DNA from: Bdellovibrionales bacterium | GTDB taxonomy: Bacteria; Bdellovibrionota; Bdellovibrionia; Bdellovibrionales; Bdellovibrionaceae | Reading direction: 5' to 3' | Length of the DNA stretch: 64,000 nucleotides | Assembly: GCA_018266295.1 (NCBI GenBank) | Contig: JAFEAQ010000004.1 | Location: forward strand, 682,001-746,000 | In this document: piece after piece, positions 1 through 64,000 of the stretch | Numbering within the stretch: position 1 is the stretch's first letter | Layout of the letters: each line of letters begins with the position of its first letter | Program-made: the position numbers and the translations under genes | Notes under the pieces: generated by a model | Seen by the model: only the letters and a program-made list of their open reading frames with translations | Databases searched by the model: none | What the model was told of the DNA's origin: nothing

Positions 1-303
1 AGAAAAAAGCTGATCATGACGGCCCTATGGACCGAAGCCTGTCTTGCCTTCCCTGCGCTTGATGCGATGAAAGAGGGCTATGAAGTTTATGTTGTCGTGG
101 ACGCCGTTGGTGGAACTTCTGTTGCAGCCCACGAGGCAGCTCTTCGTCGCGTAGAGCAGGCCGGCGCAAAGCTTATCAGTAAGACCCAACTCTATTGCGA
201 ACTTCAACGTGATTGGGCCCGCGCAAAGACAGTGCCTGGCTTCATGGATGTCTTCGAGAGCTGGGATGGTTTTAATCCGGAGAAGAATGCAAAGAGAGAT
301 TAG
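1..303 (+). CDS. Isochorismatase-family (YcaC-like) hydrolase, C-terminal part
   Basis: The reading frame is open from the first base, so the gene starts outside the window and only about the last 100 residues are seen. The sequence reads KKLIMTALWTEACLAFPALD, then a stretch containing GYEVYVVVDAVGGTS, and closes with a LQRDWAR motif. This order is typical of the C-terminal half of YcaC-like cysteine hydrolases, in which the WTEAC cysteine is the usual nucleophile position. The substrate cannot be told. It ends 14 bases before the arylsulfatase and may be cotranscribed with it. An internal ATG at base 16 is not a likely start because the family motif already runs through it. Confidence 0.85.
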   Translation, partial: RKKLIMTALWTEACLAFPALDAMKEGYEVYVVVDAVGGTSVAAHEAALRRVEQAGAKLISKTQLYCELQRDWARAKTVPGFMDVFESWDGFNPEKNAKRD

Positions 304-317
304 GTGACGATAACTGA

Positions 318-1721
318 ATGGCATCGCGTGCAAATCGTCCTAACATTATTTACTTTCTCGTGGATAATCTCGGGCTTGGAGAACTGGGATGCTATGGTGG
401 AGGCCTTCTTCGCGGGGCGGATACCAAACGTATTGATACGTTCTCGCAGCAAGGGATGAAGCTCTTTAATTTTGCTCCTGAAGCTCAATGCACGCCTTCG
501 CGTTCAGCGTTGATGACGGGTCGGTATGCCATTCGCTCCGGCAATCACACCGTCGCCTTGGCCGGAGATGAAGGAGGCTTAGTCGCGTGGGAACAAACCA
601 TGGGCGATATTTTGTCGAAGCAGGGGTATGCCACTGCCTGTTTTGGAAAGTGGCATATCGGCGCCAGTGAAGGGCGTTGGCCTACGGATCATGGCTTTGA
701 TGAGTGGTATGGCATTCCTCGGACTTGGGATGAGTGCCTGTGGCCCGAAGATCCTTGGTACAAACCCGAGCGCGACGGAATCACTTATGTTCTTGAAAGT
801 CGCAAGGGTGGTAAAGTCCAAATTGACCAGCAATTGACACTCGATGTGCGACGAGACATCGACAGTGAGTTCTTACGCCGCAGCCGAAAATTTATTGAAC
901 AGAGTCAGCAGGCACGAAAGCCCTTCTTTCTTTATTTCAATCACTCATTGATGCATTTTCCGACGATTCCACGTAAAGAGTTTAAAGGTAAATCGGGTCA
1001 GGGCGATTGGGCCGACTGTCTCCTTCAGCTGGATGCGGATTTTGGCTCTTTACTTGATATGCTTAAAGACCTTGGAGCGGAAGAAAATACGATTGTGGTG
1101 TTTTCCGGAGATAATGGCCCCGAAGAACTGGAGCCTTGGCGCGGTCACTCAGGATTTTTTGACGGTTCTTACTTTACCGGCATGGAGGGTTCTCTCCGCA
1201 CACCTTGCATTGTTCGCTATTTGGGAAAAGTTCCGGTGAATCAACAGAGTAATGAGATTGTTCATATCACGGATATGTTCACGACTCTCTTGCGATGGGC
1301 GGGGGCCGAGATCCCTAAGGATCGTGAAATTGACGGAGTTGATCAGCGCGGTTTTTTAGAGGGACGACAGCGCAATTCATCTCGCGAGGGGTTTCCTTAT
1401 TGGATGGGTGATACTTTGTACGGAGTGAAGTGGCGCGATTTTAAACTCGTGATGTATCTACAAAGAACCTTGACGGAACCTCCGCAGAAATTGGCAACGC
1501 CTCACCTGGTTAATCTCATAGTGGATCCCAAAGAAAGAAATGCAGTGGACTTTCCATACTTGCATTCTTGGGCCGGAGCTCATCACGCAAAAATCTTAAA
1601 AGAGTTTTTTGAAAGCGTAAAACGCGAACCTCTCATTCCTGCGGGGGCGCCTCTTGAATATACGCCTTATCTGAAGCGGCCTGACGACCGAGATAGAGAA
1701 ACTTTCCATTTACAGCCTTGA
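318..1721 (+). CDS. Arylsulfatase (type I sulfatase family)
   Basis: A 467-residue sulfatase that would hydrolyse sulfate esters. The N-terminal beta strand carries metal ligands (VDN at about residues 15-17, where many relatives have DD). The C-x-P-S-R signature is at about 58-62 (CTPSR), whose Cys is normally converted to formylglycine. Further along are GKWHIG and the second metal site SGDNG near residue 270. There is no signal peptide, so the protein is predicted to be cytoplasmic, which is less usual for scavenging sulfatases. An AGGTG ribosome site lies before the ATG. No formylglycine-generating enzyme is encoded in the window. The upstream hydrolase is 14 bases away. The exact substrate is unknown. 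Confidence 0.9.
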   Translation: MASRANRPNIIYFLVDNLGLGELGCYGGGLLRGADTKRIDTFSQQGMKLFNFAPEAQCTPSRSALMTGRYAIRSGNHTVALAGDEGGLVAWEQTMGDILSKQGYATACFGKWHIGASEGRWPTDHGFDEWYGIPRTWDECLWPEDPWYKPERDGITYVLESRKGGKVQIDQQLTLDVRRDIDSEFLRRSRKFIEQSQQARKPFFLYFNHSLMHFPTIPRKEFKGKSGQGDWADCLLQLDADFGSLLDMLKDLGAEENTIVVFSGDNGPEELEPWRGHSGFFDGSYFTGMEGSLRTPCIVRYLGKVPVNQQSNEIVHITDMFTTLLRWAGAEIPKDREIDGVDQRGFLEGRQRNSSREGFPYWMGDTLYGVKWRDFKLVMYLQRTLTEPPQKLATPHLVNLIVDPKERNAVDFPYLHSWAGAHHAKILKEFFESVKREPLIPAGAPLEYTPYLKRPDDRDRETFHLQP

Positions 1722-1774
1722 TCCTGCAGACTAAAAAGATATGATTGGGCTCAGCCACGGCGCTTGGAGAACCC

Positions 1775-2350
1775 ATGAGAAAATTAATCTTAAGAATATC
1801 TGTTTCAATCGATGGATTTATGGAGTCCTCTGCCGGAAAGCTCGATTTTGGCAAATCCAGAAGTCCCGAAGGTGCGGCTTTGGTGGCAGAGAAAATGAGC
1901 CAAGCCGGAGCCCATCTAGTAGGTCGAAAAACATTCAGCGAGTTTGTTAGTTTCTGGCCGACAGCGAGCGGTCCCAATGCCAAGGCGATGAACGATATCC
2001 CAAAAATCATCTTTTCAAAAAAAGGTTTTGATCCCACCCAAGTGACAAGTGCAAAGGGATGGGCGGATGCAAGAGTTTTGACGGGCGATCTGGCCGAGGA
2101 AATTAAAGCTTTGAAGCAACAACCAGGCAAAGACTTGATGGCTCACGGAGGCATCGAGTTCGCACAGAACCTCGTTCAAACAGGCCTCGTCGACGAATTC
2201 CTTTTAGCCGTGCACCCAGTAGCCGCCGGCCGCGGCGCCGGCCTCTTTGAAAAGCTCAGCAAGCCTTTGTACCTCAAGCTGATTGATACGAAAGTTTTCA
2301 GTACTGGAGCGATGGTGCAGGTGTATCAGCCAGAAAACCTATCCAGCTAG
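1775..2350 (+). CDS. Dihydrofolate reductase-family protein (RibD C-terminal-like)
   Basis: About 191 residues starting MRKLILRISVSIDGF, the standard first strand and helix of the DHFR/RibD-C reductase fold. It continues with a GRKTF-like NADPH loop (VGRKTFSEF) and a GGIEFAQ segment near the C-terminus. The family uses NAD(P)H, but members annotated this way rarely have a known substrate. The start chosen is the ATG at 1775, preceded by GGAG. An upstream in-frame start at 1745 would add ten residues with no family match. It follows the arylsulfatase by 53 bases on the same strand. Confidence 0.85.
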   Translation: MRKLILRISVSIDGFMESSAGKLDFGKSRSPEGAALVAEKMSQAGAHLVGRKTFSEFVSFWPTASGPNAKAMNDIPKIIFSKKGFDPTQVTSAKGWADARVLTGDLAEEIKALKQQPGKDLMAHGGIEFAQNLVQTGLVDEFLLAVHPVAAGRGAGLFEKLSKPLYLKLIDTKVFSTGAMVQVYQPENLSS

Positions 2351-2376
2351 TTTGAAATCGCTAGAGGCGCGCTATT

Positions 2377-2679
2377 CTATCTTGAAAAAAAATGAAATAG
2401 CATAAACAGGAATAGCGCCGCGAAAAGTGAATACACAATTATAACCCTCCGTAGCTTTGTGGGTTTCGCGTCCTTATTTCTGAAAGGTGTTTTTCCTATT
2501 GGATTTAGTTCACGTAACTTTGAGCGCTGGACGTGAGTTTGTATACCGTTTGACTCGATTTCTACTAAAACAAATCCTATAGAAGAGCTTGAGCTATTGG
2601 TCTCTTTGGCAATAACCACTACTCTCAGTCCCTGCGGAGTAGTCATCCAATACTTTCTTCCTATAACGATGGGGCGCAA
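2377..2679 (-). CDS. Small hypothetical protein with C-terminal membrane segment
   Basis: 100 residues, not recognised. A basic, polar first two thirds is followed by one hydrophobic segment at about residues 78-97 (IIVYSLFAALFLFMLFHFF) right at the C-terminus, so it would be tail-anchored. The start is a TTG at 2679-2677 preceded by GGAG at good spacing. It lies 23 bases downstream of the secreted protein at 2703-3320 on the same strand and could share its transcript. Base composition is AT-richer than the flanking housekeeping genes. Confidence 0.5.
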   Translation of the reverse strand: MRPIVIGRKYWMTTPQGLRVVVIAKETNSSSSSIGFVLVEIESNGIQTHVQRSKLRELNPIGKTPFRNKDAKPTKLRRVIIVYSLFAALFLFMLFHFFSR

Positions 2680-2702
2680 TTAGTCTCCGTACTTGTCTTC
2701 AA

Positions 2703-3320
2703 TTATTTATTCGGAGTTTTTCCTGTTTGGACGGGATAAAGGCATGATCCAGAGAATGCGGGCATCTGTGTCGAGTAAGGGCTTACTCGATCAAGAGTAT
2801 TATAAAAAGCTTGGATATTTGAAGTGAAATCAGACTCTTTTCTGGCGGAGTAAATGACTTGAAGAATATTTTTTTTATTTTTTAAATAGGCAGCGGCCTC
2901 AAAGTTATTCGGGGAAGGGCCATTAAGAAAATACCTTACTTCAAACTTATATTTATTTTTTGAAGTATATGCAGGCTGTTTTTCTAATTTGAACTTTGGG
3001 CTTTTTGCTTTGTATGGATCTGCAACTTCTTTCACAAGTTTTTCTACTCCATCTTCTCCTTTTGCAAACGGATGAGCGATTTGGGCATAAATGACTGCAG
3101 GGCTATTATTAAAGGTATTGCCTTCCTGGATATAGAAACTACATACTCCAAAGTTCGAAGCAGAGTCTTTATCAAGAAAGTAGTTGGGAGGAGCGTGAAC
3201 TCCAATAGAACTATCGTCTCTTATAAGTATGGCATCAATATCTTCAATTTTATTTTCTGCAAAAAGGAATGAACAAAAAAATAAAGTTCCAAAGAAAGTT
3301 AATTTTGAAAACTCGTGCAT
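2703..3320 (-). CDS. Secreted protein of unknown function
   Basis: About 205 residues beginning MHEFSKLTFFGTLFFCSFLFA, a good Sec signal peptide with cleavage expected after FLFA. I do not recognise the mature part. It is hydrophilic, with two cysteines near the ends (CSFYIQ and SCLYPV) that could form a disulfide. The ATG at 3320 has GAGG upstream, while the longer frame to 3392 puts a non-signal stretch in front and has no support. It is probably exported to the periplasm. It lies in the AT-rich accessory block. Confidence 0.65.
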   Translation of the reverse strand: MHEFSKLTFFGTLFFCSFLFAENKIEDIDAILIRDDSSIGVHAPPNYFLDKDSASNFGVCSFYIQEGNTFNNSPAVIYAQIAHPFAKGEDGVEKLVKEVADPYKAKSPKFKLEKQPAYTSKNKYKFEVRYFLNGPSPNNFEAAAYLKNKKNILQVIYSARKESDFTSNIQAFYNTLDRVSPYSTQMPAFSGSCLYPVQTGKTPNK

Positions 3321-3557
3321 ATTGCCTCGTAAACTATTTGATTTAGATATAAACAATATCAAATATATAAAACGATTGCGATGAATATGCACAATCGAGT
3401 GGCCTTAGGTCTGAATAAACTTTGAGACGCAGTAATTTGAAATAGCGTTGAAAGTATTAAACGCGTTCTCTGCTTTCTAAAACACGCACTAACTACTTCT
3501 GTCCAGGAAAGTAATTTCCACTTTATTTTTGAAAGATACATTGTTCATATTATAAAT

Positions 3558-4820
3558 ATGAGTAAATTTACATGCGTTTTATTTTTAGCAGTCTTGCTCA
3601 AACTCAATTTCTCACTGGCGTTAGATCCAAAAGATATAGATCCCAAAGAATTAGATAAGATGATCAAGAAGTCAGAACAGATAGTAGCTAGTGGGCATGC
3701 CTTCTACAGAAGTTTGGCGTGCCCTGATGGCTCAACTCCAGAGTTTGCTGGAGTAGGGACTAATTATGGAAAGAATGGCGAGATAATTGATAGCTATCGT
3801 ATTCGATGCAAAGATGGCACTAAGGGAAACTATGAGTGGGCGGAAGGGCAGACGACTCCTCCAAACCCTCCACCAGGATTCCGATTCAAAACTGCAAGTG
3901 AACTCAAGAGATTTAGTCCAAGAGGAAGAGTGAATGAACTTTCAGTTTCACCTACTGGTACAGTGTGGATTACGACAGCTGCAGGCTATTCTTATTTCAT
4001 TAATAAGTTTGAAGATAACTGGGTGCCTGGCTCTTTGTTGGCTACAAAAGATAAGTACGCAAGTGACCTTGAAAGAATTAGTTTTTTTAATACCAAAATA
4101 GCTATCGCAACGGGGGGATTAAACGGAAAAATCTATCATACAGAAGATGGCGGTATTACATGGAAAGAGAGTAAGCCAACCCATGATCAGTGGGTATATT
4201 CAGTATATTTCACCCCGGACGGAAAAGTTTGGATGGGTGGGTCCGCTGGATTGATCACCTATTCTGAAGACTTTGGAAAAACATGGAAGCAGCTTAAGAC
4301 CTCATTTAATACCGATCACCGTCTTGCTTCGATTTTTATGTCTAACGATAAGGCGGGGATTGCCGGTTCGTTGGATGGCAATGATTTGCGAACAACCTTA
4401 GATAATTGGGAAACCTCCAAATCTATCGCAACTCCAAAGTCACAGAACTTAACGGAGAAAAATGCCCGCGATACCTTGAAAAAAATCTCGGAATTCAATG
4501 GTGAGTTTATAGTTAAACAGTCTGATTTGGTATTTCATACCAAAAAAGCCAACATTAAGTGGAGCGGCTTCAAAGACCTTAAAATATTAGATTTTAGCAT
4601 AGATACTGAAGCAAAAAAAATCTACCTCATAGATAGTAGTGGTTACGTGTATACTTCTTCAGACCTGAACAATTTTAGTAAGGTCGGAACAGAGCGTGTT
4701 CAGGTACCAGTCATAGATTCAAAGTTTTCGGCGGGATACTTTCACGTACTTGATGCTGATACGGTTATTTATAAGATTGGCAACGGAAAATTTGAAAAGC
4801 GGGCGCCTTTGTTCTACTAG
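3558..4820 (+). CDS. Secreted YCF48/BNR-repeat (beta-propeller) protein
   Basis: 420 residues with a signal peptide (residues 1-21). The first ~110 mature residues hold a cysteine pair and a Pro-rich joint (TTPPNPPPG). The rest shows repeated Asp-box motifs such as TEDGGITW and SEDFGKTW about 40 residues apart, the hallmark of YCF48/sialidase-type propeller blades. Such proteins are binding or assembly factors, and no catalytic residues are evident. No clear Shine-Dalgarno precedes the ATG; the upstream TATTAT is close enough for a very short leader. It is divergent from the gene at 2703-3320. Confidence 0.75.
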   Translation: MSKFTCVLFLAVLLKLNFSLALDPKDIDPKELDKMIKKSEQIVASGHAFYRSLACPDGSTPEFAGVGTNYGKNGEIIDSYRIRCKDGTKGNYEWAEGQTTPPNPPPGFRFKTASELKRFSPRGRVNELSVSPTGTVWITTAAGYSYFINKFEDNWVPGSLLATKDKYASDLERISFFNTKIAIATGGLNGKIYHTEDGGITWKESKPTHDQWVYSVYFTPDGKVWMGGSAGLITYSEDFGKTWKQLKTSFNTDHRLASIFMSNDKAGIAGSLDGNDLRTTLDNWETSKSIATPKSQNLTEKNARDTLKKISEFNGEFIVKQSDLVFHTKKANIKWSGFKDLKILDFSIDTEAKKIYLIDSSGYVYTSSDLNNFSKVGTERVQVPVIDSKFSAGYFHVLDADTVIYKIGNGKFEKRAPLFY

Positions 4821-4892
4821 GCAAAGAACTTTCGCGGACGGTTCGTTCCACTCAAAGAGTCGAAGATATTAAATTGGCGGCGGCGGGCCACT

Positions 4893-5474
4893 TTACTTCG
4901 TGTAGTTAAAGCTTTTATCGAGATCAACAGGTCGTGTGGAAGCGGATGATCCGTCATGAGAGGCATCGAAGAGCCCAAAGTTAAGGACTCCGTTAGAGGC
5001 ATAATAAATATCAAAGCCTGCAGTACCTGATGCCGTCACTTGTTCTCCGTTACAAACTAAGCCCGCGACATCTTTAGCGACCCCCAATGCCCAGTTTGTA
5101 AATCCGCAGAAAGAGTTTGTGTTATAGCTATTAACGACCGATGCATTCAGTGGCGTGACCAGCATATTGATAAGGACTTCATCGATTGCCACATAGTTGG
5201 TGGTCGAAGAAATGACACTTCCAATTGTGTAGGTTCCTTTAGCTTCCATTTTCAGAAGCCCCGTCGAGCAGCGATAATCAGCATAAGCACTCGAAGTCAT
5301 AGAAAACTGTCCGTTGGTGAAATTTGCGGTACGGAAATCATAGAGCTGGCCGGCAGGGGCGCAGTTAGAACCCCAGCTACTGCCCTCGATGCTTTCGCTC
5401 GGCTCATTGGCAGTTTCTTTTTTCTGACATGCAAGTAGAGATAGCATCACAAGACTGATAATAAGTGTTTTCAT
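4893..5474 (-). CDS. Small lipoprotein of unknown function
   Basis: 193 residues starting MKTLIISLVMLSLLACQKKE, with lipobox LLAC and Cys16 as the lipidated residue. Lys at +2/+3 is compatible with outer-membrane sorting. Downstream is a Ser/Thr/Asn-rich domain with several cysteines (NCAP, YRCS, FCGF, LVCN) that could form disulfides. No family recognised. It is convergent with the YCF48-like gene, with 72 bases between the stops. Confidence 0.7.
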   Translation of the reverse strand: MKTLIISLVMLSLLACQKKETANEPSESIEGSSWGSNCAPAGQLYDFRTANFTNGQFSMTSSAYADYRCSTGLLKMEAKGTYTIGSVISSTTNYVAIDEVLINMLVTPLNASVVNSYNTNSFCGFTNWALGVAKDVAGLVCNGEQVTASGTAGFDIYYASNGVLNFGLFDASHDGSSASTRPVDLDKSFNYTK

Positions 5475-5536
5475 CGCCTATAAATCGGCATCAGTCTATA
5501 TAAACTTAAATGATTTACTTTGTCTCATTTTAAAGC

Positions 5537-5555
5537 CTCTTGAATACTTCAAGAG
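5537..5555. other. Short inverted repeat (hairpin)
   Basis: CTCTTGAA and TTCAAGAG, separated by three bases, form a perfect 8-bp stem in the gap before the 88-bp repeat. No T-run follows on either strand, so it is not a convincing terminator. Confidence 0.4.
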
Positions 5556-5569
5556 AGAAGAGATGAGGA

Positions 5570-5657
5570 ATTTTGCGCACTTGCTTCTGGTTCGTCTTTG
5601 ATGTCGCTTTGGAATTGGAAAGTTGAGATTAAAGAAAATTTTGACTCCGCAAAACTT
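5570..5657. repeat. MITE-like 88-bp intergenic repeat, copy 1
   Basis: This stretch aligns along its whole length with 7952-8040 in the same orientation, with most bases identical and only small gaps. Both copies begin ATTTTGCGCA, have TCGCTTTG-like and ATTGGAAA-like blocks in the middle, and end TTTTGACT-CGCAAAA. The ends are inverted repeats of each other (TTTTGCG and CGCAAAA), here with one mismatch. There is no coding capacity. It lies between the lipoprotein and the toxin gene. Confidence 0.7.
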
Positions 5658-5699
5658 ACTGGAGATGAAAAGGTAAGTTTCGAACTGTCTTTATGGAAT

Positions 5700-6644
5700 T
5701 TAAATCAGATTGGGATAGCTATCAGAGTTTAAAGTTAAGATAACGTTGGAAGCAGCCTTATCACTTAAAGAGACGTAACTTCCAGGACCAAGGTTTTCGG
5801 GAAATATCGCAATACACGTGCCTGTGCGAAATTTTGATTGATATCGAATTGCCTCTATTTTTGCCGCCTTCACTAAGTTGCCGAAAGATTGGGAGTTAGA
5901 TGGGATGCTAAATCTGGTAATTGATAATCTCCAGTTGGGGTGAAGAAGAGCATTTGTTAGTTCTCTCATAGTTGAAACTGGATTCGTCCTATTTAGTCCC
6001 GCTCTAATTGCTTCATCGTTCAATGTTGGCGAAGCTTCAATCCTTGATATAACTTTCAAAAATGGCTTGAGGTTGTCGGTAACAGTTATATCTAGAATAT
6101 TATTAAGCACGCCGTTTACTCTATAGTCTGAAATACTAACGCCCTTAAAATCTTCAAAGCTAATTTGTTTGGGGTCTTGCTCGTCTACTTGACGCATTTC
6201 TAAGCGTGCAACCCGTGCGTTTTCTCCTATGTACAATGCGGGGAATGTAGGAAAAAAATCGTTAATTCTGCCGAAGTTAAATCTACCACCAACGGCGCTA
6301 ATTCGGCTTCCTGCTGATGAAAGTGGTCTATCATTATATTGCGTTAGTACGCACCTATAGTGATTTTCGAATTCAAATTTTGAGGTTTTTTTGCAAAGAG
6401 CTTCAGTTATTTGAACAGATCGCTTAGCGCGTTCCGCAGCATAATAATAGTATTCATCCAAATAGTAAGCTTGAAGACGGGCTTCTGTTTCTTTATAGAG
6501 GTCGATATCTGCGGCACTTAACCGATCTAATAATAACTTACCTTGCTCGAAGCCCGTTTGCTTTTTGTCGGTTTGTAACTTTGGAAGATATGAAGGGCGT
6601 ACTGGAGGCTTTCTCTTAATATAAGGCGGAGCTTTCTTTGCCAT
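5700..6644 (-). CDS. RES-domain toxin (putative NAD-degrading), long form
   Basis: 314 residues. Residues ~97-290 match the RES domain: R97/R106 region, GGRFN at 119-123, ALYIG at 136-140 and the Glu of ARLEM at 149. In characterised RES toxins these residues form the NAD-binding pocket, and the enzymes deplete cellular NAD+. The first ~95 residues form a Lys/Pro-rich then helical extension that ordinary RES toxins (about 150-230 residues) lack. It is encoded 8 bases after its predicted antitoxin, the usual antitoxin-first order. It sits in the AT-rich region between two copies of the 88-bp repeat. Activity is inferred from family. Confidence 0.85.
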   Translation of the reverse strand: MAKKAPPYIKRKPPVRPSYLPKLQTDKKQTGFEQGKLLLDRLSAADIDLYKETEARLQAYYLDEYYYYAAERAKRSVQITEALCKKTSKFEFENHYRCVLTQYNDRPLSSAGSRISAVGGRFNFGRINDFFPTFPALYIGENARVARLEMRQVDEQDPKQISFEDFKGVSISDYRVNGVLNNILDITVTDNLKPFLKVISRIEASPTLNDEAIRAGLNRTNPVSTMRELTNALLHPNWRLSITRFSIPSNSQSFGNLVKAAKIEAIRYQSKFRTGTCIAIFPENLGPGSYVSLSDKAASNVILTLNSDSYPNLI

Positions 6645-6652
6645 ATATTTAG

Positions 6653-7051
6653 TTATGGATTGTTTCCGTTTTTAATGTCCATTAAAATATCAAGAAGCTT
6701 ATTATATCGTCCAAATCGGATCATATCTCTTGGTGATATATTACCGAGCATTTGATTTTTAGTGGTAAACCATAACTGAGTTTTCTTTAAATCTCCACCA
6801 AGCATATCGGCAACAAGCTCACAGACGTTTTTAATTTCTTCAATTCTGTCTTTTAATGCCTGTGGCATTTTTCCTTCATCAAATCGTACAGTTTTAACAG
6901 ATACACTGGCTATTTTTGCTAAGTCGTCATTAGAAAGCTTGAGAAAGACAGAGGCCACTTGGCGATAATTAGTATCTCCCTCAGGAGTATAAAAATCAGG
7001 AATTTTAGTATGGGCAATATTTGAAAATAACTGATGATTAATTTGATCCAT
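6653..7051 (-). CDS. Xre/MbcA/ParS-type antitoxin (DUF2384)
   Basis: 132 residues from the ATG at 7051, chosen because AAGGGAG stands 7 bases upstream; the longer frame to 7123 has no such site. The N-terminal half has a helix-turn-helix-like part (LSNDDLAKIASVSVKTVRF). The C-terminal part carries the DUF2384 signature (W-to-LG-SPRDMIRFGRYNKLLDIL). This family neutralises RES toxins by direct binding and represses its own promoter. The cognate toxin follows after 8 bases. Confidence 0.85.
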   Translation of the reverse strand: MDQINHQLFSNIAHTKIPDFYTPEGDTNYRQVASVFLKLSNDDLAKIASVSVKTVRFDEGKMPQALKDRIEEIKNVCELVADMLGGDLKKTQLWFTTKNQMLGNISPRDMIRFGRYNKLLDILMDIKNGNNP

Positions 7052-7422
7052 ATTATAGCTCCCTTTAATATTATCGGGACGAATGTAAACCAACTTTAGA
7101 CCAAAATAAAGCCAAATTATCATTAAGTAAAGTCTAGTTAAAACAGATATTTATAAGTTTAATCACAATATGTGCCATTTAGAATTAAAGTATTCTCAAG
7201 TTGAACCTATTGGCTTTGAACTCCTAATCCAATATATTTGTATTCCGGTTTATTTTTCGATTCTACAAAATATGGTTCAAAAAAAGACATAAGTTAGATT
7301 CGATGACTTTCAAAAATTGCAAATTTTTAGAAGATTGCCGGAAAAGAAAAGATGAATGTCGAACGCACTATCTGAAAGTAAGCCAAATAAAGCACTGAAA
7401 TAAAATCTCAGGATAAAACAAA
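7052..7422. other. AT-rich intergenic region upstream of the toxin-antitoxin operon
   Basis: 371 bases without a supported gene, strongly AT-rich. It should hold the promoter and operator of the antitoxin-toxin operon, but I could not pick out a convincing operator. The only symmetric element is AAAAATT-GCA-AATTTTT at 7312-7328, which lacks the features of a terminator. The right end is downstream of the four-helix-bundle gene. Confidence 0.4.
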
Positions 7423-7839
7423 TTATGAATCAGGGAAGTTACGATAACTTCGCTTTTGGATATTATGCTTTTTTGGAGAACAACTTTCCGCTGCATCGTG
7501 GGCTTGGACCAATCGGGTTAACATTTTTCCAATGATTTCGAGCTTGCTGCGAAGTTCTTCGCGTTCTCTTGCGGTGACTACAGATTTTATTGTTAGAATC
7601 TCGATGATTGGGATGCATTCAAACGCGGAGCCGCGAGCGATCCAAAAAAATTGGCGTTTATCGCCGGAATGCCAACGGCCGTTGCCTTCGGCGATGTTGA
7701 GAGGAATGGAAAGTGCTGCGCGAGAGAGTTGGTCGGCGATGGTTTTGGTAAGTCCTTCCCTGGTGAGCAGGGATTCTACTTGTGTGCAGAGGTTGATGGA
7801 GCGTTTGTATACTTCTAAGTCTTCGAATGGAAATGCCAT
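7423..7839 (-). CDS. Four-helix-bundle protein (S23/IVP family)
   Basis: 138 residues matching the small four-helix-bundle family originally found in 23S rRNA intervening sequences. It opens with FEDLEVYKRSINLC, followed by LSRAALSIPLNIAEGNGR and a helix with GSAFECIPIIEI. The biochemical role is unknown; related proteins form pentamers. It is free-standing here, with no rRNA sequence around it. It lies between the toxin-antitoxin pair and repeat copy 2. Confidence 0.8.
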   Translation of the reverse strand: MAFPFEDLEVYKRSINLCTQVESLLTREGLTKTIADQLSRAALSIPLNIAEGNGRWHSGDKRQFFWIARGSAFECIPIIEILTIKSVVTAREREELRSKLEIIGKMLTRLVQAHDAAESCSPKKHNIQKRSYRNFPDS

Positions 7840-7927
7840 AAAGCGGGTAACTGCAATTCAGAAGCCAGCTCTATAAGAAAATAGATTGTTGATGAGGAAA
7901 ATAGATGTCCGGTATTTGAATCTATTG

Positions 7928-7949
7928 TCCATTTTCTAGATCTATTTTC
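7928..7949. repeat. Short dispersed intergenic repeat, copy A
   Basis: The 22 bases centred on the palindrome AGATCT differ at one position from 35968-35989 in front of panD. The neighbouring CTATTGTCCATTTTCTA also matches, inverted, 15106-15130 behind slyD. It directly abuts copy 2 of the 88-bp repeat and may be a fused piece of the same family. Confidence 0.55.
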
Positions 7950-7951
7950 TA

Positions 7952-8040
7952 ATTTTGCGCATGGAGTTTCTGGCTCGCCTTCGGCATCGCTTTGAAAATG
8001 GAAAATGGAGAATAGACGAAATTTTGACTGCGCAAAATTT
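7952..8040. repeat. MITE-like 88-bp intergenic repeat, copy 2
   Basis: Second copy of the element at 5570-5657, same orientation. Its ends AATTTTGCGCA and TGCGCAAAATT are perfect inverted repeats of 11 bases (7951-7961 and 8029-8039). The right end touches the encoded CCA of tRNA-Ser, so it lies immediately downstream of the tRNA in the tRNA's transcription direction. A fold-back of the ends might also affect tRNA 3' processing. Confidence 0.7.
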
Positions 8041-8129
8041 GGCGGACAGGGTGAGATTCGAACTCACGGTGGCGGTTAGACCACACACGCGTTCCAGGCG
8101 TGCGCCTTAAACCACTCGGCCACCTGTCC
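8040..8129 (-). tRNA. tRNA-Ser (anticodon GGA)
   Basis: The reverse strand folds as a class II tRNA. Acceptor GGACAGG pairs with CCTGTCC, and the D arm is GCC...GGC. The anticodon stem CACGC/GCGTG encloses loop CTGGAAC with anticodon GGA (reads UCC/UCU). A long variable arm follows, then a T arm with the TTCGAATC loop. Discriminator G and an encoded CCA end the gene. It is the only RNA gene found. Its 3' end is the boundary of the AT-rich accessory block. Confidence 0.95.
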
Positions 8130-8155
8130 ACTTCTTGGAACGATTTGAGGTGCTA

Positions 8156-8185
8156 GGTTTAGCACGTTGAATGTTGCCAGGTCAA
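8156..8185 (-). promoter_or_regulatory. Possible promoter of tRNA-Ser
   Basis: On the reverse strand TTGACC (8185-8180) is followed after 18 bases by TAAACC (8161-8156), which would start transcription about 20 bases before the tRNA. The -35 is good, the -10 poor. Confidence 0.35.
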
Positions 8186-8345
8186 AGCTGGATTTAGGTA
8201 AAATTCGTGGAAAAACGCCACCAGAGGCCTTTTATTTCGAGTTAATGCACCCGGAAGTCGGTCGGGGGGCCGGACCTACCTCCTGAAAATAGCTGCAAAG
8301 ATGAAGCTGCTCCCTTTCTCTGAGTATACTGGAAGCGGAGGATGC

Positions 8346-9416
8346 ATGCGTTTTATTGCCCAGGTTCTTGGAGTGGTTTCTATTTGTTTCGCTGCGGGCT
8401 GTGTTTCAAGCAACATTCGTCTTCCGGCTTCTTTCAAACCTAAATATAACAACAGCACCGTCGAACTCTTAAAAGCCGCCGCTAAAAACGGGATCGTCTT
8501 TCAAGTCAGTGACACTGTTTTCCGCGATGTGCCCGCACGCCAGGTCGATCGCTGCCGCAAAGCCGATGCTCCCACTTGGTCAGCGATGCTCACGGATCTC
8601 TTGACCATGCTCAAAGAGAAAGACAAAGAAGCATACTACAACAAGTTTCACATCGTGGATATCAAACGCGGTGATAAAGCGCGCGCAGAGATCAGCGAAG
8701 ACCTTTCGCATGTCACTTACCTGACAATCACTTACGCCAAACGTGAAACCCGTGAAAAGATGACCTCCACCACGACAGTCCCTTGCTATGATAGCGGCAC
8801 CGATTATGAAGGCAAAGATCTCATCACAACGAATATCGACTGGCCAAATATCGAAGAGATGAAGCTCGCATTGAAGCAAGCACCCAATAAGAAAGACGTT
8901 CCGAGCTTTCAGTTCAATACGGATTTCCTGACGTTCTTAGCCGAGCGCCAGGCGATTTTGAAAATCGGTCCCGAAGTCCCTTACGCGAAGAGCAAAGATG
9001 CCGAGCCTTACTTAAAGCTCTGGCTTGAGAAGATGGCGACGGAAATCAAAGAGCCCAACAACATCGAGTACATCAGCTACTGGCTCAAAGAAATTAATAC
9101 TCACAGCCGCCAAGCCAGCTCGATTCAGTTCTTCGGTCTTTATCGCGAAGGTGACGCTGCTCACGGAGTGCAGGTCGACACAGTTGGCAAGTACTCTCGC
9201 AAACTCAACAGCTATCAAGAGCCGACTTATATGTTCATGTCCTATGGCGAAGTCGGCGGCGACACCGTGACCGACGATCTTAAGGACCTCAATGCCTGCC
9301 TCCGAACCTTGACCGGGATTTACAGCAATCCGTTGGCGATGGGAACGCAGCTTGAAGCGGACGGGGATAGCTTTTTGTCTCCGGGCTATTCTTGCAAAAT
9401 CGAACGCAAGCACTAA
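8346..9416 (+). CDS. Lipoprotein of unknown function
   Basis: 356 residues from the ATG at 8346, preceded by GCGGAGG. The N-terminus MRFIAQVLGVVSICFAAGC ends in a lipobox (AAGC). The mature protein is hydrophilic, and cysteines recur (DRCRKA, VPCYDSG, NACLRT, YSCKIE), suggesting disulfides in the periplasm. No domain recognised. The earlier in-frame ATG at 8301 gives a non-signal sequence in front and is rejected. Confidence 0.75.
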   Translation: MRFIAQVLGVVSICFAAGCVSSNIRLPASFKPKYNNSTVELLKAAAKNGIVFQVSDTVFRDVPARQVDRCRKADAPTWSAMLTDLLTMLKEKDKEAYYNKFHIVDIKRGDKARAEISEDLSHVTYLTITYAKRETREKMTSTTTVPCYDSGTDYEGKDLITTNIDWPNIEEMKLALKQAPNKKDVPSFQFNTDFLTFLAERQAILKIGPEVPYAKSKDAEPYLKLWLEKMATEIKEPNNIEYISYWLKEINTHSRQASSIQFFGLYREGDAAHGVQVDTVGKYSRKLNSYQEPTYMFMSYGEVGGDTVTDDLKDLNACLRTLTGIYSNPLAMGTQLEADGDSFLSPGYSCKIERKH

Positions 9417-9489
9417 TCTGACGAAATACATTTCAGTTTGAAGAGATCTCCACGCGACTTTCTTTGCATGCGCGCCTTAAGCTTTTTTC

Positions 9490-10617
9490 ATGAAAACAAT
9501 ATCACTCTTTCTAAGTCTATTGCTGGCGCTTCCTGCATATCCATGCACACGCGTCCTTTCTGAATCCTCAAACCAAGACGTGATCGTCGGCCGCAATATG
9601 GATTGGGTCGAAGATATCGGTACCAATATGTGGCAATTTCCTCGAGGGATGGCTCGTAATGGACTGGCCGGCGAAAACTCGCTGAAGTGGACTTCGAAAT
9701 ATGGCAGCGTGATTTTATCGGCCTATGACGTCGGCACCACTGACGGCATTAATGAAAAAGGCCTCAATGCCAATGTCCTTTACCTAACCGAAGCCAACTT
9801 CGGAGTGCGCGATGAAAAGCTGCCGGGTCTAGCTGTGAGCTTGTGGCCGCAATACTTCCTCGATAACTTTGCCACTGTCGATGAGGCGGTGAAGTGGATG
9901 GAGAAAACTGCCTTCCAAGTTTTGCCTTCCGGAGTACAAACTGATTCAGGCAGAAAAGAAGGCACGGTTCACTTAGCGCTCTCGGATAAGACGGGTGATA
10001 ACGCCGTCATTGAATATATTGATGGCAAAGCGCAGATCTATCACGGTCGTCAGTACAACGTGATGACCAATTCTCCACCTTACGATCAACAGCTGGTCAC
10101 AATGAAGCAGTACAAAGGCTTCGGCGGCGACAAGCCCCTTCCTGGTACCACAGATGCCGCCGACCGTTTTGTGCGTGCTGCGTACTACGCGCAGAACCTG
10201 CCACCGGCAGCCGATTACCGTGAAGCCGTCGCGGGAGTCCTGAGCGTCCTTCGCAATGTCTCGCAACCTTTCGGCGCCCCGGATCCGGCACGTCCGTATG
10301 TTTCGACGACTCGCTGGAGAGTCGTTGCCGATCTTACTAAGGGCATCTATTTCTATGAAAATACTTTGAGCCCTAACTTAGTATGGGTACGACTGCAGAA
10401 GTTGAACTTCAATAAAGGAACCAGCGTGAAGAAGATCACGCTAGTTAAAAATTATGATCTCATTGGAGATATCACCGGAAAATTTAAACCCGCAAAGCCG
10501 TTCCAGTTCTTGAAACCGGATTTGCCTGCAGGTTTGAAAGCTAAGCTACGACAGACTCCGTCTGCTTCTGGTACTTCTTCATCAGGATTAGCATCAACAG
10601 TCCTGGGATCGCAATAA
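9490..10617 (+). CDS. Linear amide C-N hydrolase (choloylglycine hydrolase / Ntn family), exported
   Basis: 375 residues. A signal peptide (1-18) ends exactly before Cys19, the family's nucleophile, in the motif CTRVL; processing by signal peptidase would therefore expose the catalytic N-terminal Cys. Other family marks are GRNMDW, TDGINEKGLNANVLYL, the NVMTNSPPYDQQL segment and the late STTRWRVV. Family members cleave conjugated bile acids, penicillin V or acyl-homoserine lactones; which amide is used here cannot be told. The last 77 bases overlap the 3' end of the convergent ampG-like gene. Confidence 0.88.
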   Translation: MKTISLFLSLLLALPAYPCTRVLSESSNQDVIVGRNMDWVEDIGTNMWQFPRGMARNGLAGENSLKWTSKYGSVILSAYDVGTTDGINEKGLNANVLYLTEANFGVRDEKLPGLAVSLWPQYFLDNFATVDEAVKWMEKTAFQVLPSGVQTDSGRKEGTVHLALSDKTGDNAVIEYIDGKAQIYHGRQYNVMTNSPPYDQQLVTMKQYKGFGGDKPLPGTTDAADRFVRAAYYAQNLPPAADYREAVAGVLSVLRNVSQPFGAPDPARPYVSTTRWRVVADLTKGIYFYENTLSPNLVWVRLQKLNFNKGTSVKKITLVKNYDLIGDITGKFKPAKPFQFLKPDLPAGLKAKLRQTPSASGTSSSGLASTVLGSQ

Positions 10618-11803
10618 ACATGCAAGTGTAATAGAAATTCGCCCAGCCGAGGTGCTTCACCATGTCTCCGGAGAAACCAGAAAAGAAATTTCGGCCGAGG
10701 GTCGCAATACTCGAAAGAATCGCATACTGAGTCGCCGTGTAGCGTTTATTCGTGATGGCTGAGATGAACGCGATGAATGCGGCAGAGCCCATTCCCGAAG
10801 TGACATCTTCAAAGCACACCGTAAACGCCAGCGCCCAGTTCTGTGGACCTGTCATCGTCAGGATCGCAAACGCGCCCGTTGAAAGAGCTTGCAGGATTCC
10901 AAAAATCCAAAGCGAGCGATAGATACCAATGTAGTACATCAACGTACTTCCAAGGAAGAGTCCCACCATGCCTGAGATCAAACCAAAAGTTTTCGCAATC
11001 AAAGCAATGTCTGCGTTGCTGTAACCAATCTGCACATAGTACGGATTCAACATCGCACCTGATAAAGCATCACCGAGTTTGAATAGGAATACGAAAGTCA
11101 GCATGAAGTAAGCACCATCGCGCTTTAAGAACTCGCGGAAAGGATCAATCACGGCTGCCATCAAAGTACGTGGCGGAGCTTCGCTGACTTTAGGCTCTGG
11201 CGCCCAAAGAGTTGTCAGGATCCCGATCCCCATAAATGCAGCCATCGCATAGTAAAGCTCATTCCAAGTCAGGCTAAAGCCGGGAGCTCCCACGAGCCCC
11301 ATACCCAAAGCACCCGACACGAGCATCGCAATACGGTAACCGTACATGTTCATCGAAGAACCAAAGCCGAGCTCTTCATCATGCAAGAGCTCACGGCGAT
11401 AAGCATCGATCACGATATCTTGAGTGGCACTAAAGAACGCCGTCAGAACTGAAAGCACTGCCATATTCATCAGCGAGAACTTAGGATCAAACATCCCGAT
11501 GCCGGCGATCGAGCCCACGAGCAACAACTGGCTTAATAACATCCAGCCACGACGGCGGCCGAGTTTTTTAGAAATAGTAAAACGATCCAGCAGCGGTGCC
11601 CAAATAAACTTGAGCGAGTAAGCCAAACCCACCCAGCCAAAGTAGCCGATCATACTGATATCAACTTGCTCGCGGGCAAGCCAGGTCTTCAGAGTTCCGC
11701 CGGTCAATAAGAGCGGCAAACCACTGGAGAATCCCAATAAAAATATAATGAGCATCTTCTTACTGAAGATCTCCTTTAAGAGCGGAGTCTTTTTTTCGGC
11801 CAT
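10541..11803 (-). CDS. ampG: AmpG-type muropeptide permease (MFS)
   Basis: 420 residues with about 12 membrane helices. It begins with a short basic N-terminus and GFSSGLPLLLTGGTLKTWL, the diagnostic AmpG first helix, followed by a loop with APLLDRF and the ATQDIVIDAYRREL motif. AmpG imports anhydro-muropeptides produced by wall degradation, which suits an organism that digests cell walls. It is the last gene of a reverse-strand run: HNH nuclease, GNAT, deaminase-like, then ampG after 12 bases. The 3' end runs 77 bases into the amidase gene on the other strand. Confidence 0.9.
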   Translation of the reverse strand: MAEKKTPLLKEIFSKKMLIIFLLGFSSGLPLLLTGGTLKTWLAREQVDISMIGYFGWVGLAYSLKFIWAPLLDRFTISKKLGRRRGWMLLSQLLLVGSIAGIGMFDPKFSLMNMAVLSVLTAFFSATQDIVIDAYRRELLHDEELGFGSSMNMYGYRIAMLVSGALGMGLVGAPGFSLTWNELYYAMAAFMGIGILTTLWAPEPKVSEAPPRTLMAAVIDPFREFLKRDGAYFMLTFVFLFKLGDALSGAMLNPYYVQIGYSNADIALIAKTFGLISGMVGLFLGSTLMYYIGIYRSLWIFGILQALSTGAFAILTMTGPQNWALAFTVCFEDVTSGMGSAAFIAFISAITNKRYTATQYAILSSIATLGRNFFSGFSGDMVKHLGWANFYYTCMFIAIPGLLMLILMKKYQKQTESVVA

Positions 11804-11815
11804 GGTGCTTCCTTG

Positions 11816-13483
11816 CTAGCTGTTGCTTAGAATTTTCTTTCTCATTTTCCAGAGGAGGTGACTGATATAAGGGCGGCGATTTTCTTTCGAGGCCACCATC
11901 AGCAGCTTTGTGATTTTGAGATCGTTTGGATCTGTGTAGAGCAAAATCAGCAATTCCTGGATGAAGTTCGTATTCAGCGTCACGTAGTTATCCGTTCCTA
12001 CGCCAAGCTGAACATTTTTCTTTTCCCACCAAGAGAACGGATGATCTTTGTAGTCATCGAACTTACCGGTGAGTTTATTGTTTGAAGAAGGGAGCGAGAT
12101 CAAAGAGATCTCTTTCTGAATCATGCGGTTCAAAACGTCATGCTGATAGTGCTCTACCTCACGGGCCGTATGGAACTTTGCTTTCAAGAACTCGGTATTG
12201 TCCTTCTCGCTCAAAAGCTCGCCTTTGAGGAGTTTATCCAAGACCGGTTTGTAGTTGCCCCAATCAAGCTCCGACAATTCACGATAGTGCGGATCTTTCG
12301 CCGTGATCGCAATGCCTTGCTTATTCTTATGGGAAACTTCTTGATAGAGGCGGTGGAAGTACACGTTTGGATTAATCCCCAGACTAATCCCGTGCTCCAG
12401 CGTATCGATGTGCCAGATGTTCATGGCATTGTCGACAGCCTGGATGCCTTTTTTGAGTGTGTGCCAAGTTTCACCGTGATGCGAGCGAATTTTCAAACCA
12501 CGGTATTGCAGTTTGCGGAAACCGGTTTGCATCTCGTAGAAATGTTCTTTGCGGTAAAGTTCGCGCTCATCGCCCACGGTATCCACGTCAGTCATATGCT
12601 TTTGCAGGAAAGGATACTTATCCATCATGCGGATCATATCGTTGATCTGCGCCATGAAGTGATCTTTACGGGATTTAAAGCGAGCCGAATCAAAGAAGCT
12701 CGATTCTTTACGGAAAGACGGAGAAAGCACGAAATCAAAATCAGGATGCTCATCTTGGAACTTTTTAAAACCTTCGTACAAACCAAGCACGACGTCTTCA
12801 GGTGTGACATCGTCGATACCCGGAATCTGTTCCGAAGAGCTAGACGTCGCGCGATCCAAAGTAAACTTTAAACGAATACGGCCGACATTGAACTTGTTGT
12901 AGAGTTCATTGGCCATATCGTAAGCGGCATCCGCATGCGTTTGACGATCAATGAAGACCAGCTTCGGAAGATATAAAATCTTTAAGTAAGTCAGGAAGCC
13001 CTCGGTCTCATCCAGGCGAATCAGCTTATCAACGTCAGCCACCGATTTGATCGGCAACGCTTGGTCGCCGTAAACTTCTTTGATTTTCTTTTCGTAAATA
13101 TCTTTGTGAGGACCTTCGAGAAGTTTCTTCAAACGAGGGTACAGGAACTCCGCCGTCACTGAGCCCGTCAGATGAATATGCTCCTCGTGATATTTGATCG
13201 GGAAGTTTTTAAACAGCTCGAACAAGCACTCTGAAATCGGATGAACCAGCAGAGCGTTGATATTGATTTTATTTGTCACGAACTGGTCGATCAGACCACG
13301 GAATTCAACGGCAAGATCCAAAGCTTTTTGGTTTTCCGCATTTAGCTCGGAAGAGATCAGAAGATTCAAAGTGTCTTTGAGGGAGATCCCGTTGGTTTCG
13401 CTCACGATCAGAGTGAGCCATTTTACTAAGTCTTTTTTGGTTTTCGGGTCTAACACGCCCGATGTTTTTTCATTTTTTGGCAT
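11816..13483 (-). CDS. Adenosine deaminase-like amidohydrolase
   Basis: 555 residues, longer than bacterial adenosine deaminases (about 330). Metal and catalytic motifs are present in the right order: HEEHIHLTGS (H-x-H strand 1), HHGET (like HAGE), LEHGISL (like IGHG) and the late SSNNKL followed by GVGTDN (like NTDD). The ~110-residue N-terminal extension and a mid insertion are charged and helical. It would deaminate adenosine, an adenine nucleotide or a related purine. Placement between nuclease and permease genes suggests salvage of prey nucleosides; this is inference. Confidence 0.8.
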   Translation of the reverse strand: MPKNEKTSGVLDPKTKKDLVKWLTLIVSETNGISLKDTLNLLISSELNAENQKALDLAVEFRGLIDQFVTNKININALLVHPISECLFELFKNFPIKYHEEHIHLTGSVTAEFLYPRLKKLLEGPHKDIYEKKIKEVYGDQALPIKSVADVDKLIRLDETEGFLTYLKILYLPKLVFIDRQTHADAAYDMANELYNKFNVGRIRLKFTLDRATSSSSEQIPGIDDVTPEDVVLGLYEGFKKFQDEHPDFDFVLSPSFRKESSFFDSARFKSRKDHFMAQINDMIRMMDKYPFLQKHMTDVDTVGDERELYRKEHFYEMQTGFRKLQYRGLKIRSHHGETWHTLKKGIQAVDNAMNIWHIDTLEHGISLGINPNVYFHRLYQEVSHKNKQGIAITAKDPHYRELSELDWGNYKPVLDKLLKGELLSEKDNTEFLKAKFHTAREVEHYQHDVLNRMIQKEISLISLPSSNNKLTGKFDDYKDHPFSWWEKKNVQLGVGTDNYVTLNTNFIQELLILLYTDPNDLKITKLLMVASKENRRPYISHLLWKMRKKILSNS

Positions 13484-13492
13484 GTATAGAAT

Positions 13493-13948
13493 CTATCGAG
13501 GATTCAAATACTTGTACATGATTTTATGGGGTCCGATCCGGTCCATTTCGAAGAGCGGACCATGGTAGGCAAAACCCATTTTTTCATAGAACGGGAAAGC
13601 CTTGATCCGAGCGTTACACCAGAGAAGATCACAATATTTTTGGCGCAACAAAACCGTTCCATGTTGAAGAAGAATCTGACCGAAGCCTTGGCCGTGATAA
13701 TTCGGATCTGTCGCCATCCCACGGAGGCGATAAGGATTGCCGGCGTTGAATTGAGGATGGGATTCGGTGAGGAAGGTGCAAATAGTGACCAGTTTTCTCT
13801 CGTGAAACAGGCCTAAATGAAAAGTCGTCGGATCGTTATCGCCAACATTCACGCAATCATCGACGTGCAGAAAGGGCTTCAGCACTTTCTGCCTTAAGGG
13901 GAGCGTATACTCCGTTGGGATTTTAGAGATGTGGTGGTGTAACTTCAT
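13493..13948 (-). CDS. GNAT-family N-acetyltransferase
   Basis: 151 residues with the GNAT core. Strand 4 is RLRGMATDPNYHGQGFGQILL with the acetyl-CoA loop Q/G-x-G-x-G/A (HGQGFG), followed by LLWCNARIKAFPFYEKMGF, the typical strand 5 and helix. The acceptor is unknown. The start overlaps the stop of the HNH gene by 4 bases, and the deaminase-like gene follows after 9 bases, so all are likely translated from one transcript. Confidence 0.85.
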   Translation of the reverse strand: MKLHHHISKIPTEYTLPLRQKVLKPFLHVDDCVNVGDNDPTTFHLGLFHERKLVTICTFLTESHPQFNAGNPYRLRGMATDPNYHGQGFGQILLQHGTVLLRQKYCDLLWCNARIKAFPFYEKMGFAYHGPLFEMDRIGPHKIMYKYLNPR

Positions 13949-14496
13949 CCTGCCTTAAACCGCAAATACTCCAACCAACTGGCCGGAGCGGAGTTTGATT
14001 TCAACTCCATTTCCATCTGGATTTCCAATTCTCGAATTGGCAGCCATGATGGCATTTTCGGCTCAGTTAATAAAGGCATATTTGCAGTTTGTGGCGTGCG
14101 GTTGGCTTTACGTTGGTTGCATTCTCGGCAAGCGGAAACAACGTTCGTCCAAGTCTTTTTTCCATTTTTTGAAGCAGGTACTACGTGATCAAGAGTGAGA
14201 TGTTTGGCGGCTAGTTTGTCGCCACAATACTGGCAGGTGAAGTTATCGCGGATATAGACATTTTCGCGGCAGAATCGGACCGCACCGTTGGATCTGGGTC
14301 GAACATAACTCTTCAACCTCAGAACGCTCGGCATTTGGTAACTGGACCGCGCCGACCTGGCAAACACAGTGTGGTACTCCAAGATTTCTACTTTATCCTG
14401 GAACCACAGAATCAAGGCCTTCTGCCAACTAACAATCCGCATTGGCTCGTAACTCGAATTGAGAAGCAGAGACCTGAGTGAGGATAAATGATGCAT
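13945..14496 (-). CDS. HNH endonuclease
   Basis: 183 residues. The C-terminal half has a zinc-bound HNH fold: CQYCGDK, the LDHVVP histidine, then NVVSACRECNQRKANRTP with the second CxxC and the HNH asparagine. The start at 14496 (MHHLSS) is preferred because GGGAGGGG lies just before it; that site is itself inside the first four codons of the longer frame to 14508. It is the first gene of the nuclease-GNAT-deaminase-ampG run. No restriction or phage genes are near, so a salvage or repair role is as likely as defence. Confidence 0.88.
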   Translation of the reverse strand: MHHLSSLRSLLLNSSYEPMRIVSWQKALILWFQDKVEILEYHTVFARSARSSYQMPSVLRLKSYVRPRSNGAVRFCRENVYIRDNFTCQYCGDKLAAKHLTLDHVVPASKNGKKTWTNVVSACRECNQRKANRTPQTANMPLLTEPKMPSWLPIRELEIQMEMELKSNSAPASWLEYLRFKAG

Positions 14497-14628
14497 TACC
14501 CCTCCCATGGAGCTCTCTATCTTAAATTATAGAGGGTTTGGGGTATGATTTTCAAGTACCTGGACCATAATCCCTTGAAATTAGGCCCTTTTCGCGATAG
14601 CTCCCTGTTAAATCAAAGGAGACCCATT

Positions 14629-15105
14629 ATGAAACGTCGAGTTTTCGCATTTAATTACGTCCTAAAAGGAGCCGATGGCCAAACCCTCGACGCTTCAGAT
14701 GCAGGTGAACCACTAGCTTTCCTCGAAGGCACTGGAATGATCATTCCTATGCTTGAACAGGAAGTTGTGAAGATGAAAGTAGGCGATAAGCAAACGATTA
14801 AGTTGGCTGCAAAAGACGCTTACGGCTTGCCAGATCCAAAAATGACTATGGAAGTGCCAAAAGAAGAATTGGCTCACTTGAAAATCGAACTCGGTGCTTA
14901 CTTGCAATTGAACTTGGGTGAGCAAACGAAAGTTGTTCGCGTTGCTAACATCGGTGATAAAACGGTTACTCTCGATGGAAACCACCCCTTGGCGGGAACA
15001 GACCTCGTGTTTGATATCGACATGGTTGCAATCCGTGAAGCGACTGCGGAAGAGCTTCAACACGGCCACGCGCACGGCGCACATGGCCACGGACACCACC
15101 ATTAA
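14629..15105 (+). CDS. slyD: FKBP-type peptidyl-prolyl isomerase SlyD
   Basis: 158 residues from the ATG at 14629 with AAAGGAG upstream. The FKBP part is split by the insert-in-flap domain as in SlyD (LEGTGMIIPMLEQEVVKMKVGDK, then the ~60-residue IF part ending LAGTDLVFDIDM). The C-terminus is a histidine-rich metal-binding tail. It catalyses prolyl isomerisation and can bind nickel or other metals. The frame extends 84 bases further upstream without support. It is divergent from the HNH gene. Confidence 0.93.
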   Translation: MKRRVFAFNYVLKGADGQTLDASDAGEPLAFLEGTGMIIPMLEQEVVKMKVGDKQTIKLAAKDAYGLPDPKMTMEVPKEELAHLKIELGAYLQLNLGEQTKVVRVANIGDKTVTLDGNHPLAGTDLVFDIDMVAIREATAEELQHGHAHGAHGHGHHH

Positions 15106-15130
15106 TAGAAAATGGATAATGGACAATAGA
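15106..15130. repeat. Short dispersed intergenic repeat, copy C (inverted, partial)
   Basis: Starting right at the slyD stop, TAGAAAATGGATAATGGACAATAGA is the inverse of the CTATTGTCC/ATTTTCTA block at 7922-7938, with a 7-base insertion. It also resembles the AATGGAGAATAGA block inside the 88-bp repeat. Confidence 0.4.
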
Positions 15131-15152
15131 ATTTATTGAGAATGGGTTGAGA

Positions 15153-15635
15153 ATGGCTTCGTTTGATATTGTTTCGGAAATCAATATTCAAGAGGTGGAC
15201 AATGCGGTCAATCAGGCTCGTAAAGAGGTTGAAGGCCGCTATGATTTCAAGGGCAGTCAGGCTGAAATTCAGTGGGACAAGAAGGAAATCACACTCTTAG
15301 CTGAGGACGACTATAAAGTTGAGGCTATGGGGAGCATCCTCCAAACGAAGCTGCACCGTCGCGGCGTGGATATAAAATCCTTTAAGTTCGAAAAGCCTGA
15401 GCCAGCTGGGGGCAAGATGCTCCGCCAAAAAATTACAATTCAACAGGGCATCGATAAGGAAGTGGCTAAGGACATCGTAAAATGGATTAAGGACTCTAAA
15501 TTAAAGGTCCAGCCGCAAATTATGGACGATAAGGTGAGGGTTACCTCTAAAAGCATCGACGAATTGCAGGAAACCATAGCTAAAGTCCGGTCTGGCAACT
15601 TCCCGATTCCATTACAATTCAACAATATGAGATAG
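15153..15635 (+). CDS. yajQ: YajQ-family nucleotide-binding protein
   Basis: 160 residues, full length for YajQ. It begins MASFDIVSEINIQEVDNAVNQA, contains the RYDFKGS motif and ends IPLQFNNMR. YajQ proteins have two RRM-like halves and bind nucleotides, reported as cyclic di-GMP in some species. It starts 47 bases after slyD on the same strand. The ribosome site is weak. Confidence 0.93.
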   Translation: MASFDIVSEINIQEVDNAVNQARKEVEGRYDFKGSQAEIQWDKKEITLLAEDDYKVEAMGSILQTKLHRRGVDIKSFKFEKPEPAGGKMLRQKITIQQGIDKEVAKDIVKWIKDSKLKVQPQIMDDKVRVTSKSIDELQETIAKVRSGNFPIPLQFNNMR

Positions 15636-15644
15636 GAATTTCAC

Positions 15645-15672
15645 TTGCACAGATTGTAGGCTGTGCTAGATT
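15645..15672 (+). promoter_or_regulatory. Predicted sigma70-type promoter of the RRM gene
   Basis: TTGCAC (15645-15650), 16-base spacer, TAGATT (15667-15672). Transcription would start near 15679, leaving an ~80-base leader in front of the RRM gene, longer than usual in this window. Confidence 0.5.
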
Positions 15673-15758
15673 TAAAAAAGTTAACAATGTCCCGCGTTCG
15701 TAGTTCCTAGAGTCTGTTTGCTCGTGGCTCCCGCGGTCTAAAGATCCCTGGAGGTACC

Positions 15759-16124
15759 ATGGGTAAAAAGTTATACGTAGGCAATCTTCCTTATTCAATC
15801 ACTGACGACAGCCTTCACAGCAAATTTGCTGAGTTCGGTGCTGTTTCTTCTGCAAAAGTTATCACTGACCGTGAAACTGGCCGTAGCAAAGGTTTCGGCT
15901 TCGTAGAAATGGAATCAGATTCTGACGCTGACATGGCTATCGAAAAGTTGAACGGCGCTCAATTCGACGGTCGCGCGATCAACGTATCTGAAGCTCGTCC
16001 ACAAGCTCCACGTGAAGGTGGCGGCGGTCGTGGTGGCTTCGGCGGCGGTGGACGCGGCGGTGGCGGCGGACGCGGTGGCTTCGGCGGCGGCGGACGTGGC
16101 GGTGGCGGCGGTGGTCGTTACTAG
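15759..16124 (+). CDS. Glycine-rich RRM RNA-binding protein
   Basis: 121 residues: one RRM (residues 3-80) with RNP2 LYVGNL at 5-10 and RNP1 KGFGFVEM at 44-51, then a Gly/Arg tail of repeated RGGFGGGG units (about 86-121). This architecture matches bacterial and cyanobacterial Rbp proteins, which bind RNA and are often cold-induced. CTGGAGG precedes the ATG. It has its own predicted promoter and a downstream terminator, so it is monocistronic. The Gly-rich tail could promote condensate formation. Confidence 0.93.
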   Translation: MGKKLYVGNLPYSITDDSLHSKFAEFGAVSSAKVITDRETGRSKGFGFVEMESDSDADMAIEKLNGAQFDGRAINVSEARPQAPREGGGGRGGFGGGGRGGGGGRGGFGGGGRGGGGGGRY

Positions 16125-16136
16125 TAGCTGCGATTG

Positions 16137-16158
16137 TTAACTCGCATCAAAGAGTTAA
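16137..16158 (+). other. Hairpin in 3' region of the RRM gene
   Basis: TTAACTC and GAGTTAA, 8-base loop. No T-run follows; it may be part of the 3' untranslated structure before the terminator at 16194. Confidence 0.4.
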
Positions 16159-16193
16159 TAATACAGTCGGACTTGTCATTTAAGTCTTAGATA

Positions 16194-16223
16194 GAGTCTC
16201 ATGGAACCCATGAGACTCTTTTT
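16194..16223 (+). terminator. Rho-independent terminator overlapping the next start codon
   Basis: GAGTCTCATGG, loop AAC, CCATGAGACTC (11-bp perfect stem, 16194-16204 with 16208-16218), then TTTTTATTTTTA. This is a strong terminator for the RRM gene. Both possible ATG codons of the esterase gene (16201 and 16210) lie within the stem. Confidence 0.8.
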
Positions 16224-16812
16224 ATTTTTAGCCCTTCTTTTTTCTTTCTCCTTCTCATTTGCTCAAAACAAAAAGCTCGTCGTGCTTGGTGATTCTCTCA
16301 CTGAAGGCATCGGTGTCGCGAAAGAAGCGGCCTATCCAGCGCTCGTCGAAAAAAAGATCCACGACAGTGGTAAGAAAGAATGGACCGTTGTGAACGCCGG
16401 TGTCAGTGGCTCTACTACGGCGTCTGCTGTCGGCCGTTTGAAGTGGTTGTTCAAATCAAAGCCTGATTTGCTTCTCATTGTGATGGGTGCAAACGACGGT
16501 CTTCGTGGCTTGAAAATCGAAGAGAGCGAGAAAAATCTCGCCGCGGCGATTGAGTTTGCGCAAGCTCAGAAAGTTCCTGTGGTTCTTGGTGGACTGTATG
16601 TGCCGCCGAACTATGGCAAGGACTACACTGAGAAATTCAAAAAAATGTATCTCGATCTTTCTAAGAAATATAAGACGCCGCTGATTCCTTTCATTCTTGA
16701 TAAGGTGGCGGGGGATCCTAAGTACAATCAAGCAGACGGCATTCACCCAAATGAAGCTGGACATAAAATTATTGCGGATACGGTTTATCAGGAAATCAAA
16801 GGTCTGTTATGA
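16210..16812 (+). CDS. tesA: SGNH/GDSL esterase, TesA-like, exported
   Basis: About 200 residues: signal peptide MRLFLFLALLFSFSFSFA, then the SGNH blocks GDSLTEGIG (catalytic Ser), NAGVSG, GANDG and DGIHPNEAGH (catalytic Asp and His). TesA is a periplasmic thioesterase/lysophospholipase/arylesterase. ATGs at 16201 and 16210 are equivalent in ribosome-site quality; the second gives the cleaner signal peptide. Both are inside a terminator stem. The stop overlaps the start of the ABC ATPase gene by 4 bases. The same neighbour genes (ybbA, ybbP) lie beside tesA in Escherichia coli. Confidence 0.88.
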   Translation: MRLFLFLALLFSFSFSFAQNKKLVVLGDSLTEGIGVAKEAAYPALVEKKIHDSGKKEWTVVNAGVSGSTTASAVGRLKWLFKSKPDLLLIVMGANDGLRGLKIEESEKNLAAAIEFAQAQKVPVVLGGLYVPPNYGKDYTEKFKKMYLDLSKKYKTPLIPFILDKVAGDPKYNQADGIHPNEAGHKIIADTVYQEIKGLL

Positions 16813-17474
16813 GTCTCTATATCAAGAATTTGCAGAAGTCGTTTAACCAAGGCGAAGACCGCGTGGCTGTATTGAAAGGCCTCACGGCAGATATTAAGAA
16901 TGGCGAGGTTGTGGCGATTGTCGGTCAATCCGGCAGTGGTAAATCCACGCTGCTGTCTTTGCTGGCGGGGCTTGATCAGGCCGATACAGGTGATGTTGTC
17001 GTGGATGGTGTGAACATTAGCACGATGACAGAGAAGCAAGTCACTGATTTCCGCGGGCAGAATATCGGTATCGTTTTTCAGCAGTATCATCTCGTTTCAC
17101 ACCTCACGGCGCTTGAGAACGTGATGCTGCCGATGGAAATTCTCGGTAAGCCCGATGCTGAAAAGCAAGCGACTGCGCTCTTGAAAGAAATGGGCCTTGA
17201 GCACCGCTTGCATCAGTTTCCCAGCCGTATGAGCGGTGGCGAATGTCAGCGGGTGGCGATTGCGCGGGCTCTGGCTGTGCGACCGAAGATCTTGCTTGCC
17301 GATGAACCAAGTGGAAACTTGGATATTCACACCGGCGATCGTGTGATGGAGATCTTCTTTGAAGCCGCGAAGAAATATCAAATTACCACGATCCTTGTAA
17401 CTCACAGTGAAGCCTTGGCAAAGCGCTGTCAGAGGACCTTGCGTCTTTCTGAAGGTCAGCTTGTGGAGGCCTAG
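16809..17474 (+). CDS. ybbA: ABC transporter ATP-binding protein, YbbA/LolD-like
   Basis: 221 residues. Walker A is GQSGSGKS at about 37-44, followed by a Q-loop FQQYHLV, signature MSGGECQRVAIARAL and Walker B ILLADEPSGNLD, with the switch His in VTHS. This is the MacB/LolD class that pairs with FtsX-type permeases. These mechanotransmission systems move lipoproteins or other envelope substrates without lipid-bilayer channels. It is coupled to tesA by a 4-base overlap and to the permease with no gap. Confidence 0.9.
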   Translation: MSLYIKNLQKSFNQGEDRVAVLKGLTADIKNGEVVAIVGQSGSGKSTLLSLLAGLDQADTGDVVVDGVNISTMTEKQVTDFRGQNIGIVFQQYHLVSHLTALENVMLPMEILGKPDAEKQATALLKEMGLEHRLHQFPSRMSGGECQRVAIARALAVRPKILLADEPSGNLDIHTGDRVMEIFFEAAKKYQITTILVTHSEALAKRCQRTLRLSEGQLVEA

Positions 17475-20024
17475 GTGTTTCTCCGTTGGATTCGCCGTGA
17501 GCTTCTGCGCAGCTGGAAGTTCGGCCTTTTTTTCATATTCAATCTCAGCCTGGGGCTGACGGGCTATGTTTCGCTCGAGGCGTTTAAAGTTTCTCTGCAA
17601 GACACTTTGAGTGCGAACTCAAAAGCGATCTTGTCAGCGGACGTGGCTGTGTCAGCGCGCCGCGAACTGACCGAGGCTGAAAAGAACGCGATGACTGCTG
17701 TCATGGCTCAAGACTCAACGATGAGTCAGACCTATGAGTTCTATGCAATGATGACTTCGGATAAGGGCTCGCGCCTGGTGATGGTCCGTGCGGTGGACGA
17801 TACTTATCCTTTGTATGGTACCGTGGGCTTGGCCTCGGGGGAAGAGATCCGCGGCGATTCTCCGAATAAAGAGATTTTAAAATCCATGACGGCTTGGGTT
17901 TATCCAGAGCTTGAAGCGCAGATCGGGTTGCATAAGGGCGATGAGATTCAGCTGGGGCAGTTGAAACTGAAAATTGCCGATGTCATTTCTAAAGATGGCA
18001 CGCAGACGTTCCGTGCGGCTTCGATTGCACCGCGGGTGTTTATTAATCGCGCATTGCTACCGCAGTCGGGGTTGATTCAGTTCGGCAGTACGTTCTCGGT
18101 GAATTACTTCTTTAAACTGAAGAATGAGGAATTCACCAATGATCGCAAGGCGGAGTTGCTGAAGGTTTTGAAAGATCCGGCGATTCAGATTGAAACTGCA
18201 AAGACTGCGAGCGAGGACTCCAGCCGCCAGCTCGGTTACTTGTCGGACTATCTTGGTTTGGTTGCGATCATTGCTTTATTCATGTCAGCGCTGGGTGCGG
18301 CCTACCTGTTCCGTCTTTTCATGACCCAAAGAATGCGTGAAGTGGCGATTTTGCGGAGCCTTGGTTTGCAGGCGACTCGTGCGGTGAGCCTCTATGCGGC
18401 TCAGGTGACGATTCTGGGGCTCTTGTCTTTGATTCCAACGGTGATTGTGTCTTCGTTAGTGCTGCCACTCTTAAGTGAGCTGCTCGCGAGTCTGACGCCG
18501 TTTAATTTGTATCCGAGCATGTCTTTGCGAGCGGTGTTGATGGCTTTGATTTTGGGTGTGATCGGCAGTTTTGTGATTTGCTTGCCGTTTTTGCTGAAGA
18601 TCCAAGACTTGAAACCATCGCGTTTGTTTGCGGAAGAGAAGTTTTCTTCTTCGATTGAAATTCAAAAGCCTTGGGTGTTCTTGCCGGGGATTGTGCTTTT
18701 CTGGTTGCTCGCGGTAGCTCAGTCGAATTCATTTAAAATCGGTTCAGTGTTCGTTGGTGCGTTCTTTGTTGTACTATTGATTCTATCGGCGACGGGGATG
18801 CTTTTGTTGATGGCATTGCGGGGCGCTGGAAGATTTAAAAATTGGGTGAATAAGTATTCTCTGCTGGGGCTTTCGCGCCGTCGTGCGAGCAGTTTGGCTA
18901 TCTTCATTGCGCTGGGGCTGGGCTCGTTACTGATTAACGTTCTTCCGCAATTAAAAGTGAGCCTGCAGAATGAATTTAAGACAGAATCGGTGTCGAAGAT
19001 TCCGAGCCTTTTCATGTTTGATATTCAAGATGATCAAGTCGAGCCAGTAAAAGAATTTCTGAGGCAACAGGATATTTCCAGCATCGGATTTTCTCCGCTG
19101 GTCCGTGCACGTATCTTAAAGGTGAATGGTCAAGAGTTTGAGCGTAAGGCTGAAGACGGTGGTTTTACTACGCGTGAGCAAGAGGCCGAAGCTCGGTTCC
19201 GTAATCGTGGTGTAAATCTGTCTTATCGCGAAGGTGTCAGCGAATCCGAAACCATCGTTGAAGGCCGGCCGCTAGCTCCGATGTTTGATCCGTCGAAGCA
19301 GAAATATGCCGAACTTTCGGTTGAAGCTAAGTACGCCGATCGTTTAGGCATTAAAATCGGCGATGTCCTGCAATTCGATGTTCAAGGAGTTGAGATCGAC
19401 GGGCAGGTGGTCAACTTACGCAAAGTGAAATGGACCAGCTTTCAGCCGAACTTCTTCGTGATCATGCAAAACGGAGTTTTGAATGATGCGCCGAAGACCT
19501 TCATTACGGCGTTGCCGAAAATGCCTGAAGCGAAAAAAGAGCAAATGCAGATGGAGCTCGCAAAGCGCTTCTCGAATGTGTCTATCGTAGATGTGCAAAG
19601 GACTGTGAATGAGGTTCTTAAGATCGCTGATCAAATGAGCTGGTCGCTGGAACTCATGGCGGGCTTGGCATTATTTACCGGCTACGTGGTGCTTTACTCC
19701 ATCGTTAGTGGTCAGGTGCGCCTGCGCCGTTGGGAGCTCAATATGCTCAAGGTCGTGGGAGCTAAATTCGGTGCGGTTTCACGCTATCTGGTGCTGGAGT
19801 TTGTGACTCTGGCCTTGGGCGCGGGGATCATGGGGGCTGGACTCAGCGTGGTCGTCAGCTACTTTATTTCGTACTATGTATTTGAGGGAAGCTTCGTATT
19901 TAACTGGGTGTGGCCGGTGTTTACGGCCCTCGGAGTGTGCGTCCTGAGCGCGCTCATTGCATATTTTGCCAGCCGCCGAGTAGTGAATGAAAGTCCTCTT
20001 GTGATTTTGCAGGAAGAGCGCTAA
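17475..20024 (+). CDS. ybbP: FtsX-domain ABC permease, YbbP-like
   Basis: 849 residues starting with GTG directly after the ybbA stop, with TGGAGG upstream. It has the ten-helix plan of YbbP: one N-terminal helix, a periplasmic domain, a helix cluster near residues 255-390 (LSDYLGLVAIIALFMSALGAAYLF), central helices, a second periplasmic domain and a final FtsX triple helix with LRRWELNMLKVVGA. It forms a complex with the ATPase. The substrate is unknown; the pairing with a TesA-like lipase suggests lipid or lipopeptide handling. Confidence 0.9.
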   Translation: MFLRWIRRELLRSWKFGLFFIFNLSLGLTGYVSLEAFKVSLQDTLSANSKAILSADVAVSARRELTEAEKNAMTAVMAQDSTMSQTYEFYAMMTSDKGSRLVMVRAVDDTYPLYGTVGLASGEEIRGDSPNKEILKSMTAWVYPELEAQIGLHKGDEIQLGQLKLKIADVISKDGTQTFRAASIAPRVFINRALLPQSGLIQFGSTFSVNYFFKLKNEEFTNDRKAELLKVLKDPAIQIETAKTASEDSSRQLGYLSDYLGLVAIIALFMSALGAAYLFRLFMTQRMREVAILRSLGLQATRAVSLYAAQVTILGLLSLIPTVIVSSLVLPLLSELLASLTPFNLYPSMSLRAVLMALILGVIGSFVICLPFLLKIQDLKPSRLFAEEKFSSSIEIQKPWVFLPGIVLFWLLAVAQSNSFKIGSVFVGAFFVVLLILSATGMLLLMALRGAGRFKNWVNKYSLLGLSRRRASSLAIFIALGLGSLLINVLPQLKVSLQNEFKTESVSKIPSLFMFDIQDDQVEPVKEFLRQQDISSIGFSPLVRARILKVNGQEFERKAEDGGFTTREQEAEARFRNRGVNLSYREGVSESETIVEGRPLAPMFDPSKQKYAELSVEAKYADRLGIKIGDVLQFDVQGVEIDGQVVNLRKVKWTSFQPNFFVIMQNGVLNDAPKTFITALPKMPEAKKEQMQMELAKRFSNVSIVDVQRTVNEVLKIADQMSWSLELMAGLALFTGYVVLYSIVSGQVRLRRWELNMLKVVGAKFGAVSRYLVLEFVTLALGAGIMGAGLSVVVSYFISYYVFEGSFVFNWVWPVFTALGVCVLSALIAYFASRRVVNESPLVILQEER

Positions 20025-20033
20025 CTACTTGTT

Positions 20034-21032
20034 ATGAACGCTGAAATCCAAAAAGCCGTAGAACTGCTCGCAAAGGGTCAGGTCGTGGGAATGCCCACGG
20101 AAACTGTCTATGGCTTGGCTGCGCGCATAGATCTGCCGGCGGGGATCGAAGCGATCTTTAAAACCAAAGAGCGTCCATTCTTTGATCCGCTGATTGTGCA
20201 TGTCTCTGATCTCAAGCAAGTTACAGAAATCACTTCGAGCTTTTCGCCGCTTGCACGCGCTTTGGCGGAAAAATTCTGGCCAGGGCCGCTCACGATGATT
20301 TTGCCAAAAAGTGCAAAAGTGAATCCGATGATCACTTCAGGTTTGGATTCTGTCGGTGTGCGTATGCCGGCGCATCCTGTGGCGCAGGAGCTGATCCGCA
20401 CGGTGGGAGTTCCGCTCGCGGCTCCGAGTGCAAACAAGTTTGGTAAAACAAGCCCCACATCGGCTTCTCATGTCCGCCAGGAATTTCAGAAAGAAAATGT
20501 TTTCGTCCTCGAAGGTGGCGAAAGTGAAATAGGGATTGAGTCGACAGTTTTGTTGGTGAAAGACGATGGCAAGCTTTCGATTTTACGCAAAGGTCATGTG
20601 CTGAAATCTGATATCGAAGAATATCTTCATACGAAAGGTCTTGCGTTTGAGTTCGTTGAGACTGTCGATAAGAAAGAATCTCCGGGGCATATGAAGCATC
20701 ACTACATGCCGCCCGTGCCGTTGATTCTTTGCCTGGATCCGAAGAAAACAGAGAGCGAGATCAAGGCTCTGGTTCAAACAAGACTTGCGGAACTTCCGGA
20801 TACAATTGAAGAAGTAAAAATCATCAAGCCCGCGGGAGCGATTCAGAAAATGGCTCGCATGCAGCTTTCGGCTGATCCGGTTCTGGCGACGAGAAGTTTC
20901 TATTCTCAATTGCGCGAGCTTGCGGCGCAAAAGCCGGATTGTATTTTATTGTATAAAGAGCCTTCACACTCTGGGGAGCGTTGGGAAAGTCTCTACGATC
21001 GTATCAATAAAGCGGCGAGCTTAATTCTGTAA
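20034..21032 (+). CDS. sua5: Threonylcarbamoyl-AMP synthase, Sua5 type
   Basis: 332 residues. The YrdC domain is residues 1-190, with MPTETVYGLAA and KERPFFDPLIVH at the active site. The linker SPGHMKHHYMPP and a ~120-residue C-terminal Sua5 domain follow. The enzyme makes threonylcarbamoyl-AMP from Thr, bicarbonate and ATP for the tRNA t6A37 modification. It begins 9 bases after ybbP and may share its transcript. The last 12 bases overlap the convergent tetR stop. Confidence 0.93.
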   Translation: MNAEIQKAVELLAKGQVVGMPTETVYGLAARIDLPAGIEAIFKTKERPFFDPLIVHVSDLKQVTEITSSFSPLARALAEKFWPGPLTMILPKSAKVNPMITSGLDSVGVRMPAHPVAQELIRTVGVPLAAPSANKFGKTSPTSASHVRQEFQKENVFVLEGGESEIGIESTVLLVKDDGKLSILRKGHVLKSDIEEYLHTKGLAFEFVETVDKKESPGHMKHHYMPPVPLILCLDPKKTESEIKALVQTRLAELPDTIEEVKIIKPAGAIQKMARMQLSADPVLATRSFYSQLRELAAQKPDCILLYKEPSHSGERWESLYDRINKAASLIL

Positions 21033-21755
21033 CAGCTGCTGAATTTCAGCGTTCCAGGCCTTCGGTTTGAAGTGCTTCTTAATCACAGAATCCTTCACGC
21101 CTAGACCTCTGAGAGCAAATACGGACATTCTTTCAAGATAGTCTTTTTCATCCGCATGAAGCTGCGGCAGATGCCTTTTGCCGACAAGATTAAAGAGTGA
21201 CCCACCGACCATAAGTTCGTAAGCAACCCATAGATCTTTTGAATCAGCGGTGCTGACTTCGAGGTCGCCACTTTTCAGAGCGGCTTTATAGTTCTTCTGC
21301 CAATCCTCAAAAAGACTGCCGATGCAATCTTTCAAAACAGTCGTCAGAAAGCGTCCGTCTTCCAAAAAGCTATAACCTGTCAGGCGAACAATATTCAAAG
21401 TGTCTCGCGAAGGTTCTGTGTCGCCTGGTAGTTTGTAAATCGCAATGATGGACGTAATCATATAGACAAAGAAACAGAGCGTTTCAGTAGAAACTTCCCG
21501 GCGGGCGAGAGCTTTCTTTGCCATGGTCGTATCACCTTTACAAAGAGTGTGTAGCTCGTTGTAGAGAGCTTCTTTGGTTGCAAAATGCTGATAAAGAACA
21601 GGTTCACTGACTTCACAGGCCTTTGCTATTTCTTTTGTCGTGACTCCGTGGATGCCTTTTTCAGCAAAAAGGGTCCCGGCCTTAAGAATAATCATCTGGC
21701 GGCGCTCTGCAGAGCTGAGGCGAATTTGGGGCTTCTTGGGCTTTTTTCCTGCCAT
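21021..21755 (-). CDS. TetR-family transcriptional regulator
   Basis: About 244 residues. The N-terminal HTH covers roughly residues 15-65 (ILKAGTLFAEKGIHGVTTKEIAKACEVSEPVLYQHFATKEALYNEL), and the ligand domain is all-helical. I chose the ATG at 21755 (MAGKKPKK), the usual spacing before the HTH; an ATG at 21782 is also open and neither has a clear ribosome site. The gene is divergent from the cytochrome c/MFS genes, with a perfect palindrome between them, so it most likely represses both its own and their transcription. Confidence 0.88.
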   Translation of the reverse strand: MAGKKPKKPQIRLSSAERRQMIILKAGTLFAEKGIHGVTTKEIAKACEVSEPVLYQHFATKEALYNELHTLCKGDTTMAKKALARREVSTETLCFFVYMITSIIAIYKLPGDTEPSRDTLNIVRLTGYSFLEDGRFLTTVLKDCIGSLFEDWQKNYKAALKSGDLEVSTADSKDLWVAYELMVGGSLFNLVGKRHLPQLHADEKDYLERMSVFALRGLGVKDSVIKKHFKPKAWNAEIQQLLQN

Positions 21756-21799
21756 AGGAAGGTACAGTAATCTAAAATTCATTGACCCGCAATCACAAA

Positions 21800-21833
21800 T
21801 TAGTGTTTACTAGTTTAAATTAGTAAACACTAA
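21800..21833. promoter_or_regulatory. TetR operator palindrome
   Basis: Perfect 13-base inverted repeat, TTAGTGTTTACTA and TAGTAAACACTAA, with an 8-base AT-rich centre. It is the only long palindrome between the tetR and cytochrome c starts, and its size and symmetry fit a site for one or two TetR dimers. Confidence 0.75.
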
Positions 21834-21866
21834 CTTATCAAATTTCAACTTAGAAAGAGAGTTGCC

Positions 21867-22772
21867 ATGTTTAAACGGGTTTTAAAGTGGATTGGAGTCT
21901 TTATCATCATCGTTGTGGCCATTGGGGCCGGAGTTTTCCTCAGAGCACAAAGCAAATTTAGCTCTACGGCGGAACTCACTTTGGAAGATCCTACTTTAAA
22001 ACTCGCGGCGACTCCGGCGCCGGATTGGATCAAAGAAGGGGAGCGAGTTGCTAAAATGAAGGGTTGCTTTGATTGCCATGGTAAAGACCTCGGCGGCAAT
22101 GTGTTCGTCAATGACCCGGCCATCGGACTTTTTGCCGGCCCTAATTTAACCACAGGCAAAGGCGGTGTTGGTGCGAACTACACTGACGAAGACTGGATTC
22201 GCAGTATTCGTTTCGGCCGTGGACCTCAGAAACACTATTTAAAGTTCATGCCTTCTCAAGAGTTCGCATTCTTGACGGATGAAGACCTTGGGAAACTTAT
22301 CACTTACTTAAAGAGCATCCCTGCGGTGGATCGTGATGTGGAGGCAGTTCAAGTGGGCCCGATGGCTAAGATTCTCTACTCTTTTGGAAAGATGCCTCTT
22401 TTGTTCTCGGGCGAGAATGTGGATCCAAAATCCACAGTTCCGGTAAGTCTCAAAGCAAGCGAAGCTCCGGAGTATGGAAAGTACCTCGCTGCAAGCTGCG
22501 TCGGTTGTCATCATCCTAACTTTGGCGGCGGCAAAATTCCAGGCGTTCCGCCAAGCTGGCCAAAATCGGCAAATCTCACAGTCAAAGGGAATATTTCTAA
22601 ATGGAGTTTTGCTGACTTCCAGAAGACGGCTTCGACGGGCATCACTCCCGAGGGGAAAAACTTGAATCCGCAATTTATGCCATGGCCTGCAATGGCGGCA
22701 ATGAATGAGACCGAGTTAAAAGCTCTTTACAACTTTCTAAAGTCCTTGCCGGAGGCCTCTGAGAATCTGTAG
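21867..22772 (+). CDS. Membrane-anchored dihaem cytochrome c
   Basis: 301 residues with an N-terminal membrane helix (7-26) and two haem-binding motifs, CFDCH at 67-71 and CVGCH at 211-215, each in its own class I cytochrome domain (distal Met candidates in KFMPS and QFMPWP). It resembles the cytochrome subunit of periplasmic alcohol or aldehyde dehydrogenases, but no dehydrogenase is adjacent. AGAGAG precedes the ATG. It is probably under control of the TetR palindrome 34 bases upstream and is followed by the MFS gene after 9 bases. Confidence 0.9.
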   Translation: MFKRVLKWIGVFIIIVVAIGAGVFLRAQSKFSSTAELTLEDPTLKLAATPAPDWIKEGERVAKMKGCFDCHGKDLGGNVFVNDPAIGLFAGPNLTTGKGGVGANYTDEDWIRSIRFGRGPQKHYLKFMPSQEFAFLTDEDLGKLITYLKSIPAVDRDVEAVQVGPMAKILYSFGKMPLLFSGENVDPKSTVPVSLKASEAPEYGKYLAASCVGCHHPNFGGGKIPGVPPSWPKSANLTVKGNISKWSFADFQKTASTGITPEGKNLNPQFMPWPAMAAMNETELKALYNFLKSLPEASENL

Positions 22773-22781
22773 ATTAGGTGC

Positions 22782-24005
22782 ATGCTCCAAGATTTCAAAA
22801 AGCTGATGACCGCGCGTTTTCTATTCACCTTCGCTGTGCAAATGCAGGCGGTCATTCTTGGTTGGCGCATGTACGAATTGATGCAAGATCCTTTGGCCCT
22901 CGGGATGATTGGACTTGTTGAAGCGGTACCGGCAATTGGGCTTGCGCTCTATGCCGGTTACCTGACGGACCGAAGTCGCCCCCTCAGAGTTTATCAAGGG
23001 GTTCTCGCCCTGAGTTTATTATCTGGTCTCATGGTTTTGGTTTCACAATTTCATCCGACGTTCTTTAGTACAAATTTTCAAGCAGGGGCGTTGTATACAG
23101 CGTCGTTCTTAACAGGCGCAGCCCGAGCGTTTTCACAGCCGGCGATCTTTGCATTTGTTCCGCGGATCGTGGACCGTGCAGATCTTCCGAGAGCAACGGC
23201 TTGGTCCAGCACGGCGATGCAGGTGGCACGTATCGCGGGCCCGGCGGCCGGCGGTTTATTGTATGGCTTTGTCGGAATGATCACTACTTCTTGGCTAGTC
23301 GTGGTGCTTTTAATGGCGGGCTTTGCAGCGCTATTCACAATTAAATCAAATCCAGAACCACTGCCACCAAATGGCAAGCATAGATCTCGCAAAGAAGAGC
23401 TTTTATCCGGCGCAAAATTCGTATTCACGCATCCGATTTTATTGCCGGCGTTATCACTTGATATGATTTCAGTTCTTTTCGGCGGGGTGACGGCGTTACT
23501 GCCAATATTTGCGAAAGAGATTCTGATGATCGGCCCGAAAGGACTCGGCGCTTTGAGAGCCGCTCCGGCCATTGGTGCAACCGTGATGAGTTTTGCTTTG
23601 ACGAAATTCGATGTTAGTCGCAAAGCCGGTCCGTGGTTATTTACCGCTGTCACGGGCTTCGGTGCTTGTATCTTAGCTTTTGGTCTGAGCCGTGATTTTT
23701 ATGTGTCTTTGGTTGCCTTAGGTCTTAGTGGCGCTTTTGATAGTATCAGTATGGTGGTTCGCTCTTCAGCGGTTCAGTTGGCTTCGCCGGATGATATGCG
23801 CGGCAAGATTTCTGCGGTGAATTCTATCTTTATTGGCTCATCCAATGAGATTGGTGAGTTCGAGTCGGGCGTTGCGGCTCGTTTGCTCGGGACGGTTCCG
23901 TCTGTTGTCTTCGGAGGAACCATGTGCTTGTTGACCGCGGTGATTATTGCATTCATCTCACCAACTCTGCGCCGAATGGATCTGACGAAAATCAAAGCTT
24001 CGTAA
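22782..24005 (+). CDS. MFS transporter (EntS-like MFS_3 family)
   Basis: 407 residues with about 12 helices. It contains GWRMYEL in the first helix and GYLTDRSRPLRVY in the loop 2/3 A-motif position; the ARAFSQPAIFAFVPRIVDR and AVQLASPDDMRGKISAVN blocks are typical of the EntS/MFS_3 exporter group. The substrate is unknown. It is cotranscribed with the cytochrome gene and likely TetR-controlled, consistent with an efflux response. Confidence 0.85.
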   Translation: MLQDFKKLMTARFLFTFAVQMQAVILGWRMYELMQDPLALGMIGLVEAVPAIGLALYAGYLTDRSRPLRVYQGVLALSLLSGLMVLVSQFHPTFFSTNFQAGALYTASFLTGAARAFSQPAIFAFVPRIVDRADLPRATAWSSTAMQVARIAGPAAGGLLYGFVGMITTSWLVVVLLMAGFAALFTIKSNPEPLPPNGKHRSRKEELLSGAKFVFTHPILLPALSLDMISVLFGGVTALLPIFAKEILMIGPKGLGALRAAPAIGATVMSFALTKFDVSRKAGPWLFTAVTGFGACILAFGLSRDFYVSLVALGLSGAFDSISMVVRSSAVQLASPDDMRGKISAVNSIFIGSSNEIGEFESGVAARLLGTVPSVVFGGTMCLLTAVIIAFISPTLRRMDLTKIKAS

Positions 24006-24015
24006 AAGAAGCGGT

Positions 24016-25233
24016 TTAGTATCTCTGAACGAAATGCACAGTGGTTTGCGAATTCGGCGCTTGAAATGGGACATCTTTGCCGGTGGCGGTTACGACAATA
24101 GTATCGGTGAGTGAAATCCAGCTCGGCAGAAAGCGCACAAAACGATATGTTTTGAGATCTTCTCGCCCGCGCTGATCGGTTTCCATCACGGATTGATTGA
24201 CGGTGTTGTCTACGTTGTCTCCCTCTTTCCACATGGTTTTCCCGATCCACATGCCAGCAGCCACCGGATAAGCGAGAGCCTCGCCAGAACCTGAAGCGGA
24301 TGATAAAATGTAAACGCCTGCGGCAATAACTGCGGCCGCCACGGCAACTCCGGCGACTCGAATGGTTGTTGAGGTGACAGTGCCGAGAGTCTTTTGTCCG
24401 CCTTTACTAAGCTGAATGCCGTAGTACTGACTCATGTAATTTGATTTTGAAATCTTATCGCGGATCGCGGAGTTTCGTTCTTGGTGACGACGATACCATG
24501 GCAGTGTCGAGAATGTGATATCAAGAGCGGGTTCAGAATCCTTTTCATCAAATGTCGGCTGCGGATTGCCGAACTCCCATGTTACCTGCGGACCGGTGCC
24601 ATCAAACGCGAGGCTCAGCACTTTGGGTGGTGTCGTGCCTTTAAGGAGTGGTAGGATATCTGGATCTCTTGTCATCTCATAAGCCCGGCGCAGATCGACT
24701 TGAGCCTCATTCCATTCTCCGAGGGCGGCCCACAGAGCGGCGATCCAGATTCTGAGTGCGGGGTCGTCGAAATGTTTTTGATCCATTCGGAAAAAGTTTT
24801 CTAGGAAGTACGAAGCTTGCTTTACTTCAACCCGAGCTTCGCTCCATTTTTCAGCCCGCATATAGTACATGGCACTAATAATGTGCGCGAGAATGATTTC
24901 ATGTTCGGCGGGAATATAGCCCTCTTCACTCTCGCTCATGAAAAAGTACTCAGCTTCACGACTGATGCTGATGTACCTACGGTCTTCAAGTGTTTTCGTT
25001 TGCTTCTGCAGAGCTGAGGGGTCTTTGCCGTCGGCCCAAAAGCCAAGCCAGGATTTTTCAACCGATGTGACAAAACCTCCTTGTTCTTTTGTTGGAAACT
25101 CTTCGAGAGATTTCTGAGGATTTGAAAATTTGAAAGCAGCTTCAGAGTATTTGTATTCGGAATCACGAATCACTTGCGAGCTTGAGCACGCCGACAGCAG
25201 AGCTAGTAAAAAGAGAGCATAAAGAGCTTTCAT
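24016..25233 (-). CDS. Lipoprotein with helical repeats and hydrophobic segment
   Basis: 405 residues. MKALYALFLLALLSAC ends in a lipobox (LSAC), followed by Ser-rich residues. Residues ~100-220 are helical with TPR-like spacing (AEKWSEARVEVKQA, LGEWNEAQVDLRRAYEM). Residues ~280-320 are Ala/Gly/Val-rich and could insert into a membrane. The C-terminus is beta-rich. Domain order resembles lipoproteins described with COG3014-like names, but I cannot confirm that. It is convergent with the MFS gene. Confidence 0.75.
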   Translation of the reverse strand: MKALYALFLLALLSACSSSQVIRDSEYKYSEAAFKFSNPQKSLEEFPTKEQGGFVTSVEKSWLGFWADGKDPSALQKQTKTLEDRRYISISREAEYFFMSESEEGYIPAEHEIILAHIISAMYYMRAEKWSEARVEVKQASYFLENFFRMDQKHFDDPALRIWIAALWAALGEWNEAQVDLRRAYEMTRDPDILPLLKGTTPPKVLSLAFDGTGPQVTWEFGNPQPTFDEKDSEPALDITFSTLPWYRRHQERNSAIRDKISKSNYMSQYYGIQLSKGGQKTLGTVTSTTIRVAGVAVAAAVIAAGVYILSSASGSGEALAYPVAAGMWIGKTMWKEGDNVDNTVNQSVMETDQRGREDLKTYRFVRFLPSWISLTDTIVVTATGKDVPFQAPNSQTTVHFVQRY

Positions 25234-25515
25234 GATCTCAAACTAGCTAAGGCGAGGAGGTGGAACAAGGACAGAAAAGATAGAGTCAGTGACAAAGTAA
25301 AAAAAAGGGCCGGTTTCTTTACCTCATGAATCAGTTATTTCTAACCTCAACATTACCAGGAAAGTTACCGGCTTGGGTTTAGTATGGGTTTCCGGTATCG
25401 TAGTAGTTCGACGATAAGATGGTGCTTTTGCGAACGCTGCTAAACATTTCTCACGGCGCGGTGTTGTTACAAGTATCAGTAATTACAGGTTATTTTTGTC
25501 TATTTTACTTTGTCT

Positions 25516-25529
25516 ACTACAAACGTAGT
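25516..25529. promoter_or_regulatory. BlaI-type operator half-sites (imperfect box)
   Basis: ACTAC-AAAC-GTAGT, an inverted repeat that shares the TACTAC/GTAGTA core of BlaI/MecI boxes. It touches the first base of the TTGACA -35 hexamer. Confidence 0.55.
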
Positions 25530-25556
25530 TGACAATTACTACCGCGGTAGTAGGAT
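25529..25556 (+). promoter_or_regulatory. Promoter of the BlaI/M56 operon
   Basis: Perfect -35 TTGACA (25529-25534), 16-base spacer, TAGGAT (25551-25556). The expected start site coincides with the ATG at 25563, so the transcript may be leaderless. Confidence 0.6.
25537..25552. promoter_or_regulatory. BlaI-type operator (perfect 16-bp palindrome)
   Basis: TACTACCGCGGTAGTA fills the spacer between the -35 and -10 hexamers of the repressor's own promoter, as expected for autorepression by a BlaI/MecI-type dimer. Confidence 0.8.
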
Positions 25557-25562
25557 TTTTTC

Positions 25563-25952
25563 ATGGCAAATAAACTCCTTGAAGTCGGCCCATTAGAACT
25601 CGAAGTCCTCGGCATCTTAAATACCGCGGGAGAGCAATCCGTGAGTGACATTCAAACTCACTTGAAAAACTCTGGCCACGATTTGGCCTATACAACTGTG
25701 ATGACGGTGCTTGTGCGGTTGTATAATAAAGATCTTGTGACTCGTAAAAAAGACGGACGTTTGTTCCTGTATGCAGCGGCGAAAAAGAAAGACTCTTCGG
25801 CTCAGTCCATTTTCGAAAAAGTGAAGAACTCATTGTTTCGCTCAGAGCGTCTGACGCCGATTTTAAGTTTGCTTGATAACGAAGACGATTTAACGCGTGA
25901 AGAACTCGAAGAGCTTAAAAAAGCTGTCGAGCAAAGACTGAAGAGGACTTAA
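25563..25952 (+). CDS. BlaI/MecI/CopY-family transcriptional repressor
   Basis: 129 residues. A winged helix covers residues 7-75 (LGPLELEVLGILNTAG, then YTTVMTVLVRLYNKDLV, the recognition region). The dimerisation helix contains the sites where the partner protease normally cleaves. BlaI-family proteins repress genes until a membrane metalloprotease inactivates them. It is 3 bases upstream of the M56 protease gene. Palindromes with the family's TACTAC/GTAGTA core lie at its own promoter and at 27095. Confidence 0.92.
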   Translation: MANKLLEVGPLELEVLGILNTAGEQSVSDIQTHLKNSGHDLAYTTVMTVLVRLYNKDLVTRKKDGRLFLYAAAKKKDSSAQSIFEKVKNSLFRSERLTPILSLLDNEDDLTREELEELKKAVEQRLKRT

Positions 25953-25955
25953 AGC

Positions 25956-27074
25956 GTGGAAGTGATTTTCTTTAACCTCTTTGTGAATGCAACGTTCTCG
26001 CTGTTAGTGGGGCTCGGGCTTGTTTTGGCCTGCACTCACTACATGCGCGTGAACTGCGGTCCTTGGAAGTTATTTTTGTTATCACTTCCGTTTGTAAAAG
26101 TTATTTATGATTTCTCAAAAGGTGTGCCTCGCTCGTCCATCTTACTGAACAATATCGATCCTTATGCCGTCCCTCCCGGAGTGCAGACCTTTTCCTTGGG
26201 CGTCGGGGTGAATAACTTCATCCCGCAGCTCAAGGCATTGTTTACGATTCATGACTATGATGGCACTCAGTATGGTGTCAGCGTCGGTGATTACGTGGTG
26301 TACTGGCTGGCTCGTAATGTCAGCCCGCAGTTTCCGCTTTATATTGTCTATGCGATCTTGGCCGTGGGGCTTGTACTACTTGTTCGCCGTGCTTATCTCG
26401 GAATGCAGTTTGAGCTTCAGCGTATTGGCGATCGCAAAGAATCGGTGTTGCTTGAAACTAAGCAATTATTTTTGCGTAATGTTGATATTTATATTTCAAA
26501 ATCGTTTTCGGGCACGCCATTTACCGGCGGGGTGTTGAATCCATATATCTGTATTCCCCGTGATGCCTATGAGTCTCTGTCCCCTGCGGAATTGCAAGCG
26601 GTGATTGCGCATGAACTCGGTCATGTTCAGCAATTTGATTTACTGATCACGATGGCGATCTGTGCGCTGGGTGATATCTTCTGGTTTGTTCCGGGTTACC
26701 GTTGGCTTTGTCGTAAGCTTGAGCGCATGCGCGAGATTATCGCCGATCAACGAGCAGTGCACGCAGGTGCCACTCCGGAAGTTCTGGCTTCCGCATTGAT
26801 TAAGTTAAGAGAGATTGCGATGCTCGGTGAAGGCGGAATGATTTTCTATGCGCCGTTTTTAAGAGAACAATCTTTGTTGAAGATTCGTATCGAAAGTCTG
26901 CTGGGACTTCCGGATGAACAGCCGCCACGTTGGATGTGGAAGAATCTGTGGAGCCGTTTATTAATTACGTTCTGGCTTGTGGGTGCGGTGCTGAGTTCAA
27001 ATCTCGGCGGCAATCATCAGACATACAATCCATATGCTCACGGTTCTGTGCATATCTTTTCACAAGACAGCTAA
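25956..27074 (+). CDS. M56-family membrane metalloprotease (BlaR1-like, no sensor domain)
   Basis: 372 residues starting with GTG. Membrane segments are near residues 5-28, 36-52, 126-145 and ~338-356. The zinc motif HELGH is at 219-223, with acidic residues in REIIADQRAV (~260-264) as third-ligand candidates. BlaR1 has an extra ~250-residue extracellular penicillin-binding domain; here only about 15 residues follow the last helix, so the signal is not a covalently bound beta-lactam. It is predicted to inactivate the repressor encoded just upstream. Confidence 0.85.
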   Translation: MEVIFFNLFVNATFSLLVGLGLVLACTHYMRVNCGPWKLFLLSLPFVKVIYDFSKGVPRSSILLNNIDPYAVPPGVQTFSLGVGVNNFIPQLKALFTIHDYDGTQYGVSVGDYVVYWLARNVSPQFPLYIVYAILAVGLVLLVRRAYLGMQFELQRIGDRKESVLLETKQLFLRNVDIYISKSFSGTPFTGGVLNPYICIPRDAYESLSPAELQAVIAHELGHVQQFDLLITMAICALGDIFWFVPGYRWLCRKLERMREIIADQRAVHAGATPEVLASALIKLREIAMLGEGGMIFYAPFLREQSLLKIRIESLLGLPDEQPPRWMWKNLWSRLLITFWLVGAVLSSNLGGNHQTYNPYAHGSVHIFSQDS

Positions 27075-27094
27075 AGCATTTTTTTGAAACTAAA

Positions 27095-27110
27095 TACTAC
27101 ATATGTAGTA
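27095..27110. promoter_or_regulatory. BlaI-type operator (perfect 16-bp palindrome)
   Basis: TACTACATATGTAGTA is a near-ideal BlaI/MecI box. It lies downstream of a TTGAAA -35-like hexamer (27084-27089) and overlaps the probable -10, 19 bases before the start of the secreted-protein gene. Confidence 0.8.
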
Positions 27111-27129
27111 GTAAAACCAGGAGGCATCT

Positions 27130-27546
27130 TTGAAACATGTATTACAAATCACCAGTGTCGCGATCTTTATTCTTTTTGCAGCCATCTCTGAGGCGGGAAC
27201 GATACGAGCCACAGAGATGGATCAAGCGACTTGGGGGAAGGTCTTTGCCGGCCAACTCAAAGATTTTCTAATTGAGTTCCGCAAAGGAGACACGTTGCCA
27301 CTCACGTTCACTGCTGAGGGCGATTTCTTCGAAACGACGCAAGTGCAGCCAACGCCTTTGAAAGTGAAGAAAGACCTGTGGATGAAAGTCGACGGATCAA
27401 AATTAGAAGTTAGTTTAGATGGAACAAACTTTAAGCCCCTCCCTCAGACGGCTCATGGTTTGCTCTTAATTGGTGCGAGTGCGGATGACGCCAGTGGTGG
27501 CCGTGCAAACGGTATCAATGTGAATCTGAAAGCGTATCAGAAGTAG
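27130..27546 (+). CDS. Small secreted protein, predicted BlaI-type regulon member
   Basis: 138 residues from a TTG start with AGGAGG five bases upstream. The signal peptide ends near ISEA-GT. The mature part has about 115 residues, beta-rich, with no cysteines and no family I recognise. The gene sits directly behind the palindrome at 27095-27110 and 8 bases in front of the Skp-like gene. By position it is the first target of the repressor. It is not a beta-lactamase: no SxxK, SDN or metal motifs. Confidence 0.75.
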   Translation: MKHVLQITSVAIFILFAAISEAGTIRATEMDQATWGKVFAGQLKDFLIEFRKGDTLPLTFTAEGDFFETTQVQPTPLKVKKDLWMKVDGSKLEVSLDGTNFKPLPQTAHGLLLIGASADDASGGRANGINVNLKAYQK

Positions 27547-27554
27547 GGCAAGCC

Positions 27555-28058
27555 ATGAAAAAGTACTTAGTTCTCTTGTTTGCCTGGGCGGTGATATCCC
27601 CTCCCGCCCGGGCTGACACCAAAATCGGAGTGGTAGACATGGAAAAGATTATGAAGACCCTGCCGCGGGCGGTGAAGATCCGCGCAGATATTGAATCAGA
27701 CTACAAGAAAAAGAAAACCGAACTGGAGAAAGCAGAAGATGACTTACGAACGCTGGAAAAAGACCTCGAAAAAAAGAAAGCTGTTCTTTCTGAAGAAGCA
27801 ATCAAACGAAAACAAGAAGAATTCCAAAAACGACTTATGGAATTCCGAGAACAAGTAACCAAGAGCCAAACTGATCTTCAGAAGAAGCAAAACGATTTGT
27901 TTTCTCCCGTGCTTGAGCAAATTAAGAAAGCCATCACTGAAGTTGCGGCCGAGCGCGGGTACGGATTGGTTTTGAATCAGCAGCCGGATTTGCTTTATGT
28001 AGGCTCGAGTACCGATATGACCTCTGAGGTCGTCAAACACATGGATCAAAAGCATTAG
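27555..28058 (+). CDS. skp: Skp/OmpH-family periplasmic chaperone
   Basis: 167 residues. A signal peptide (1-20) is followed by KIGVVDMEKIMKTLP, the OmpH N-terminal strand. Long charged helices (residues ~45-125, coiled-coil tentacles) come next, and a final strand AERGYGLVLNQQPDLLYVG closes the body. Skp trimers hold unfolded outer-membrane proteins. It is the second gene behind the BlaI-type operator, coupling that regulator to outer-membrane assembly. Confidence 0.9.
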   Translation: MKKYLVLLFAWAVISPPARADTKIGVVDMEKIMKTLPRAVKIRADIESDYKKKKTELEKAEDDLRTLEKDLEKKKAVLSEEAIKRKQEEFQKRLMEFREQVTKSQTDLQKKQNDLFSPVLEQIKKAITEVAAERGYGLVLNQQPDLLYVGSSTDMTSEVVKHMDQKH

Positions 28059-28080
28059 ATTCTTTCTTTTATCTCTGAGT

Positions 28081-28932
28081 TTGCATATTGGTTTGCTGCT
28101 ACTGTTTTGGCCGAAAGCCGAAAAAGATCTAAAGACACCACCAGACGTTATTGAATTCGAACTCAAGCCCTCAGCCTCTAGCGACGGTCCTGCTGAAACT
28201 CCTCTAGGTTCGCAGAAAAGCGGAGGTTCGAGGGCGACCTCAAAGAAACCCACTTCGCGTGAGTTGGTTCACAAAATTCTTTCCAATGATTATTCCCCTG
28301 ACGGTCCTTTGGCGTCTGGCAAAGGATCCCGTCACCATCGCGAAGGCAGTTGGGAGGAAGGTGGTTACAGCAAAGAGGATGATCCCAACGTCGCTTGGGG
28401 GGCCGGCGGTGGGACTTTCGAGCGCATTCAGGATTTTTCTCTGATGAAGCGCTTCCACGCGAAAGTTGATGCTTTGTTATTTTATCCCGGGGTTCTGGCC
28501 CGCCATCAAATCAGTGGTTTTGTAAATGCGCGGATTGTTTTAAATCAGAAGGGCGATTGCGATTGGCGTCTTACAAAGATTCGTGCCGCTGATCCTTACT
28601 TACGTGTCTACATTTTACATTTGCTCAAGAAAGTTTGCGATGAAAACTATAAAAACTATTTGGGCGGACGGGTGATGACAAATGTGGATATGACTTTTCA
28701 GTTTTCCATTTCGGAACAGCCCACGACGGACGAGCTTATCCAACAGAATCAGAAAATATTGGGGAATGTGCTTTTCTTTTTTAGAAATAGCCATCAAAGC
28801 GTGGCTGAATGGCATCTGGGACCGCTCACGGGTGTTTTTCCGTTGCCGTTTGTGAACGTTGATTTTGCTTGGGTCTTTGAAAATTTTGATAAGTATGTGA
28901 ACCACAAAGATCCACTCCAAGAGTTTCATTGA
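28081..28932 (+). CDS. TonB-like protein with C-terminal TonB-type domain
   Basis: At least 283 residues. The 28081 start is a TTG without a ribosome site, but the frame is open upstream to 28021. Read from there it supplies a proper membrane anchor (IRFFLLSLSLHIGLLLLFW) like that of TonB. The true start is probably a rare codon near 28054 or translational coupling to the skp stop. A Ser/Gly/Lys-rich linker follows (residues ~25-110). The region FYPGVLARHQISGFVNARIVLNQKG and on resembles the TonB C-terminal fold. It is third in the BlaI-box operon. Confidence 0.7.
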   Translation: MHIGLLLLFWPKAEKDLKTPPDVIEFELKPSASSDGPAETPLGSQKSGGSRATSKKPTSRELVHKILSNDYSPDGPLASGKGSRHHREGSWEEGGYSKEDDPNVAWGAGGGTFERIQDFSLMKRFHAKVDALLFYPGVLARHQISGFVNARIVLNQKGDCDWRLTKIRAADPYLRVYILHLLKKVCDENYKNYLGGRVMTNVDMTFQFSISEQPTTDELIQQNQKILGNVLFFFRNSHQSVAEWHLGPLTGVFPLPFVNVDFAWVFENFDKYVNHKDPLQEFH

Positions 28933-29026
28933 TTCATACTGCTAGGTGACAGATGCAGCTTTTTTCTTTTTCGCCCTTCGCAGTTGGGCGTAGGATTGAG
29001 TGACTTCTTCAGAAAGTAGGGACGTC

Positions 29027-30445
29027 ATGAGTATAGAGAATCCGGGGATGCTTGAAAGAATTGCCGCACGTATTACTGCGTGGTCGGAAAAATGGTTTCC
29101 AGATTCTTACATCTTCGCCGTTCTGGCTGTGATTGTTGTCGGTGCGGGGGCATTGATCAGTGGTGTTCCTGTCCGCTCAGTTGCCGTTGCTTTCGGGGAT
29201 GGCTTTTGGAGTCTGATTCCCTTCACTATGCAAATGGCTATCGTCTCGATCTCGGGGTATGTGGTAGCTTCTTCTCCTCCTGCTGCCAAGTTGATTAACT
29301 GGCTTGCGCGTATTCCAAAATCCAGCCGTGGAGCCGTGGCCTTCGTTGCATTCTTGACGATCATTGCTTCGTTACTGAACTGGGCGTTTAGTCTTGTGTT
29401 TGGTGGATTGTTGGTTCGTGCGCTGGCTCGTCGTAAAGATTTGAAAATGGATTACCGAGCGGCGGGGGCTTCTGCTTACTTGGGCTTAGGTGCCACTTGG
29501 GCGATGGGACTGAGTTCTTCTGCTTCGCAGTTGCAAGCCAACGTCGATAGTATTCCGAAAAGCTTATTACCGATCACAGGGGTGATTCCGTTTAGTGAAA
29601 CGATTTTCTTACCCCAGTCGCTACTGATTCTTTTCATCTTGATGGTGATCTCGGTGGTCATTTCTTATTTCTCAGCGCCGAAGGAAGACCGCGCAGTCAC
29701 CGCGGAAGCCTTGGGTATTTCGATCACTGATGATGCGGCTGAAAATATCGAAAAGCCGGATCGCCCGGGCGAGTGGCTCGAGTATTCGCCAATTCTGACG
29801 TTCTTTATTATTATTCTGGGTTTCTGGTGGTTCTTCATTGAGGTCGAAGCAAAGACGATTATTCCTGCGATTTCAAATTTGAATACTTACAACTTGCTCT
29901 TCTTGATGCTGGGAATGTTGCTAAATTGGCGGCCGAAGAGATTTCTGCATTCAGTGGCGAAGGCTGTGCCCACTGCAACGGGTGTGTTGATTCAGTTTCC
30001 ATTGTACGGAAGTATTGCCTATATCTTGACGAAGGCAACGGGATCTGACGGTCAGCCGCTCTCGCATCACATTGCGAATTTCTTTATTTCGATCTCTACC
30101 AAAGAATCTTTCCCGGGTTTGATGGGGATTTACTCGGCGATTTTGGGTTTCTTTGTGCCATCGGGCGGTGGTAAGTGGGTGATCGAAGCTCCTTACTTGA
30201 TGCAAGCGGCGAATGAACTCAAAGTGCATCTCGGATGGACGGTTGTTGTATATAACGCAGCTGAAGCTCTGCCGAACTTGATCAACCCGTTCTTCATGCT
30301 CGCACTCATCGGTGTCCTCGGCTTGAAAGCCCGTGACATCGTTGGTTACACAGTCACGCAGCTGATCGTGCATGCGCCCGTGGTGATCATTCTGTTGTGG
30401 TTACTGGCGGGCACGCTTGAGTATCACCCGCCAGTGATTCCGTAA
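29027..30445 (+). CDS. AtoE-type short-chain fatty acid transporter
   Basis: 472 residues from the ATG at 29027 (AGTAGGGAC upstream); a GTG at 29000 would only add nine residues. It has about 12 helices with the AtoE/TIGR00366 features EKWFPDSYIFAVLAVIVV, a SPPAAKLINWLA loop, GGGKWVIEAPYLM and YNAAEALPNLINPFFMLALIG. It is predicted to take up butyrate-like acids. It stands alone: no acyl-CoA transferase gene is adjacent. Confidence 0.88.
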   Translation: MSIENPGMLERIAARITAWSEKWFPDSYIFAVLAVIVVGAGALISGVPVRSVAVAFGDGFWSLIPFTMQMAIVSISGYVVASSPPAAKLINWLARIPKSSRGAVAFVAFLTIIASLLNWAFSLVFGGLLVRALARRKDLKMDYRAAGASAYLGLGATWAMGLSSSASQLQANVDSIPKSLLPITGVIPFSETIFLPQSLLILFILMVISVVISYFSAPKEDRAVTAEALGISITDDAAENIEKPDRPGEWLEYSPILTFFIIILGFWWFFIEVEAKTIIPAISNLNTYNLLFLMLGMLLNWRPKRFLHSVAKAVPTATGVLIQFPLYGSIAYILTKATGSDGQPLSHHIANFFISISTKESFPGLMGIYSAILGFFVPSGGGKWVIEAPYLMQAANELKVHLGWTVVVYNAAEALPNLINPFFMLALIGVLGLKARDIVGYTVTQLIVHAPVVIILLWLLAGTLEYHPPVIP

Positions 30446-30450
30446 TAAGA

Positions 30451-31344
30451 TTACTCGATCGGCACAAGGAGTTCTGTAACGAGTTCATTTTCGGGAACGA
30501 CTTCTGGATTGCTTAAGTAGTTCTCAATGCAAGGCCCGGCACGGAGTTTAAATTTGTTTTCAGCAAGATATCTGAAAATCTGATCGAAGGCCGGCCATAC
30601 CAAGTGAGTCGGGCCAATCAGCATAAACTTCGCGTAGTTGCCGCCGGATATTTTTTTGTACTCGAGTCCTTTAGGAACTTTCTTGGGGGCTTCTTTTACG
30701 GTAACACCTGCACCGTAGTACATTTTGCTTTCATCACTGGAGTTATTGTCCAAAATACTCAAGCCAAGATATTCAGTGATGGTGTCCTTGGCGACGAACT
30801 TATCTACGAGGGGAATAAGCTCATACCACGTCGGCATCGCGACTTCTTTAAAAATCCCGGACTTTTCTACATAGAGTAAATGGCTGTTCGGCCGCTGTAC
30901 GATTTCTGGTTTTAGGTTTAAGTTCATAGTCATCTCCTTTTCTTCTGGGTTGATGCTATGATCGTAAATCATCCGATTTCTCTCCGCTTGTCCGAGATGG
31001 CGAAATTGCGAGGGACTGATTTTAAAGAATGATTTAAAAACTTTGTTAAATGCAGAAGGAGTGTCATAGCCGACGCTCAAAGCGATTTCGGTCACGGGGC
31101 ATTCGAGGTCTTCTTGCAGAATCTTTAGCGCATTGACGAGGCGGATTCTTCGTAAATAAGTGAATGTCGTTTCGCCGGTGTAAGATAAAAACAACCGGCC
31201 GAAATGATATTCTGAAGAGCCGGCTTCTTTAGCAATCTGCCTCAAGTTGATATCTTTGGTGGAGTGAGCGCGGATGAATCTCTGTGCGCGGCCGATTTGG
31301 GATCTATGAAAGTGCTTCAGTTTGATGTTGGTTTTTTTCTGCAT
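30451..31344 (-). CDS. AraC-family regulator with GyrI-like effector domain
   Basis: 297 residues. The AraC double HTH occupies residues ~18-115 (INLRQIAKEAGSSEYHFGRLF and VTEIALSVGYDTPSAFNKVFKSFFKISPSQFR), with the DNA-binding part N-terminal. The C-terminal ~155 residues form a GyrI-like/SOUL-type pocket (LLYVEKSGIFKEVAMPTWYELIPLV), as in Rob and BmrR-type regulators that sense small hydrophobic ligands. It is convergent with the AtoE gene; its target is unknown. Confidence 0.88.
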   Translation of the reverse strand: MQKKTNIKLKHFHRSQIGRAQRFIRAHSTKDINLRQIAKEAGSSEYHFGRLFLSYTGETTFTYLRRIRLVNALKILQEDLECPVTEIALSVGYDTPSAFNKVFKSFFKISPSQFRHLGQAERNRMIYDHSINPEEKEMTMNLNLKPEIVQRPNSHLLYVEKSGIFKEVAMPTWYELIPLVDKFVAKDTITEYLGLSILDNNSSDESKMYYGAGVTVKEAPKKVPKGLEYKKISGGNYAKFMLIGPTHLVWPAFDQIFRYLAENKFKLRAGPCIENYLSNPEVVPENELVTELLVPIE

Positions 31345-31424
31345 ATAGCATTGTGGCCCGAGCCAGGCTAAAAAGCTTGTCCAGAATTGCTAAGTTGCGC
31401 TCAAATTTGGGTTTTAAGAGCATC

Positions 31425-31916
31425 TTAGTGCTTTCGCTTAACGTAAGTTCCAACGAGCTCGGCTTTGGCCAGAATGTGTCCCCGCATCGCTTTTTCGAGA
31501 GCCGCCTTGTCAGCATTCTTTAAATCCTGCAGCTTTGTGTCCAGGGCGTAGATTTTATAAAAATAACGATGCTGACCAATCGGTGGGCATGGACCGCCGT
31601 AGCCTTTCTTATGCCAATCATTGAGTCCATCCGTCGCACCGGGCGGTAGATTTTCGGTATGTTCTTTCAGAGATGAAACCTCTGCCGGAATATTATAAGC
31701 GACCCAATGAACCCATGTTCTTTGCGGATGCTGAGGATCCGGAGCATCGGGGTCATCCACGATCAAAGCGAAACTCTTGGTATTCGCGGGAGCTCCCTTC
31801 CAGCTCAGTGGCGGAGAGAAGTCCTCACCTTCACAAGTGTACTTTGCGGGAATGGATTCATTATTTTTAAATGCGCTTGATGACAAAATGAAACTCGTAA
31901 CAGCTTCGGCAACCAT
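31425..31916 (-). CDS. YbhB/YbcL-family PEBP-like protein
   Basis: 163 residues from the ATG at 31916, which has a very strong GAGGAGG site. PEBP signature: DDPDAPD, WVHWVAYNIP and GYGGPCPPIGQHRYFYKIYALD, the anion-binding pocket. Bacterial PEBP-like proteins lack an established function. The frame extends 60 bases further upstream without support. No signal peptide. Confidence 0.92.
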   Translation of the reverse strand: MVAEAVTSFILSSSAFKNNESIPAKYTCEGEDFSPPLSWKGAPANTKSFALIVDDPDAPDPQHPQRTWVHWVAYNIPAEVSSLKEHTENLPPGATDGLNDWHKKGYGGPCPPIGQHRYFYKIYALDTKLQDLKNADKAALEKAMRGHILAKAELVGTYVKRKH

Positions 31917-32066
31917 AGAAACCTCCTCGAATGACTCTAGCATAAAGCGAAAAGCTGGACGAAAGACGTTTTTCACTAAAGGAGGAAATGAAAGACTAAC
32001 GGACTCCTAACCCAACCTTAACAGGAAATTAGTTACTCTATGACTAGCAACAGATGGGGGATTTGT

Positions 32067-32942
32067 ATGCTGAACACATTAGTCCTTGGGAGTCTCGACC
32101 GAGTTTCTACGACCTTGCACTCAATGTATCAGATGCGTTTGAACCGCATCAATCAATTCAAACCAAAGATCGAAGTCTACTCTGAAATCGGTCCATTCCT
32201 CGTTAAGACCGTTTCTTCTGCACAAGAATTAAGGGCGGCTCTTGAATTACGTTACCAAGTTTTCCATCGCGAAATGATCGGCAAAGCAAAACCTATCGGC
32301 ATCGACGTCGATGAGTTCGACTTTCTTTGCGATCACTTGGTCATCGTCGAAAAGAAAACCAGTAAAATTGTGGGCACCTACCGATTGAACTGTTCGGAGT
32401 TTTCGAAAGACTTCTACTCCGCCCGCGAGTTCAATCTCAATCGTATTATGCAACAGCCGGGAATTAAGCTGGAGCTGGGACGCGCTTGCATACTCAAAGA
32501 TTACAGACGAGGGGTTGTCATTTCTTTGTTATGGCGTGGGATTGCTGAATACATGGCAAATAGCCGCGCGCAGTTGCTTTTTGGCTGCGCGAGCATCAAA
32601 ACCGAAAACCCAAGAGAAGCTGCTTTAGTTTATAAATACTTTGCGCAGAAGGGTCGTATTGTTTCTGAATACTTGGCAATTCCAACAAAAGCCTACACGA
32701 TGCCAAAGCTGGATTTGTGGATTCAGTACTTCCAAAACCCTCTGACAGAGGCAGAAATAGCGGAAGTCGAAGTGCTTATTCCGCCCCTTTGTCGGGCCTA
32801 TCTCAAGATTGGTGCCTATATCGGTGGAGAACCTGCATGGGATGCTGAGTTTAAGTGCATTGATTTCTTGACGATCCTGCACCGCGAAGATTTAAATAGA
32901 ACACTGTGGAAGAGATACAAGCTGGACTCCGAGGAGTCCTAA
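32067..32942 (+). CDS. GNAT-type N-acyltransferase, OlsB-like
   Basis: About 291 residues from the ATG at 32067 (GGGGGA five bases upstream). It matches the hemolysin/OlsB acyltransferase family: LRYQVFHREM near the N-terminus, DEFDFLCDHLVIVEKKTSKIVGTYRL, then the ELGRACILKDYR block and LFGCASIKT. OlsB attaches a 3-hydroxyacyl chain to ornithine, the first step of ornithine-lipid synthesis. The partner PlsC-type gene overlaps its 3' end. The acceptor amino acid cannot be fixed from sequence. Confidence 0.8.
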   Translation: MLNTLVLGSLDRVSTTLHSMYQMRLNRINQFKPKIEVYSEIGPFLVKTVSSAQELRAALELRYQVFHREMIGKAKPIGIDVDEFDFLCDHLVIVEKKTSKIVGTYRLNCSEFSKDFYSAREFNLNRIMQQPGIKLELGRACILKDYRRGVVISLLWRGIAEYMANSRAQLLFGCASIKTENPREAALVYKYFAQKGRIVSEYLAIPTKAYTMPKLDLWIQYFQNPLTEAEIAEVEVLIPPLCRAYLKIGAYIGGEPAWDAEFKCIDFLTILHREDLNRTLWKRYKLDSEES

Positions 32943-33742
32943 GATTTTTTTTAGCTGTTCTAGTTGTTACTAAGTTCTTTGTGCACGCGCTTATCATTAA
33001 GTTCCGCTACAGCCGCAAGGACGTTGTCGCCCGCAGGCATGCATTCAGCCAAAACTCATCTGTTCACTGTGCTCTCATGAATAAAGTTTTTAATGTTCAA
33101 GTCAGCGTGAAGGGCAAACCTCACAAAGACAGCAGCTTTTTGTATGTGGGTAACCATACGGGCTTTGTGGATATCTTTGCGCTGTCGTCTGTGATGCCGG
33201 CAGTTTTTGTAACCTCACAAGAAATGCGTGAGACTCCCGTTTTAGGCGATATTTGCGAGATGGCTGGCTGTGTGTTCGTGGAACGCCGTAGCCGCACGCA
33301 GATCATGAATGAACTCGGAGTTTTGAAAGAAGCTCTCGAGCAGGGCCTGAACGTTGTTCTGTATCCAGAAGCTACCTCCACCGATGGAGCCATGGTTTAT
33401 CCGTTTAAGAAAACTCTGATGATGGCGGGGCCTCAAGCAGGTCGTCCGATTCAGCCGGGAGTTATTAATTATATTGATATCGGTGGCCAGGATTTCAATA
33501 TGAAGTCCCGTGATAATGTTTGTTGGTATGGTGAAATGAGCTTTGGCCAAGCCATGATCAACTTGCTAAGCACGCCGTACATCAAAGTTGAAATCGAATA
33601 TCTTGAGCCGATTGTTGTATCGGCTGACGCCAATCGTGGTGAAGTTGCCGCTCGCGCTCACGCAGCGGTGGCTGCAAGATTCCGTCCGCCGCGCGCCTTC
33701 TCGCCACTTGATGAAGAAGCCGTTGCCGGAGACGAAGCTTAA
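32906..33742 (+). CDS. PlsC-type 1-acyl acyltransferase, OlsA-like
   Basis: 278 residues from a GTG that overlaps the OlsB-like gene by 37 bases. It has an N-terminal membrane helix (~12-32), the HX4D motif in NHTGFVD, VFVERRSR, and a PEAT variant of the usual PEGT block (YPEATSTDGAMVYPFKK). OlsA acylates lyso-ornithine lipid; a phosphatidic-acid role is the alternative. The start is uncertain because a GAGGAG site lies 25 bases further inside without a good start codon. It is convergent with the ABC-F gene, 5 bases apart. Confidence 0.82.
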   Translation: MEEIQAGLRGVLRFFLAVLVVTKFFVHALIIKFRYSRKDVVARRHAFSQNSSVHCALMNKVFNVQVSVKGKPHKDSSFLYVGNHTGFVDIFALSSVMPAVFVTSQEMRETPVLGDICEMAGCVFVERRSRTQIMNELGVLKEALEQGLNVVLYPEATSTDGAMVYPFKKTLMMAGPQAGRPIQPGVINYIDIGGQDFNMKSRDNVCWYGEMSFGQAMINLLSTPYIKVEIEYLEPIVVSADANRGEVAARAHAAVAARFRPPRAFSPLDEEAVAGDEA

Positions 33743-33747
33743 GGGCC

Positions 33748-35592
33748 TCACCCTTGCTGGACGAGGCTTTCCAAATCTTTCTGCGCTAAATCGAGAGATT
33801 CCATCAGACTGAGAACTTTTTCTTCGGTCTCCATGATCGTCCCGGAAATTCCGTGAAGCTCTCTCGACATTGTTTGTGCTTGGGGGCCTGTCATTGTGAT
33901 CAGCTGTTCGGTCATCTCAGCCTGAGTTTTAGCAAGCTCGACGAGCTTTTTTTCGTGGTCTGTGATTTCTTTCTGAGTTTTCTTAATCAAAGTATCAAGG
34001 CGTTTGCGTTCTTCTTTGTAGTTGAACTTTGAAGGCTCTGCCGCCGCGACCGTAGACGATTTCGCAGCGGGAGTTGCCAGGCTTGGTGAGTTGCCAAGTT
34101 CTGACAAGTAACCTTTCTGTAAACTCCAAACATACTCATCGTAAGAGCCTGGATAGAGCAGTAGCTGTCCATTGCGAACTTCAAGGATCTGATTCGCGAC
34201 ACGGCTAATGAATGCGCGATCATGGCTGACAGTGATGATGCTTCCTTCATAGCGAGCCAGCGCCTCCGTCAGAGCCTCGACGGTGTCGAAGTCCAAGTGA
34301 TTCGTCGGCTCATCCAGCAGCAAGAGGGGAGCTTTCTTTAGAAGAATCTGCCCCAGAGCCACGCGGGATTTTTCGCCCCCCGAGAGGACTTTGATTTTCT
34401 TATTCACGGCTTCACCTGCGAACAACAAAGAGCCCGCGATATTCAGAACTTCTTGCTGAAGAACTGACGAGTGCGCACCATGATTAAGTGCCTCAAGGAC
34501 GGTCCAATTCAGATTCAACTGATCCGCGCTGTGCTGAGAGAAGTAAGCCCAGGAAACATTCAGGCCATACTTCAATTCGCCTTGGACAAGGGGAATCTGA
34601 TCACCGAGGGATTTCAGTAAAGTCGATTTGCCGGCGCCATTGAGGCCCACGATGCCAAGATGTTTGCCGCGCTCTAAGCGCAGATCGACGTTCTTTAGAA
34701 TGCTGCGGCCCGGATAACCACATTCACCGCCAGTCAGGCTTAAGATCTCTTTGCCGGTTTTAATCGGTTCAGGGATTTGAATCGACGCCCGCAGTGGCAG
34801 ATCTTTGATTTCGATCTTTTCCATTTTCTCAAGCGTGCGAAGTTTACTCTGGGCTTGTTTAGCTTTAGTGGCTTTAGCTCCGAAGCGAGTCACGAAATCC
34901 ATGACGGATTTGCGTTTAGCCTCTTGATTCAAAAGCTGCTTCTGCAAAATCTCTCGAAGCTGGGCTTTTTGCTCGAAGTAGTCATCTAAGTTTCCGGGAA
35001 ACTTTGTGATATCGCCACCTTCGACTTCAACGATGTGATCTGTGGTTCTCAGCAAGAACTCACGGTCATGGGAAATCATCAGGAAAGCGCCTGGGAAATC
35101 TTGCAGGAAGTTTTCAAAAACCAGCAATGTTTCTAAATCGAGGAAGTTTGTCGGTTCATCCAAAAGAAGTAAATTGGGCTCTTGTCCGATCAAGAAGAGC
35201 AACTTCACACGCATGCGGTAACCGCCGCTGAGTTCTGTTAAACGCGAGCGGAAGTGTTGCTCTGTCAGGCCGAGTTTGAGACCGAGCTGCTTTAAATCCC
35301 AGATGGGTTTTAGGCAGTTGGTTGCGAGATAGTCTTCAACGATCTCATCCAAATCCCATTCGGCCTCTTGTTCAAGGTAACCCAAACGCAGCTGCTGTGA
35401 GCGCGTGACTTGGCCCTCATCGAGGGATTCTTGTCCCGCGAGGACTTTGAACATAGTGGTCTTACCGGCGCCATTAGGTCCGATAACTCCGACGTGCTCG
35501 CCTTCATTGATAGCGAAACTTGCAGATTCGAAAAGCTTCCGAGTGCCGTAGCCTTTAGCGCCGTTCTGTAATTGGATGAGAGTAATGCCCAT
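33748..35592 (-). CDS. ABC-F ATPase (Uup-like)
   Basis: 614 residues, two ABC domains and no membrane helices. The first has Walker A GPNGAGKT, signature LSGGYRMRVKL and LLLDEPTNFLD; the second has GLNGAGKS, LSGGEKSRVAL and LLLDEPTNHLD. The linker of ~80 residues is charged, and the C-terminal coiled coil (residues ~530-610) is as in Uup. ABC-F proteins act on ribosomes or, for Uup, in DNA handling. It overlaps the panD stop by one base and is the last gene of the pantothenate operon. Confidence 0.9.
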   Translation of the reverse strand: MGITLIQLQNGAKGYGTRKLFESASFAINEGEHVGVIGPNGAGKTTMFKVLAGQESLDEGQVTRSQQLRLGYLEQEAEWDLDEIVEDYLATNCLKPIWDLKQLGLKLGLTEQHFRSRLTELSGGYRMRVKLLFLIGQEPNLLLLDEPTNFLDLETLLVFENFLQDFPGAFLMISHDREFLLRTTDHIVEVEGGDITKFPGNLDDYFEQKAQLREILQKQLLNQEAKRKSVMDFVTRFGAKATKAKQAQSKLRTLEKMEKIEIKDLPLRASIQIPEPIKTGKEILSLTGGECGYPGRSILKNVDLRLERGKHLGIVGLNGAGKSTLLKSLGDQIPLVQGELKYGLNVSWAYFSQHSADQLNLNWTVLEALNHGAHSSVLQQEVLNIAGSLLFAGEAVNKKIKVLSGGEKSRVALGQILLKKAPLLLLDEPTNHLDFDTVEALTEALARYEGSIITVSHDRAFISRVANQILEVRNGQLLLYPGSYDEYVWSLQKGYLSELGNSPSLATPAAKSSTVAAAEPSKFNYKEERKRLDTLIKKTQKEITDHEKKLVELAKTQAEMTEQLITMTGPQAQTMSRELHGISGTIMETEEKVLSLMESLDLAQKDLESLVQQG

Positions 35593-35960
35593 TACTTATG
35601 TTTACGCTCAGCGCGCAATTCTTTCACGCGATTTTTATCATCAACGAAGACAACTGTGGGTTTGTGGTTTGGAGCTTCCTTTGCGTCCATTCCGCAATAG
35701 GCCGCAATAATCACCAAATCGCCTTTATGAACGTGGCGGGCAGCCGCGCCGTTCAGACAGATTTCGCCTTTATTGCCTTCGATCACATAAGTCGAGAAAC
35801 GTGCGCCATTATTACAGTTGTAGATATCTACGCGCTCATTCAAAAATAAACCAGCCGCTTTGATCAATTTAGGATCAATCGAAATCGACCCTTCATAGTT
35901 AAGATCAGCACCAGTGACAGTCGCTCTATGGATTTTACATTTCAACATCGATACGTTCAT
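35592..35960 (-). CDS. panD: Aspartate 1-decarboxylase
   Basis: 122 residues from the ATG at 35960, with GGAG seven bases upstream. The self-cleavage site is in YEGSISID (Gly-Ser bond; the Ser becomes the pyruvoyl cofactor). LNGAAARHVHKGDLVIIAAY and the closing strand PTVVFVDDKN follow. It makes beta-alanine for pantothenate. It lies 39 bases after coaX; that gap carries a copy of the AGATCT-centred repeat. Confidence 0.95.
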   Translation of the reverse strand: MNVSMLKCKIHRATVTGADLNYEGSISIDPKLIKAAGLFLNERVDIYNCNNGARFSTYVIEGNKGEICLNGAAARHVHKGDLVIIAAYCGMDAKEAPNHKPTVVFVDDKNRVKELRAERKHK

Positions 35961-35967
35961 ATTTAAC

Positions 35968-35989
35968 TCCATTTTCCAGATCTATTTTC
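35968..35989. repeat. Short dispersed intergenic repeat, copy B
   Basis: 22 bases differing at one position from 7928-7949, centred on AGATCT. It sits between coaX and panD and supplies part of the panD leader. Confidence 0.55.
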
Positions 35990-35999
35990 AATTATCCAA

Positions 36000-36770
36000 C
36001 TAGGCGTTCATCTTCAGCGAGCACAAAAGACCTTTCAAAACGAGGTCCGGGATGATCACGTCAAAAATCTTTTCTTTTTCAAACAGATTCGAGAATCCAC
36101 CGGTGCCGATAATAAACGGCTTATCACCATCGAAAGCTTCTTTCGAGATGCGCTCGCTGATCTCTTTGATGGTGCCGATGTGGCCGTAGTACAAACCGGA
36201 CTGCAAGCTTTCAATCGTTGAGCGGCCCAGAGCTTCGCTCATCGCCACGATTTCAACTGACGGGAGCTTTGAAGTCTTCGCCTCAAGCGATTCCATCGAA
36301 AGTCTCAAGCCAGCAACGATAGAGCCACCAAGGTAGTCTTTATCTTTTGAAACCGCACAGAAAGTCGTCGCTGTTCCGAGGTCCACGATGATGAGGTTTT
36401 TATTCGGATAAAGCTGAGTCGCTGCGATCGAGTTTGCAATGCGGTCCGCGCCGACTTCAACGGGGTTGCGGTACTTAATTTTTAAACCTGTTTTCACTCC
36501 GGCTTGCAGAATGAAAGGGTTGATATCGAAATACTTTTTGCAAGCGCCACGAAGTGAGTAGATCACATCCGGAACGACTGAGCAGATCGCGATTTGTTTG
36601 ACCTTGGAAGGATCAATGTCATTTTCACGAAGAACTGTGCGCAAAAAAATGCCGACTTCATCTGAAGAAGACCCTTGTTTCGAATTTCTTCTAAATGAAA
36701 GCAACATTTTCTCTTTATCGAAAACGCCGCCGTAAATCTGAGTATTACCTACGTCGAGGGCGAGGATCAT
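36000..36770 (-). CDS. coaX: Type III pantothenate kinase
   Basis: 256 residues, usual length. It begins [17 protein letters not shown] (phosphate-binding DVGNT), then [22 protein letters not shown] and GTGGFSNL. It phosphorylates pantothenate. Type III enzymes are insensitive to CoA feedback and need a monovalent cation. The start overlaps the coaBC stop by 4 bases. Confidence 0.95.
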
Positions 36771-38050
36771 AGTTTCTCCTTCATAAAATTCTGTAGCAAT
36801 TCGCTGGCCAGCGCCTGGATGTTTTCAAGCGGGACCTTTTTATCTGCACCGCTATAGAGAGTAAAACGATGCTGTTGTTTAATTTTATCAATTTCGCTTG
36901 TGTCGTTCTGAACGACGAGATCGGCTTTTGAATGCTCACGCAATTTTGCCACGGCTTGATCGCGCTCTTCTTCAGAAGCTTTGCTGGTCAATTTGAAGGC
37001 GACGAGTTTTACGTTTTTATTGCGGCTGTAGGATTTAATCTCATCGACAATCTTTGGATTGTTTTTCAAATGAATCGTCAGCTTATCTGAAGAGTGAATC
37101 TTAGGGAATTCGCCGGCAGACATCTCGCGGCCGTTGATTTCAAGGCTCGCGACAGAGAAATCGCTGACAGCCGCCGTGTGAATAACAGCATCGAACTCAC
37201 GGTTCGCGAGCAAGAACTTCAGATTCTTCTGCAGAGAATGGAAAGTCGAGTAGGTCGACTGCTCAACCCGAGAATCCGCAAGTTTTGCGGTTTCAGCGCG
37301 CAAAAGATGAACACTGCAGCCAAGATCAGTGAGCAGTTCCGAAAGATGCGCCCCGGTTTCACCGGAACTCACATTCGTAATCACGCGCACATTATCAATC
37401 GGCTCCACCGTCCCCCCCGAAGTCACCAACACCCGAAAAGGTACCAGGTCGCTTTTCGGAATTGACAACGAACCAGAAGCTTCGTTCTGCGCGGCGGATG
37501 TAGCAATACCAGTAGGCAGATGCTGACGGATTTCTTCGAGCATCAAATCAGGTTCCAGCAAGCGGCCAAAGCCGGTTTCACCACAGGCCAATACGCCGGA
37601 AGCGGTTTCGAGAATCTCGATTCCCATTTCACGCAGGCGCTTGATCGACGACTGAGTCACTGGATGCATGTACATGCTGGTGTTCATCGCCGGAGCCAAC
37701 AAGAATGGCTTTTTGAAGTCATGAGCCAAGAACAAGGTCGTTAGCAAATCATCGCCGACACCTTGAGCGATCTTATTGATGTAATTCGCCGTAGCAGGAG
37801 CGACGACCACGAGATCCGCCCAGCGCATAAGGTGGATATGATCCATCACACTGCCCGGAGCGTACAGATCACTCACGACACTTTTGCCGGTGAGCCCCTC
37901 AAAGGTCGCATTGCCCACAAACTGCAAAGCCCCCGGTGAAGCCACGACTTGGACTTCGTTTCCGGCTTGCACGAGGCGGGAAATCACTTGGCAGGCTTTG
38001 TAACAGGCAATCGAGCCTGTCATCATGAAAAGCACTTTAGATTTGGACAT
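36767..38050 (-). CDS. coaBC: Bifunctional phosphopantothenoylcysteine decarboxylase / phosphopantothenate-cysteine ligase
   Basis: 427 residues. CoaC flavin domain: [23 protein letters not shown] and the substrate-clamp Cys in [13 protein letters not shown]. CoaB domain after ~210: [31 protein letters not shown] and the ligase lysine region KLVAFKLTS. It condenses phosphopantothenate with Cys and decarboxylates the product. It overlaps panC by 14 bases and coaX by 4. Confidence 0.95.
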
Positions 38051-38795
38051 TGTCGATCAACCTCACATCACCTAAAAAGGCGGCTGCAAAACGACGGCCT
38101 TTAAAATCCGTCACATAGTCCACTTTAAAACCTTGTTTCGCTAATACTTCAGCAGCATCAGATGCCGACGCTGCTGTCTTAATTGCTTTATAAATCTCAG
38201 GCGCCTTCGCGCGCTGCTCAGGGGTCAAACGCACATTGCGTGAACTCATCGCAAGGCCATCCGCCTCACGCATGGTGGCCACAGGCACGATGATCAGATC
38301 CATAAAGAACGCGCGAACCATTCCTTGAATCAAAGTCAGCTGCTGAAAGTCTTTCTCGCCAAAGTACGCCTTCGTCGGAGAAACAATATTAAACAGCTTC
38401 ATCACCACTGATAAAACGCCGTCAAAGTGACCGGGGCGGGTCGCACCACAGAGAACTTTGGTGAAATCGTTTTCAATCACTTTGTAGTGATAGCCGTCTG
38501 GATACATTTCTTCAGGGCGCGGATAGAAAACAATATCGACGCCGTTTTTCTCAGCCATCGCCAGATCCTGTTCCCAGGTCGCCGGATATTTTTCGAAGTC
38601 CTTCGGATCATTGAACTGAGTGGGGTTCACAAAGATACTTAATACAACCAACTCAGTTTCTTCACGGCAGCGTTTGAGCAGGCTTTCATGACCTGCGTGC
38701 AAAGCACCCATCGTCGGCACGAAACCAACGGTCATGCCGGCCTGATCACGGCGCCATTGTTTGAATTCCTGCGGACTGCGAATCACACGGGTCAT
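38037..38795 (-). CDS. panC: Pantothenate synthetase
   Basis: 252 residues, slightly shorter than the typical ~280. Motifs: PTMGALHAGHESLL (HIGH-like), FVNPTQF, YFGEKDFQQL and AMSSRNVRLT. It joins pantoate and beta-alanine with ATP. The start overlaps the panB stop by 4 bases. Confidence 0.95.
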   Translation of the reverse strand: MTRVIRSPQEFKQWRRDQAGMTVGFVPTMGALHAGHESLLKRCREETELVVLSIFVNPTQFNDPKDFEKYPATWEQDLAMAEKNGVDIVFYPRPEEMYPDGYHYKVIENDFTKVLCGATRPGHFDGVLSVVMKLFNIVSPTKAYFGEKDFQQLTLIQGMVRAFFMDLIIVPVATMREADGLAMSSRNVRLTPEQRAKAPEIYKAIKTAASASDAAEVLAKQGFKVDYVTDFKGRRFAAAFLGDVRLIDNVQI

Positions 38796-39580
38796 GAATA
38801 ACTCTCTTTCTCAGTGGGGAATTCTTTGTGGATAACGTCGGAGTGGTATTTGTTGAAAGCTTTTTTGAGCTCTTCAACCCCGTTAAAGTACTGACGCAAG
38901 AATTTCGGTTTGAACTCGTTGTTCATGCCGAGCATGTCTTGCAGAACCAACACCTGACCATCACAATCAACCCCGGCACCGATGCCGATGGTTGGAATCT
39001 CCAGAGATTTTGTAATTTCATAGGCAAGATGCGAAGGCACGCACTCCAGAACAACGCTAAACGCACCAGCCTCTTGCAATTGCAAAGCTTGCTTCTTGAT
39101 CGCCTCTTGCGCTTTTTCATTGCGGCCTTGAACTTTAAAGCCACCAAGCTGATTGATAGATTGCGGAGTCAAACCCAAGTGACCCATCACTGGAACACCG
39201 GAGTCCACCAGGTGGCGAACCAACTCGACGTTGCCTGTTGCGCCTTCAAGTTTCACCGCATGAGCACCGGCTTTCATGATCTGCTCAACGCAGTTCATGT
39301 TTTCATCAAGAGATTTGCGGTAAGCCAAGAACGGCAAATCGCCGACAATCAATTTTTTAGGTGCACCACGAACCACAGCGGCCGTATGCAAAGCCATCAT
39401 CTCAGTCGAAACATTCAAAGTCGTCGCGAATCCGTGCATGGTCATGCCGAGACTGTCACCAACGAGCAAGACGTCGATGTCAGTTTCGTTTAAAATTTTA
39501 GCGAAGCTGTAGTCGTAGCAAGTGATCATCGAGATCTTTTGCCCTTTTTGCTTTCTTTCTTGGAATTCAAGGATGTTCAT
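38792..39580 (-). CDS. panB: 3-methyl-2-oxobutanoate hydroxymethyltransferase
   Basis: 262 residues: YDYSFAKIL, LVGDSLGMTMHG (metal Asp), KLEGATGN and GHLGLTPQSIN, then GAGVDCDGQVLVLQDMLG. It makes ketopantoate. It overlaps the upstream DUF2520-type gene by 4 bases, so the two are translated together. Confidence 0.95.
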   Translation of the reverse strand: MNILEFQERKQKGQKISMITCYDYSFAKILNETDIDVLLVGDSLGMTMHGFATTLNVSTEMMALHTAAVVRGAPKKLIVGDLPFLAYRKSLDENMNCVEQIMKAGAHAVKLEGATGNVELVRHLVDSGVPVMGHLGLTPQSINQLGGFKVQGRNEKAQEAIKKQALQLQEAGAFSVVLECVPSHLAYEITKSLEIPTIGIGAGVDCDGQVLVLQDMLGMNNEFKPKFLRQYFNGVEELKKAFNKYHSDVIHKEFPTEKESYS

Positions 39581-40290
39581 GGCTTCCTCTCTTTCTCGCC
39601 CAGAAGTTCCGGAGCGACAATGCGTGCAAATGTAAAATAGACTTCTTGAAACGGATCATTCTCCAGCGCCTCAATATTTTTGAGAACGGTGGCTTTGTCC
39701 TTACGCGCCAGCGGACCTGTCAGTGCGGTTTGCGGGTTCTTCATGGTGTTATGAAGAACGGTTTCAAGGTAAACCCGCGCGGCTTCGCGAGGAACTCCGA
39801 GGCGTTCCATCTCTGAAAACATTTTCTGCCAAAGAATCACCGGAAAGTTCCCGCCGATCACACAGAGCGAGTGATAAAGAGCCTTATGCTCCGGTGCCAA
39901 GATTGAAAACTCATTGGGCAAACCAGGCAAAGCCTCAGTCAAACTCGTAGCGCCTGTCAGAACAAAATGAATGCGGAAGTAGGTGTCGCGGTCGTAGAGC
40001 TTCGGCCCGAAAGTCATCAGCGGATGAGCCGCGATCACGTCAGGAATATTCAGAGCCCCCGAGAAATGCACCACGGTCTTATCCAGGCCAGCGAGATGCT
40101 TTAAATAAAAGTTCTCGAGGGCAGAATCAGAAATGGCAAGCAACACATGGCTAGCTTCAGCAACTTTGGTTTTAAGCAGGTGTGGATCTTGCGAACGATC
40201 CCAGTTGAGCGGATGATGCTCAAGAAGAGAGAGGTAGTGATTTAAGTGCTTAGCAAGTTTGCCTGCACCAATAATTAAATACTTTGTCAT
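39577..40290 (-). CDS. Rossmann/DUF2520-type oxidoreductase, candidate ketopantoate reductase
   Basis: 237 residues from the ATG at 40290 (a TTG at 40332 is open but unsupported). It begins MTKYLIIGAGKLAKHLNHYL, a Rossmann NAD(P) loop of GxGxxA type, followed by VLLAISDSALENF and VHFSGALNIPDVIAAHPLMTF, the typical pattern of Rossmann-DUF2520 proteins. The C-terminal helices carry GNFPVILWQKM. As first gene of a panB-panC-coaBC-coaX-panD run that otherwise lacks a ketopantoate reductase, that is its most likely job. Neither PanE nor IlvC is encoded in the window. Confidence 0.75.
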   Translation of the reverse strand: MTKYLIIGAGKLAKHLNHYLSLLEHHPLNWDRSQDPHLLKTKVAEASHVLLAISDSALENFYLKHLAGLDKTVVHFSGALNIPDVIAAHPLMTFGPKLYDRDTYFRIHFVLTGATSLTEALPGLPNEFSILAPEHKALYHSLCVIGGNFPVILWQKMFSEMERLGVPREAARVYLETVLHNTMKNPQTALTGPLARKDKATVLKNIEALENDPFQEVYFTFARIVAPELLGEKERKP

Positions 40291-40411
40291 AGCCTTACGG
40301 TACCTGTCGGGTTTCTTAAACCTGGAGATCAAGTCCTTTACTTAAGAGTGGCACAACTTAGTCACAAATCCTAATAAAAACAAGCGTTTCTTAACCCCAA
40401 GCTTGCTAACC

Positions 40412-40436
40412 GTCAGGGGAGGTGTTAACCCCCTAA
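40412..40436 (+). other. G/C hairpin in the leader of the 40439 gene
   Basis: AGGGGAGGTGTTAACCCCCT can fold with GGGG pairing CCCC, which would bury the only G-rich ribosome-site-like stretch (GGGGAGG), itself about 15 bases from the ATG at 40439. Confidence 0.35.
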
Positions 40437-40438
40437 TT

Positions 40439-41161
40439 ATGAAATATTTGTACGGAATTCTAGCGGCGGTTGTTCTTCTCTGTGGTATCGGATTCTCGGT
40501 TTATTTTGGCATCCAACCTAAGAGCATTCCTAAAATCACTTACAGTCATTTTAGCGGGCCCGCGAAGATGTCAGACGCAATTATTTTGAGACTGAATCAA
40601 GAGATCAAAGGCGCTCCGCTTCTGATGCTTGGCGTGATGCCGGGCCGTAAAATGGACCTCGAAGTATGGAAGGCTTTCTTAGAGCAAAGCCAAATTCCTG
40701 AGATCCAATACCAGGCGTTGATTGTCGACCCTGAACTTCCATTTGCTTCCGAGATGTTTCCGAGCGCTGTTAAATTGGATATTAAAGCAGACGTCACGCG
40801 TTTTATCGAAGGCGCTAAAAAAGCCCGTGAGCAGGGTTTGAGAATGGCTGTAATTGTGCCAAGCATTTATGCTTCTCAGCGTTTGCAGGGAAATCCTGTG
40901 GACAGAATTCGTAAAGAATCAGATCTGACGCCTATGAGTTTTTCGATCATGGGTTTCCCGCGCTCCCCGGAGCAAGAGGCCGACATGCCAATCAAGTGCG
41001 TAATGGGTTCGAACGATCGCGATGGGATCGGTGCCATGGGCTGTATGGCAGAACAAAAAGCTCGCCTCGTCTATCGCAAAAAATCGAAGCCTGGCTTCTA
41101 CGAAGGCTTGATGGACCAAGTCGGCGAGCGCGACTATTTGGTTCTTTTCAACGCCCCTTAA
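40439..41161 (+). CDS. Membrane-anchored periplasmic protein of unknown function
   Basis: 240 residues starting MKYLYGILAAVVLLCGIGFSVYFGI, an uncleaved signal anchor. The rest is periplasmic and alpha/beta in pattern: LLMLGVMPGRKMDLEVW, IQYQALIVDPEL, RMAVIVPSIYASQRL. A cysteine pair occurs in KCVMG...GAMGCM. No family recognised. The ribosome site is unusual: the only GGGGAGG is 15 bases away and in a possible hairpin. Divergent from the pantothenate operon. Confidence 0.7.
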   Translation: MKYLYGILAAVVLLCGIGFSVYFGIQPKSIPKITYSHFSGPAKMSDAIILRLNQEIKGAPLLMLGVMPGRKMDLEVWKAFLEQSQIPEIQYQALIVDPELPFASEMFPSAVKLDIKADVTRFIEGAKKAREQGLRMAVIVPSIYASQRLQGNPVDRIRKESDLTPMSFSIMGFPRSPEQEADMPIKCVMGSNDRDGIGAMGCMAEQKARLVYRKKSKPGFYEGLMDQVGERDYLVLFNAP

Positions 41162-41200
41162 AAGTCCTTAACAGGGCAATGGGGCCATGTTTAGATATTC

Positions 41201-41228
41201 CTTCCAGAACTTACTACGGAAGGGAAGT
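41201..41228 (+). promoter_or_regulatory. Hairpin covering the tricorn ribosome site
   Basis: CCTTCC (41201-41206) can pair with GGAAGG (41219-41224), which is the core of the Shine-Dalgarno GGAAGGGAAG directly before the ATG at 41231. It could lower or regulate translation of the protease. Confidence 0.4.
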
Positions 41229-41230
41229 CT

Positions 41231-44200
41231 ATGTCCGACAATCTTGGCTATTACTCACAACCTCATATTCACCATGACACCATCGTTTTTGTTTCAGACG
41301 ATGATTTGTGGAGTGTCACGCGTGAAGGCGGTCTTGCGAAGCGCCTGACAGCCAACATTGGTATAGCGCGGTCTCCGAAAATTTCTCCGGACGGTGAGCG
41401 TATTGCTTATATCGGCAATGACAAAGGCCAAATGGGTCTTTACCTGATTCCAGTCGAAGGCGGAACTCCTCAGCACCTGATTCATTTCAATATCTCGTCC
41501 CTGATCGGCTGGAAAGACGAAGAGACCATCATGTTCTCAAGCAGCTTTCAAACTTACGGCGTGAATGAAGTCTATGAGTTTGATCTCCTCGAGAAAAATT
41601 ATCGCAAGCTGGATTTGGGCGAAGCTTTGATGTGTGCCTACGGTAAAAGCGGCGCGATGATGATTGGCCGTAAGAATGGAGATCCTGCTCGGTGGAAACG
41701 TTATAAGGGCGGAACTGCAGGTGTTATTTGGACTCGTAAAAACAGCAAAGATAAATTCCAGCGCATTTTGAAAAATCTCAAAACCAATTTGTCGTCACCA
41801 CGTTTGGTGAATAATCAGATCTATTTTATTTCTGATCATGAAGGTTCTGCCAATGTCTATCGCTGTGAACTGGACGGCAAGGGTTTGAAGCGTCTGACAA
41901 ATCATGAAGACTATTACGTGCGCTTTATGGACACTGATGGCTCGCAGCTCGTCTATCAAAAAGGCGCGGATATTTACTACTATGACCTCTCTAACGGTAA
42001 AGAGCAAAAGGTCGTGATCGAATGCCCCACACCGGGAATTCAAGCCCAGCCGCGCTTTGAAAATGCCGAATCCTATTTGGATTCTTATGCGATTGCGCCA
42101 AATCTGCAGGAGCTTTTCATTGTTTCTCGTGGTCATGGTTTCAGTATGCCGGTGTTTGATGGTCCGGTGATCGAGTGGGATTTGCTGCGTGATGTGCGCT
42201 ATTCAAATCCGACATATTCACACGATAGCAAGTACTTGTACATGGTCGGTAATAACTCGCAAATGTCTGACAGAGTGGTGCAGTGTGAAGTGGCGACTCG
42301 TAAAATGAAAGTCATGGCTGAAAAGCATGACTGGGGTGTGGTTCGCTCCATGCGCTGCAATCCGAAAAAAGATTTGGTGGCGATTGCCAATAACCGAAAT
42401 GAACTTTATTTGATGGATACGAAAACTCAGAAGGTAACTCTGGTTGAGCGCTCAAGTGTTCACAGAGCTTCGGATCTGACCTGGTCGCCGAACGGCCGCT
42501 ACCTCGCGTACACCATCGCGGTAGAAACTCGCCGCAATTTTGAAATCCACGTTTATGATACAAAAACAAAGAAAGCGCAGCTGCTGATTACTCCTATTGT
42601 TGCAGATGAATCACCGAGTTTCAGTCCTGATGGACAGTACCTGTATTTCTTGAGTGTGCGTGAGTTTTATCCAATCTACAATGCCACTCACTTTGACTTA
42701 GGTTTCCCATTCGCGGTGAAGCCGTACGTGGTTTCTTTGACGAAGACTGCGCCGAATCCGTTTAAGGCTAGTGTCAGCAATTTGCCGATTCCTGATCAAG
42801 CTAAAAATGACGATAAGGCTGCAAGCAAAAAGAAAAAGCCAGTGAAGGCCTCAGAGCCCGAAGACATCGAAATTGATTTCGATGGTATTGATCACCGTAT
42901 CATGTCCTTCCCGGTGGATTTGAAAGCTTACGATTCAATTCGTGCGATTCCAGGCGGTGTTCTCTATAGAATGGCAGAAATCAAAGCGGAAGGGGATTTT
43001 TCGCATTGGAGTTGGGACCGAGACTACGCTCTTTGCGCATTTAAGTTTGAAGAAAATAAAGAAGAGCGTTGGGCTGAAAATGTCAGCAGTTTTAAAGTGA
43101 GCGCTCAAGGCAATCACTTACTGTATCGCACAGGCAGTGATTTGCGTCTGGTCGGCACAGGTTCTAAGCCAAATAAAGAACACAACGTCGGCAAAAAAGA
43201 CGGCTGGATTGATCTAAGCCGCGTCCGTTTGCACATCCATCCGCGCGAAGAGTGGAAGCAGATGTATCGTGAAGCTTGGTACTTGCAGAAAGAACACTTC
43301 TGGCGGGCAGATATGTCCAAAGTAGACTGGGCAAAAACGTATAACAACTATTTGCCACTTCTTGCGCGTGTGAAAACACGTGCAGAGTTCTCAGACCTGA
43401 TGTGGGAAATGCAGGGCGACCTCGGTACAAGCCACGCTTATGAATCCGGTGGTCAGTATTATCGCCGCCCTACTTACAACATTTTGGGATTGCTCGGTTG
43501 TGAGTTGCAGTTCCAAGATAAAACGAAGTCTTATAAAATCTCTCGTATCTACCGTGGCGATTCTTGGCGGCCGGGCAATGATTCACCACTCTTGGCTCCA
43601 GGCGTGCAGCTCACCGAGGGCGATGAGATTCATAAAATTCATGGTCATGGTTTCAATAATGCTATGGACATCGATTCCTGCCTGCAGAATCAAAATGAGG
43701 TCGAAGTCTTATTGACCGTCAAACGCAAAGGCAAGAAGGATCTCGAAGATGTTGTAGTGAAAACTTTGAGCCGTCAGGGAGATGTGATCTATCGTGACTG
43801 GGTCGAAAAGAATCGCGAGTACGTTCACACCGCTTCTAAGGGAAAATTAGGCTACGTGCATATTCCGAACATGGGCCCCTGGGGCTATGCAGAGTTCTAT
43901 CGCCTCTTTATTACCGAATTTGGTTATGACGGATTGGTTGTCGACGTTCGTTTCAACGGCGGCGGTCACGTGTCTCAGCATATTTTGAAAATCTTGGCAC
44001 AAAAGCCGATCGGTGTTGGTGAGACTCGTTATTCGACGCGCAGTTATTATCCGCACTATTCTTTGCGTGGCCCGATTGTGGCTGTGACCAATGAGTTGGC
44101 GGGATCTGATGGAGATATCTTCTCGCACAGTTTTAAATTGATGAAGCTTGGAAAGCTGATCGGTAAACGCACTTGGGGTGGCGTGATCGGGATTAATATG

Positions 44201-44491
44201 CAGTACAGCTTGCGTGATAAGACGTCAGTGACTCAGCCTGAGTACAGTCACTGGTTCCAGGATGTGGGCTGGGGAGTGGAGAACTACGGGACCGATCCAG
44301 ATATCGAAGTCGAATATACGCCGGAGGATTACAAAGCCGGTCGTGATCCACAGCTTGCGCGCGCGATTGAAGAAGCTATGAAGGAATTGAAAAAGAAAGC
44401 GGCTTATAATCCGCAAGTGAAAGAATATCCGAATCTGGCGGCTCCGGGTTTGCCGAAACCACCAGTTAAGAAAGCCCGTACCAAGAAATAG
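41231..44491 (+). CDS. Tricorn protease homologue (S41 family)
   Basis: 1086 residues with full tricorn architecture and no signal peptide, so cytoplasmic. A six-bladed then a seven-bladed propeller (residues ~1-310, ~320-560) are followed by a Lys-rich linker near 535-560. A catalytic C1 region has His735 in LGTSHAY, then a PDZ domain (~765-850). The C2 region has the nucleophile Ser959 in AGSDGD, then GKRTWGGVIGINMQY. Tricorn is a hexameric peptidase that trims proteasome or Lon products into short peptides. In a predator it would finish digestion of imported or its own proteins. It abuts the next gene's stop with no gap. Confidence 0.92.
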   Translation: MSDNLGYYSQPHIHHDTIVFVSDDDLWSVTREGGLAKRLTANIGIARSPKISPDGERIAYIGNDKGQMGLYLIPVEGGTPQHLIHFNISSLIGWKDEETIMFSSSFQTYGVNEVYEFDLLEKNYRKLDLGEALMCAYGKSGAMMIGRKNGDPARWKRYKGGTAGVIWTRKNSKDKFQRILKNLKTNLSSPRLVNNQIYFISDHEGSANVYRCELDGKGLKRLTNHEDYYVRFMDTDGSQLVYQKGADIYYYDLSNGKEQKVVIECPTPGIQAQPRFENAESYLDSYAIAPNLQELFIVSRGHGFSMPVFDGPVIEWDLLRDVRYSNPTYSHDSKYLYMVGNNSQMSDRVVQCEVATRKMKVMAEKHDWGVVRSMRCNPKKDLVAIANNRNELYLMDTKTQKVTLVERSSVHRASDLTWSPNGRYLAYTIAVETRRNFEIHVYDTKTKKAQLLITPIVADESPSFSPDGQYLYFLSVREFYPIYNATHFDLGFPFAVKPYVVSLTKTAPNPFKASVSNLPIPDQAKNDDKAASKKKKPVKASEPEDIEIDFDGIDHRIMSFPVDLKAYDSIRAIPGGVLYRMAEIKAEGDFSHWSWDRDYALCAFKFEENKEERWAENVSSFKVSAQGNHLLYRTGSDLRLVGTGSKPNKEHNVGKKDGWIDLSRVRLHIHPREEWKQMYREAWYLQKEHFWRADMSKVDWAKTYNNYLPLLARVKTRAEFSDLMWEMQGDLGTSHAYESGGQYYRRPTYNILGLLGCELQFQDKTKSYKISRIYRGDSWRPGNDSPLLAPGVQLTEGDEIHKIHGHGFNNAMDIDSCLQNQNEVEVLLTVKRKGKKDLEDVVVKTLSRQGDVIYRDWVEKNREYVHTASKGKLGYVHIPNMGPWGYAEFYRLFITEFGYDGLVVDVRFNGGGHVSQHILKILAQKPIGVGETRYSTRSYYPHYSLRGPIVAVTNELAGSDGDIFSHSFKLMKLGKLIGKRTWGGVIGINMQYSLRDKTSVTQPEYSHWFQDVGWGVENYGTDPDIEVEYTPEDYKAGRDPQLARAIEEAMKELKKKAAYNPQVKEYPNLAAPGLPKPPVKKARTKK

Positions 44492-45106
44492 TTAGAAGAA
44501 CGGACAATTCCCCTCGAGCTGAATCAGCAGAGGGGAGTTGGGTGCATTCGTCGTAATGCGAAGCATGCCTGTGCTCTTATCAAACATCTGAGCTGTGAAG
44601 TAAATCCCGATCGAGCAAGTTTGTCCGACGGCGAGTGAAGATCCACATGTTGTCACCGCCGTCGAAGGATCTACTGAGAATCCTGAGCCAATGACGACTC
44701 TACTGGAAATTGTCAGCGTGGCGGTGCCCGTATTTTTTAACATCACAGTTTGAGTTTTACTTCGGTCCAGAAGGCCAACGTCACCCAAATTAAGTGAGGT
44801 CGCTGACGCCATCACAGCCGGCGCAGGAACTGGTGTCGGGGTCGGTGTTGGCGTAGCGGTTGGAATCGGCGTTGCCGTTGGTGTTGCTGCCGGAGTCGGA
44901 GTTAATATCGGAGTCGGTGTGGGTGAAACTCCCGGCGCGGGCGTTGAAGCGGGCTCCTGAGAGTTGGAACCCAAATCAGTACTGCCACCGGATCCCGAAG
45001 AATCGGCTCCAGTGGAAGAGACTTTGGCAGGCGCGCAGTTTTGAAACAACATAAAGAGACAAACAGTCGCGACTATTACAAGAGAAGCGCGAAGCATAGC
45101 TGTCAT
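44492..45106 (-). CDS. FQNC-type lipoprotein with Pro/Thr stalk and choice-of-anchor D domain (paralogue 1)
   Basis: 204 residues. A hydrophobic N-terminus ends FMLFQNCAPAKVSS, where Cys is a likely lipidation site although Asn precedes it (atypical lipobox). Residues ~57-95 are Pro-Thr repeats forming a stiff stalk. The last ~105 residues form an Ig-like choice-of-anchor D/ASPM-SPD-2-Hydin-type domain with the paired motifs NLGDVGLL and SPLLIQLEG. It is paralogous to the next gene, 9 bases away. Confidence 0.75.
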   Translation of the reverse strand: MTAMLRASLVIVATVCLFMLFQNCAPAKVSSTGADSSGSGGSTDLGSNSQEPASTPAPGVSPTPTPILTPTPAATPTATPIPTATPTPTPTPVPAPAVMASATSLNLGDVGLLDRSKTQTVMLKNTGTATLTISSRVVIGSGFSVDPSTAVTTCGSSLAVGQTCSIGIYFTAQMFDKSTGMLRITTNAPNSPLLIQLEGNCPFF

Positions 45107-45115
45107 GAGTTCCTC

Positions 45116-45667
45116 TTAGAAGAAGGTGCTATTACCCATTAGCTGAATCAAGTGCGGTGAGTTGGGTGCATTTGAATTGAAACGAATCATTCCTGTAACT
45201 GCACCAGTGGTAGCAAAGGGCGAAAATCGGGCCCCAAGGCTGCAGCTTTGTCCTGGCGCCAGGGAAATATTATTGGTGCAAGCATTCGTTAAGCCGGTAT
45301 TCGAGAGAGAGAAATCCCCGCCAACCAGAGTTCTTGTCAGAGTTAAATTAGCATTTCCAGTGTTTGTCACGACGACAACCTGTTGGGCGCTGGTATCTCC
45401 AAACGCCACGTTACCAAAATCCAAAGTCGTCTTTGAGGCGCTAAAAGCCGCAGCCATTGCAACCGGAGTAGATGAAACAGGGGGCGTCGATGCTGGAATC
45501 GGAGTGGAAGAAGGAGCGTCTGGAGTGCTAGATCCAAGATCAGCACTCGAGCCCACAACACCTACATCACTGGTAGAGACTTTTGCGGGACCGCAATTCT
45601 GAAATAGAGCGACACAAGATATGAATACTGCCGCGGCGGCAATTTGCCGCGTGATAGATCTTTTCAT
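45116..45667 (-). CDS. FQNC-type lipoprotein with choice-of-anchor D domain (paralogue 2)
   Basis: 183 residues. It has the same plan as its neighbour: signal region ending ALFQNCGPAKVST, Ser/Pro linker (~45-68), then an Ig-like domain (LDFGNVAFGDTSAQQVVVVTNTGNANL) ending SPHLIQLMGNSTFF. The shared FQNC-x-PAKVS and C-terminal SP-LIQL motifs show a tandem duplication. Surface or outer-membrane-linked adhesin-like roles are plausible; no direct evidence. Confidence 0.78.
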   Translation of the reverse strand: MKRSITRQIAAAAVFISCVALFQNCGPAKVSTSDVGVVGSSADLGSSTPDAPSSTPIPASTPPVSSTPVAMAAAFSASKTTLDFGNVAFGDTSAQQVVVVTNTGNANLTLTRTLVGGDFSLSNTGLTNACTNNISLAPGQSCSLGARFSPFATTGAVTGMIRFNSNAPNSPHLIQLMGNSTFF

Positions 45668-45785
45668 GGCATCCCCCTGCCCATAAAAATGGTCGTCCTA
45701 TTAGTATATAAGTAAATGGTGTGATCGACGAGAGCCAGATAACATTTTTTCGTTTACTCGTGTCTCAGAGTGAGAAAATGCCGCC

Positions 45786-46964
45786 TTAGAACTCATATCC
45801 GAGGCGGAGATCGAAAGTGGTGTAGAAGAGTTTCTGTTGCCCGCTCTTCGTGGTAGATGAAGTTGGCTTATAATCATACGTGTAGTCCAGAGATTGAGTG
45901 TAAGAGAACACACCCAAACGCCAATTGGGAGCAAATTTGTAAGCTGCTCCTATCTGCACTTCATAAGCCATCTTCGAAGAGAGAGTAAAATCTCCGTCAG
46001 CAGCCGAAGCAGACATTGGTTGTTGCAGTCCCAATGCGAACTCGTAGGACCAGCTTTGTTCTTGCCCTAAAAGAAGACCAATACCCAATGTCGCGGTTGT
46101 AATATCCACATCAGATACGCTGATCTCATTACTGGCATTGATGTTCAAGTAAGGCACTTGATGCTTTTGCGCGCCAAAGCGAAGCTGCCACTGGCTCGGT
46201 AAACCCATCATACGGCTGCCAGGTCCGCGATCAAATTGATAAAGACCTTTCGCTTCGAGAGTGCGCCAGTGATAAGAATCTGTTTTCACTGTCAGAGGAG
46301 GATCTGCCGTAATCTTTCCAGGGGCATCGCGGAAATAAAGATCGAGGCCGAATTTTTCACCCCAGTAACCCCCGCGCAACACAACGCCCGGAGCTTGCAC
46401 CGTCGAAAACTGTAAATCAGGCGAGCCTGTCGTGCTTTGATTATAACTCTGATAAGTCCAGCCGGCACCAGCCCACAGACGGAAGCGTTTTGCCGCTGCT
46501 GGAGGTTTGTTACGCGAGATCTTTGTATTGTTAATCCTGACTTCATCGATATTGTTCTTCACGATCTTTACGTCGACAGAAATCATGAAAGTTTTTTGAG
46601 TCCGATCGCCGGTGGTAATTTGAATCGGGATCTGGGCCAGACCTTGTGGTAGCTCTAAGGCGACTTCAAAGAATCCCTCAAAGTTTGAACGCGTCTCACG
46701 GCTATCGATTTTTGCATTGCTGGCCCCGGTTACTTTATTCATGATCGTGACGCTTTCGCCATCAACTTGAATGCGTGAGTTGGCGGTGGTGCGTCCGCTG
46801 ACGACCACGCGAGCACGATCGGGCGTGCGGCCTTTCTCAGTTTCGGGTGGATACCACTCGACTTCGAGAGAAGAATTAGCCGCTCCCTGCTTTGATTGCG
46901 CAAAGCTCACGGAGTGCGGACAGATACTGAGAAATAGAATAAATAAAGCTAATGGTGTTTTCAC
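45786..46964 (-). CDS. Outer-membrane beta-barrel protein with periplasmic Ig-like N-domain
   Basis: 392 residues from a GTG at 46964 (GAGGGA just upstream), which gives a clean signal peptide VKTPLALFILFLSICPHSVSFA. The open frame to 47165 would put 67 unrelated residues in front. Residues ~30-160 resemble a carbohydrate-binding/Ig-like module (ARVVVSGRTTANSRIQVDG). The remaining ~220 residues alternate as amphipathic strands and end with the outer-membrane signature DLRLGYEF (terminal Phe). It is divergent from 47147. Confidence 0.75.
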   Translation of the reverse strand: MKTPLALFILFLSICPHSVSFAQSKQGAANSSLEVEWYPPETEKGRTPDRARVVVSGRTTANSRIQVDGESVTIMNKVTGASNAKIDSRETRSNFEGFFEVALELPQGLAQIPIQITTGDRTQKTFMISVDVKIVKNNIDEVRINNTKISRNKPPAAAKRFRLWAGAGWTYQSYNQSTTGSPDLQFSTVQAPGVVLRGGYWGEKFGLDLYFRDAPGKITADPPLTVKTDSYHWRTLEAKGLYQFDRGPGSRMMGLPSQWQLRFGAQKHQVPYLNINASNEISVSDVDITTATLGIGLLLGQEQSWSYEFALGLQQPMSASAADGDFTLSSKMAYEVQIGAAYKFAPNWRLGVFSYTQSLDYTYDYKPTSSTTKSGQQKLFYTTFDLRLGYEF

Positions 46965-47146
46965 GCTTCCCTCATCGGAGCGTTTCTGTTCGAACTGAAT
47001 GGCTTTATAACCGTTTCCTGGACTTTCGAAATAAAGGGGCAACGATAAAAGGACCAGTTCTGACCGCACTCGCCTAAATGCGGATTTATATAAAATTGGA
47101 GGCGCCGATAAAGGAGAGGCAAAGTTGTTTTTGTTGAAAGGGCAAC

Positions 47147-49018
47147 ATGGGTAGTAATCCGTCATTGAATACGAATACGCAGAATCAAGAGCCTGCGAAA
47201 TGGCCTCAGCGTTTAGCGCTGATCATGGCTATTTTTGCGTTTGTATTCTTTGGTGGTGGCTACTACTTGAATCAGCGTTTCCTTCAGGAAGAAGCAAAGA
47301 CATTTGGCACTCGGACACCAGCCAATGGACAAAAAATTTGGATCTCAGGGCAAGAGCTTTTCCGCTTCGAGTGGACTGGGCACACCGGTGAAGACGATCT
47401 TTTAGAGGTTGCACGTGATCCGGAGTTCCGTGATCTCGTGATGGAAACTCCATCACCACGTTCACCGTTGTCGACAGATAAGATGCCGGGCGAAGGTGAT
47501 TACTATTACAGAATTGTCCGCAGAACAGACGGTCAAGCCATTGAAGTGCTACAACCCGTACGCTTTACTTTAATTACAAAGACAGCGCCGCAAATGATTT
47601 ATCCTTTTGGCAATATGAATTCTCAAGAGGGTAAAGCGATGCGTTTTTACTGGCAGGCTAAGCATGGCGTGACCAAGTATCGCTTCCAAATGTCTTTTGA
47701 TAAATCCTTTGAACATCTTCTGAGCGACTTTGTAGTCGATGAAACACAGACGACTCCTCAGAATATTCCGGTTGGTGATTTCCATTGGCGCGTGCGCGGT
47801 GAAGGTGATGAGAAAACCTTTACTCAATGGACTGAGCCACGTCGTTTGACTATTGAAAAACCTGCGGTCTTCGCGTCGAGTACGCCGACTCCAATTCCGC
47901 CTCCGCCAGAACCGGAAAAGAATGTCGCGGCGTTTGCACCGGCACCGACAGTTGTGCCAAGAGTGGAAAAACCTGCGAAGCCAGATCCGAAAGCGTTGCA
48001 GATACCTAATGTTGGTAAAGGTAATCAGAAGCTCGTTCTGCGATTCAAAGCTGGCGGCAGACGAGGTCCTGCTTCTGATAGCAAGTCTTTGAGCAATCCA
48101 CCTTCTTTGGTGTGGGACAAAATCAAAGGCGCAAAAACCTATGAAGTCCAGGTTTCAAGCAAAGCAGATTTCTCTAAAATAGATTGGAGCCGTAACCTTG
48201 CTAAAAACCAGGCCTACTGGGATGCGGCACGACCGGGTCGTTACTATTGGCGTGTTCGCGCGAATGGTGCAGGCTCTGCGAAGAGCGAATATTCTGCAAC
48301 CGCGACTTTGGAAATGAGTTTGCCGGCGCCGGGTCTTAAGAAAACAATGACCCATCAAGTGAAAGCAAAGACGCGTGCTGAATATGCAGCAGCGACATCA
48401 GTGCCTGTGACTTGGGATAAAGTTCCGGGTGCGACGGCGTACAAAGTTCTCGTTGCTGACAATCAGAATTTCTTGCCAAGCAAAGTCGATCTGAAAACGG
48501 ATCGCAATTCGGCCAATGTCTCTTTGGTTGAGGGTGGCAATTACTATGTGAAGGTCGCGGTCATTGGACCTGACGGAGAACAAGTCAGTGAATTCTCGAA
48601 AACCGCCACACTGAAATTTGATAAGCGTGCACCGGCCTCGGTGACACCGCCGCCTCCGGTGGCAAAAAAACCAAGACCGACTCCTGAAGTGCGTGTTGTC
48701 GAAGCGCCACCAGCGCCGAAGAACGATTTGCCGGTGCCTCTGCCGAAGCTCCCGCCAAATGGAGTGTCTTTAGTTTCGTTGAATGGAACGCAGGACCCGA
48801 TCGTATTTAAATGGGGTGCGGTTGAAAAAGCTGAAATCTATCGTCTTGAAATCGCCGGAGATGAAGGCTTTAAAGAGATTGTCTATACGACAAGCGTTCG
48901 TGAAAATCAGTTGGTCGTCACAAAACTTCTTCCGAAGGGAAGAAACTACTGGCGTGTCCGTGCAGAAAAAGGGACCAGCAAATCGGACTGGTCCCAAGTA
49001 TTCACAATCGAAAAATAA
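47147..49018 (+). CDS. Membrane-anchored protein with repeated fibronectin III-like modules
   Basis: 623 residues. A short cytoplasmic tail and one helix (residues ~22-41) are followed by periplasmic FnIII-like modules, each ending in a Y-W-R-V-R type strand (YYYRIVR, FHWRVRGE, YYWRVRANG, YYVKVAV, NYWRVRAE). Two Pro-rich spacers lie at about 243-275 and 500-535. It probably binds glycan or protein in the envelope. GAAAGGG precedes the ATG. The genes at 45786 and 47147 are divergent and may form a functional pair. Confidence 0.7.
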   Translation: MGSNPSLNTNTQNQEPAKWPQRLALIMAIFAFVFFGGGYYLNQRFLQEEAKTFGTRTPANGQKIWISGQELFRFEWTGHTGEDDLLEVARDPEFRDLVMETPSPRSPLSTDKMPGEGDYYYRIVRRTDGQAIEVLQPVRFTLITKTAPQMIYPFGNMNSQEGKAMRFYWQAKHGVTKYRFQMSFDKSFEHLLSDFVVDETQTTPQNIPVGDFHWRVRGEGDEKTFTQWTEPRRLTIEKPAVFASSTPTPIPPPPEPEKNVAAFAPAPTVVPRVEKPAKPDPKALQIPNVGKGNQKLVLRFKAGGRRGPASDSKSLSNPPSLVWDKIKGAKTYEVQVSSKADFSKIDWSRNLAKNQAYWDAARPGRYYWRVRANGAGSAKSEYSATATLEMSLPAPGLKKTMTHQVKAKTRAEYAAATSVPVTWDKVPGATAYKVLVADNQNFLPSKVDLKTDRNSANVSLVEGGNYYVKVAVIGPDGEQVSEFSKTATLKFDKRAPASVTPPPPVAKKPRPTPEVRVVEAPPAPKNDLPVPLPKLPPNGVSLVSLNGTQDPIVFKWGAVEKAEIYRLEIAGDEGFKEIVYTTSVRENQLVVTKLLPKGRNYWRVRAEKGTSKSDWSQVFTIEK

Positions 49019-49020
49019 AA

Positions 49021-50016
49021 TTAGTTAGGCTTTGGAGCTGGAGCAGGTTGCGCCGGAGTGGGCGTTGGTGTTGGAGCTGGATTTGGCTCGATATTCACCT
49101 GACCCGCATTCAGAGTAGAATCTGTCATGTTGGTCACGATTTCACCTGCATATAAAGCACCTGTGATCAGAGCTTCATTGAAAACAACCAATGCATTTGG
49201 CGCCATCACGATCCCTGGCATACCCAATTTACCGTTGTGGGTATGAGTGATTTGCAAGAAGCTCGTCTCATGGAAGTTCCAAGTGATGTTGCTGACGCGA
49301 ATCGTAGAGCTCAAGATTACATCTTGGCCATCCAAGATAATCTGGTCGCCCGGAACGTTAATCACCGCTGTTGAAGTAGAGTCACCTGTGATGAAGATTC
49401 TTTTTGCGTTATTCAAATCAGCAGGGCGTAAGAACGTCAGAACGTTTGCGCCTGGCTTCAAGGAGATCACTACGTCAGAACCCGTAATTTTGATCGAGTT
49501 GTTCGGAGTTTGATATTTCAAATAAGAACTCTCAAGACGAAGTTCGTTTGAAATCTGGTTGTGATCTGCGCGAAGGCTGATGCGAGCCGAGCGCTTGCGT
49601 GAACCGCCAACGCCAGAGTACTGAACGCGAGCAGGTTGAACAGTCACGAGGTTGCCACGAACACTCGATGAATTGATGAAGGCTTCTTTTGCCACCACAT
49701 CACCACGGGCACCCGTAGAGTTGATACCCGCAGAACCACCGGCCTCAGTGTTGCCATTGATAGCTGCAGAAGAAATACCAAGATCGCCACCAGCAGCAAC
49801 AGCTAAACAATTCGCAGGATTTGAATTGAACTGAAAATTACGAGCCAAGATAAAACCACCGGCACCAGTCATGCCTTGATAGTCAGACTGCTGAACATCG
49901 ATATTGCCGATGCTATAGACGGTGAAGTCATGAAGGGTCGGATTTTTACACGTGGTCTGCGCATACAACGACGGCGCCACCAACAGGCTCAAAAGAGCCG
50001 CAGAAACTTTGAACAT
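49021..50016 (-). CDS. Exported choice-of-anchor A family protein
   Basis: 331 residues. The signal peptide is MFKVSAALLSLLVAPSLYA. The mature part matches the choice-of-anchor A pattern: FTVYSIGNIDVQQSDYQGMTGAGG at the start, a right-handed beta-helix-like middle with N/S-rich turns and IVMAPNALVVFNEALITGALYAGEI near the end, which is the fold found in cell-surface adhesins and collagen-binding domains. The C-terminus is a Pro/Thr/Ala tail rather than a sorting motif. Confidence 0.75.
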   Translation of the reverse strand: MFKVSAALLSLLVAPSLYAQTTCKNPTLHDFTVYSIGNIDVQQSDYQGMTGAGGFILARNFQFNSNPANCLAVAAGGDLGISSAAINGNTEAGGSAGINSTGARGDVVAKEAFINSSSVRGNLVTVQPARVQYSGVGGSRKRSARISLRADHNQISNELRLESSYLKYQTPNNSIKITGSDVVISLKPGANVLTFLRPADLNNAKRIFITGDSTSTAVINVPGDQIILDGQDVILSSTIRVSNITWNFHETSFLQITHTHNGKLGMPGIVMAPNALVVFNEALITGALYAGEIVTNMTDSTLNAGQVNIEPNPAPTPTPTPAQPAPAPKPN

Positions 50017-50237
50017 ACATACCTCGCAAGGGTTTTTGAAATGGGCCGGTCCTAGCCACGATTAATAGGGGAGATAATAGCAATCGCAGGGCCACCACCG
50101 CATGCGAGCCAATTGCAGGGGAGCACCCCCGGGATTGACCACGAAATGGACACCCAGGTAAATACTTTAGGTAACAACAAGCTTGTGTTTTCGAGGGTTT
50201 GGCGAGGATTTTCGAGGGGCTTAAAAAGCAAAAAGCT

Positions 50238-50708
50238 TTATCCGCAGGCGTCTTTATTGCCAAAGTTCTTTGATTCTTTGGTCCAACCTGTGACTCCATT
50301 ACTGAGCTTTATTTGAATCCACCAAGTGCTTTGAACAGGTTTTTCTGTCTGCCAAGTTTCGGTTACGTTTTCTACGACCTTGCCATCCTCCCACACCTTC
50401 CAGAAGCCTTCACCTTGAGATGTTAGAACATAGAGTTCCTTTCCTTCATTGGTTTTGACTTTCATTGGTATAGTATGTACTTCACCTGTGAGTGCGGTGA
50501 CCTTCTCTCCTTTTTTTGCTTTGCCAACTTTTTTCTTACCATCGACACTATCAAAAAGATCCGTATCCTTTTCAGTGGTCCATTCACGATAAGTACAGCA
50601 CTCAAATGGGCAAGCCCCTTTATCGACAAAGATTTTTGGAGGCGCATTAGCCGCGATCAAAGTCCTTGGCAGAAAAGTGATCGATAAAATAGAAAGTAGT
50701 CTAAGCAT
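50238..50708 (-). CDS. Secreted SH3-like protein
   Basis: 156 residues from the ATG at 50708 (AGGGGA before it), signal peptide through LIAA. Four cysteines cluster early (GACPFECCTYREW) and one sits at the C-terminus, so it is probably disulfide-linked. The body has a bacterial-SH3-like pattern: KKVGKAKKGEKVTALTGEV, then GFWKVWEDGKVVE and STWWIQIKLSNGVTGWTKE. SH3 domains of this kind often bind peptidoglycan or proteins. It stands alone. Confidence 0.7.
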   Translation of the reverse strand: MLRLLSILSITFLPRTLIAANAPPKIFVDKGACPFECCTYREWTTEKDTDLFDSVDGKKKVGKAKKGEKVTALTGEVHTIPMKVKTNEGKELYVLTSQGEGFWKVWEDGKVVENVTETWQTEKPVQSTWWIQIKLSNGVTGWTKESKNFGNKDACG

Positions 50709-50754
50709 ATTTTCCCCTAGCCCAATCAACTTCCCTCAGTAAAATAGACTAGTC

Positions 50755-50784
50755 AAAAAAAAAGCCGGGTCGAAACCCGGCTTT
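50755..50784 (-). terminator. Rho-independent terminator of the nucleotidase operon
   Basis: AAAGCCGGGT, loop CGAA, ACCCGGCTTT, a perfect 10-bp stem with a run of nine Ts on the reverse strand, three bases after the nucleotidase stop. The A/T symmetry makes it partly bidirectional. Confidence 0.9.
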
Positions 50785-50787
50785 GTA

Positions 50788-52164
50788 TTAGTACAATTCG
50801 TGAGACAGCGGTCTTCGCGGCGCTCTGAAGTAAGTGCGCGGAGATAGCTCCAGCAAATCCGAAATCTTCGTCATGTAGACGCAAGCGTAACGATCGAGCT
50901 GATATGCAAAGTAGCTCTCTTCGTTGCCGGCTCTCATTAATTGGCCCCAGTGATCGTTGTACAAAGCCTGTTGCTTTTTGATGAGTGAGCTGATCTGTGC
51001 ATCGATTTCAGAGATGGTTTTTTGCAAACCTTCGATCGCCGCCTCGTTCACGTCGGCGTGCTTTTCGATTTTCTTTGTCATCATCTCAGTGAGGTCATCT
51101 TCGAGAGGCTCTTTCTTACGCATCAGAACTTCGATTTCCTGATTCGTAGGCTCAGCCTCTTTGTTGTTGGCGATTTCTTCAGCCAACTCTTCGATCACCA
51201 TCGCGGTTCTCCAGTTACAGTCCTTTTTCAAACGAAGGATGTCACCGTAGATATGGTCCCCGATATAAAGAATATCATCACCGTTCAGGCCAAGATCTTC
51301 AGTGAATTTCTTCGCATTGCCGCCTTGGTAGATGCCAGGACCGAACTTGTTGTTCAGGTTGGTCATCGTGCCGTCAGCAGGATTCACCACAAGAAATTTT
51401 TGATCTTCGTAGAAGAACTTAGGCTTAGAAGCCAAAGTCACGACGATTTCAAAAAGATCGTGCCAAGTTTTACCGTCTTTCATAAACGGATTGATCGCGT
51501 AATCGAGCAAAAGCTTTGAGTAGTGGAAATCAGAGTTCGTCAATACGAAGATCTTTTTTCCGTGCTTCAAAAACTTTTCGAGGCCACGCACCACAGATTC
51601 ATCTTTGATGATGTAGTGAGCGAGGTTCTTTTTAACTTCGTCTTTCAACGAGCCATCACGATGAGCTTCATCCAAAGCATCCAACACGTCGTCAGCGATC
51701 TGAGCATACTCGGGATAAGTGTTAGACTTATCGTTATCCTTCAAATCAACGATCTGTGCGAACAACACAGCCAAAGAAATTGAGAACGACGTATCGATCG
51801 CCATGTAGTTGGAGTTCGACAAATCGATGTAAGTGCTTTTGTAAAGCTTCTGATGGATTTTGAAATCCAAAGGCTTCATACCATGGTAACTCGCGCGAAT
51901 CGCCGTGTAGCGATTCAATTTAAGCAAGTTGCCTTTTTGGCGGTCAATAACCAGACCGCGAATCGCGAACTTGTAGTCAAAGAGAAGTTTGCGCAAAGCC
52001 TCCGGATAACCTTTACCGCGGATGAGCTTATCGATCATTGTGGTGTGAGAAAGTCTTTCGAAGTTTTCACTGTTGTAGCGAACCAACGTATGGTCCATAT
52101 CGAATCCGATGTAACGAATTCTTTTGAGATTGAGCGTTCTGTTTACGTAGACTTTTCCAGTCAT
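50788..52164 (-). CDS. HAD-type 5'-nucleotidase (cytosolic purine nucleotidase-like)
   Basis: 458 residues. HAD motif I is GFDMDHTLVRY at ~20-30 and motif II is FVLTNSDFHYS; the distal aspartates lie in DDILYIGDHIYGDILR. A long helical tail follows (residues ~335-410). This matches the PF05761 HAD-IG nucleotidases, common in eukaryotes and some intracellular bacteria, which dephosphorylate IMP/GMP. It lies 30 bases after the rhodanese gene on the same strand and ends at a strong terminator. Confidence 0.88.
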   Translation of the reverse strand: MTGKVYVNRTLNLKRIRYIGFDMDHTLVRYNSENFERLSHTTMIDKLIRGKGYPEALRKLLFDYKFAIRGLVIDRQKGNLLKLNRYTAIRASYHGMKPLDFKIHQKLYKSTYIDLSNSNYMAIDTSFSISLAVLFAQIVDLKDNDKSNTYPEYAQIADDVLDALDEAHRDGSLKDEVKKNLAHYIIKDESVVRGLEKFLKHGKKIFVLTNSDFHYSKLLLDYAINPFMKDGKTWHDLFEIVVTLASKPKFFYEDQKFLVVNPADGTMTNLNNKFGPGIYQGGNAKKFTEDLGLNGDDILYIGDHIYGDILRLKKDCNWRTAMVIEELAEEIANNKEAEPTNQEIEVLMRKKEPLEDDLTEMMTKKIEKHADVNEAAIEGLQKTISEIDAQISSLIKKQQALYNDHWGQLMRAGNEESYFAYQLDRYACVYMTKISDLLELSPRTYFRAPRRPLSHELY

Positions 52165-52194
52165 AGAAGAAAAAAATCCTTTTCTTGTGCAGTA

Positions 52195-52566
52195 TTATTT
52201 TTGGGTAGGCAATTGCAACTCATTCCAGAGAAGCATGCCACCTTGGAGATTGAACACACTTTGAAAGCCGTTCATCAAAGCAAAAGCGGTGGCGCGAGCA
52301 GAGCGACCTCCACTGCGGCAGATAAACACAACCGTTTTGTCTTTCGGAATTGCATTGAGTTTATCTGGCAAGGTGTCGAGGACCATCAGTTCTGAGTTGG
52401 CGATATGGCCGAGTTCGCCCGTGTATTCGTCGGGTTGGCGAACATCAATTAGTTTTACTTCATTTAATTTATCTTTCAGCTCCTGGGGGCCGATATCAAA
52501 TACACCTTCGTAATGTGGGTTTTCAGTTTTCGAAGTGAATTGAATGTATTTCGTTCCAGGATTCAT
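52195..52566 (-). CDS. Single-domain rhodanese-like sulfurtransferase
   Basis: 123 residues from the ATG at 52566 (GAGGT five bases upstream). The rhodanese core shows LIDVRQPDEYTGELGHIANS and the active-site loop CRSGGRSARA with the catalytic Cys. The domain starts about 20 residues in. Sulfur carrier or sulfurtransferase role; partner unknown. First gene of the two-gene unit with the nucleotidase. Divergent from the helicase gene. Confidence 0.9.
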   Translation of the reverse strand: MNPGTKYIQFTSKTENPHYEGVFDIGPQELKDKLNEVKLIDVRQPDEYTGELGHIANSELMVLDTLPDKLNAIPKDKTVVFICRSGGRSARATAFALMNGFQSVFNLQGGMLLWNELQLPTQK

Positions 52567-52640
52567 TACGACCTCTAGCTCCTGCGTTATAGTCAAGTGA
52601 GCCATCTTATCGTAGTATGGCAGTCCTAGCAAGGAAAGTC

Positions 52641-53867
52641 ATGGATATCGCTCTCTCAGCAGAACAAGAACACGCTCTAGAAATTCTCCGCTCGGGGGAG
52701 AACGTTTTTCTTACTGGCGGCGCCGGAAGCGGTAAAAGCTATTTGATTCGCCATTTTATGGGCGAGCTGGATCCAAAACAAACGCCTATTTTAGCCTCCA
52801 CAGGCGCTGCTGCAGTGCTTTTGGGGGGACGGACGTTCCATAGCTTTTTTGGCCTCGGCATTATGGAGGGCGGCGTCGACGCCACTTATGAGCGTTGCTG
52901 CAAAGACCATCGCCTTCTGAATCGCTTGAAAAAAGTCGAAGGAGTGATCATCGATGAGATTTCGATGATTCCAGGTGCGGCTCTGATGATTGCTGAAGCC
53001 CTTGCGCAAAAGGCCCGTGATTCGAAGCTTCCTTGGGGCGGAATGAGAGTCATCAGCGTCGGCGATTTCGCACAGCTCCCGCCGGTAACGCGCTCTGGGC
53101 CGCGTGATTGGGCCTTTATCAACGAAACTTGGCAGCGCAGTGGCTTTCAAGTCTGCCAGCTTTCACACAATCAGCGCGTGCAAGACAATTATTTCCTCGA
53201 TGTGCTGGCGGATGTCCGCTATGGCAAAGTCACGCAGAGAGTTTTTGATTTCCTGTCTGAAAAAGTGCGTCCACACGATGAAGAAGATACGGGGACGAGA
53301 CTCTTCGGTCGTCGTGATATGTCTGAGAACTTCAATCAAAAAAAACTCGGCGAAATCAACGAAGTCGAAGTCACGATTGATTCAATTTACATTGGTGCTG
53401 AAAAGTTTATTGAAACCCTCATGAAAATGGCTCCAGTGCCGCAAAAACTGACGCTGAAAATCGGCTGCAGAGTCATTTTCCTGCAGAATGATCCGCAAAA
53501 ACGCTGGATTAACGGAACACGCGGTACTGTTACAAAAATTGAGATGGATAAAATCACTGTGCGCAAAGATGGCGGCCGCGAAGTAAATGTTGATAAGACC
53601 ACCTTCAGTTTGCAAGATGCTGAAGGCAACGTGACGGCCACTGTGATTCAATTTCCGCTAACACTTGCTTACGCGACAACAATTCACAAATCTCAAGGAG
53701 CAACGCTCGACGAAGTCTGGTGTGATCTGCGCTCACTGTGGGAGCCAGGACAAGCGTATGTGGCACTGAGCCGCTTGCGCACTGCTGAAGGACTCAAATT
53801 AGTTGGATGGAATCCGCGTTCCATCATTGTTGATCCAAAAGTTCTCGAGTTTTATCAGTCGATTTAA
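52641..53867 (+). CDS. Pif1-like helicase / AAA ATPase
   Basis: 408 residues from the ATG at 52641 (AAGGAAAG upstream). Walker A GGAGSGKS, STGAAAVLLGGRTFHSFFGLG (motif Ia), IIDEISMI (Walker B), GDFAQLPPV (motif III), and the C-terminal TIHKSQGATLDEVW with YVALSRLRT (motifs V-VI). Pif1 helicases unwind 5'-3' and resolve G-quadruplex or R-loop structures. About 30 bases before the M23 gene. Confidence 0.93.
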   Translation: MDIALSAEQEHALEILRSGENVFLTGGAGSGKSYLIRHFMGELDPKQTPILASTGAAAVLLGGRTFHSFFGLGIMEGGVDATYERCCKDHRLLNRLKKVEGVIIDEISMIPGAALMIAEALAQKARDSKLPWGGMRVISVGDFAQLPPVTRSGPRDWAFINETWQRSGFQVCQLSHNQRVQDNYFLDVLADVRYGKVTQRVFDFLSEKVRPHDEEDTGTRLFGRRDMSENFNQKKLGEINEVEVTIDSIYIGAEKFIETLMKMAPVPQKLTLKIGCRVIFLQNDPQKRWINGTRGTVTKIEMDKITVRKDGGREVNVDKTTFSLQDAEGNVTATVIQFPLTLAYATTIHKSQGATLDEVWCDLRSLWEPGQAYVALSRLRTAEGLKLVGWNPRSIIVDPKVLEFYQSI

Positions 53868-53888
53868 GAAAAATTTAGGAAAGAAGAC

Positions 53889-53918
53889 TTCACGTTCGTG
53901 TATTTATTTGCCTATAAT
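53889..53918 (+). promoter_or_regulatory. Predicted promoter of the M23 peptidase gene
   Basis: TTCACG (53889-53894), 18-base spacer, perfect TATAAT (53913-53918). The start site would be at about 53925, on a GTG codon in the peptidase frame. Confidence 0.55.
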
Positions 53919-53924
53919 GGACAG

Positions 53925-55226
53925 GTGAGTACAAAGAATGTTTATTTAATGACCGCGATTGTGGTGTGTGGGCTTTGTTTGGGTTGGGGAGGATCTTTTC
54001 TTTTCCAATTTAATGACGAAGTGATTAAAAACCCTGTGGCCGCGGCTCCGCCACCGCCAAATATTTTGCCTTCGCTCGAAGAGCTTTATCCTTACGAGAT
54101 TCCGCCGAAGTCCACTTTGGGCAGCGTTCTTGGTGAAATGGATATTAGTTCGCAAGTGATTCACCAAATCGTGCAAGCAGCGAAACCCGTCAGCGATCTT
54201 GGCCGCATCAAGCCGGGCACGCGCTTTCAGCTTTATTACAAAAATCCAAAAGACGAATCTTCTGAAGTGACGGGAATTAAGTTCCATTTCTCGCCGACAG
54301 AAATGCTGGAAGTTCATAAAGTGAATGATCAGTGGACGGCTCAGAAGATCACCGAAAAAGTTGAAATCAAAGTCGTCACATTCGCCGGTGTTGTGAAAAG
54401 TTCTTTGTGGGGCTCTGCTGCTGAAGCAAAGATGGATCCGAACTTGATCGCGGATCTTGCCGAAGTGTTCGCATGGCAAATGGATTTCTCGCGTGAAGTT
54501 CAAGCGGATGACCGTTGGAGACTTTCAGTTGAGCAGAAGTTCGTCAAAGGCCAGCCGGTCGGCTGGGGTTCCATCTTGGCAGCTGAATATGAAAATGAAA
54601 ATCAAAAGCTCGTAGGTATTCTTTATCGCACCAGCGATACTGAGTCCGGCTATTATTCTCCAGATGGCCAAAGTCTTCGCCGCATGTTCTTAAAGAGTCC
54701 GATTCGTTACGGACGCATCTCATCTAGATTCAGTACAAAACGCTTCCATCCGATTTTGCAATACAATCGTCCGCACTTGGGCGTCGATTTCGCGGCTCCG
54801 GTGGGAACTCCAGTCCGTGCAGTCGGCGATGGAGTTATTGCCGAAGCGGGAGTTCGCGGTGGCGCGGGTAAAATGATCCGCATCCGTCACAATTCAGAAT
54901 ACGCAACCGCTTACAAGCATCTCAGTGGTTTTGCCAAGGGTATTCACAGTGGCTCTCGTGTTCAGCAAGGTCAGATTATTGGATATTCCGGCAACACGGG
55001 TCTTTCAACGGGCCCGCATTTGCACTTTGAATTTTTCCAAGGCGGCCGTTACATCGATCCGCTCGGAAAGAAGTTTCCATCTGCGGAGCCAATTCCACAA
55101 GATCGCCTCGCACAATTTAAGACAGAAGTGACGACCATGATGGCGTCACTCCCGGATTGGAACAGCGAAAAGTTTGGTCGCAGCAGCAGTCTTCCACCGC
55201 AGCAAACTCAGCCGAGTGGCATGTAA
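53925..55226 (+). CDS. Exported M23 (LytM-type) peptidoglycan endopeptidase
   Basis: About 433 residues. An N-terminal signal anchor (VVCGLCLGWGGSFLFQF) is followed by a Pro-rich joint, a LysM/OapA-like region (residues ~60-250), then the M23 domain. There the zinc ligands are in RPHLGVDFAAPVG and HLHFE with catalytic GYSGNTGLSTGPHLHF. It cleaves peptide crosslinks in peptidoglycan. The start is ambiguous: GTG 53898, GTG 53925 or ATG 53949. I chose 53925 because it coincides with the predicted transcription start of the TATAAT promoter. Confidence 0.88.
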   Translation: MSTKNVYLMTAIVVCGLCLGWGGSFLFQFNDEVIKNPVAAAPPPPNILPSLEELYPYEIPPKSTLGSVLGEMDISSQVIHQIVQAAKPVSDLGRIKPGTRFQLYYKNPKDESSEVTGIKFHFSPTEMLEVHKVNDQWTAQKITEKVEIKVVTFAGVVKSSLWGSAAEAKMDPNLIADLAEVFAWQMDFSREVQADDRWRLSVEQKFVKGQPVGWGSILAAEYENENQKLVGILYRTSDTESGYYSPDGQSLRRMFLKSPIRYGRISSRFSTKRFHPILQYNRPHLGVDFAAPVGTPVRAVGDGVIAEAGVRGGAGKMIRIRHNSEYATAYKHLSGFAKGIHSGSRVQQGQIIGYSGNTGLSTGPHLHFEFFQGGRYIDPLGKKFPSAEPIPQDRLAQFKTEVTTMMASLPDWNSEKFGRSSSLPPQQTQPSGM

Positions 55227-55229
55227 GTT

Positions 55230-55592
55230 TTATTCGATAATTTGTGGTTCAACGGATTGTTGTTCCACAGGTTGCTGACCGTGCCAACCACGATGGTAAT
55301 CTCTCACGCAACGATAGCGCACAATCACGAAGCGGCCGATACGAATACGATAGGCCTCTAAACGATAGCCGCGTGGGCAGTAGCGACGATAGCGTCTCAT
55401 CATGTCTACTTCGCCCTTGGTAGAGTTCTCAGTAACAACTTTTGAATCGACATCCTGTAAGTCTTTTGAGGTGATGCCGAGATCAGTTAATACCTTTGGT
55501 AATGGAGCTTCTTCTGCATTCATCTCCGCGGCCAGAACGGGTGTTGAGCCAACGATCAATGAAGCCAAAACTAGTGTCACAAATTTTCTCAT
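55230..55592 (-). CDS. Small secreted basic protein
   Basis: 120 residues, signal peptide MRKFVTLVLASLIVGSTPVLA. The middle (residues ~65-100) is very Arg/Tyr-rich with two cysteines (YRRYCPRGY, RYRCVRDYHR), the C-terminus Gln/Pro/Glu-rich. AGGAGG is close to the ATG. Not recognised. Convergent with the M23 gene, stops 3 bases apart. Confidence 0.72.
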   Translation of the reverse strand: MRKFVTLVLASLIVGSTPVLAAEMNAEEAPLPKVLTDLGITSKDLQDVDSKVVTENSTKGEVDMMRRYRRYCPRGYRLEAYRIRIGRFVIVRYRCVRDYHRGWHGQQPVEQQSVEPQIIE

Positions 55593-55694
55593 GGGTTCCT
55601 CCTGTTAGGGTCCAGGGGCAATTATGGGAAGGGGTCTTGAATGCTTCATGATAAAGTCTTGAAAAGGCCACGAAGTGCGAGTAGTTTTGCGGCC

Positions 55695-56813
55695 ATGAAA
55701 CTGTTTCCAGAGCAAGCCATGAAAATGGCCATACAAGAAGCATACAAAGGGGCGACAAGAGTCAGTCCGAATCCTCTTGTTGGAGCCGTCGTTTTAGATG
55801 CTGAAGGAAACTTTTTAGCAAGTGGTCATCATGAATTTTATGGCGGTCCACACGCGGAAGTGAATGCTCTGAAAAATCTTTCCATCGAACAGCTTCGTGG
55901 GGCCACAGTTTATGTCACACTCGAGCCTTGTGCGCACGAAGGAAAAACGCCTTCATGCGCAAAGATGATGGCAAAGCTGCCAATCAAGAAAGTCGTGTTT
56001 GGTCTTGTCGATCCGAACCCACTTGTTGCCGGTCAAGGTGCTGCGATCTTGCAGGCTGCCGGGATCGAGACTGAAGTTTTCTCAGACGCCCATCCTGAAT
56101 TTAAAAATGAACTCGAAGAAGTCTGCGAAGCATTCCTCTGGAACTTTCGCGAGAAGAAAGTTTTCGTTTCGCTGAAGATCGCTCAGAGCCTCGATGGACA
56201 AGTCGGACTTAAAACCGGAGAGAGTAAGTGGATCACGAATGAAAAATCGCGGGAGTATGCTCACTATCTTCGGGCTTGTTATGATGCAACGCTGGTTGGA
56301 AGGGGGACGGTTCAGCACGACAATCCGTCTTTAAATATCCGTCATCCTGAAATTCAAAAAGACAACCGCGTGGTGGTGATTGATCCAAGCGGGACTTTGT
56401 TGCATGAGGCCTCCCAGTTGCAGATCACTCGGCTGCATAAACCAGAAAATATTTTTTGGTGTGTGAGCGCGGTGAAAAACTCCTCTAGGGACCTGCCTTT
56501 TGCCAAAATCGTGAAGGTGCAAGAAAACGCCGACGGCAGTTTGAACCTCGAAGATCTTTTGCAGAATCTTTGGAATCACGGGCTTCGTTCTGTGATGGTG
56601 GAAGGTGGACCATTGACGGCAGCAAACTTCTTGAAGGCCGGTTTAGTAAACAGGCTTTATATTTTCACCGCTCCGGTGGTGGTCGGTGCCCAAGGCGGCC
56701 GCTCGTGGACTGAGGGAATCAGCATTGGTGAAATGCGCGAGCGCCTTCAGGTGAAAAACCCGCAAACACTGTCATTTGGGGCTGATATACTGACCACTGG
56801 ACGTTTGGCCTGA
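55695..56813 (+). CDS. ribD: Bifunctional riboflavin deaminase/reductase
   Basis: 372 residues from the ATG at 55695. Deaminase domain (1-~145): GPHAEVNAL and PCAHEGKTPSCAKMM, the zinc-site His and two Cys. Reductase domain (~150-370): FVSLKIAQSLDGQVG and VEGGPLTAANFL. It carries out two steps of riboflavin synthesis. An earlier in-frame ATG at 55641 is less likely. No FMN-riboswitch-like leader was found; other rib genes are not in the window. Confidence 0.92.
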   Translation: MKLFPEQAMKMAIQEAYKGATRVSPNPLVGAVVLDAEGNFLASGHHEFYGGPHAEVNALKNLSIEQLRGATVYVTLEPCAHEGKTPSCAKMMAKLPIKKVVFGLVDPNPLVAGQGAAILQAAGIETEVFSDAHPEFKNELEEVCEAFLWNFREKKVFVSLKIAQSLDGQVGLKTGESKWITNEKSREYAHYLRACYDATLVGRGTVQHDNPSLNIRHPEIQKDNRVVVIDPSGTLLHEASQLQITRLHKPENIFWCVSAVKNSSRDLPFAKIVKVQENADGSLNLEDLLQNLWNHGLRSVMVEGGPLTAANFLKAGLVNRLYIFTAPVVVGAQGGRSWTEGISIGEMRERLQVKNPQTLSFGADILTTGRLA

Positions 56814-56969
56814 ACTTTTTACAGGACGCAAGTCCATACGCTGAAGGTCATTTGTCGGAAAGCAGCGATCTTGTTTAACCCAAGAAGGCTTATATTCGTT
56901 TAAAACCTGACGATGCATCGCATTCATTTCTGGCCCTTAGCTGTCGTAGGCGCAGGGGAGCGACTCTGC

Positions 56970-57000
56970 TATAATGGCTGAAAGGTGAGCACTCACCTTT
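56970..57000 (+). promoter_or_regulatory. TATAAT box with start-proximal hairpin
   Basis: TATAAT (56970-56975) lies 6 bases before AAAGGTGAG-CA-CTCACCTTT (56981-57000), a 9-bp stem followed by TTTT. The -35 is not clear. If the TATAAT is used, the mRNA begins with this stem; otherwise the stem plus T-run is a terminator of upstream transcription. Confidence 0.5.
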
Positions 57001-57023
57001 TTTTAGGAGTTTTTAAGTAAAGT

Positions 57024-57419
57024 ATGAGCGACGACGGTAGTAGATCGATAGTTAAAAATTTAAAGAACGAATGGGCTCTCTTCTGGGAGAGCATCGCGGG
57101 CGAGGATCAGGAAGACAGCGCCTTTGAAACAGGGAAGTTAGAAATCCTGAACCTTGACCAACTTCACGAAATCATTAAAGCCCTCAGTCATGATCGTAAG
57201 CGTTTGAACCAAAAGTTAGAGTCCTTGAATAAGGAACTCGAACTCAACGGGGCCAAGCTCGAAAGCATCCGTCTTGTCGGTGGACAAGACGAAGAGACTC
57301 TCAAACGTATTAACGAATTGAGCGATATCGGCCAGGTCCTGAGTGAACAACTTAGCAAACTGGACGAAAAGATTAAATGGACTCGACTTCGCCAAGAAGA
57401 GTTCCTGGCTGAGCCATAA
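57024..57419 (+). CDS. Small coiled-coil protein
   Basis: 131 residues. Residues ~1-35 are acidic; ~45-125 form long charged helices with heptad character (IIKALSHDRKRLNQKLESLNKELELNGAKLESI). No cysteine, no membrane segment, no family recognised. It ends at its own terminator, 188 bases before the motor operon. The nearest ribosome site, AGGAG, is 14 bases from the ATG, longer than usual. Confidence 0.6.
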   Translation: MSDDGSRSIVKNLKNEWALFWESIAGEDQEDSAFETGKLEILNLDQLHEIIKALSHDRKRLNQKLESLNKELELNGAKLESIRLVGGQDEETLKRINELSDIGQVLSEQLSKLDEKIKWTRLRQEEFLAEP

Positions 57420-57446
57420 TTCCATCTAGACAAATTTATACCTGCA

Positions 57447-57480
57447 CAAGCCTGGACGATACTCCAGGCTTGTTTTTTTT
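57447..57480 (+). terminator. Rho-independent terminator after the coiled-coil gene
   Basis: CAAGCCTGG, loop ACGATACT, CCAGGCTTG, perfect 9-bp stem, followed by eight Ts. It separates the small coiled-coil gene from the motor operon. Confidence 0.9.
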
Positions 57481-57607
57481 CGGCCAACAGGGTGGTGCGC
57501 AAAGTTGTGATTTTACGCCACCCAGACTCCAGTTCCCACGTGGGAAAGCCGTTAGGCATGATAGCGGTTATTGTGACTGCGCTTAGCATTTAATGGAGTT
57601 GGCTGAG

Positions 57608-59338
57608 ATGTCATTCAATTATCATAAAAATAAAGAAGGACATTCTAACGACAGTTTTTGGACGTCGTATTCGGATCTATTTTTGGGTCTTAGTACGATC
57701 TTCTTGCTGTTGTATGTGATCTCTAGTCTTCGCACCAGCACTGATGCCATCCGTTCACAGGTTGAGAGCCAGAAACTTTCCATGGAAGTGGAAGAGTTAA
57801 AAGGTCAGCTCAAAATGTATGAGAACGTAAAAAACGAGTACATGAACAATGCCCCGAAAGACGAAGTTCAAGAGTACCAAGAGTTGATGGACAAACTCAC
57901 GCTGTTGCAAGAGGACGCAAAAACCGAGAAGGACAAACTCATCGAGCAAGCTCTTGCTAACGATGGCAAAGTGAAAGCTTTGAATAAGTACCAGCAGATG
58001 GTGCGTAACGTAATGAACGCCAATAAGATGGCGAAGTCTAAGATCGTTAATCGTGATGACTTAATTAAAGATCAGGACGAAGAGATCGAAGTTAAAAAGG
58101 GTGAAATATCTGATCTTCAAAAAGACGTTCAGCAAAAAAAGGCTCTCATTGCTGAGGGTGAAAGAAAGATCGACGAAGCTAATAATTACTTAAAATCTAA
58201 GCAGGCTGAGTTGAAGCAAGCGCTTCGCACGAACAAGATCACTCGTGAACGTTACAACATGCGACTTGCTCAAGTTAAAGCTGAAAATGACAAGCGCGTG
58301 AATCAGTTGGCTTTGGCAAATGAAAAATACAATGAGCAATTGGAAGCAGCTGCCGGTCAGTTGAAACAAGCTAATGCTCAACTCGCTCAGACGAATGAGC
58401 AGTTGAATCAGACAAATACTGCGTTGACGAATACTCAAGGACAATTGGCTGCGACTCAAGGGTTGTTGGATAAAAAAGAAGGCGAAGTTAAAGGTCTTTA
58501 TGGCGCCCTTCAAAAGCAAGCGGCTGAAGGTCAAGCTAAACTGGCTCAGATGCAAGCTGGCTTCGCGGCTGAAAAAGCTCGCGAAAAAGCAGCATTCGAA
58601 GCTGAGTTAGGCCGTAATAAAGCTATGGGTGCGGCGGAACGTGCTCGTCGTGAAGGTGAATTCAAAGCGGCAATGGCAGCGAAAGAAAAAGAGTTTGGTG
58701 GCAAGATGGCGGCTTTGGGCGGCCAATTGAAAGACACCGAAGGTCAGTTGGCGAAAGCACGGGCTGAGATCGAAGCTCGTCGTTCTGTAGCTGACGAAGT
58801 TAAAAAAGGTTTTGCGAAGGCGGGAATCAAGGCGGATATCGACATGGAGACGGGCGATGTCGTTCTTGATTTCGGTCAAGCTTATTTCGATAGCGACTCG
58901 GATCATCTGAAAAATGAAATGAAGAACGTCCTCGAAAAAGCGATGCCAATCTATTCGAAGTCTTTGTTCGGAAATCCTAAGATCTCAGACAAAATTACTG
59001 CGGTTGAGATCGTGGGTTTTGCGTCACCGACTTATAAAGGTCGTTTCATCGATCCAAAGAGTCAGAAGCCTGAAGATAAGCAAGCCATCAAGTATAATAT
59101 GGACCTCAGTTACCGTCGTGCGAATGCCATCTTCGGATACGTTCTCGACGACAATAACCTGAGATTTGAGCATCAAAAAGAGTTAGTAGGATTGATGAAG
59201 GTTTCCGGTCGTTCCTTCTTGGAAGTAATGAACGTGAATACCAGAAATGTCGCCAATGCCAATGAGTTCTGTAAGCAGAACGATTGTAAAAAGGCGCAAA
59301 GAGTTATCATCAGATTTAATGTGGATCAAAAGAAATAA
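57608..59338 (+). CDS. MotB/OmpA-like stator protein with long periplasmic coiled coil
   Basis: 576 residues from the ATG at 57608 (GGAG upstream). Near the N-terminus FWTSYSDLFLGLSTIFLLLYVIS is a MotB-type helix with the proton-carrying Asp23 after the conserved W and Y. Residues ~45-395 are a coiled coil, about 350 residues long, far longer than in MotB. The C-terminal ~175 residues form an OmpA-family domain (VVLDFGQAYFDSDSDHL, VEIVGFASPTYKGRF, LSYRRANAIFGYVL) of the peptidoglycan-binding class. First gene of the three-gene operon; the MotA-like gene starts 9-12 bases later. Confidence 0.85.
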   Translation: MSFNYHKNKEGHSNDSFWTSYSDLFLGLSTIFLLLYVISSLRTSTDAIRSQVESQKLSMEVEELKGQLKMYENVKNEYMNNAPKDEVQEYQELMDKLTLLQEDAKTEKDKLIEQALANDGKVKALNKYQQMVRNVMNANKMAKSKIVNRDDLIKDQDEEIEVKKGEISDLQKDVQQKKALIAEGERKIDEANNYLKSKQAELKQALRTNKITRERYNMRLAQVKAENDKRVNQLALANEKYNEQLEAAAGQLKQANAQLAQTNEQLNQTNTALTNTQGQLAATQGLLDKKEGEVKGLYGALQKQAAEGQAKLAQMQAGFAAEKAREKAAFEAELGRNKAMGAAERARREGEFKAAMAAKEKEFGGKMAALGGQLKDTEGQLAKARAEIEARRSVADEVKKGFAKAGIKADIDMETGDVVLDFGQAYFDSDSDHLKNEMKNVLEKAMPIYSKSLFGNPKISDKITAVEIVGFASPTYKGRFIDPKSQKPEDKQAIKYNMDLSYRRANAIFGYVLDDNNLRFEHQKELVGLMKVSGRSFLEVMNVNTRNVANANEFCKQNDCKKAQRVIIRFNVDQKK

Positions 59339-59347
59339 AAGAGGTGT

Positions 59348-60283
59348 GTGGTGTTAGACGGAAAAACTATCGCAGAATATTTTATATTATGTCTGCCATA
59401 TGTAATGGCGAGCGTCTTCGTTGTCGGCGTTTTCTTCCGCGCTATGGTCTACTATACGGTTCGCCGTCATGAGTGGTTCGCGCGCGAGTTCGAAAAACGT
59501 GTGAATCGTTTCATGGAGACTGAAACTCCAGGAAAAGTCCACGATGTTTCTTTCTATGTTCTTTCTAAAAGAATGCTTGAAAGAACCTACTATGAAGTCT
59601 TCGAGATCCGCGATCGCATGAAGCGCAGAAAGCCAGATGCGGTGATGAGCTGGAGTGATCGCCTGTTCCTCATTAAGCAAGGTTGCGCTTGGTTGGTGAA
59701 AGATATCTTGAAACAAGTGAAGTTCTTGAAATGGACTGAAGAGACGCCAAAATTGTTGAACATTACGAAAGCAACGTTCCACCACAATCCTTGCTTTAAC
59801 CGTGTGTTCGGCATCATCCCAATGCAGGGTTTGAATGACATTATCTCTATCTTGCCGGGTCTTTTCGTTGTTGCCGGTATCCTGGGTACGTTCATCGGTA
59901 TCGCGACAGGTCTTGGTGACTTGGGCGGTATGAATCTTCAGGACTTGGAAGCAACTAAGAACATCATGGATAAATTCCTCCATGAGATTTCTTTTGCGAT
60001 GAAATCTTCGATCGTGGGTATCGTGTTCTCTCTTGCGACTCATATTTTGAATACTATGATGTCGCCAGAAAGAGCTTACGTTTCTATGATCGACCGTTTT
60101 GAAAGCTCTATGGATCTTCTATGGTATCGTAGTGATAACAATACTTATCCTTCTGATGAGCGTCCATTCGACGAACACAAGGATGCAGTAGAAGCTCTTG
60201 CTGAAGATGCCTTGAATAAGGAGATCAGCAAAGGCCAAAGAACACGTGAGATGCTTGAGGTGCGTAAGCCAAAAGCTTCGTAA
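59348..60283 (+). CDS. MotA/ExbB/TolQ-family proton-channel protein
   Basis: 311 residues from a GTG (GAGG before it). Membrane segments: one at ~8-28, a central pair near ~174-200 (ISILPGLFVVAGILGTFIGIATGL) and ~218-240 (ISFAMKSSIVGIVFSLATHIL). The latter two are the hallmark TM3/TM4 of MotA/ExbB, which with a MotB-type Asp build the ion path. The cytoplasmic domain of ~130 residues lies between TM1 and the pair. No flagellar motor genes are close. It is 14 bases upstream of the FHA gene. Confidence 0.88.
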   Translation: MVLDGKTIAEYFILCLPYVMASVFVVGVFFRAMVYYTVRRHEWFAREFEKRVNRFMETETPGKVHDVSFYVLSKRMLERTYYEVFEIRDRMKRRKPDAVMSWSDRLFLIKQGCAWLVKDILKQVKFLKWTEETPKLLNITKATFHHNPCFNRVFGIIPMQGLNDIISILPGLFVVAGILGTFIGIATGLGDLGGMNLQDLEATKNIMDKFLHEISFAMKSSIVGIVFSLATHILNTMMSPERAYVSMIDRFESSMDLLWYRSDNNTYPSDERPFDEHKDAVEALAEDALNKEISKGQRTREMLEVRKPKAS

Positions 60284-60298
60284 TTGGGAAACTAAGAG

Positions 60299-62725
60299 AT
60301 GTTAAAGACGTTCTGCAAATATACAGTCACGGTCCATCGCAAGGACCAAGTAATGACCAAGGTCGTGAACGAAGATTCGTTCACGATTGGTCGTTCTATG
60401 GACTGTACGATTGCGTTGCAGGAAGACAGCATCAGCCGTGTGCACATTGTCGTGCACCGCCGCCAGGAGCATATCTGGATCGAGGACAAAGGGTCTTCGA
60501 ATGGTACTTTCGTCAATAACGTCCGTATTGCTCAAAACAGCCTTGTTAATGTCGTAGCGAATGACCGCATTCGTGTAGGGAAGTCCGACTACGTTTTAAG
60601 TATTGCTCTTGAAATTGAAGAGCGCGATGAAAATGCAGCTCCGGCGGGAAATGCTGATGCTACGGAGCTTTTGAAAGCTCCAGCGGCTCCGCAACAAAAA
60701 GCGCAGCAGCCTTCATCTGCGTTTAACCCGGCGGCCTTTCAGCCGATTCTGATGCCGAAAGACAAAGATAAGACAGCAGCGCCCCAAGCACAGCGTCCTT
60801 CTCAGGCAAATAATCAGAACGGCGTGGCTCAAAATCCGCAGGAAACTCCAAAAGCAGAAGTGCGCCGCGAGATTCGCTCAACACCGGTGCGTGAAGAGAA
60901 TCAAGCAAATAACTACAGCAGCAATCCGGCGCAATTTGAAGGTGAAAAAATCCTTCATGATGCCCATAAGAAAGCGGCGCAAATTATCTATGAAGGTGAA
61001 GTACAGGCTGAAAAGCGTGCGCAAAGCATTTATATGGAGGCCCGCGAGCGACAGTCGCAGGCGGACTCTTACTATCAAAAGAAAGTTTCTGAAGCCCATA
61101 GACACGCTGATGAAATCATCGTGAATTTCCAAAAACAAGGCGAAGAGCTGCTGGTTCAAGCTCGTCAGTTTGCTCAGGAAATGCGTGACGAAGTGGATGT
61201 GTTCTCGCGTAAGCTTCGTGATGAGGCCCGTGTTGAAGCTGACGCTATTACTGAGGAAGCCCGCAAAGAGGCGGATCTCATTAAGCACGACGCCTATGAA
61301 AAAGCTCTGACAAAAGCCGAAATCGAAGCAGAAGACCTTGTTGTCAGCGCCAAGGCTGAATCTCAGGATATTTTGACGTCTGCTCAACAGCAGGCGGAAG
61401 ACATGCTCGCAAAAGTTCGTAGCGAGATGGAAAACGAGCTTAAAGATCTTATTGAAGCTATCGATGATAAGAAGAAGCAGATCCAGCATTTCAAAAAAGA
61501 GATGGAAGAGCTGCAAGTAAAAGCTCTCGGCGATCAAGAGGAAGCAGAAATCAGCCTGGCTGAAGTCAAAGAAGAGCATGAGAAGTTCAAAGTCGAAGTC
61601 GAAGCAATGCAAAGAACATTGGGAGCTTCTCGTATTGAGGATGAAGCTCTGCAAGAAAAGATTCGTGACCAGAAAAAAGCGGCTGCTGATCTTGAACACC
61701 AAATCGGTGTTCTATATGGCGACAGCAAGACTCTGGAAAGAAAGAACAAAGAGTTGCAGGATTTGATCGGGCATAAAACTCTCGATATCCAAGCAGCTGA
61801 AGATCAGAAACGTATCATGGAAAATGAGCTTGTGGTTCATAAGTCTCAGATCAAAGAGCGTTTGGAGCGAGACAAAACACAGCTGATTAAAGAGTCCGAG
61901 CAAAGTCTGCATGATGCGCAGCTTGAAATGAGCAAGCGCCTGCAGAAGCTTGAGCAAGAGATGCTCGAAGAAATCATGGGCCGTAAAGAGTCCATCGTAA
62001 AAGATATTATCGTTGTCATCGAAACCCGTATCGCGAAGGTTCTTGAGCCGGCGAAGTGGGACCAAGTTTCAAGCCAAATCTTTGATGGGATTTCAGAGAC
62101 CCTCGAAGGGAAGGCTGTGTCCTTTACCGAGAGCACGAAACAGCCTAAACAATCCGCTTCTTTGGCAAGAAAGAAGAAGAAGGAAAACATCCGCTGGATG
62201 TCCGTGGGTATTACTGCGGGTATCATGGTGTCTATTCTCGGTTTGCAAACCTACAATCGTGTGACGTCGGATAAAAATCCGATGCGTACGCTCGCTGCAG
62301 AAGAAAGCCGCCGTCGTCAGGAAGATCTTGAGAAGCGTAAGTTTAATCCGCCTCAGGTTCGTGACGTGAAAGATACTTATACAGACGCAGTTATCTATAC
62401 TGCGGGTTATGTGGCTGCATACCAGGATCCCGATTATCAGCAAAAGCTTTACAAAGCTGCCTCGACGTACTTGTTGAAAACATGGCGCGTGGATGAGGAC
62501 AAGTCCATTCAGGTTCTGTCGATGTCGAGCGCTTTGATTAAAGAGTTGAACGACAAAAAGCAAAATATCCATCCGGACTACGTCAAAGATGGCGTGCAGA
62601 AGATGCGTAATCTCGAAAAGGAAAGTCTTGAACGTATGAAAGTCGTTCTGGGTTCTGAAGTTCGCCTTGAGTCTTATCGCCGTTTCGAAAAGCGGTTCTT
62701 CGAGACTGAGATCCTCAAGAAATAG
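60299..62725 (+). CDS. FHA-domain coiled-coil transmembrane protein
   Basis: 808 residues. The N-terminal FHA domain covers ~5-100 (TIGRSMDCTIALQEDSISRVHIVV, KGSSNGTFVNN), with the usual pThr-binding Arg, Ser, His and Asn residues. A Pro/Gln-rich linker (~115-210) and a long coiled coil (~215-600) follow. A single helix sits at ~629-652, preceded by a KKKK stretch, and ~156 C-terminal residues would be periplasmic. A cytoplasmic phospho-reader is thus physically joined to the periplasm. It is the last gene of the motor operon. Confidence 0.85.
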   Translation: MLKTFCKYTVTVHRKDQVMTKVVNEDSFTIGRSMDCTIALQEDSISRVHIVVHRRQEHIWIEDKGSSNGTFVNNVRIAQNSLVNVVANDRIRVGKSDYVLSIALEIEERDENAAPAGNADATELLKAPAAPQQKAQQPSSAFNPAAFQPILMPKDKDKTAAPQAQRPSQANNQNGVAQNPQETPKAEVRREIRSTPVREENQANNYSSNPAQFEGEKILHDAHKKAAQIIYEGEVQAEKRAQSIYMEARERQSQADSYYQKKVSEAHRHADEIIVNFQKQGEELLVQARQFAQEMRDEVDVFSRKLRDEARVEADAITEEARKEADLIKHDAYEKALTKAEIEAEDLVVSAKAESQDILTSAQQQAEDMLAKVRSEMENELKDLIEAIDDKKKQIQHFKKEMEELQVKALGDQEEAEISLAEVKEEHEKFKVEVEAMQRTLGASRIEDEALQEKIRDQKKAAADLEHQIGVLYGDSKTLERKNKELQDLIGHKTLDIQAAEDQKRIMENELVVHKSQIKERLERDKTQLIKESEQSLHDAQLEMSKRLQKLEQEMLEEIMGRKESIVKDIIVVIETRIAKVLEPAKWDQVSSQIFDGISETLEGKAVSFTESTKQPKQSASLARKKKKENIRWMSVGITAGIMVSILGLQTYNRVTSDKNPMRTLAAEESRRRQEDLEKRKFNPPQVRDVKDTYTDAVIYTAGYVAAYQDPDYQQKLYKAASTYLLKTWRVDEDKSIQVLSMSSALIKELNDKKQNIHPDYVKDGVQKMRNLEKESLERMKVVLGSEVRLESYRRFEKRFFETEILKK

Positions 62726-62825
62726 TCCACATTGTACAATCCCTGAACATCACTGTCTTTTTTTCAAGGGCTACTCAAGTCGCGCCTGTTTTCTGGTATA
62801 AGGTTCGCTCTTAAGGAGAAACCCG

Positions 62826-63128
62826 ATGAAAAAATTGATGGCTGTAGTGTTGTTATTTGCGTTGCCTGTTTATGCGAATCGTTTGAGTGAAGCGATGATT
62901 ATGCACGAAGATGCGGTCCTGGAAGTGGCTACAGCTCAAGGCTCGAGCGTTGGGGAAATGTCGACACCTCAGTTTTCAACTGTGACGGGAAACAATCATT
63001 TTTCTCTTGTGAGCAATGTTGAGTTCATAAAAAAGTCCACAGGTACAATCACTAAGAAAACTTGCACCTCTCAGTTCGAAAAAACAGGTGAGCGCAGTTT
63101 CGAAATCACCGCGACGGAGTGCCTCTAA
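62826..63128 (+). CDS. Small secreted protein
   Basis: 100 residues, signal peptide MKKLMAVVLLFALPVYA, preceded by AAGGAGA. The mature part (83 residues) has a Cys pair (KTCTSQ and TECL) probably disulfide-bonded. A TATAAG box lies at 62797-62802. No family recognised. Same strand as the motor operon but with a 100-base gap. Confidence 0.65.
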   Translation: MKKLMAVVLLFALPVYANRLSEAMIMHEDAVLEVATAQGSSVGEMSTPQFSTVTGNNHFSLVSNVEFIKKSTGTITKKTCTSQFEKTGERSFEITATECL

Positions 63129-63176
63129 AAAATTAATTGAAGTGATCTTATCCGTTTTGTTTGGCACAAGTATGTA

Positions 63177-63887
63177 ATGAGGTTTTTATTTATAATCATT
63201 ATCTGCTTTGTGCCTTTTTTCGTTTCGGCGAAAGAGAAAGTCATCTTTGTCACTCACCCCATCCCACTGATGGTGGAGAGTGAGAATAAAGGCGTCTTTA
63301 TCGACCTCATTCACAAATTCTTCGAGAAAACCGACGTCGAAGTTGAAATCATGTTATTGCCGCGCAATCGTGCCTTTGATTATTTCCGTAATAAAAAAGC
63401 TCTCATTCTGTTTCCCGGCGTAGGGCCGGAGCCGCTCGGCGATACTTATTTGAAAACTGTGAACTTCTATGAAAAGCGCGACTACTTGTTTTATCGCAAA
63501 GGAGATCACTATTCATCCATGCAATCCTTAAAAGGGAAAATCGTGGGAATTACAAATGCATATCCTTACGCCCAAGAAATTCTTGAAACCAAAGGCGTGC
63601 ATTTTGAGACTGCACCGAGTGACGAAATAAATTTCACTAAGCTCGGAAAGAAACGCATCGATGCGTTTCTCGTTGAAGAGTTCTCGGGGTTGTCAGCGCT
63701 GAAGAGTAGCGGTGCTCAAGGAATCGTTTACGATAAAGAAAAGCCACTTTCGAAGCTCCCAGTATACATGGCGGTCCGTGACTGTGAAGAGGGAAAGAAG
63801 TGGTATCGTTTTTTGAACGAAAAGCTCAAAGAAATGAATAAGAACGCACCCCTGATGGATGTGGTGCGTGCCCAGTTTAACCCTTAA
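63177..63887 (+). CDS. Periplasmic solute-binding protein, SBP family 3-like
   Basis: 236 residues, signal peptide ending VSA. It has the two-lobe pattern of amino-acid-type binding proteins: FVTHPIPLMVESENKGVFIDLIHKFFEK, then YFRNKKALILFPGVG and LKGKIVGITNAYPYA, RIDAFLVEEFSGLSAL. No permease or ATPase genes are adjacent, so it may be an orphan receptor or an enzyme-like relative. Its last 11 bases overlap the convergent partial gene. Confidence 0.75.
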   Translation: MRFLFIIIICFVPFFVSAKEKVIFVTHPIPLMVESENKGVFIDLIHKFFEKTDVEVEIMLLPRNRAFDYFRNKKALILFPGVGPEPLGDTYLKTVNFYEKRDYLFYRKGDHYSSMQSLKGKIVGITNAYPYAQEILETKGVHFETAPSDEINFTKLGKKRIDAFLVEEFSGLSALKSSGAQGIVYDKEKPLSKLPVYMAVRDCEEGKKWYRFLNEKLKEMNKNAPLMDVVRAQFNP

Positions 63888-64000
63888 GCTTTTTGCGCAT
63901 TTCATTGTATTCTTCGAGTTTGCGGATGCTTTGTTGCAAGACCGTCTCGAGAATCACAAGTTCTTTTTTGGTCGGAGTATTTTGCATCAGCATGCGGCGA
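63877..64000 (-). CDS. Unknown protein, C-terminal part
   Basis: The reverse frame is open from the window end to a TAA at 63879-63877 and reads about 40 residues ending ILETVLQQSIRKLEEYNEMRKKLKG, a charged helix. It may begin at one of two Met codons inside the window or extend beyond it. No family can be named. Confidence 0.45.
   Translation of the reverse strand, partial: RRMLMQNTPTKKELVILETVLQQSIRKLEEYNEMRKKLKG

Follow-up and report, generated by a model that had tools for sequence, protein, structure and literature searches.

A BlaI/M56 cassette without a penicillin sensor, with a predicted two-promoter regulon and a conserved secreted protein, in Bdellovibrionota

The closest described relatives of the locus reported here are the BlaI-BlaR1 and MecI-MecR1 systems of staphylococci and bacilli, in which genes for a repressor and a membrane protease lie together and a second promoter is also controlled. 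In Synechocystis, the available part of the PetR-PetP description presents a BlaI-family regulator paired with a BlaR1-family protease, with copper as the input and a regulon of four proteins (PMC7896320). Clostridium thermocellum BlaI_0696 and BlaI_1845, in the portion of their account drawn on here, are self-regulating; their regulons are very small, their operators are paired inverted repeats, and they have a BlaR1 partner and hypothetical targets (PMC8457756). On these two partial accounts, BlaI/M56 switches without a penicillin sensor (PetR/PetP, PMC7896320) and BlaI proteins with a tiny regulon and paired operators (PMC8457756) are already known, and the cassette described below is therefore not a new kind of system. 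What is new is a conserved family of secreted proteins, which elsewhere lies beside genes for ECF-sigma factors or XRE regulators. In the open-licence PMC literature, no paper was found that combines BlaI, M56 and Bdellovibrio, and no title or abstract among those listed describes the cassette.

The cassette lies in a 64,000-nucleotide stretch of the genome of a Bdellovibrionales bacterium, a relative of the predator Bdellovibrio (the window; GenBank assembly GCA_018266295.1, contig JAFEAQ010000004.1, positions 682,001 to 746,000), and its features are collected in Table 1. It shares with BlaI-BlaR1 and MecI-MecR1 the repressor family, an M56 protease with the predicted membrane and protease fold of BlaR1, and adjacent repressor and protease genes accompanied by a second, putatively controlled promoter. 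It differs from them in having neither a penicillin-binding domain nor a beta-lactamase, in a secreted target of unknown family, and in running all of its genes in one direction rather than as a divergon. PetR-PetP, likened here by family and by its partial description, sets a precedent for an input other than beta-lactams and for a tiny regulon; its targets, however, include photosynthetic electron carriers, and the available text describes no conserved secreted-protein partner (PMC7896320). The C. thermocellum half-sites GTCTAT and GACTAT resemble the GTAGT and ACTAC of the present operators, although half-site sequence and spacing differ and the targets are unrelated as far as that text describes them (PMC8457756).

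Table 1. Predicted features of the cassette and the genes behind it, in window coordinates.
Feature	Coordinates	Strand	Remarks
Distal operator box, blaI promoter	25515..25530	.	TACTACAAACGTAGTT; imperfect; 3' half enters the -35 hexamer GTAGTTGACA
-35 hexamer, blaI-M56 promoter	25529..25534	+	TTGACA; TTG hexamer two bases before the box in 11/11 blaI promoters
Proximal operator, blaI promoter	25537..25552	.	TACTACCGCGGTAGTA; perfect 16-bp palindrome, within the 16-bp promoter spacer
-10-like hexamer, blaI promoter	25551..25556	+	TAGGAT; first two bases shared with the operator; start codon 6 nt later
BlaI/MecI-family repressor	25563..25952	+	129 aa; PF03965, E 5.3e-24, 85.2 bits (cut-off 22.6)
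M56 membrane zinc protease	25956..27074	+	372 aa; PF05569, 64.4 bits (cut-off 31)
Candidate -35, second promoter	27084..27089	+	TTGAAA; read by eye; 16 bp before the -10-like TAGTAG
Second-promoter operator	27095..27110	.	TACTACATATGTAGTA; perfect 16-bp palindrome; candidate -10 at 27106-27111 lies partly in the right half-site
Small secreted protein	27130..27546	+	138 aa; TTG start; apparent signal peptide (by eye); conserved target
Skp/OmpH-like periplasmic chaperone	27555..28058	+	PF03938, E 3.1e-33, 115.4 bits (cut-off 32.4)
Putative TonB/TolA-like envelope protein	28054 or 28081 to 28932	+	start uncertain, either the TTG of the ORF list at 28081 or a site farther upstream that overlaps skp

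Comparison with related genomes defined a core unit of two boxes, BlaI, M56, a third box and the small secreted protein (27130-27546), with all genes on the plus strand. Of 368 Bdellovibrionota genomes, 11 encode an M56 orthologue, the window's own included (E up to 1e-20); a contig search with the single protein returned no match, and an alignment search returned 10 loci. blaI lies directly upstream of M56 at 10 of the 11 loci, the remaining one (G019) being truncated at that point. At each of the 10 loci with blaI, the promoter of this gene has one or more exact core boxes, and an exact core box follows M56 at all 11 as well as in the myxobacterium Minicystis rosea. An intact gene for the secreted protein stands behind this third box at nine loci, the contig ending there in G230 and a short remnant being left in G019. 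M56 is broken or truncated at two of the loci (G011 and G019). In the decayed G019 cassette (L034, 6036-6200), M56 is cut at its 5' end, blaI is absent, the secreted-protein gene is a remnant, and the box is still perfect; this metagenome-assembled genome (MAG) is labelled Streptomyces griseus and was placed in the window's own family, and its M56 is 48% identical to that of the window. Nine of the 11 contigs come from Bdellovibrionaceae, Pseudobdellovibrionaceae, Bdellovibrionales, Bdellovibrio and Oligoflexia MAGs and from the MAG labelled Streptomyces griseus. Flanks, compared as displayed proteins over spans of at most about 4.5 kb upstream and 6.5 kb downstream of the first box, differ between loci; outside the core only a few locus pairs share proteins, namely Skp (the window and G016), a PDZ protein (G005 and G018) and weak ABC-type and AraC-type matches.

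In Myxococcota, M. rosea DSM 24000 (CP016211, L039) carries box, BlaI, M56, box and secreted protein in this order, with identities to the window proteins of 50% for BlaI, 33% for M56 and 29% for the secreted protein, the last being a probable lipoprotein in this species. A profile of the secreted protein matched 7 of 377 Myxococcota genomes. Three of these (M. rosea, G618 and G626) have BlaI and M56 upstream in the same order, and the other four are weak matches with neither gene in the surrounding 1.5 kb or so. An exact box lies between M56 and the secreted-protein gene in G626; none is present in G618, a short locus that breaks off inside blaI. The M56 profile (E up to 1e-30) matched two of the 377 genomes, M. 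rosea and G626, and no relative of M56 was encoded in the phage records. A switch with the same control boxes appears to occur sporadically in distant bacteria.

The earlier note on this DNA had reported two perfect palindromes and one imperfect box at the promoters of the repressor operon and of the operon that starts at 27130, and all three were found in place. Among the 11 blaI promoters aligned, eight have GTAGTTGAC as the distal box, the exceptions being G327, G016 and M. rosea. Its asymmetry probably reflects the promoter, as the imperfect last base is where the -35 hexamer overlaps. Within the window, TACTAC-N4-GTAGTA with up to three mismatches gave 21 matches against 7.9 expected, and none of 100 shuffles reached 21, a count that includes weak matches elsewhere as well as offset matches to these boxes. 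The genome-wide search for the exact motif, which had also been proposed, returned two sites in 4.22 Mb, both at this locus. The exact core ACTAC-N4-GTAGT occurs five times in the genome, three times at the cassette and twice upstream of a second BlaI gene, and 42 further sites are one base off this core. Eight relatives and M. rosea, each searched whole, have three to seven exact core sites per genome, with the cassette boxes included in every one. Any genome has many short palindromes, and the boxes could in principle be chance palindromes beside an ordinary BlaI gene; that reading has a negligible probability, however, given that five of the five exact core sites of the genome are at BlaI loci and that the boxes hold the same positions in relatives, a conservation that already refutes it.

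Four of the 42 one-mismatch sites were inspected. One falls within an MlaD coding gene (PF02470). Another, TACTATATGAGTAGTA at C11:563464-563479 (L063), lies at the start of a 189-aa open reading frame with an apparent signal sequence, which is a possible weak further target.

The blaI promoter has a constant layout in the 11 sequences aligned (10 Bdellovibrionota loci and M. rosea), consisting of a -35 element, two bases, the 16-bp operator, and a -10 element that begins with the last two bases of the operator, which gives a spacer of 16 bp. TTGAC is present at the -35 position in 10 of the 11, and the proximal box of G230 has one mismatch. The -10-like hexamer is separated from the blaI start codon by 6 to 9 nt in all 11 promoters; therefore, the blaI mRNA is probably leaderless (window 25551-25563). 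At the second promoter, most loci have, as read by eye, a TTAAC- or TTGAAA-like hexamer about 16 bp before a -10 element made by the right half of the operator, a reading that is weaker than that of the blaI promoter and fails in M. rosea. In the interval between M56 and the box (window 27074-27095), 10 of 12 loci have a T run whose end is 9 to 13 nt away from the box, often preceded by a hairpin-like stretch. The T run may be either the M56 terminator or a promoter element.

The BlaI profile matches BlaI/MecI structures over the full length (1sd4, E 2.3e-14; 1okr, E 2.7e-14), and the palindromes at the gene's own promoter, present and conserved, are putative operators. Identity with the CopY/TcrY copper repressor was considered and rejected, the score being 54 bits against a TIGR02698 equivalog cut-off of 121.95. 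The cleavage site of Staphylococcus aureus BlaI is given as Asn101-Phe102 in the available part of PMC9834060. These residues align with Leu-Leu in the window BlaI in a profile alignment; the two residues thus differ, and a hydrophobic P1' residue is retained.

In M56, the zinc motif comprises HELGH at residues 219-223 and ExxxD at 260-264, with H219, E220, H223, E260 and D264 invariant in 10 of 10 aligned rows. An AlphaFold model (pLDDT 82.7, pTM 0.79) matches the membrane and protease part of BlaR1 (8ext; Z 14.6, rmsd 3.6, 231 aligned), and the best Foldseek E value for the model was 2.3e-4. Structure and sequence matches to BlaR1 both end ahead of the sensor domain. The penicillin-binding sensor domain is absent from M56, which stops about 25 residues past its last predicted helix, and the blaR1_generic model scored 43.3 bits against a cut-off of 400. 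These results bear out the earlier proposal that the protein keeps HELGH and lacks the penicillin-binding domain. Between helices 2 and 3, a stretch of about 70 residues (approximately 57-125) contains predicted strands and the invariant residues P58, S61, G82, G84, P90, F96 and D112. Because the fold is shared with BlaR1, we infer that this stretch would be the matching extracytoplasmic loop and the input side of the protein, the sidedness of helices and loops being our own reading. According to the available part of PMC9834060, purified BlaR1 cuts BlaI directly, and BlaR1 cleaves itself between Ser283 and Phe284. BlaR1 Phe284 aligns with F301 of M56, and Phe is retained in 9 of 10 rows.

Overall, we favor, with a probability of roughly 0.7, a self-contained and self-regulating membrane-proteolysis switch, with repression of both promoters, relief through M56, and the secreted protein as main output or feedback ligand. 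A BlaI-type dimer would bind the palindromes in the two core promoters, those of blaI-M56 and of the secreted-protein operon, and block RNA polymerase at both. M56, as a four-helix zinc protease, would receive an envelope signal through its extracytoplasmic loop rather than through a penicillin-binding domain, and its cytoplasmic HExxH site would then cut BlaI, releasing both promoters. The secreted protein would act in the cell envelope, either as a feedback ligand or as the chief output that is conserved, and the operon of this genome would have gained a second Skp chaperone and a TonB-like protein. The switch is supported by the exactness and small size of the regulon, by cassette order and boxes that persist between different flanks and in M. 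rosea, by the fixed overlap of operators and promoter elements, and by the M56 motifs and fold with the retained Phe; against it stand the residues at the BlaI cleavage position, which differ from those of S. aureus, the broken or truncated M56 at two of 11 loci, and the occurrence of the secreted protein apart from BlaI/M56. The genes, boxes, promoter geometry, regulon size and conservation, as well as the predicted protease fold and motif, are read from sequence. Repression by occlusion and its relief by cleavage of BlaI are suggested by the operator layout and by the behavior of BlaR1 (PMC9834060, available part), and the direction of the signal and the role of the secreted protein are our interpretation. 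The signal may be a new one for a BlaI/M56 circuit.

Cell-wall damage is an unlikely alternative signal, whereby beta-lactams or peptidoglycan fragments would be the input and M56 or BlaI would sense muropeptides. In the available part of PMC3305447, a peptidoglycan dipeptide frees Bacillus licheniformis BlaI from its operator, and a sensor domain is therefore not the only possible input; the effect, however, requires millimolar ligand (PMC3305447). Moreover, no beta-lactamase or penicillin-binding protein gene was seen in the cassette and displayed flanks of the 11 loci, in a reading of the protein starts by eye.

Besides the cassette, the genome has a single further BlaI gene, which belongs to a second set, BlaI-M56-DsbA-like, at C11:571326-572558 (L006, 5342-7561), with exact core boxes at C11:572522 and 572544, 22 bp apart. 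G056 (L074) and G018 (L075) have sets arranged in the same way, again with boxes 22 bp apart. The second set of the window's genome shares the operator core ACTAC-N4-GTAGT with the cassette but differs in its BlaI, which is 29% identical, and in the outer operator base, which is mostly G/C rather than T/A; a DsbA-like gene, with no separate exact box before it, replaces the secreted protein. The occurrence of this second pair in an unbroken series of genes that includes one for a DsbA-like thiol protein would suit a metal or redox switch, in which M56 activity is set by periplasmic copper or another metal, as would the precedent of PetR/PetP, a BlaI/BlaR1-family pair through which copper sets the exchange between plastocyanin and cytochrome c6 (PMC7896320, available part). 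For the cassette, however, we consider such a switch unlikely as well: no metal transporter, cupredoxin or cytochrome gene is found in the conserved cassette, and Cys occurs in four of nine aligned secreted proteins, in three of these four within the signal-sequence region.

As targets of the circuit, the earlier note had named the secreted protein, the Skp-like chaperone and the TonB-like protein. The secreted protein holds, with orthologues behind the box in relatives, and so does the broader picture of a BlaI/M56 circuit with operators at both promoters and envelope-facing targets; the other two proteins fall away as conserved targets. The Skp gene starts 9 bp behind 27546, and this close spacing behind the secreted-protein gene suggests that the Skp and TonB-like genes are probably co-transcribed with it. 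Skp follows the secreted-protein gene at two loci only, those of the window and of G016, whose Skp proteins are 28% identical. OmpH usually lies beside bamA, and the genome's other OmpH copy, 42% identical to the cassette copy, adjoins an Omp85/POTRA (BamA-like) gene. By its distribution, the cassette Skp appears to be a lineage-specific add-on. For the third gene, the label TonB-like is weak: the window protein has no Pfam match, and none to TonB_C at E up to 10, and TonB_C was matched by three of nine aligned family members at E up to 1, with a weak best E of 0.0086. Relatives of this gene occur in 41 of 368 genomes. At the 12 loci of these relatives that were checked, Skp, the secreted-protein gene, M56 or a box was nearby only at the window's own, and the other cassettes have no sequence-detectable counterpart of it.

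In G016 (L037), a third box at 2686, in a TTGACA-N2-box promoter, precedes the gene of a 306-aa envelope-type protein (2763-3680) upstream of blaI. This protein is a possible extra target. As a counterpart of the TonB-like protein, the same gene (L037:2763-3680) was rejected, with no detectable relation (E 0.21).

The secreted protein matched no family in Pfam or NCBIfam. Its model is moderate (pLDDT 70, pTM 0.59). With this model, every Foldseek match was at E 0.08 or higher and VIA Z did not exceed 2.7, and searching PDB sequences with a profile returned nothing below E 0.23; we base no statement about the fold on these negatives. Homologues were detected in 15 of 368 Bdellovibrionota genomes, nine with the BlaI/M56 cassette and six without it, the six including a weak partial match in G351 (E 2.9e-4) that was not taken as an orthologue; a second, partial match in G023 was likewise left out. 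Beside the homologues of the cassette-free genomes G264, G226 and G269 lie a small XRE-like HTH gene (Pfam-confirmed for G264, read by eye for G226 and G269) and an adjoining membrane-protein gene, and a similar membrane-protein gene lies beside that of G113. Beside the homologues in G264 and G023 lies a sigma-factor gene (in G264 confirmed by Sigma70_r2), with a one-helix protein that is a candidate anti-sigma directly downstream, and in G023 an S41 protease after it; the labels candidate anti-sigma and membrane protein are our reading of neighbors without a Pfam family. The cassette-free homologue loci are L056 (6232-8456), L057 (7313-9924), L058 (7242-8619) and L059 (6159-7424).

As the secreted protein is also found without BlaI/M56 beside ECF-sigma or XRE genes, it is not tied to this switch. 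Its recurrence beside several kinds of regulators, probably membrane-linked, is the most surprising result of the analysis and can be read in two ways, as a common output or as a common sensor subunit. Conceivably, then, the secreted protein is the sensor half of the switch and not an effector, binding the M56 extracytoplasmic loop and holding M56 off or on in the manner of a sensor domain that can detach. It is the sole gene that stays with the BlaI/M56 pair across two phyla, it adjoins other regulators with membrane partners elsewhere (ECF-sigma with a one-helix protein; XRE with a membrane protein), and the M56 loop has conserved residues; its place downstream of its own regulated promoter, however, also fits an output, and its model is only moderate. 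We regard this as possible and do not favor it. A bolder and somewhat more doubtful proposal is that the 27130 protein is the first member of a new family of envelope sensor subunits that are portable, one small periplasmic or lipoprotein module being plugged into BlaI/M56, into ECF-sigma with a candidate anti-sigma, and into XRE with a membrane protein; in its BlaI/M56 form it would take the place of the penicillin-binding sensor as a detachable part and act on the M56 extracytoplasmic loop. Our preferred reading remains the proteolysis switch with the secreted protein as main output or feedback ligand.

Genes for BlaI and M56 are readily annotated as beta-lactam resistance regulators, which is misleading here: there is no penicillin sensor, no resistance gene was seen, the regulon spans two promoters, and the target is a conserved secreted protein of unknown family. 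The regulon is small and exact, so both the signal and the output are directly testable. One operator core for two circuits in the same cell raises the question of cross-talk or insulation. The reuse of the secreted protein beside ECF and XRE regulators provides a handle on envelope monitoring in Bdellovibrio-like bacteria and in myxobacteria.

Follow-up and report, generated by a model that had tools for sequence, protein, structure and literature searches.

An operon widespread in Bdellovibrionota apparently encodes a trans-envelope ion motor with a ZorAB-like core and an FHA-domain partner

Introduction

Trans-envelope ion motors come in few kinds, mostly with a known output. ZorAB has been demonstrated to be a 5:2 assembly that depends on its wall-binding domain and on ion flow, and defence requires the long tail of ZorA (PMC11890865). 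The Agl-Glt system of Myxococcus includes GltG, which consists of an FHA domain, a transmembrane (TM) helix and a periplasmic part and was found by two-hybrid assay to interact with AglR (PMC3169522).

Here we analysed a 64,000-nucleotide stretch of the genome of a Bdellovibrionales bacterium (the window) and a three-gene operon within it, whose genes are named B, A and F. A first-pass annotation had described three same-strand genes at 57608-62725 as encoding a MotB-like protein, a MotA/ExbB-like protein and a protein with an FHA domain, a coiled coil and a TM helix, and the open reading frames (ORFs), the Pfam and ZorA models and the hydropathy agree with this description. Its statement that no known system adds a partner joining an FHA domain to the periplasm had to be given up, because GltG is already an FHA-TM-periplasm partner of a proton motor (PMC3169522). 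What is new here is a sibling B-A operon with a cyclic-nucleotide-binding third gene. We found no published description of either the B-A-F operon or its cyclic-nucleotide version, in a literature search short on subscription papers, and B-A-F apparently represents an undescribed, widespread branch of trans-envelope ion motors.

Results

Layout and conservation of the operon

B, A and F are tightly packed on the forward strand, with gaps of 9 bases (B/A) and 15 bases (A/F), and a strong terminator-like hairpin (Table 1) sets them apart from an upstream gene of 131 aa, for which the locus comparison gave no conserved association with the operon. The three-gene synteny that the first-pass annotation proposed to look for is conserved: the order B-A-F turned up in 19 of the 20 genera and families that were sampled, far above chance, and B-A is followed by F in 94 of 100 loci, most of the exceptions being contig ends. 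The MotB-like and MotA-like proteins likewise co-occur, B adjoining A wherever a locus has room to show it. The flanks at offsets -5 to -2 and +2 to +6, compared in 21 loci, are essentially without common homologues, and therefore the unit consists of exactly three genes. B-A-F is widespread in Bdellovibrionota, single-copy in each genome and mostly kept through a genus (e.g., 21 of 25 genomes of genus g7), and some lineages lack F entirely (L054, L182, L184). Since B. bacteriovorus HD100 is among the carriers, with the three genes at about 1,107,700-1,112,616 of its 3,782,950-base chromosome, the operon is testable in a genetically tractable predator. A search of a plasmid collection returned one match only, a true ZorA.

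Some occurrences carried the names of other phyla. Those labelled 'Streptomyces' and 'Deltaproteobacteria' were misleading, at least two such genomes coinciding with Bdellovibrionota genomes by coordinates, and those labelled 'Thioalkalivibrio' and 'Actinomycetota' lie on short contigs and look mis-binned.

Table 1 Positions of the operon features in the window.
Feature	Coordinates	Strand	Basis and details
Intrinsic-terminator-like hairpin	57446..57473	+	11 pairs, 6 GC, TTTTTTT tail
Gene B, MotB/ZorB-like, 576 aa from conserved Met	57608..59338	+	ORF, alignment A2, PADLOC ZorB1 model
Codon of invariant TM Asp	57674..57676	+	D28 of ORF = D23 counted from Met-6
Periplasmic coiled-coil segment of B, ~336 residues	57740..58747	+	Hydrophobic period 3.52, one proline
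C-terminal periplasmic domain of B, MotB/OmpA fold, two invariant Cys	58748..59335	+	AlphaFold2 pLDDT 86.6
Gene A, 3-TM MotA/ExbB/ZorA-like channel subunit, GTG start	59348..60283	+	ORF, profile searches, alignment
Gene F, FHA - coiled coil - TM - periplasmic domain, 808 aa	60299..62725	+	ORF, Pfam, hydropathy scan
FHA domain of F	60365..60598	+	Pfam FHA E 6.1e-16
TM helix of F (residues 631-649), KKKK before it, N-terminus inside	62189..62245	+	Hydropathy scan, sequence
Periplasmic all-helical domain of F	62261..62722	+	AlphaFold2 pLDDT 91.7

The nearest relative of the putative motor core is ZorAB

The B reading frame opens at 57593, but relatives, which begin with MSFNY or MAFNY, mark the Met at 57608 as the conserved start. 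B has a single TM helix, and the Asp in it, already singled out as Asp23 in the first-pass annotation, is invariant across 21 relatives (alignment A2). The long periplasmic coiled coil reported at the same time was also borne out (Table 1). Residues 91-145, close to where the coil begins, are conserved as a block that contains the invariant L98, L102, L104, L105, K126, L130, Y133, Q134 and N142, and in the sibling operon the whole B protein reaches up to 1,758 aa. Such a long arm is hard to fit inside the periplasm, which counts against the motor explanation that we prefer below.

The top three structural matches of the predicted C-terminal fold of B are all ZorB (Z 16.9, 16.0 and 15.0), and the PADLOC ZorB1 model matches B at E 2.4e-29, while the Pfam models MotB_plug and OmpA are seen below cut-off only. 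The OmpA-type peptidoglycan-binding end that had been assigned to B is supported as a predicted fold. At the diaminopimelate site the Arg is invariant (R509) and the Asp is replaced by Ser, a feature shared with type II ZorB, which makes wall binding by B uncertain.

A has three TMs, of which TM2-TM3 are MotA/ExbB-like, and its channel-lining T181 (the GTF Thr) and S221 (the TM3 Ser) are invariant (alignment A1). The TM Asp of B and the GTF Thr of A are universal, all exceptions in the motif search having been resolved on inspection. Pfam PF01618 scores A at 14.2 bits vs a cut-off of 22.9, as a remote relative only, and standard annotation consequently misses A. ZorA models match it at E ~1e-11, and in the tree it forms its own clade near ZorA, apart from the eight other A subunits of the same genome; the ExbB/TolQ/AglR-like proteins of that genome make up a separate clade and its MotA-like proteins are distant. 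The operon is thus not simply a paralogue of known gliding or Tol genes.

The profiles of A and B match the ZorA and ZorB entries in the PDB, but the curated cut-offs are unreached, both for ZorA (42.7 bits vs 500 and 42.0 vs 100) and for ZorB1 (26.9 bits vs 400). PADLOC found no ZorC/D or ZorE effector or other defence gene among the window neighbours, and no neighbour was conserved in the 21 loci. The B-A core is closest to ZorAB, but the operon is not Zorya.

The third gene encodes a different putative signal reader in each of two sibling operons

The FHA domain announced for F was confirmed, with its phosphothreonine-site residues intact (G31, R32, S46, R47, H49, N68, G69, T70), and the site is canonical in most members, G-R / S-R-x-H being kept in 82 of 95. 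Six Bacteriovoracaceae loci have a degenerate FHA site and two have lost it; taken with the lineages that lack F, this implies that the motor itself can do without phospho-reading. The genome encodes two Hanks-type kinases above cut-off. Phospho-gating via the FHA domain may occur, though not universally. The cytoplasmic coil of F is long, with a hydrophobic period of 3.66. The periplasmic domain is conserved even without the FHA domain (kept in L114, L116, L120, L128 and L134). Searches of the PDB gave no clear fold relative of this domain (lowest Foldseek E 2.0, highest VIA Z 5.2), and we therefore assign no function from its fold, which may nevertheless be a known one.

In the sibling operon, present in 41 of 369 genomes of the phylum, the B-A pair is the same and the gene after it codes for a stand-alone cyclic-nucleotide-binding protein (30 of 30 loci). 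This protein scores 57-76 bits against PF00027 (cut-off 27.5), the Glu and Arg of its phosphate cassette are intact (E77 and R86 are invariant), and class III cyclases are present in all eight sibling genomes tested. Because a cyclic-nucleotide-binding protein stands there instead of F, the third position can be read as that of an exchangeable signal reader, which points to a family of motors that differ in the reader they carry.

Discussion

Proposed mechanism and alternative explanations

We think that the product of the operon is probably a membrane motor that is driven by ions and anchored in the cell wall, with an A5B2 core like that of ZorAB and a bitopic partner tying the state of the motor to a cytoplasmic signal; the coupling to the signal and the cellular role are what we infer. 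The sequences show the three TMs of A, with the invariant GTF Thr and TM3 Ser, and the invariant TM Asp of B. By homology, which is the only source of the stoichiometry, five A would surround two B helices, and ions (H+ or Na+) passing the Asp would make the core turn or switch. The periplasmic end of B, at the tip of the coiled arm, may grip peptidoglycan via its ZorB-like domain, and the arm must fold back because at full extension it would exceed the length of the periplasm. F would sit beside A/B via its TM helix, its helical domain touching the periplasmic part, and the FHA head on its coil may bind a phosphothreonine protein, so that phosphorylation would recruit, unlock or attach the motor. 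The AglR-GltG interaction (PMC3169522) provides a precedent for contact between a motor and an FHA protein. From the comparison of the two operons, the third gene slot would hold an exchangeable reader, either FHA or cyclic-nucleotide-binding. Candidate outputs are surface movement, prey entry and envelope upkeep.

The signal might instead run from outside to inside, with B-A sensing wall tension or ion flux and F relaying the state of the envelope to a phosphothreonine partner. A role in sensing envelope perturbation has been proposed for ZorAB, and a wall-anchored coil with a cytoplasmic reader would suit a sensor as well. Sequence alone does not separate the two. The characterised A5B2 relatives use ion flow to do work, and we regard the sensor as unlikely.

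We give a similarly low probability to a further gliding motor alongside Agl-Glt, in which F would take the part of GltG. F shares the FHA-TM-periplasm layout, the GltG model NF033760 matching its N-terminal part only (residues 9-195, E 1.4e-12, 46.9 bits vs a cut-off of 650), Bdellovibrio glides (PMC3169522), and aglS is needed for attachment (PMC6561027). However, the TonB-like end of GltG is missing from F, B resembles MotB/ZorB and not the short TolR/ExbD-like proteins, and no glt genes lie nearby, the four Agl-Glt-like sets of this genome being located separately. This explanation concerns the output and is compatible with a motor.

Least probable of all is a form of Zorya with F or the cyclic-nucleotide protein as its sensor of phage infection: profile, fold and tree all place A and B nearest to ZorA and ZorB, but effectors and other defence genes are missing alongside, the flanks are unconserved, A ends ~74 residues after TM3 without the long ZorA tail that defence requires (PMC11890865), and the operon occurs once per genome and mostly genus-wide, unlike true ZorA, which is scattered in this phylum (above cut-off in 2 of 241).

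Returning to the wall-anchored motor with a bitopic partner, we tentatively suggest, with somewhat less than even confidence, that Bdellovibrionota possess a family of such motors gated directly by the exchangeable third-gene reader, phosphothreonine acting through FHA in one branch and a cyclic nucleotide in the sibling branch, as chemically switched trans-envelope engines for predatory or surface-associated life. The operon takes the ZorAB-type core beyond phage defence, apparently to a housekeeping or lifestyle function, and the FHA or cyclic-nucleotide third gene offers a direct handle on how such a motor is turned on.

Comparison with known systems

Agl-Glt resembles B-A-F in joining an ion motor to an FHA-TM-periplasm partner, a kind of motor partner already known from GltG, but it has TolQR/ExbD-type B subunits and many more genes. 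The periplasmic domain of F differs from that of GltG in being all-helical, without the TonB-like end. The MotAB flagellar stators share the MotB-type plug/OmpA-like end and the TM Asp, whereas A has three TMs, no flagellar genes lie beside the operon and the MotA-like proteins of the same genome are distant. TolQRA and ExbBD-TonB share a three-TM channel, an Asp protein and a third, TM-anchored transducer; in B-A-F, by contrast, the transducer ends in an all-helical domain rather than a TonB/TolA end, and B has an OmpA-like end and a long coil. ZorAB shares the most, namely the A5B2-type core, the ZorB-like periplasmic domain (Z 15-17), the GTF Thr, the TM Asp and the position of A beside ZorA in the tree. 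ZorAB has the long A tail and the ZorC/D/E effectors, both missing in B-A-F, whereas B-A-F has a long coil inserted in B and an FHA-TM third gene, and is single-copy and widespread in one phylum.

Layout of the operon and features of its proteins

The three genes, encoding a MotB/ZorB-like protein (B), a MotA/ExbB/ZorA-like channel (A) and an FHA-coiled-coil-transmembrane protein (F), are closely spaced on one strand (table). B has a single transmembrane (TM) helix that contains an invariant Asp (SYSDL), an arm of ~336 residues with one proline and a strongly conserved block near its beginning, and, at the C-terminus, a domain in which two Cys are invariant. The hydrophobic period of the arm is heptad-like (3.52, this best period being only slightly above the 99th percentile of shuffles), and that of the F coil is hendecad-like (3.66) and clearly exceeds shuffles. 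A has three TMs, and P170, G177, G180, T181, F182 and G184, as well as M218, S221, G224 and S228 in TM3, are invariant. F consists of the FHA domain, the coil, a TM preceded by KKKK, and a conserved end domain.

Coordinates of the operon and of Agl-Glt-like sets elsewhere in the genome that carries it (G000)
Feature	Location	Strand	Remark
Terminator-like hairpin	57446-57473		Closes upstream transcription unit
Gene B	57608-59338	+	Conserved start Met at 57608, not 57593
Gene A	59348-60283	+	9 bases after B
Gene F	60299-62725	+	15 bases after A
ExbB-like/GltG-like pair	G000 C11:874162-877039		Agl-Glt-like set
ExbB-like/GltG-like pair	G000 C11:224126-231324		Agl-Glt-like set
ExbB-like/GltG-like pair	G000 C10:63024-68883		Agl-Glt-like set
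ExbB-like/GltG-like pair	G000 C8:36106-42019		Agl-Glt-like set

We also noticed that 60% of the A subunits from 98 loci end in Ala-Ser or Ala-Ala, compared with 1.7% of flanking ORFs, and that Lys-Ala-Ser is the C-terminus in 33 of the 98 (the window A ends at 60260-60283). KAA/KAS endings are frequent in A' and the cyclic-nucleotide protein of the sibling operon described below, too. Such ends could be a docking or degradation tag.

Conservation and distribution

The conserved three-gene synteny that the first-pass annotation proposed to look for is present: B and A are adjacent in 20/20 loci from 20 genera, with F next in 19. When 80 loci from named genomes were added to these 20 (some genomes being counted twice), 99 of the 100 had B and 94 had F, and the missing genes mostly reflect contig ends, with true absence in L054 and L126. 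Outside B-A-F, the flanks had no homologues common between the loci compared. Two-gene B-A forms without F occur in some lineages (L054, L182, L184).

A profile search found A or its sibling in 179/369 phylum genomes. Divided by the sibling search (41 genomes), ~145 of them have the main form, and 7 carry both forms. Among 298 genomes of another phylum, reached via a MAG named Thioalkalivibrio, the family is absent except on a mis-binned contig; the weak matches there, with E near 1e-9, belong to long ZorA-like proteins or to other proteins. The operon also lies on contigs filed as Actinomycetota, Thioalkalivibrio and Streptomyces (L066, L094, L099), which probably come from metagenome assemblies that were mis-binned or wrongly named.

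G002, a genome of 2,657,893 bases whose length fits the epibiotic B. exovorus JSS, lacks the operon, as do most genomes of its genus g3 (4 carry it); the operon is present in Bdellovibrio bacteriovorus HD100 and most genomes of its genus. The absence from the putative B. exovorus JSS might serve as a lead, rather than evidence, toward a role in prey entry or invasion, and this lead is weakened by further gaps and exceptions within that genus.

The third gene as a possible signal reader

The FHA domain had been proposed to be a phospho-reader, and the sequences of most of the family would allow it: the phosphothreonine-site residues are intact in 82/95 F proteins, but the domain is degenerate or missing in some Bacteriovoracaceae. 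Six Bacteriovoracaceae loci have a recognisable FHA-like region that has lost the site (L114, L116, L122, L123, L134, L136), and FHA is gone from two or three loci (L120, L128, L189), the coil, TM and end domain being kept in such proteins. Because the site is mostly intact, two Hanks kinases exceed the cut-off in the window's own genome, and FHA can be lost with the rest kept, phospho-reading by F is, judging from sequence, probably ancestral and usual, and it is not indispensable.

The weaker A matches in Bacteriovoracaceae-type genomes form a distinct clade (A') belonging to a sibling operon, which encodes B' (704-1,758 aa), A', and then a stand-alone ~150-aa cyclic-nucleotide-binding-domain protein (57-76 bits vs a cut-off of 27.5) with invariant cassette Glu and Arg. 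This gene order is kept in 30/30 inspected loci, with all genes on the same strand in 29, and the sibling operon is found in 41/369 phylum genomes (loci include L158-L168, L171-L175, L190-L219); class III cyclases are present in 8/8 sibling-operon genomes examined. Since the sibling has a cyclic-nucleotide-binding protein at that place, the third gene looks like an exchangeable signal reader at the sequence level. Of the hints on mechanism, the sibling third gene is the strongest; it did not figure in the first reading. In L175, L171 and L174, B' has 926-1,758 aa, exceeding the periplasm width if its middle is an extended coil.

By homology, the core would be A5B2, with ions flowing past Asp23 of B, and B would grip the wall via the ZorB-like end on a folded-back arm. 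The 336 helical residues fully extended would reach about 50 nm, above the usual periplasm, and the arm must therefore fold, tilt or stack. F would tie the motor to a phosphothreonine partner and, we infer, may gate it.

Comparison with known motors

Pfam at its cut-offs recognised neither A nor B. NCBIfam and PADLOC pointed weakly to ZorA for A and more strongly to ZorB for B (PDLC00609, E 2.4e-29), and the PDB profile matches of the two were ZorA and ZorB. The predicted fold of the B periplasmic end (pLDDT 86.6) best matched ZorB (Z 16.9, 16.0, 15.0), followed by MotS/MotB (Z ~12-14) and then by OmpA/Pal-like domains (Z ~9-11). In the A-subunit tree, the window family, the sibling and the two-gene forms make one clade (support 100/97) that is separate from the 8 other A subunits of the window's own genome and adjoins ZorA, with the order among ZorA types unsure owing to long branches.

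The first-pass annotation knew of no motor with an FHA-to-periplasm operon partner. A precedent is Myxococcus GltG, an FHA-TM-periplasm protein that contacts the proton-motor A subunit AglR (PMC3169522), so that the idea of such a motor was already known. The window's genome has an ExbB-like gene close to a GltG-like gene in four places (table), in agreement with the four Agl-Glt sets reported in Bdellovibrio. The operon itself is apparently undescribed in the literature searched. It differs from Agl-Glt in its ZorAB-type core, long B arm and all-helical F end domain, whose predicted structure (pLDDT 91.7) had no clear PDB relative in a structure search. The operon is probably of the wall-anchored ion-motor kind, closest by descent to ZorAB and closest in plan to Agl-Glt.
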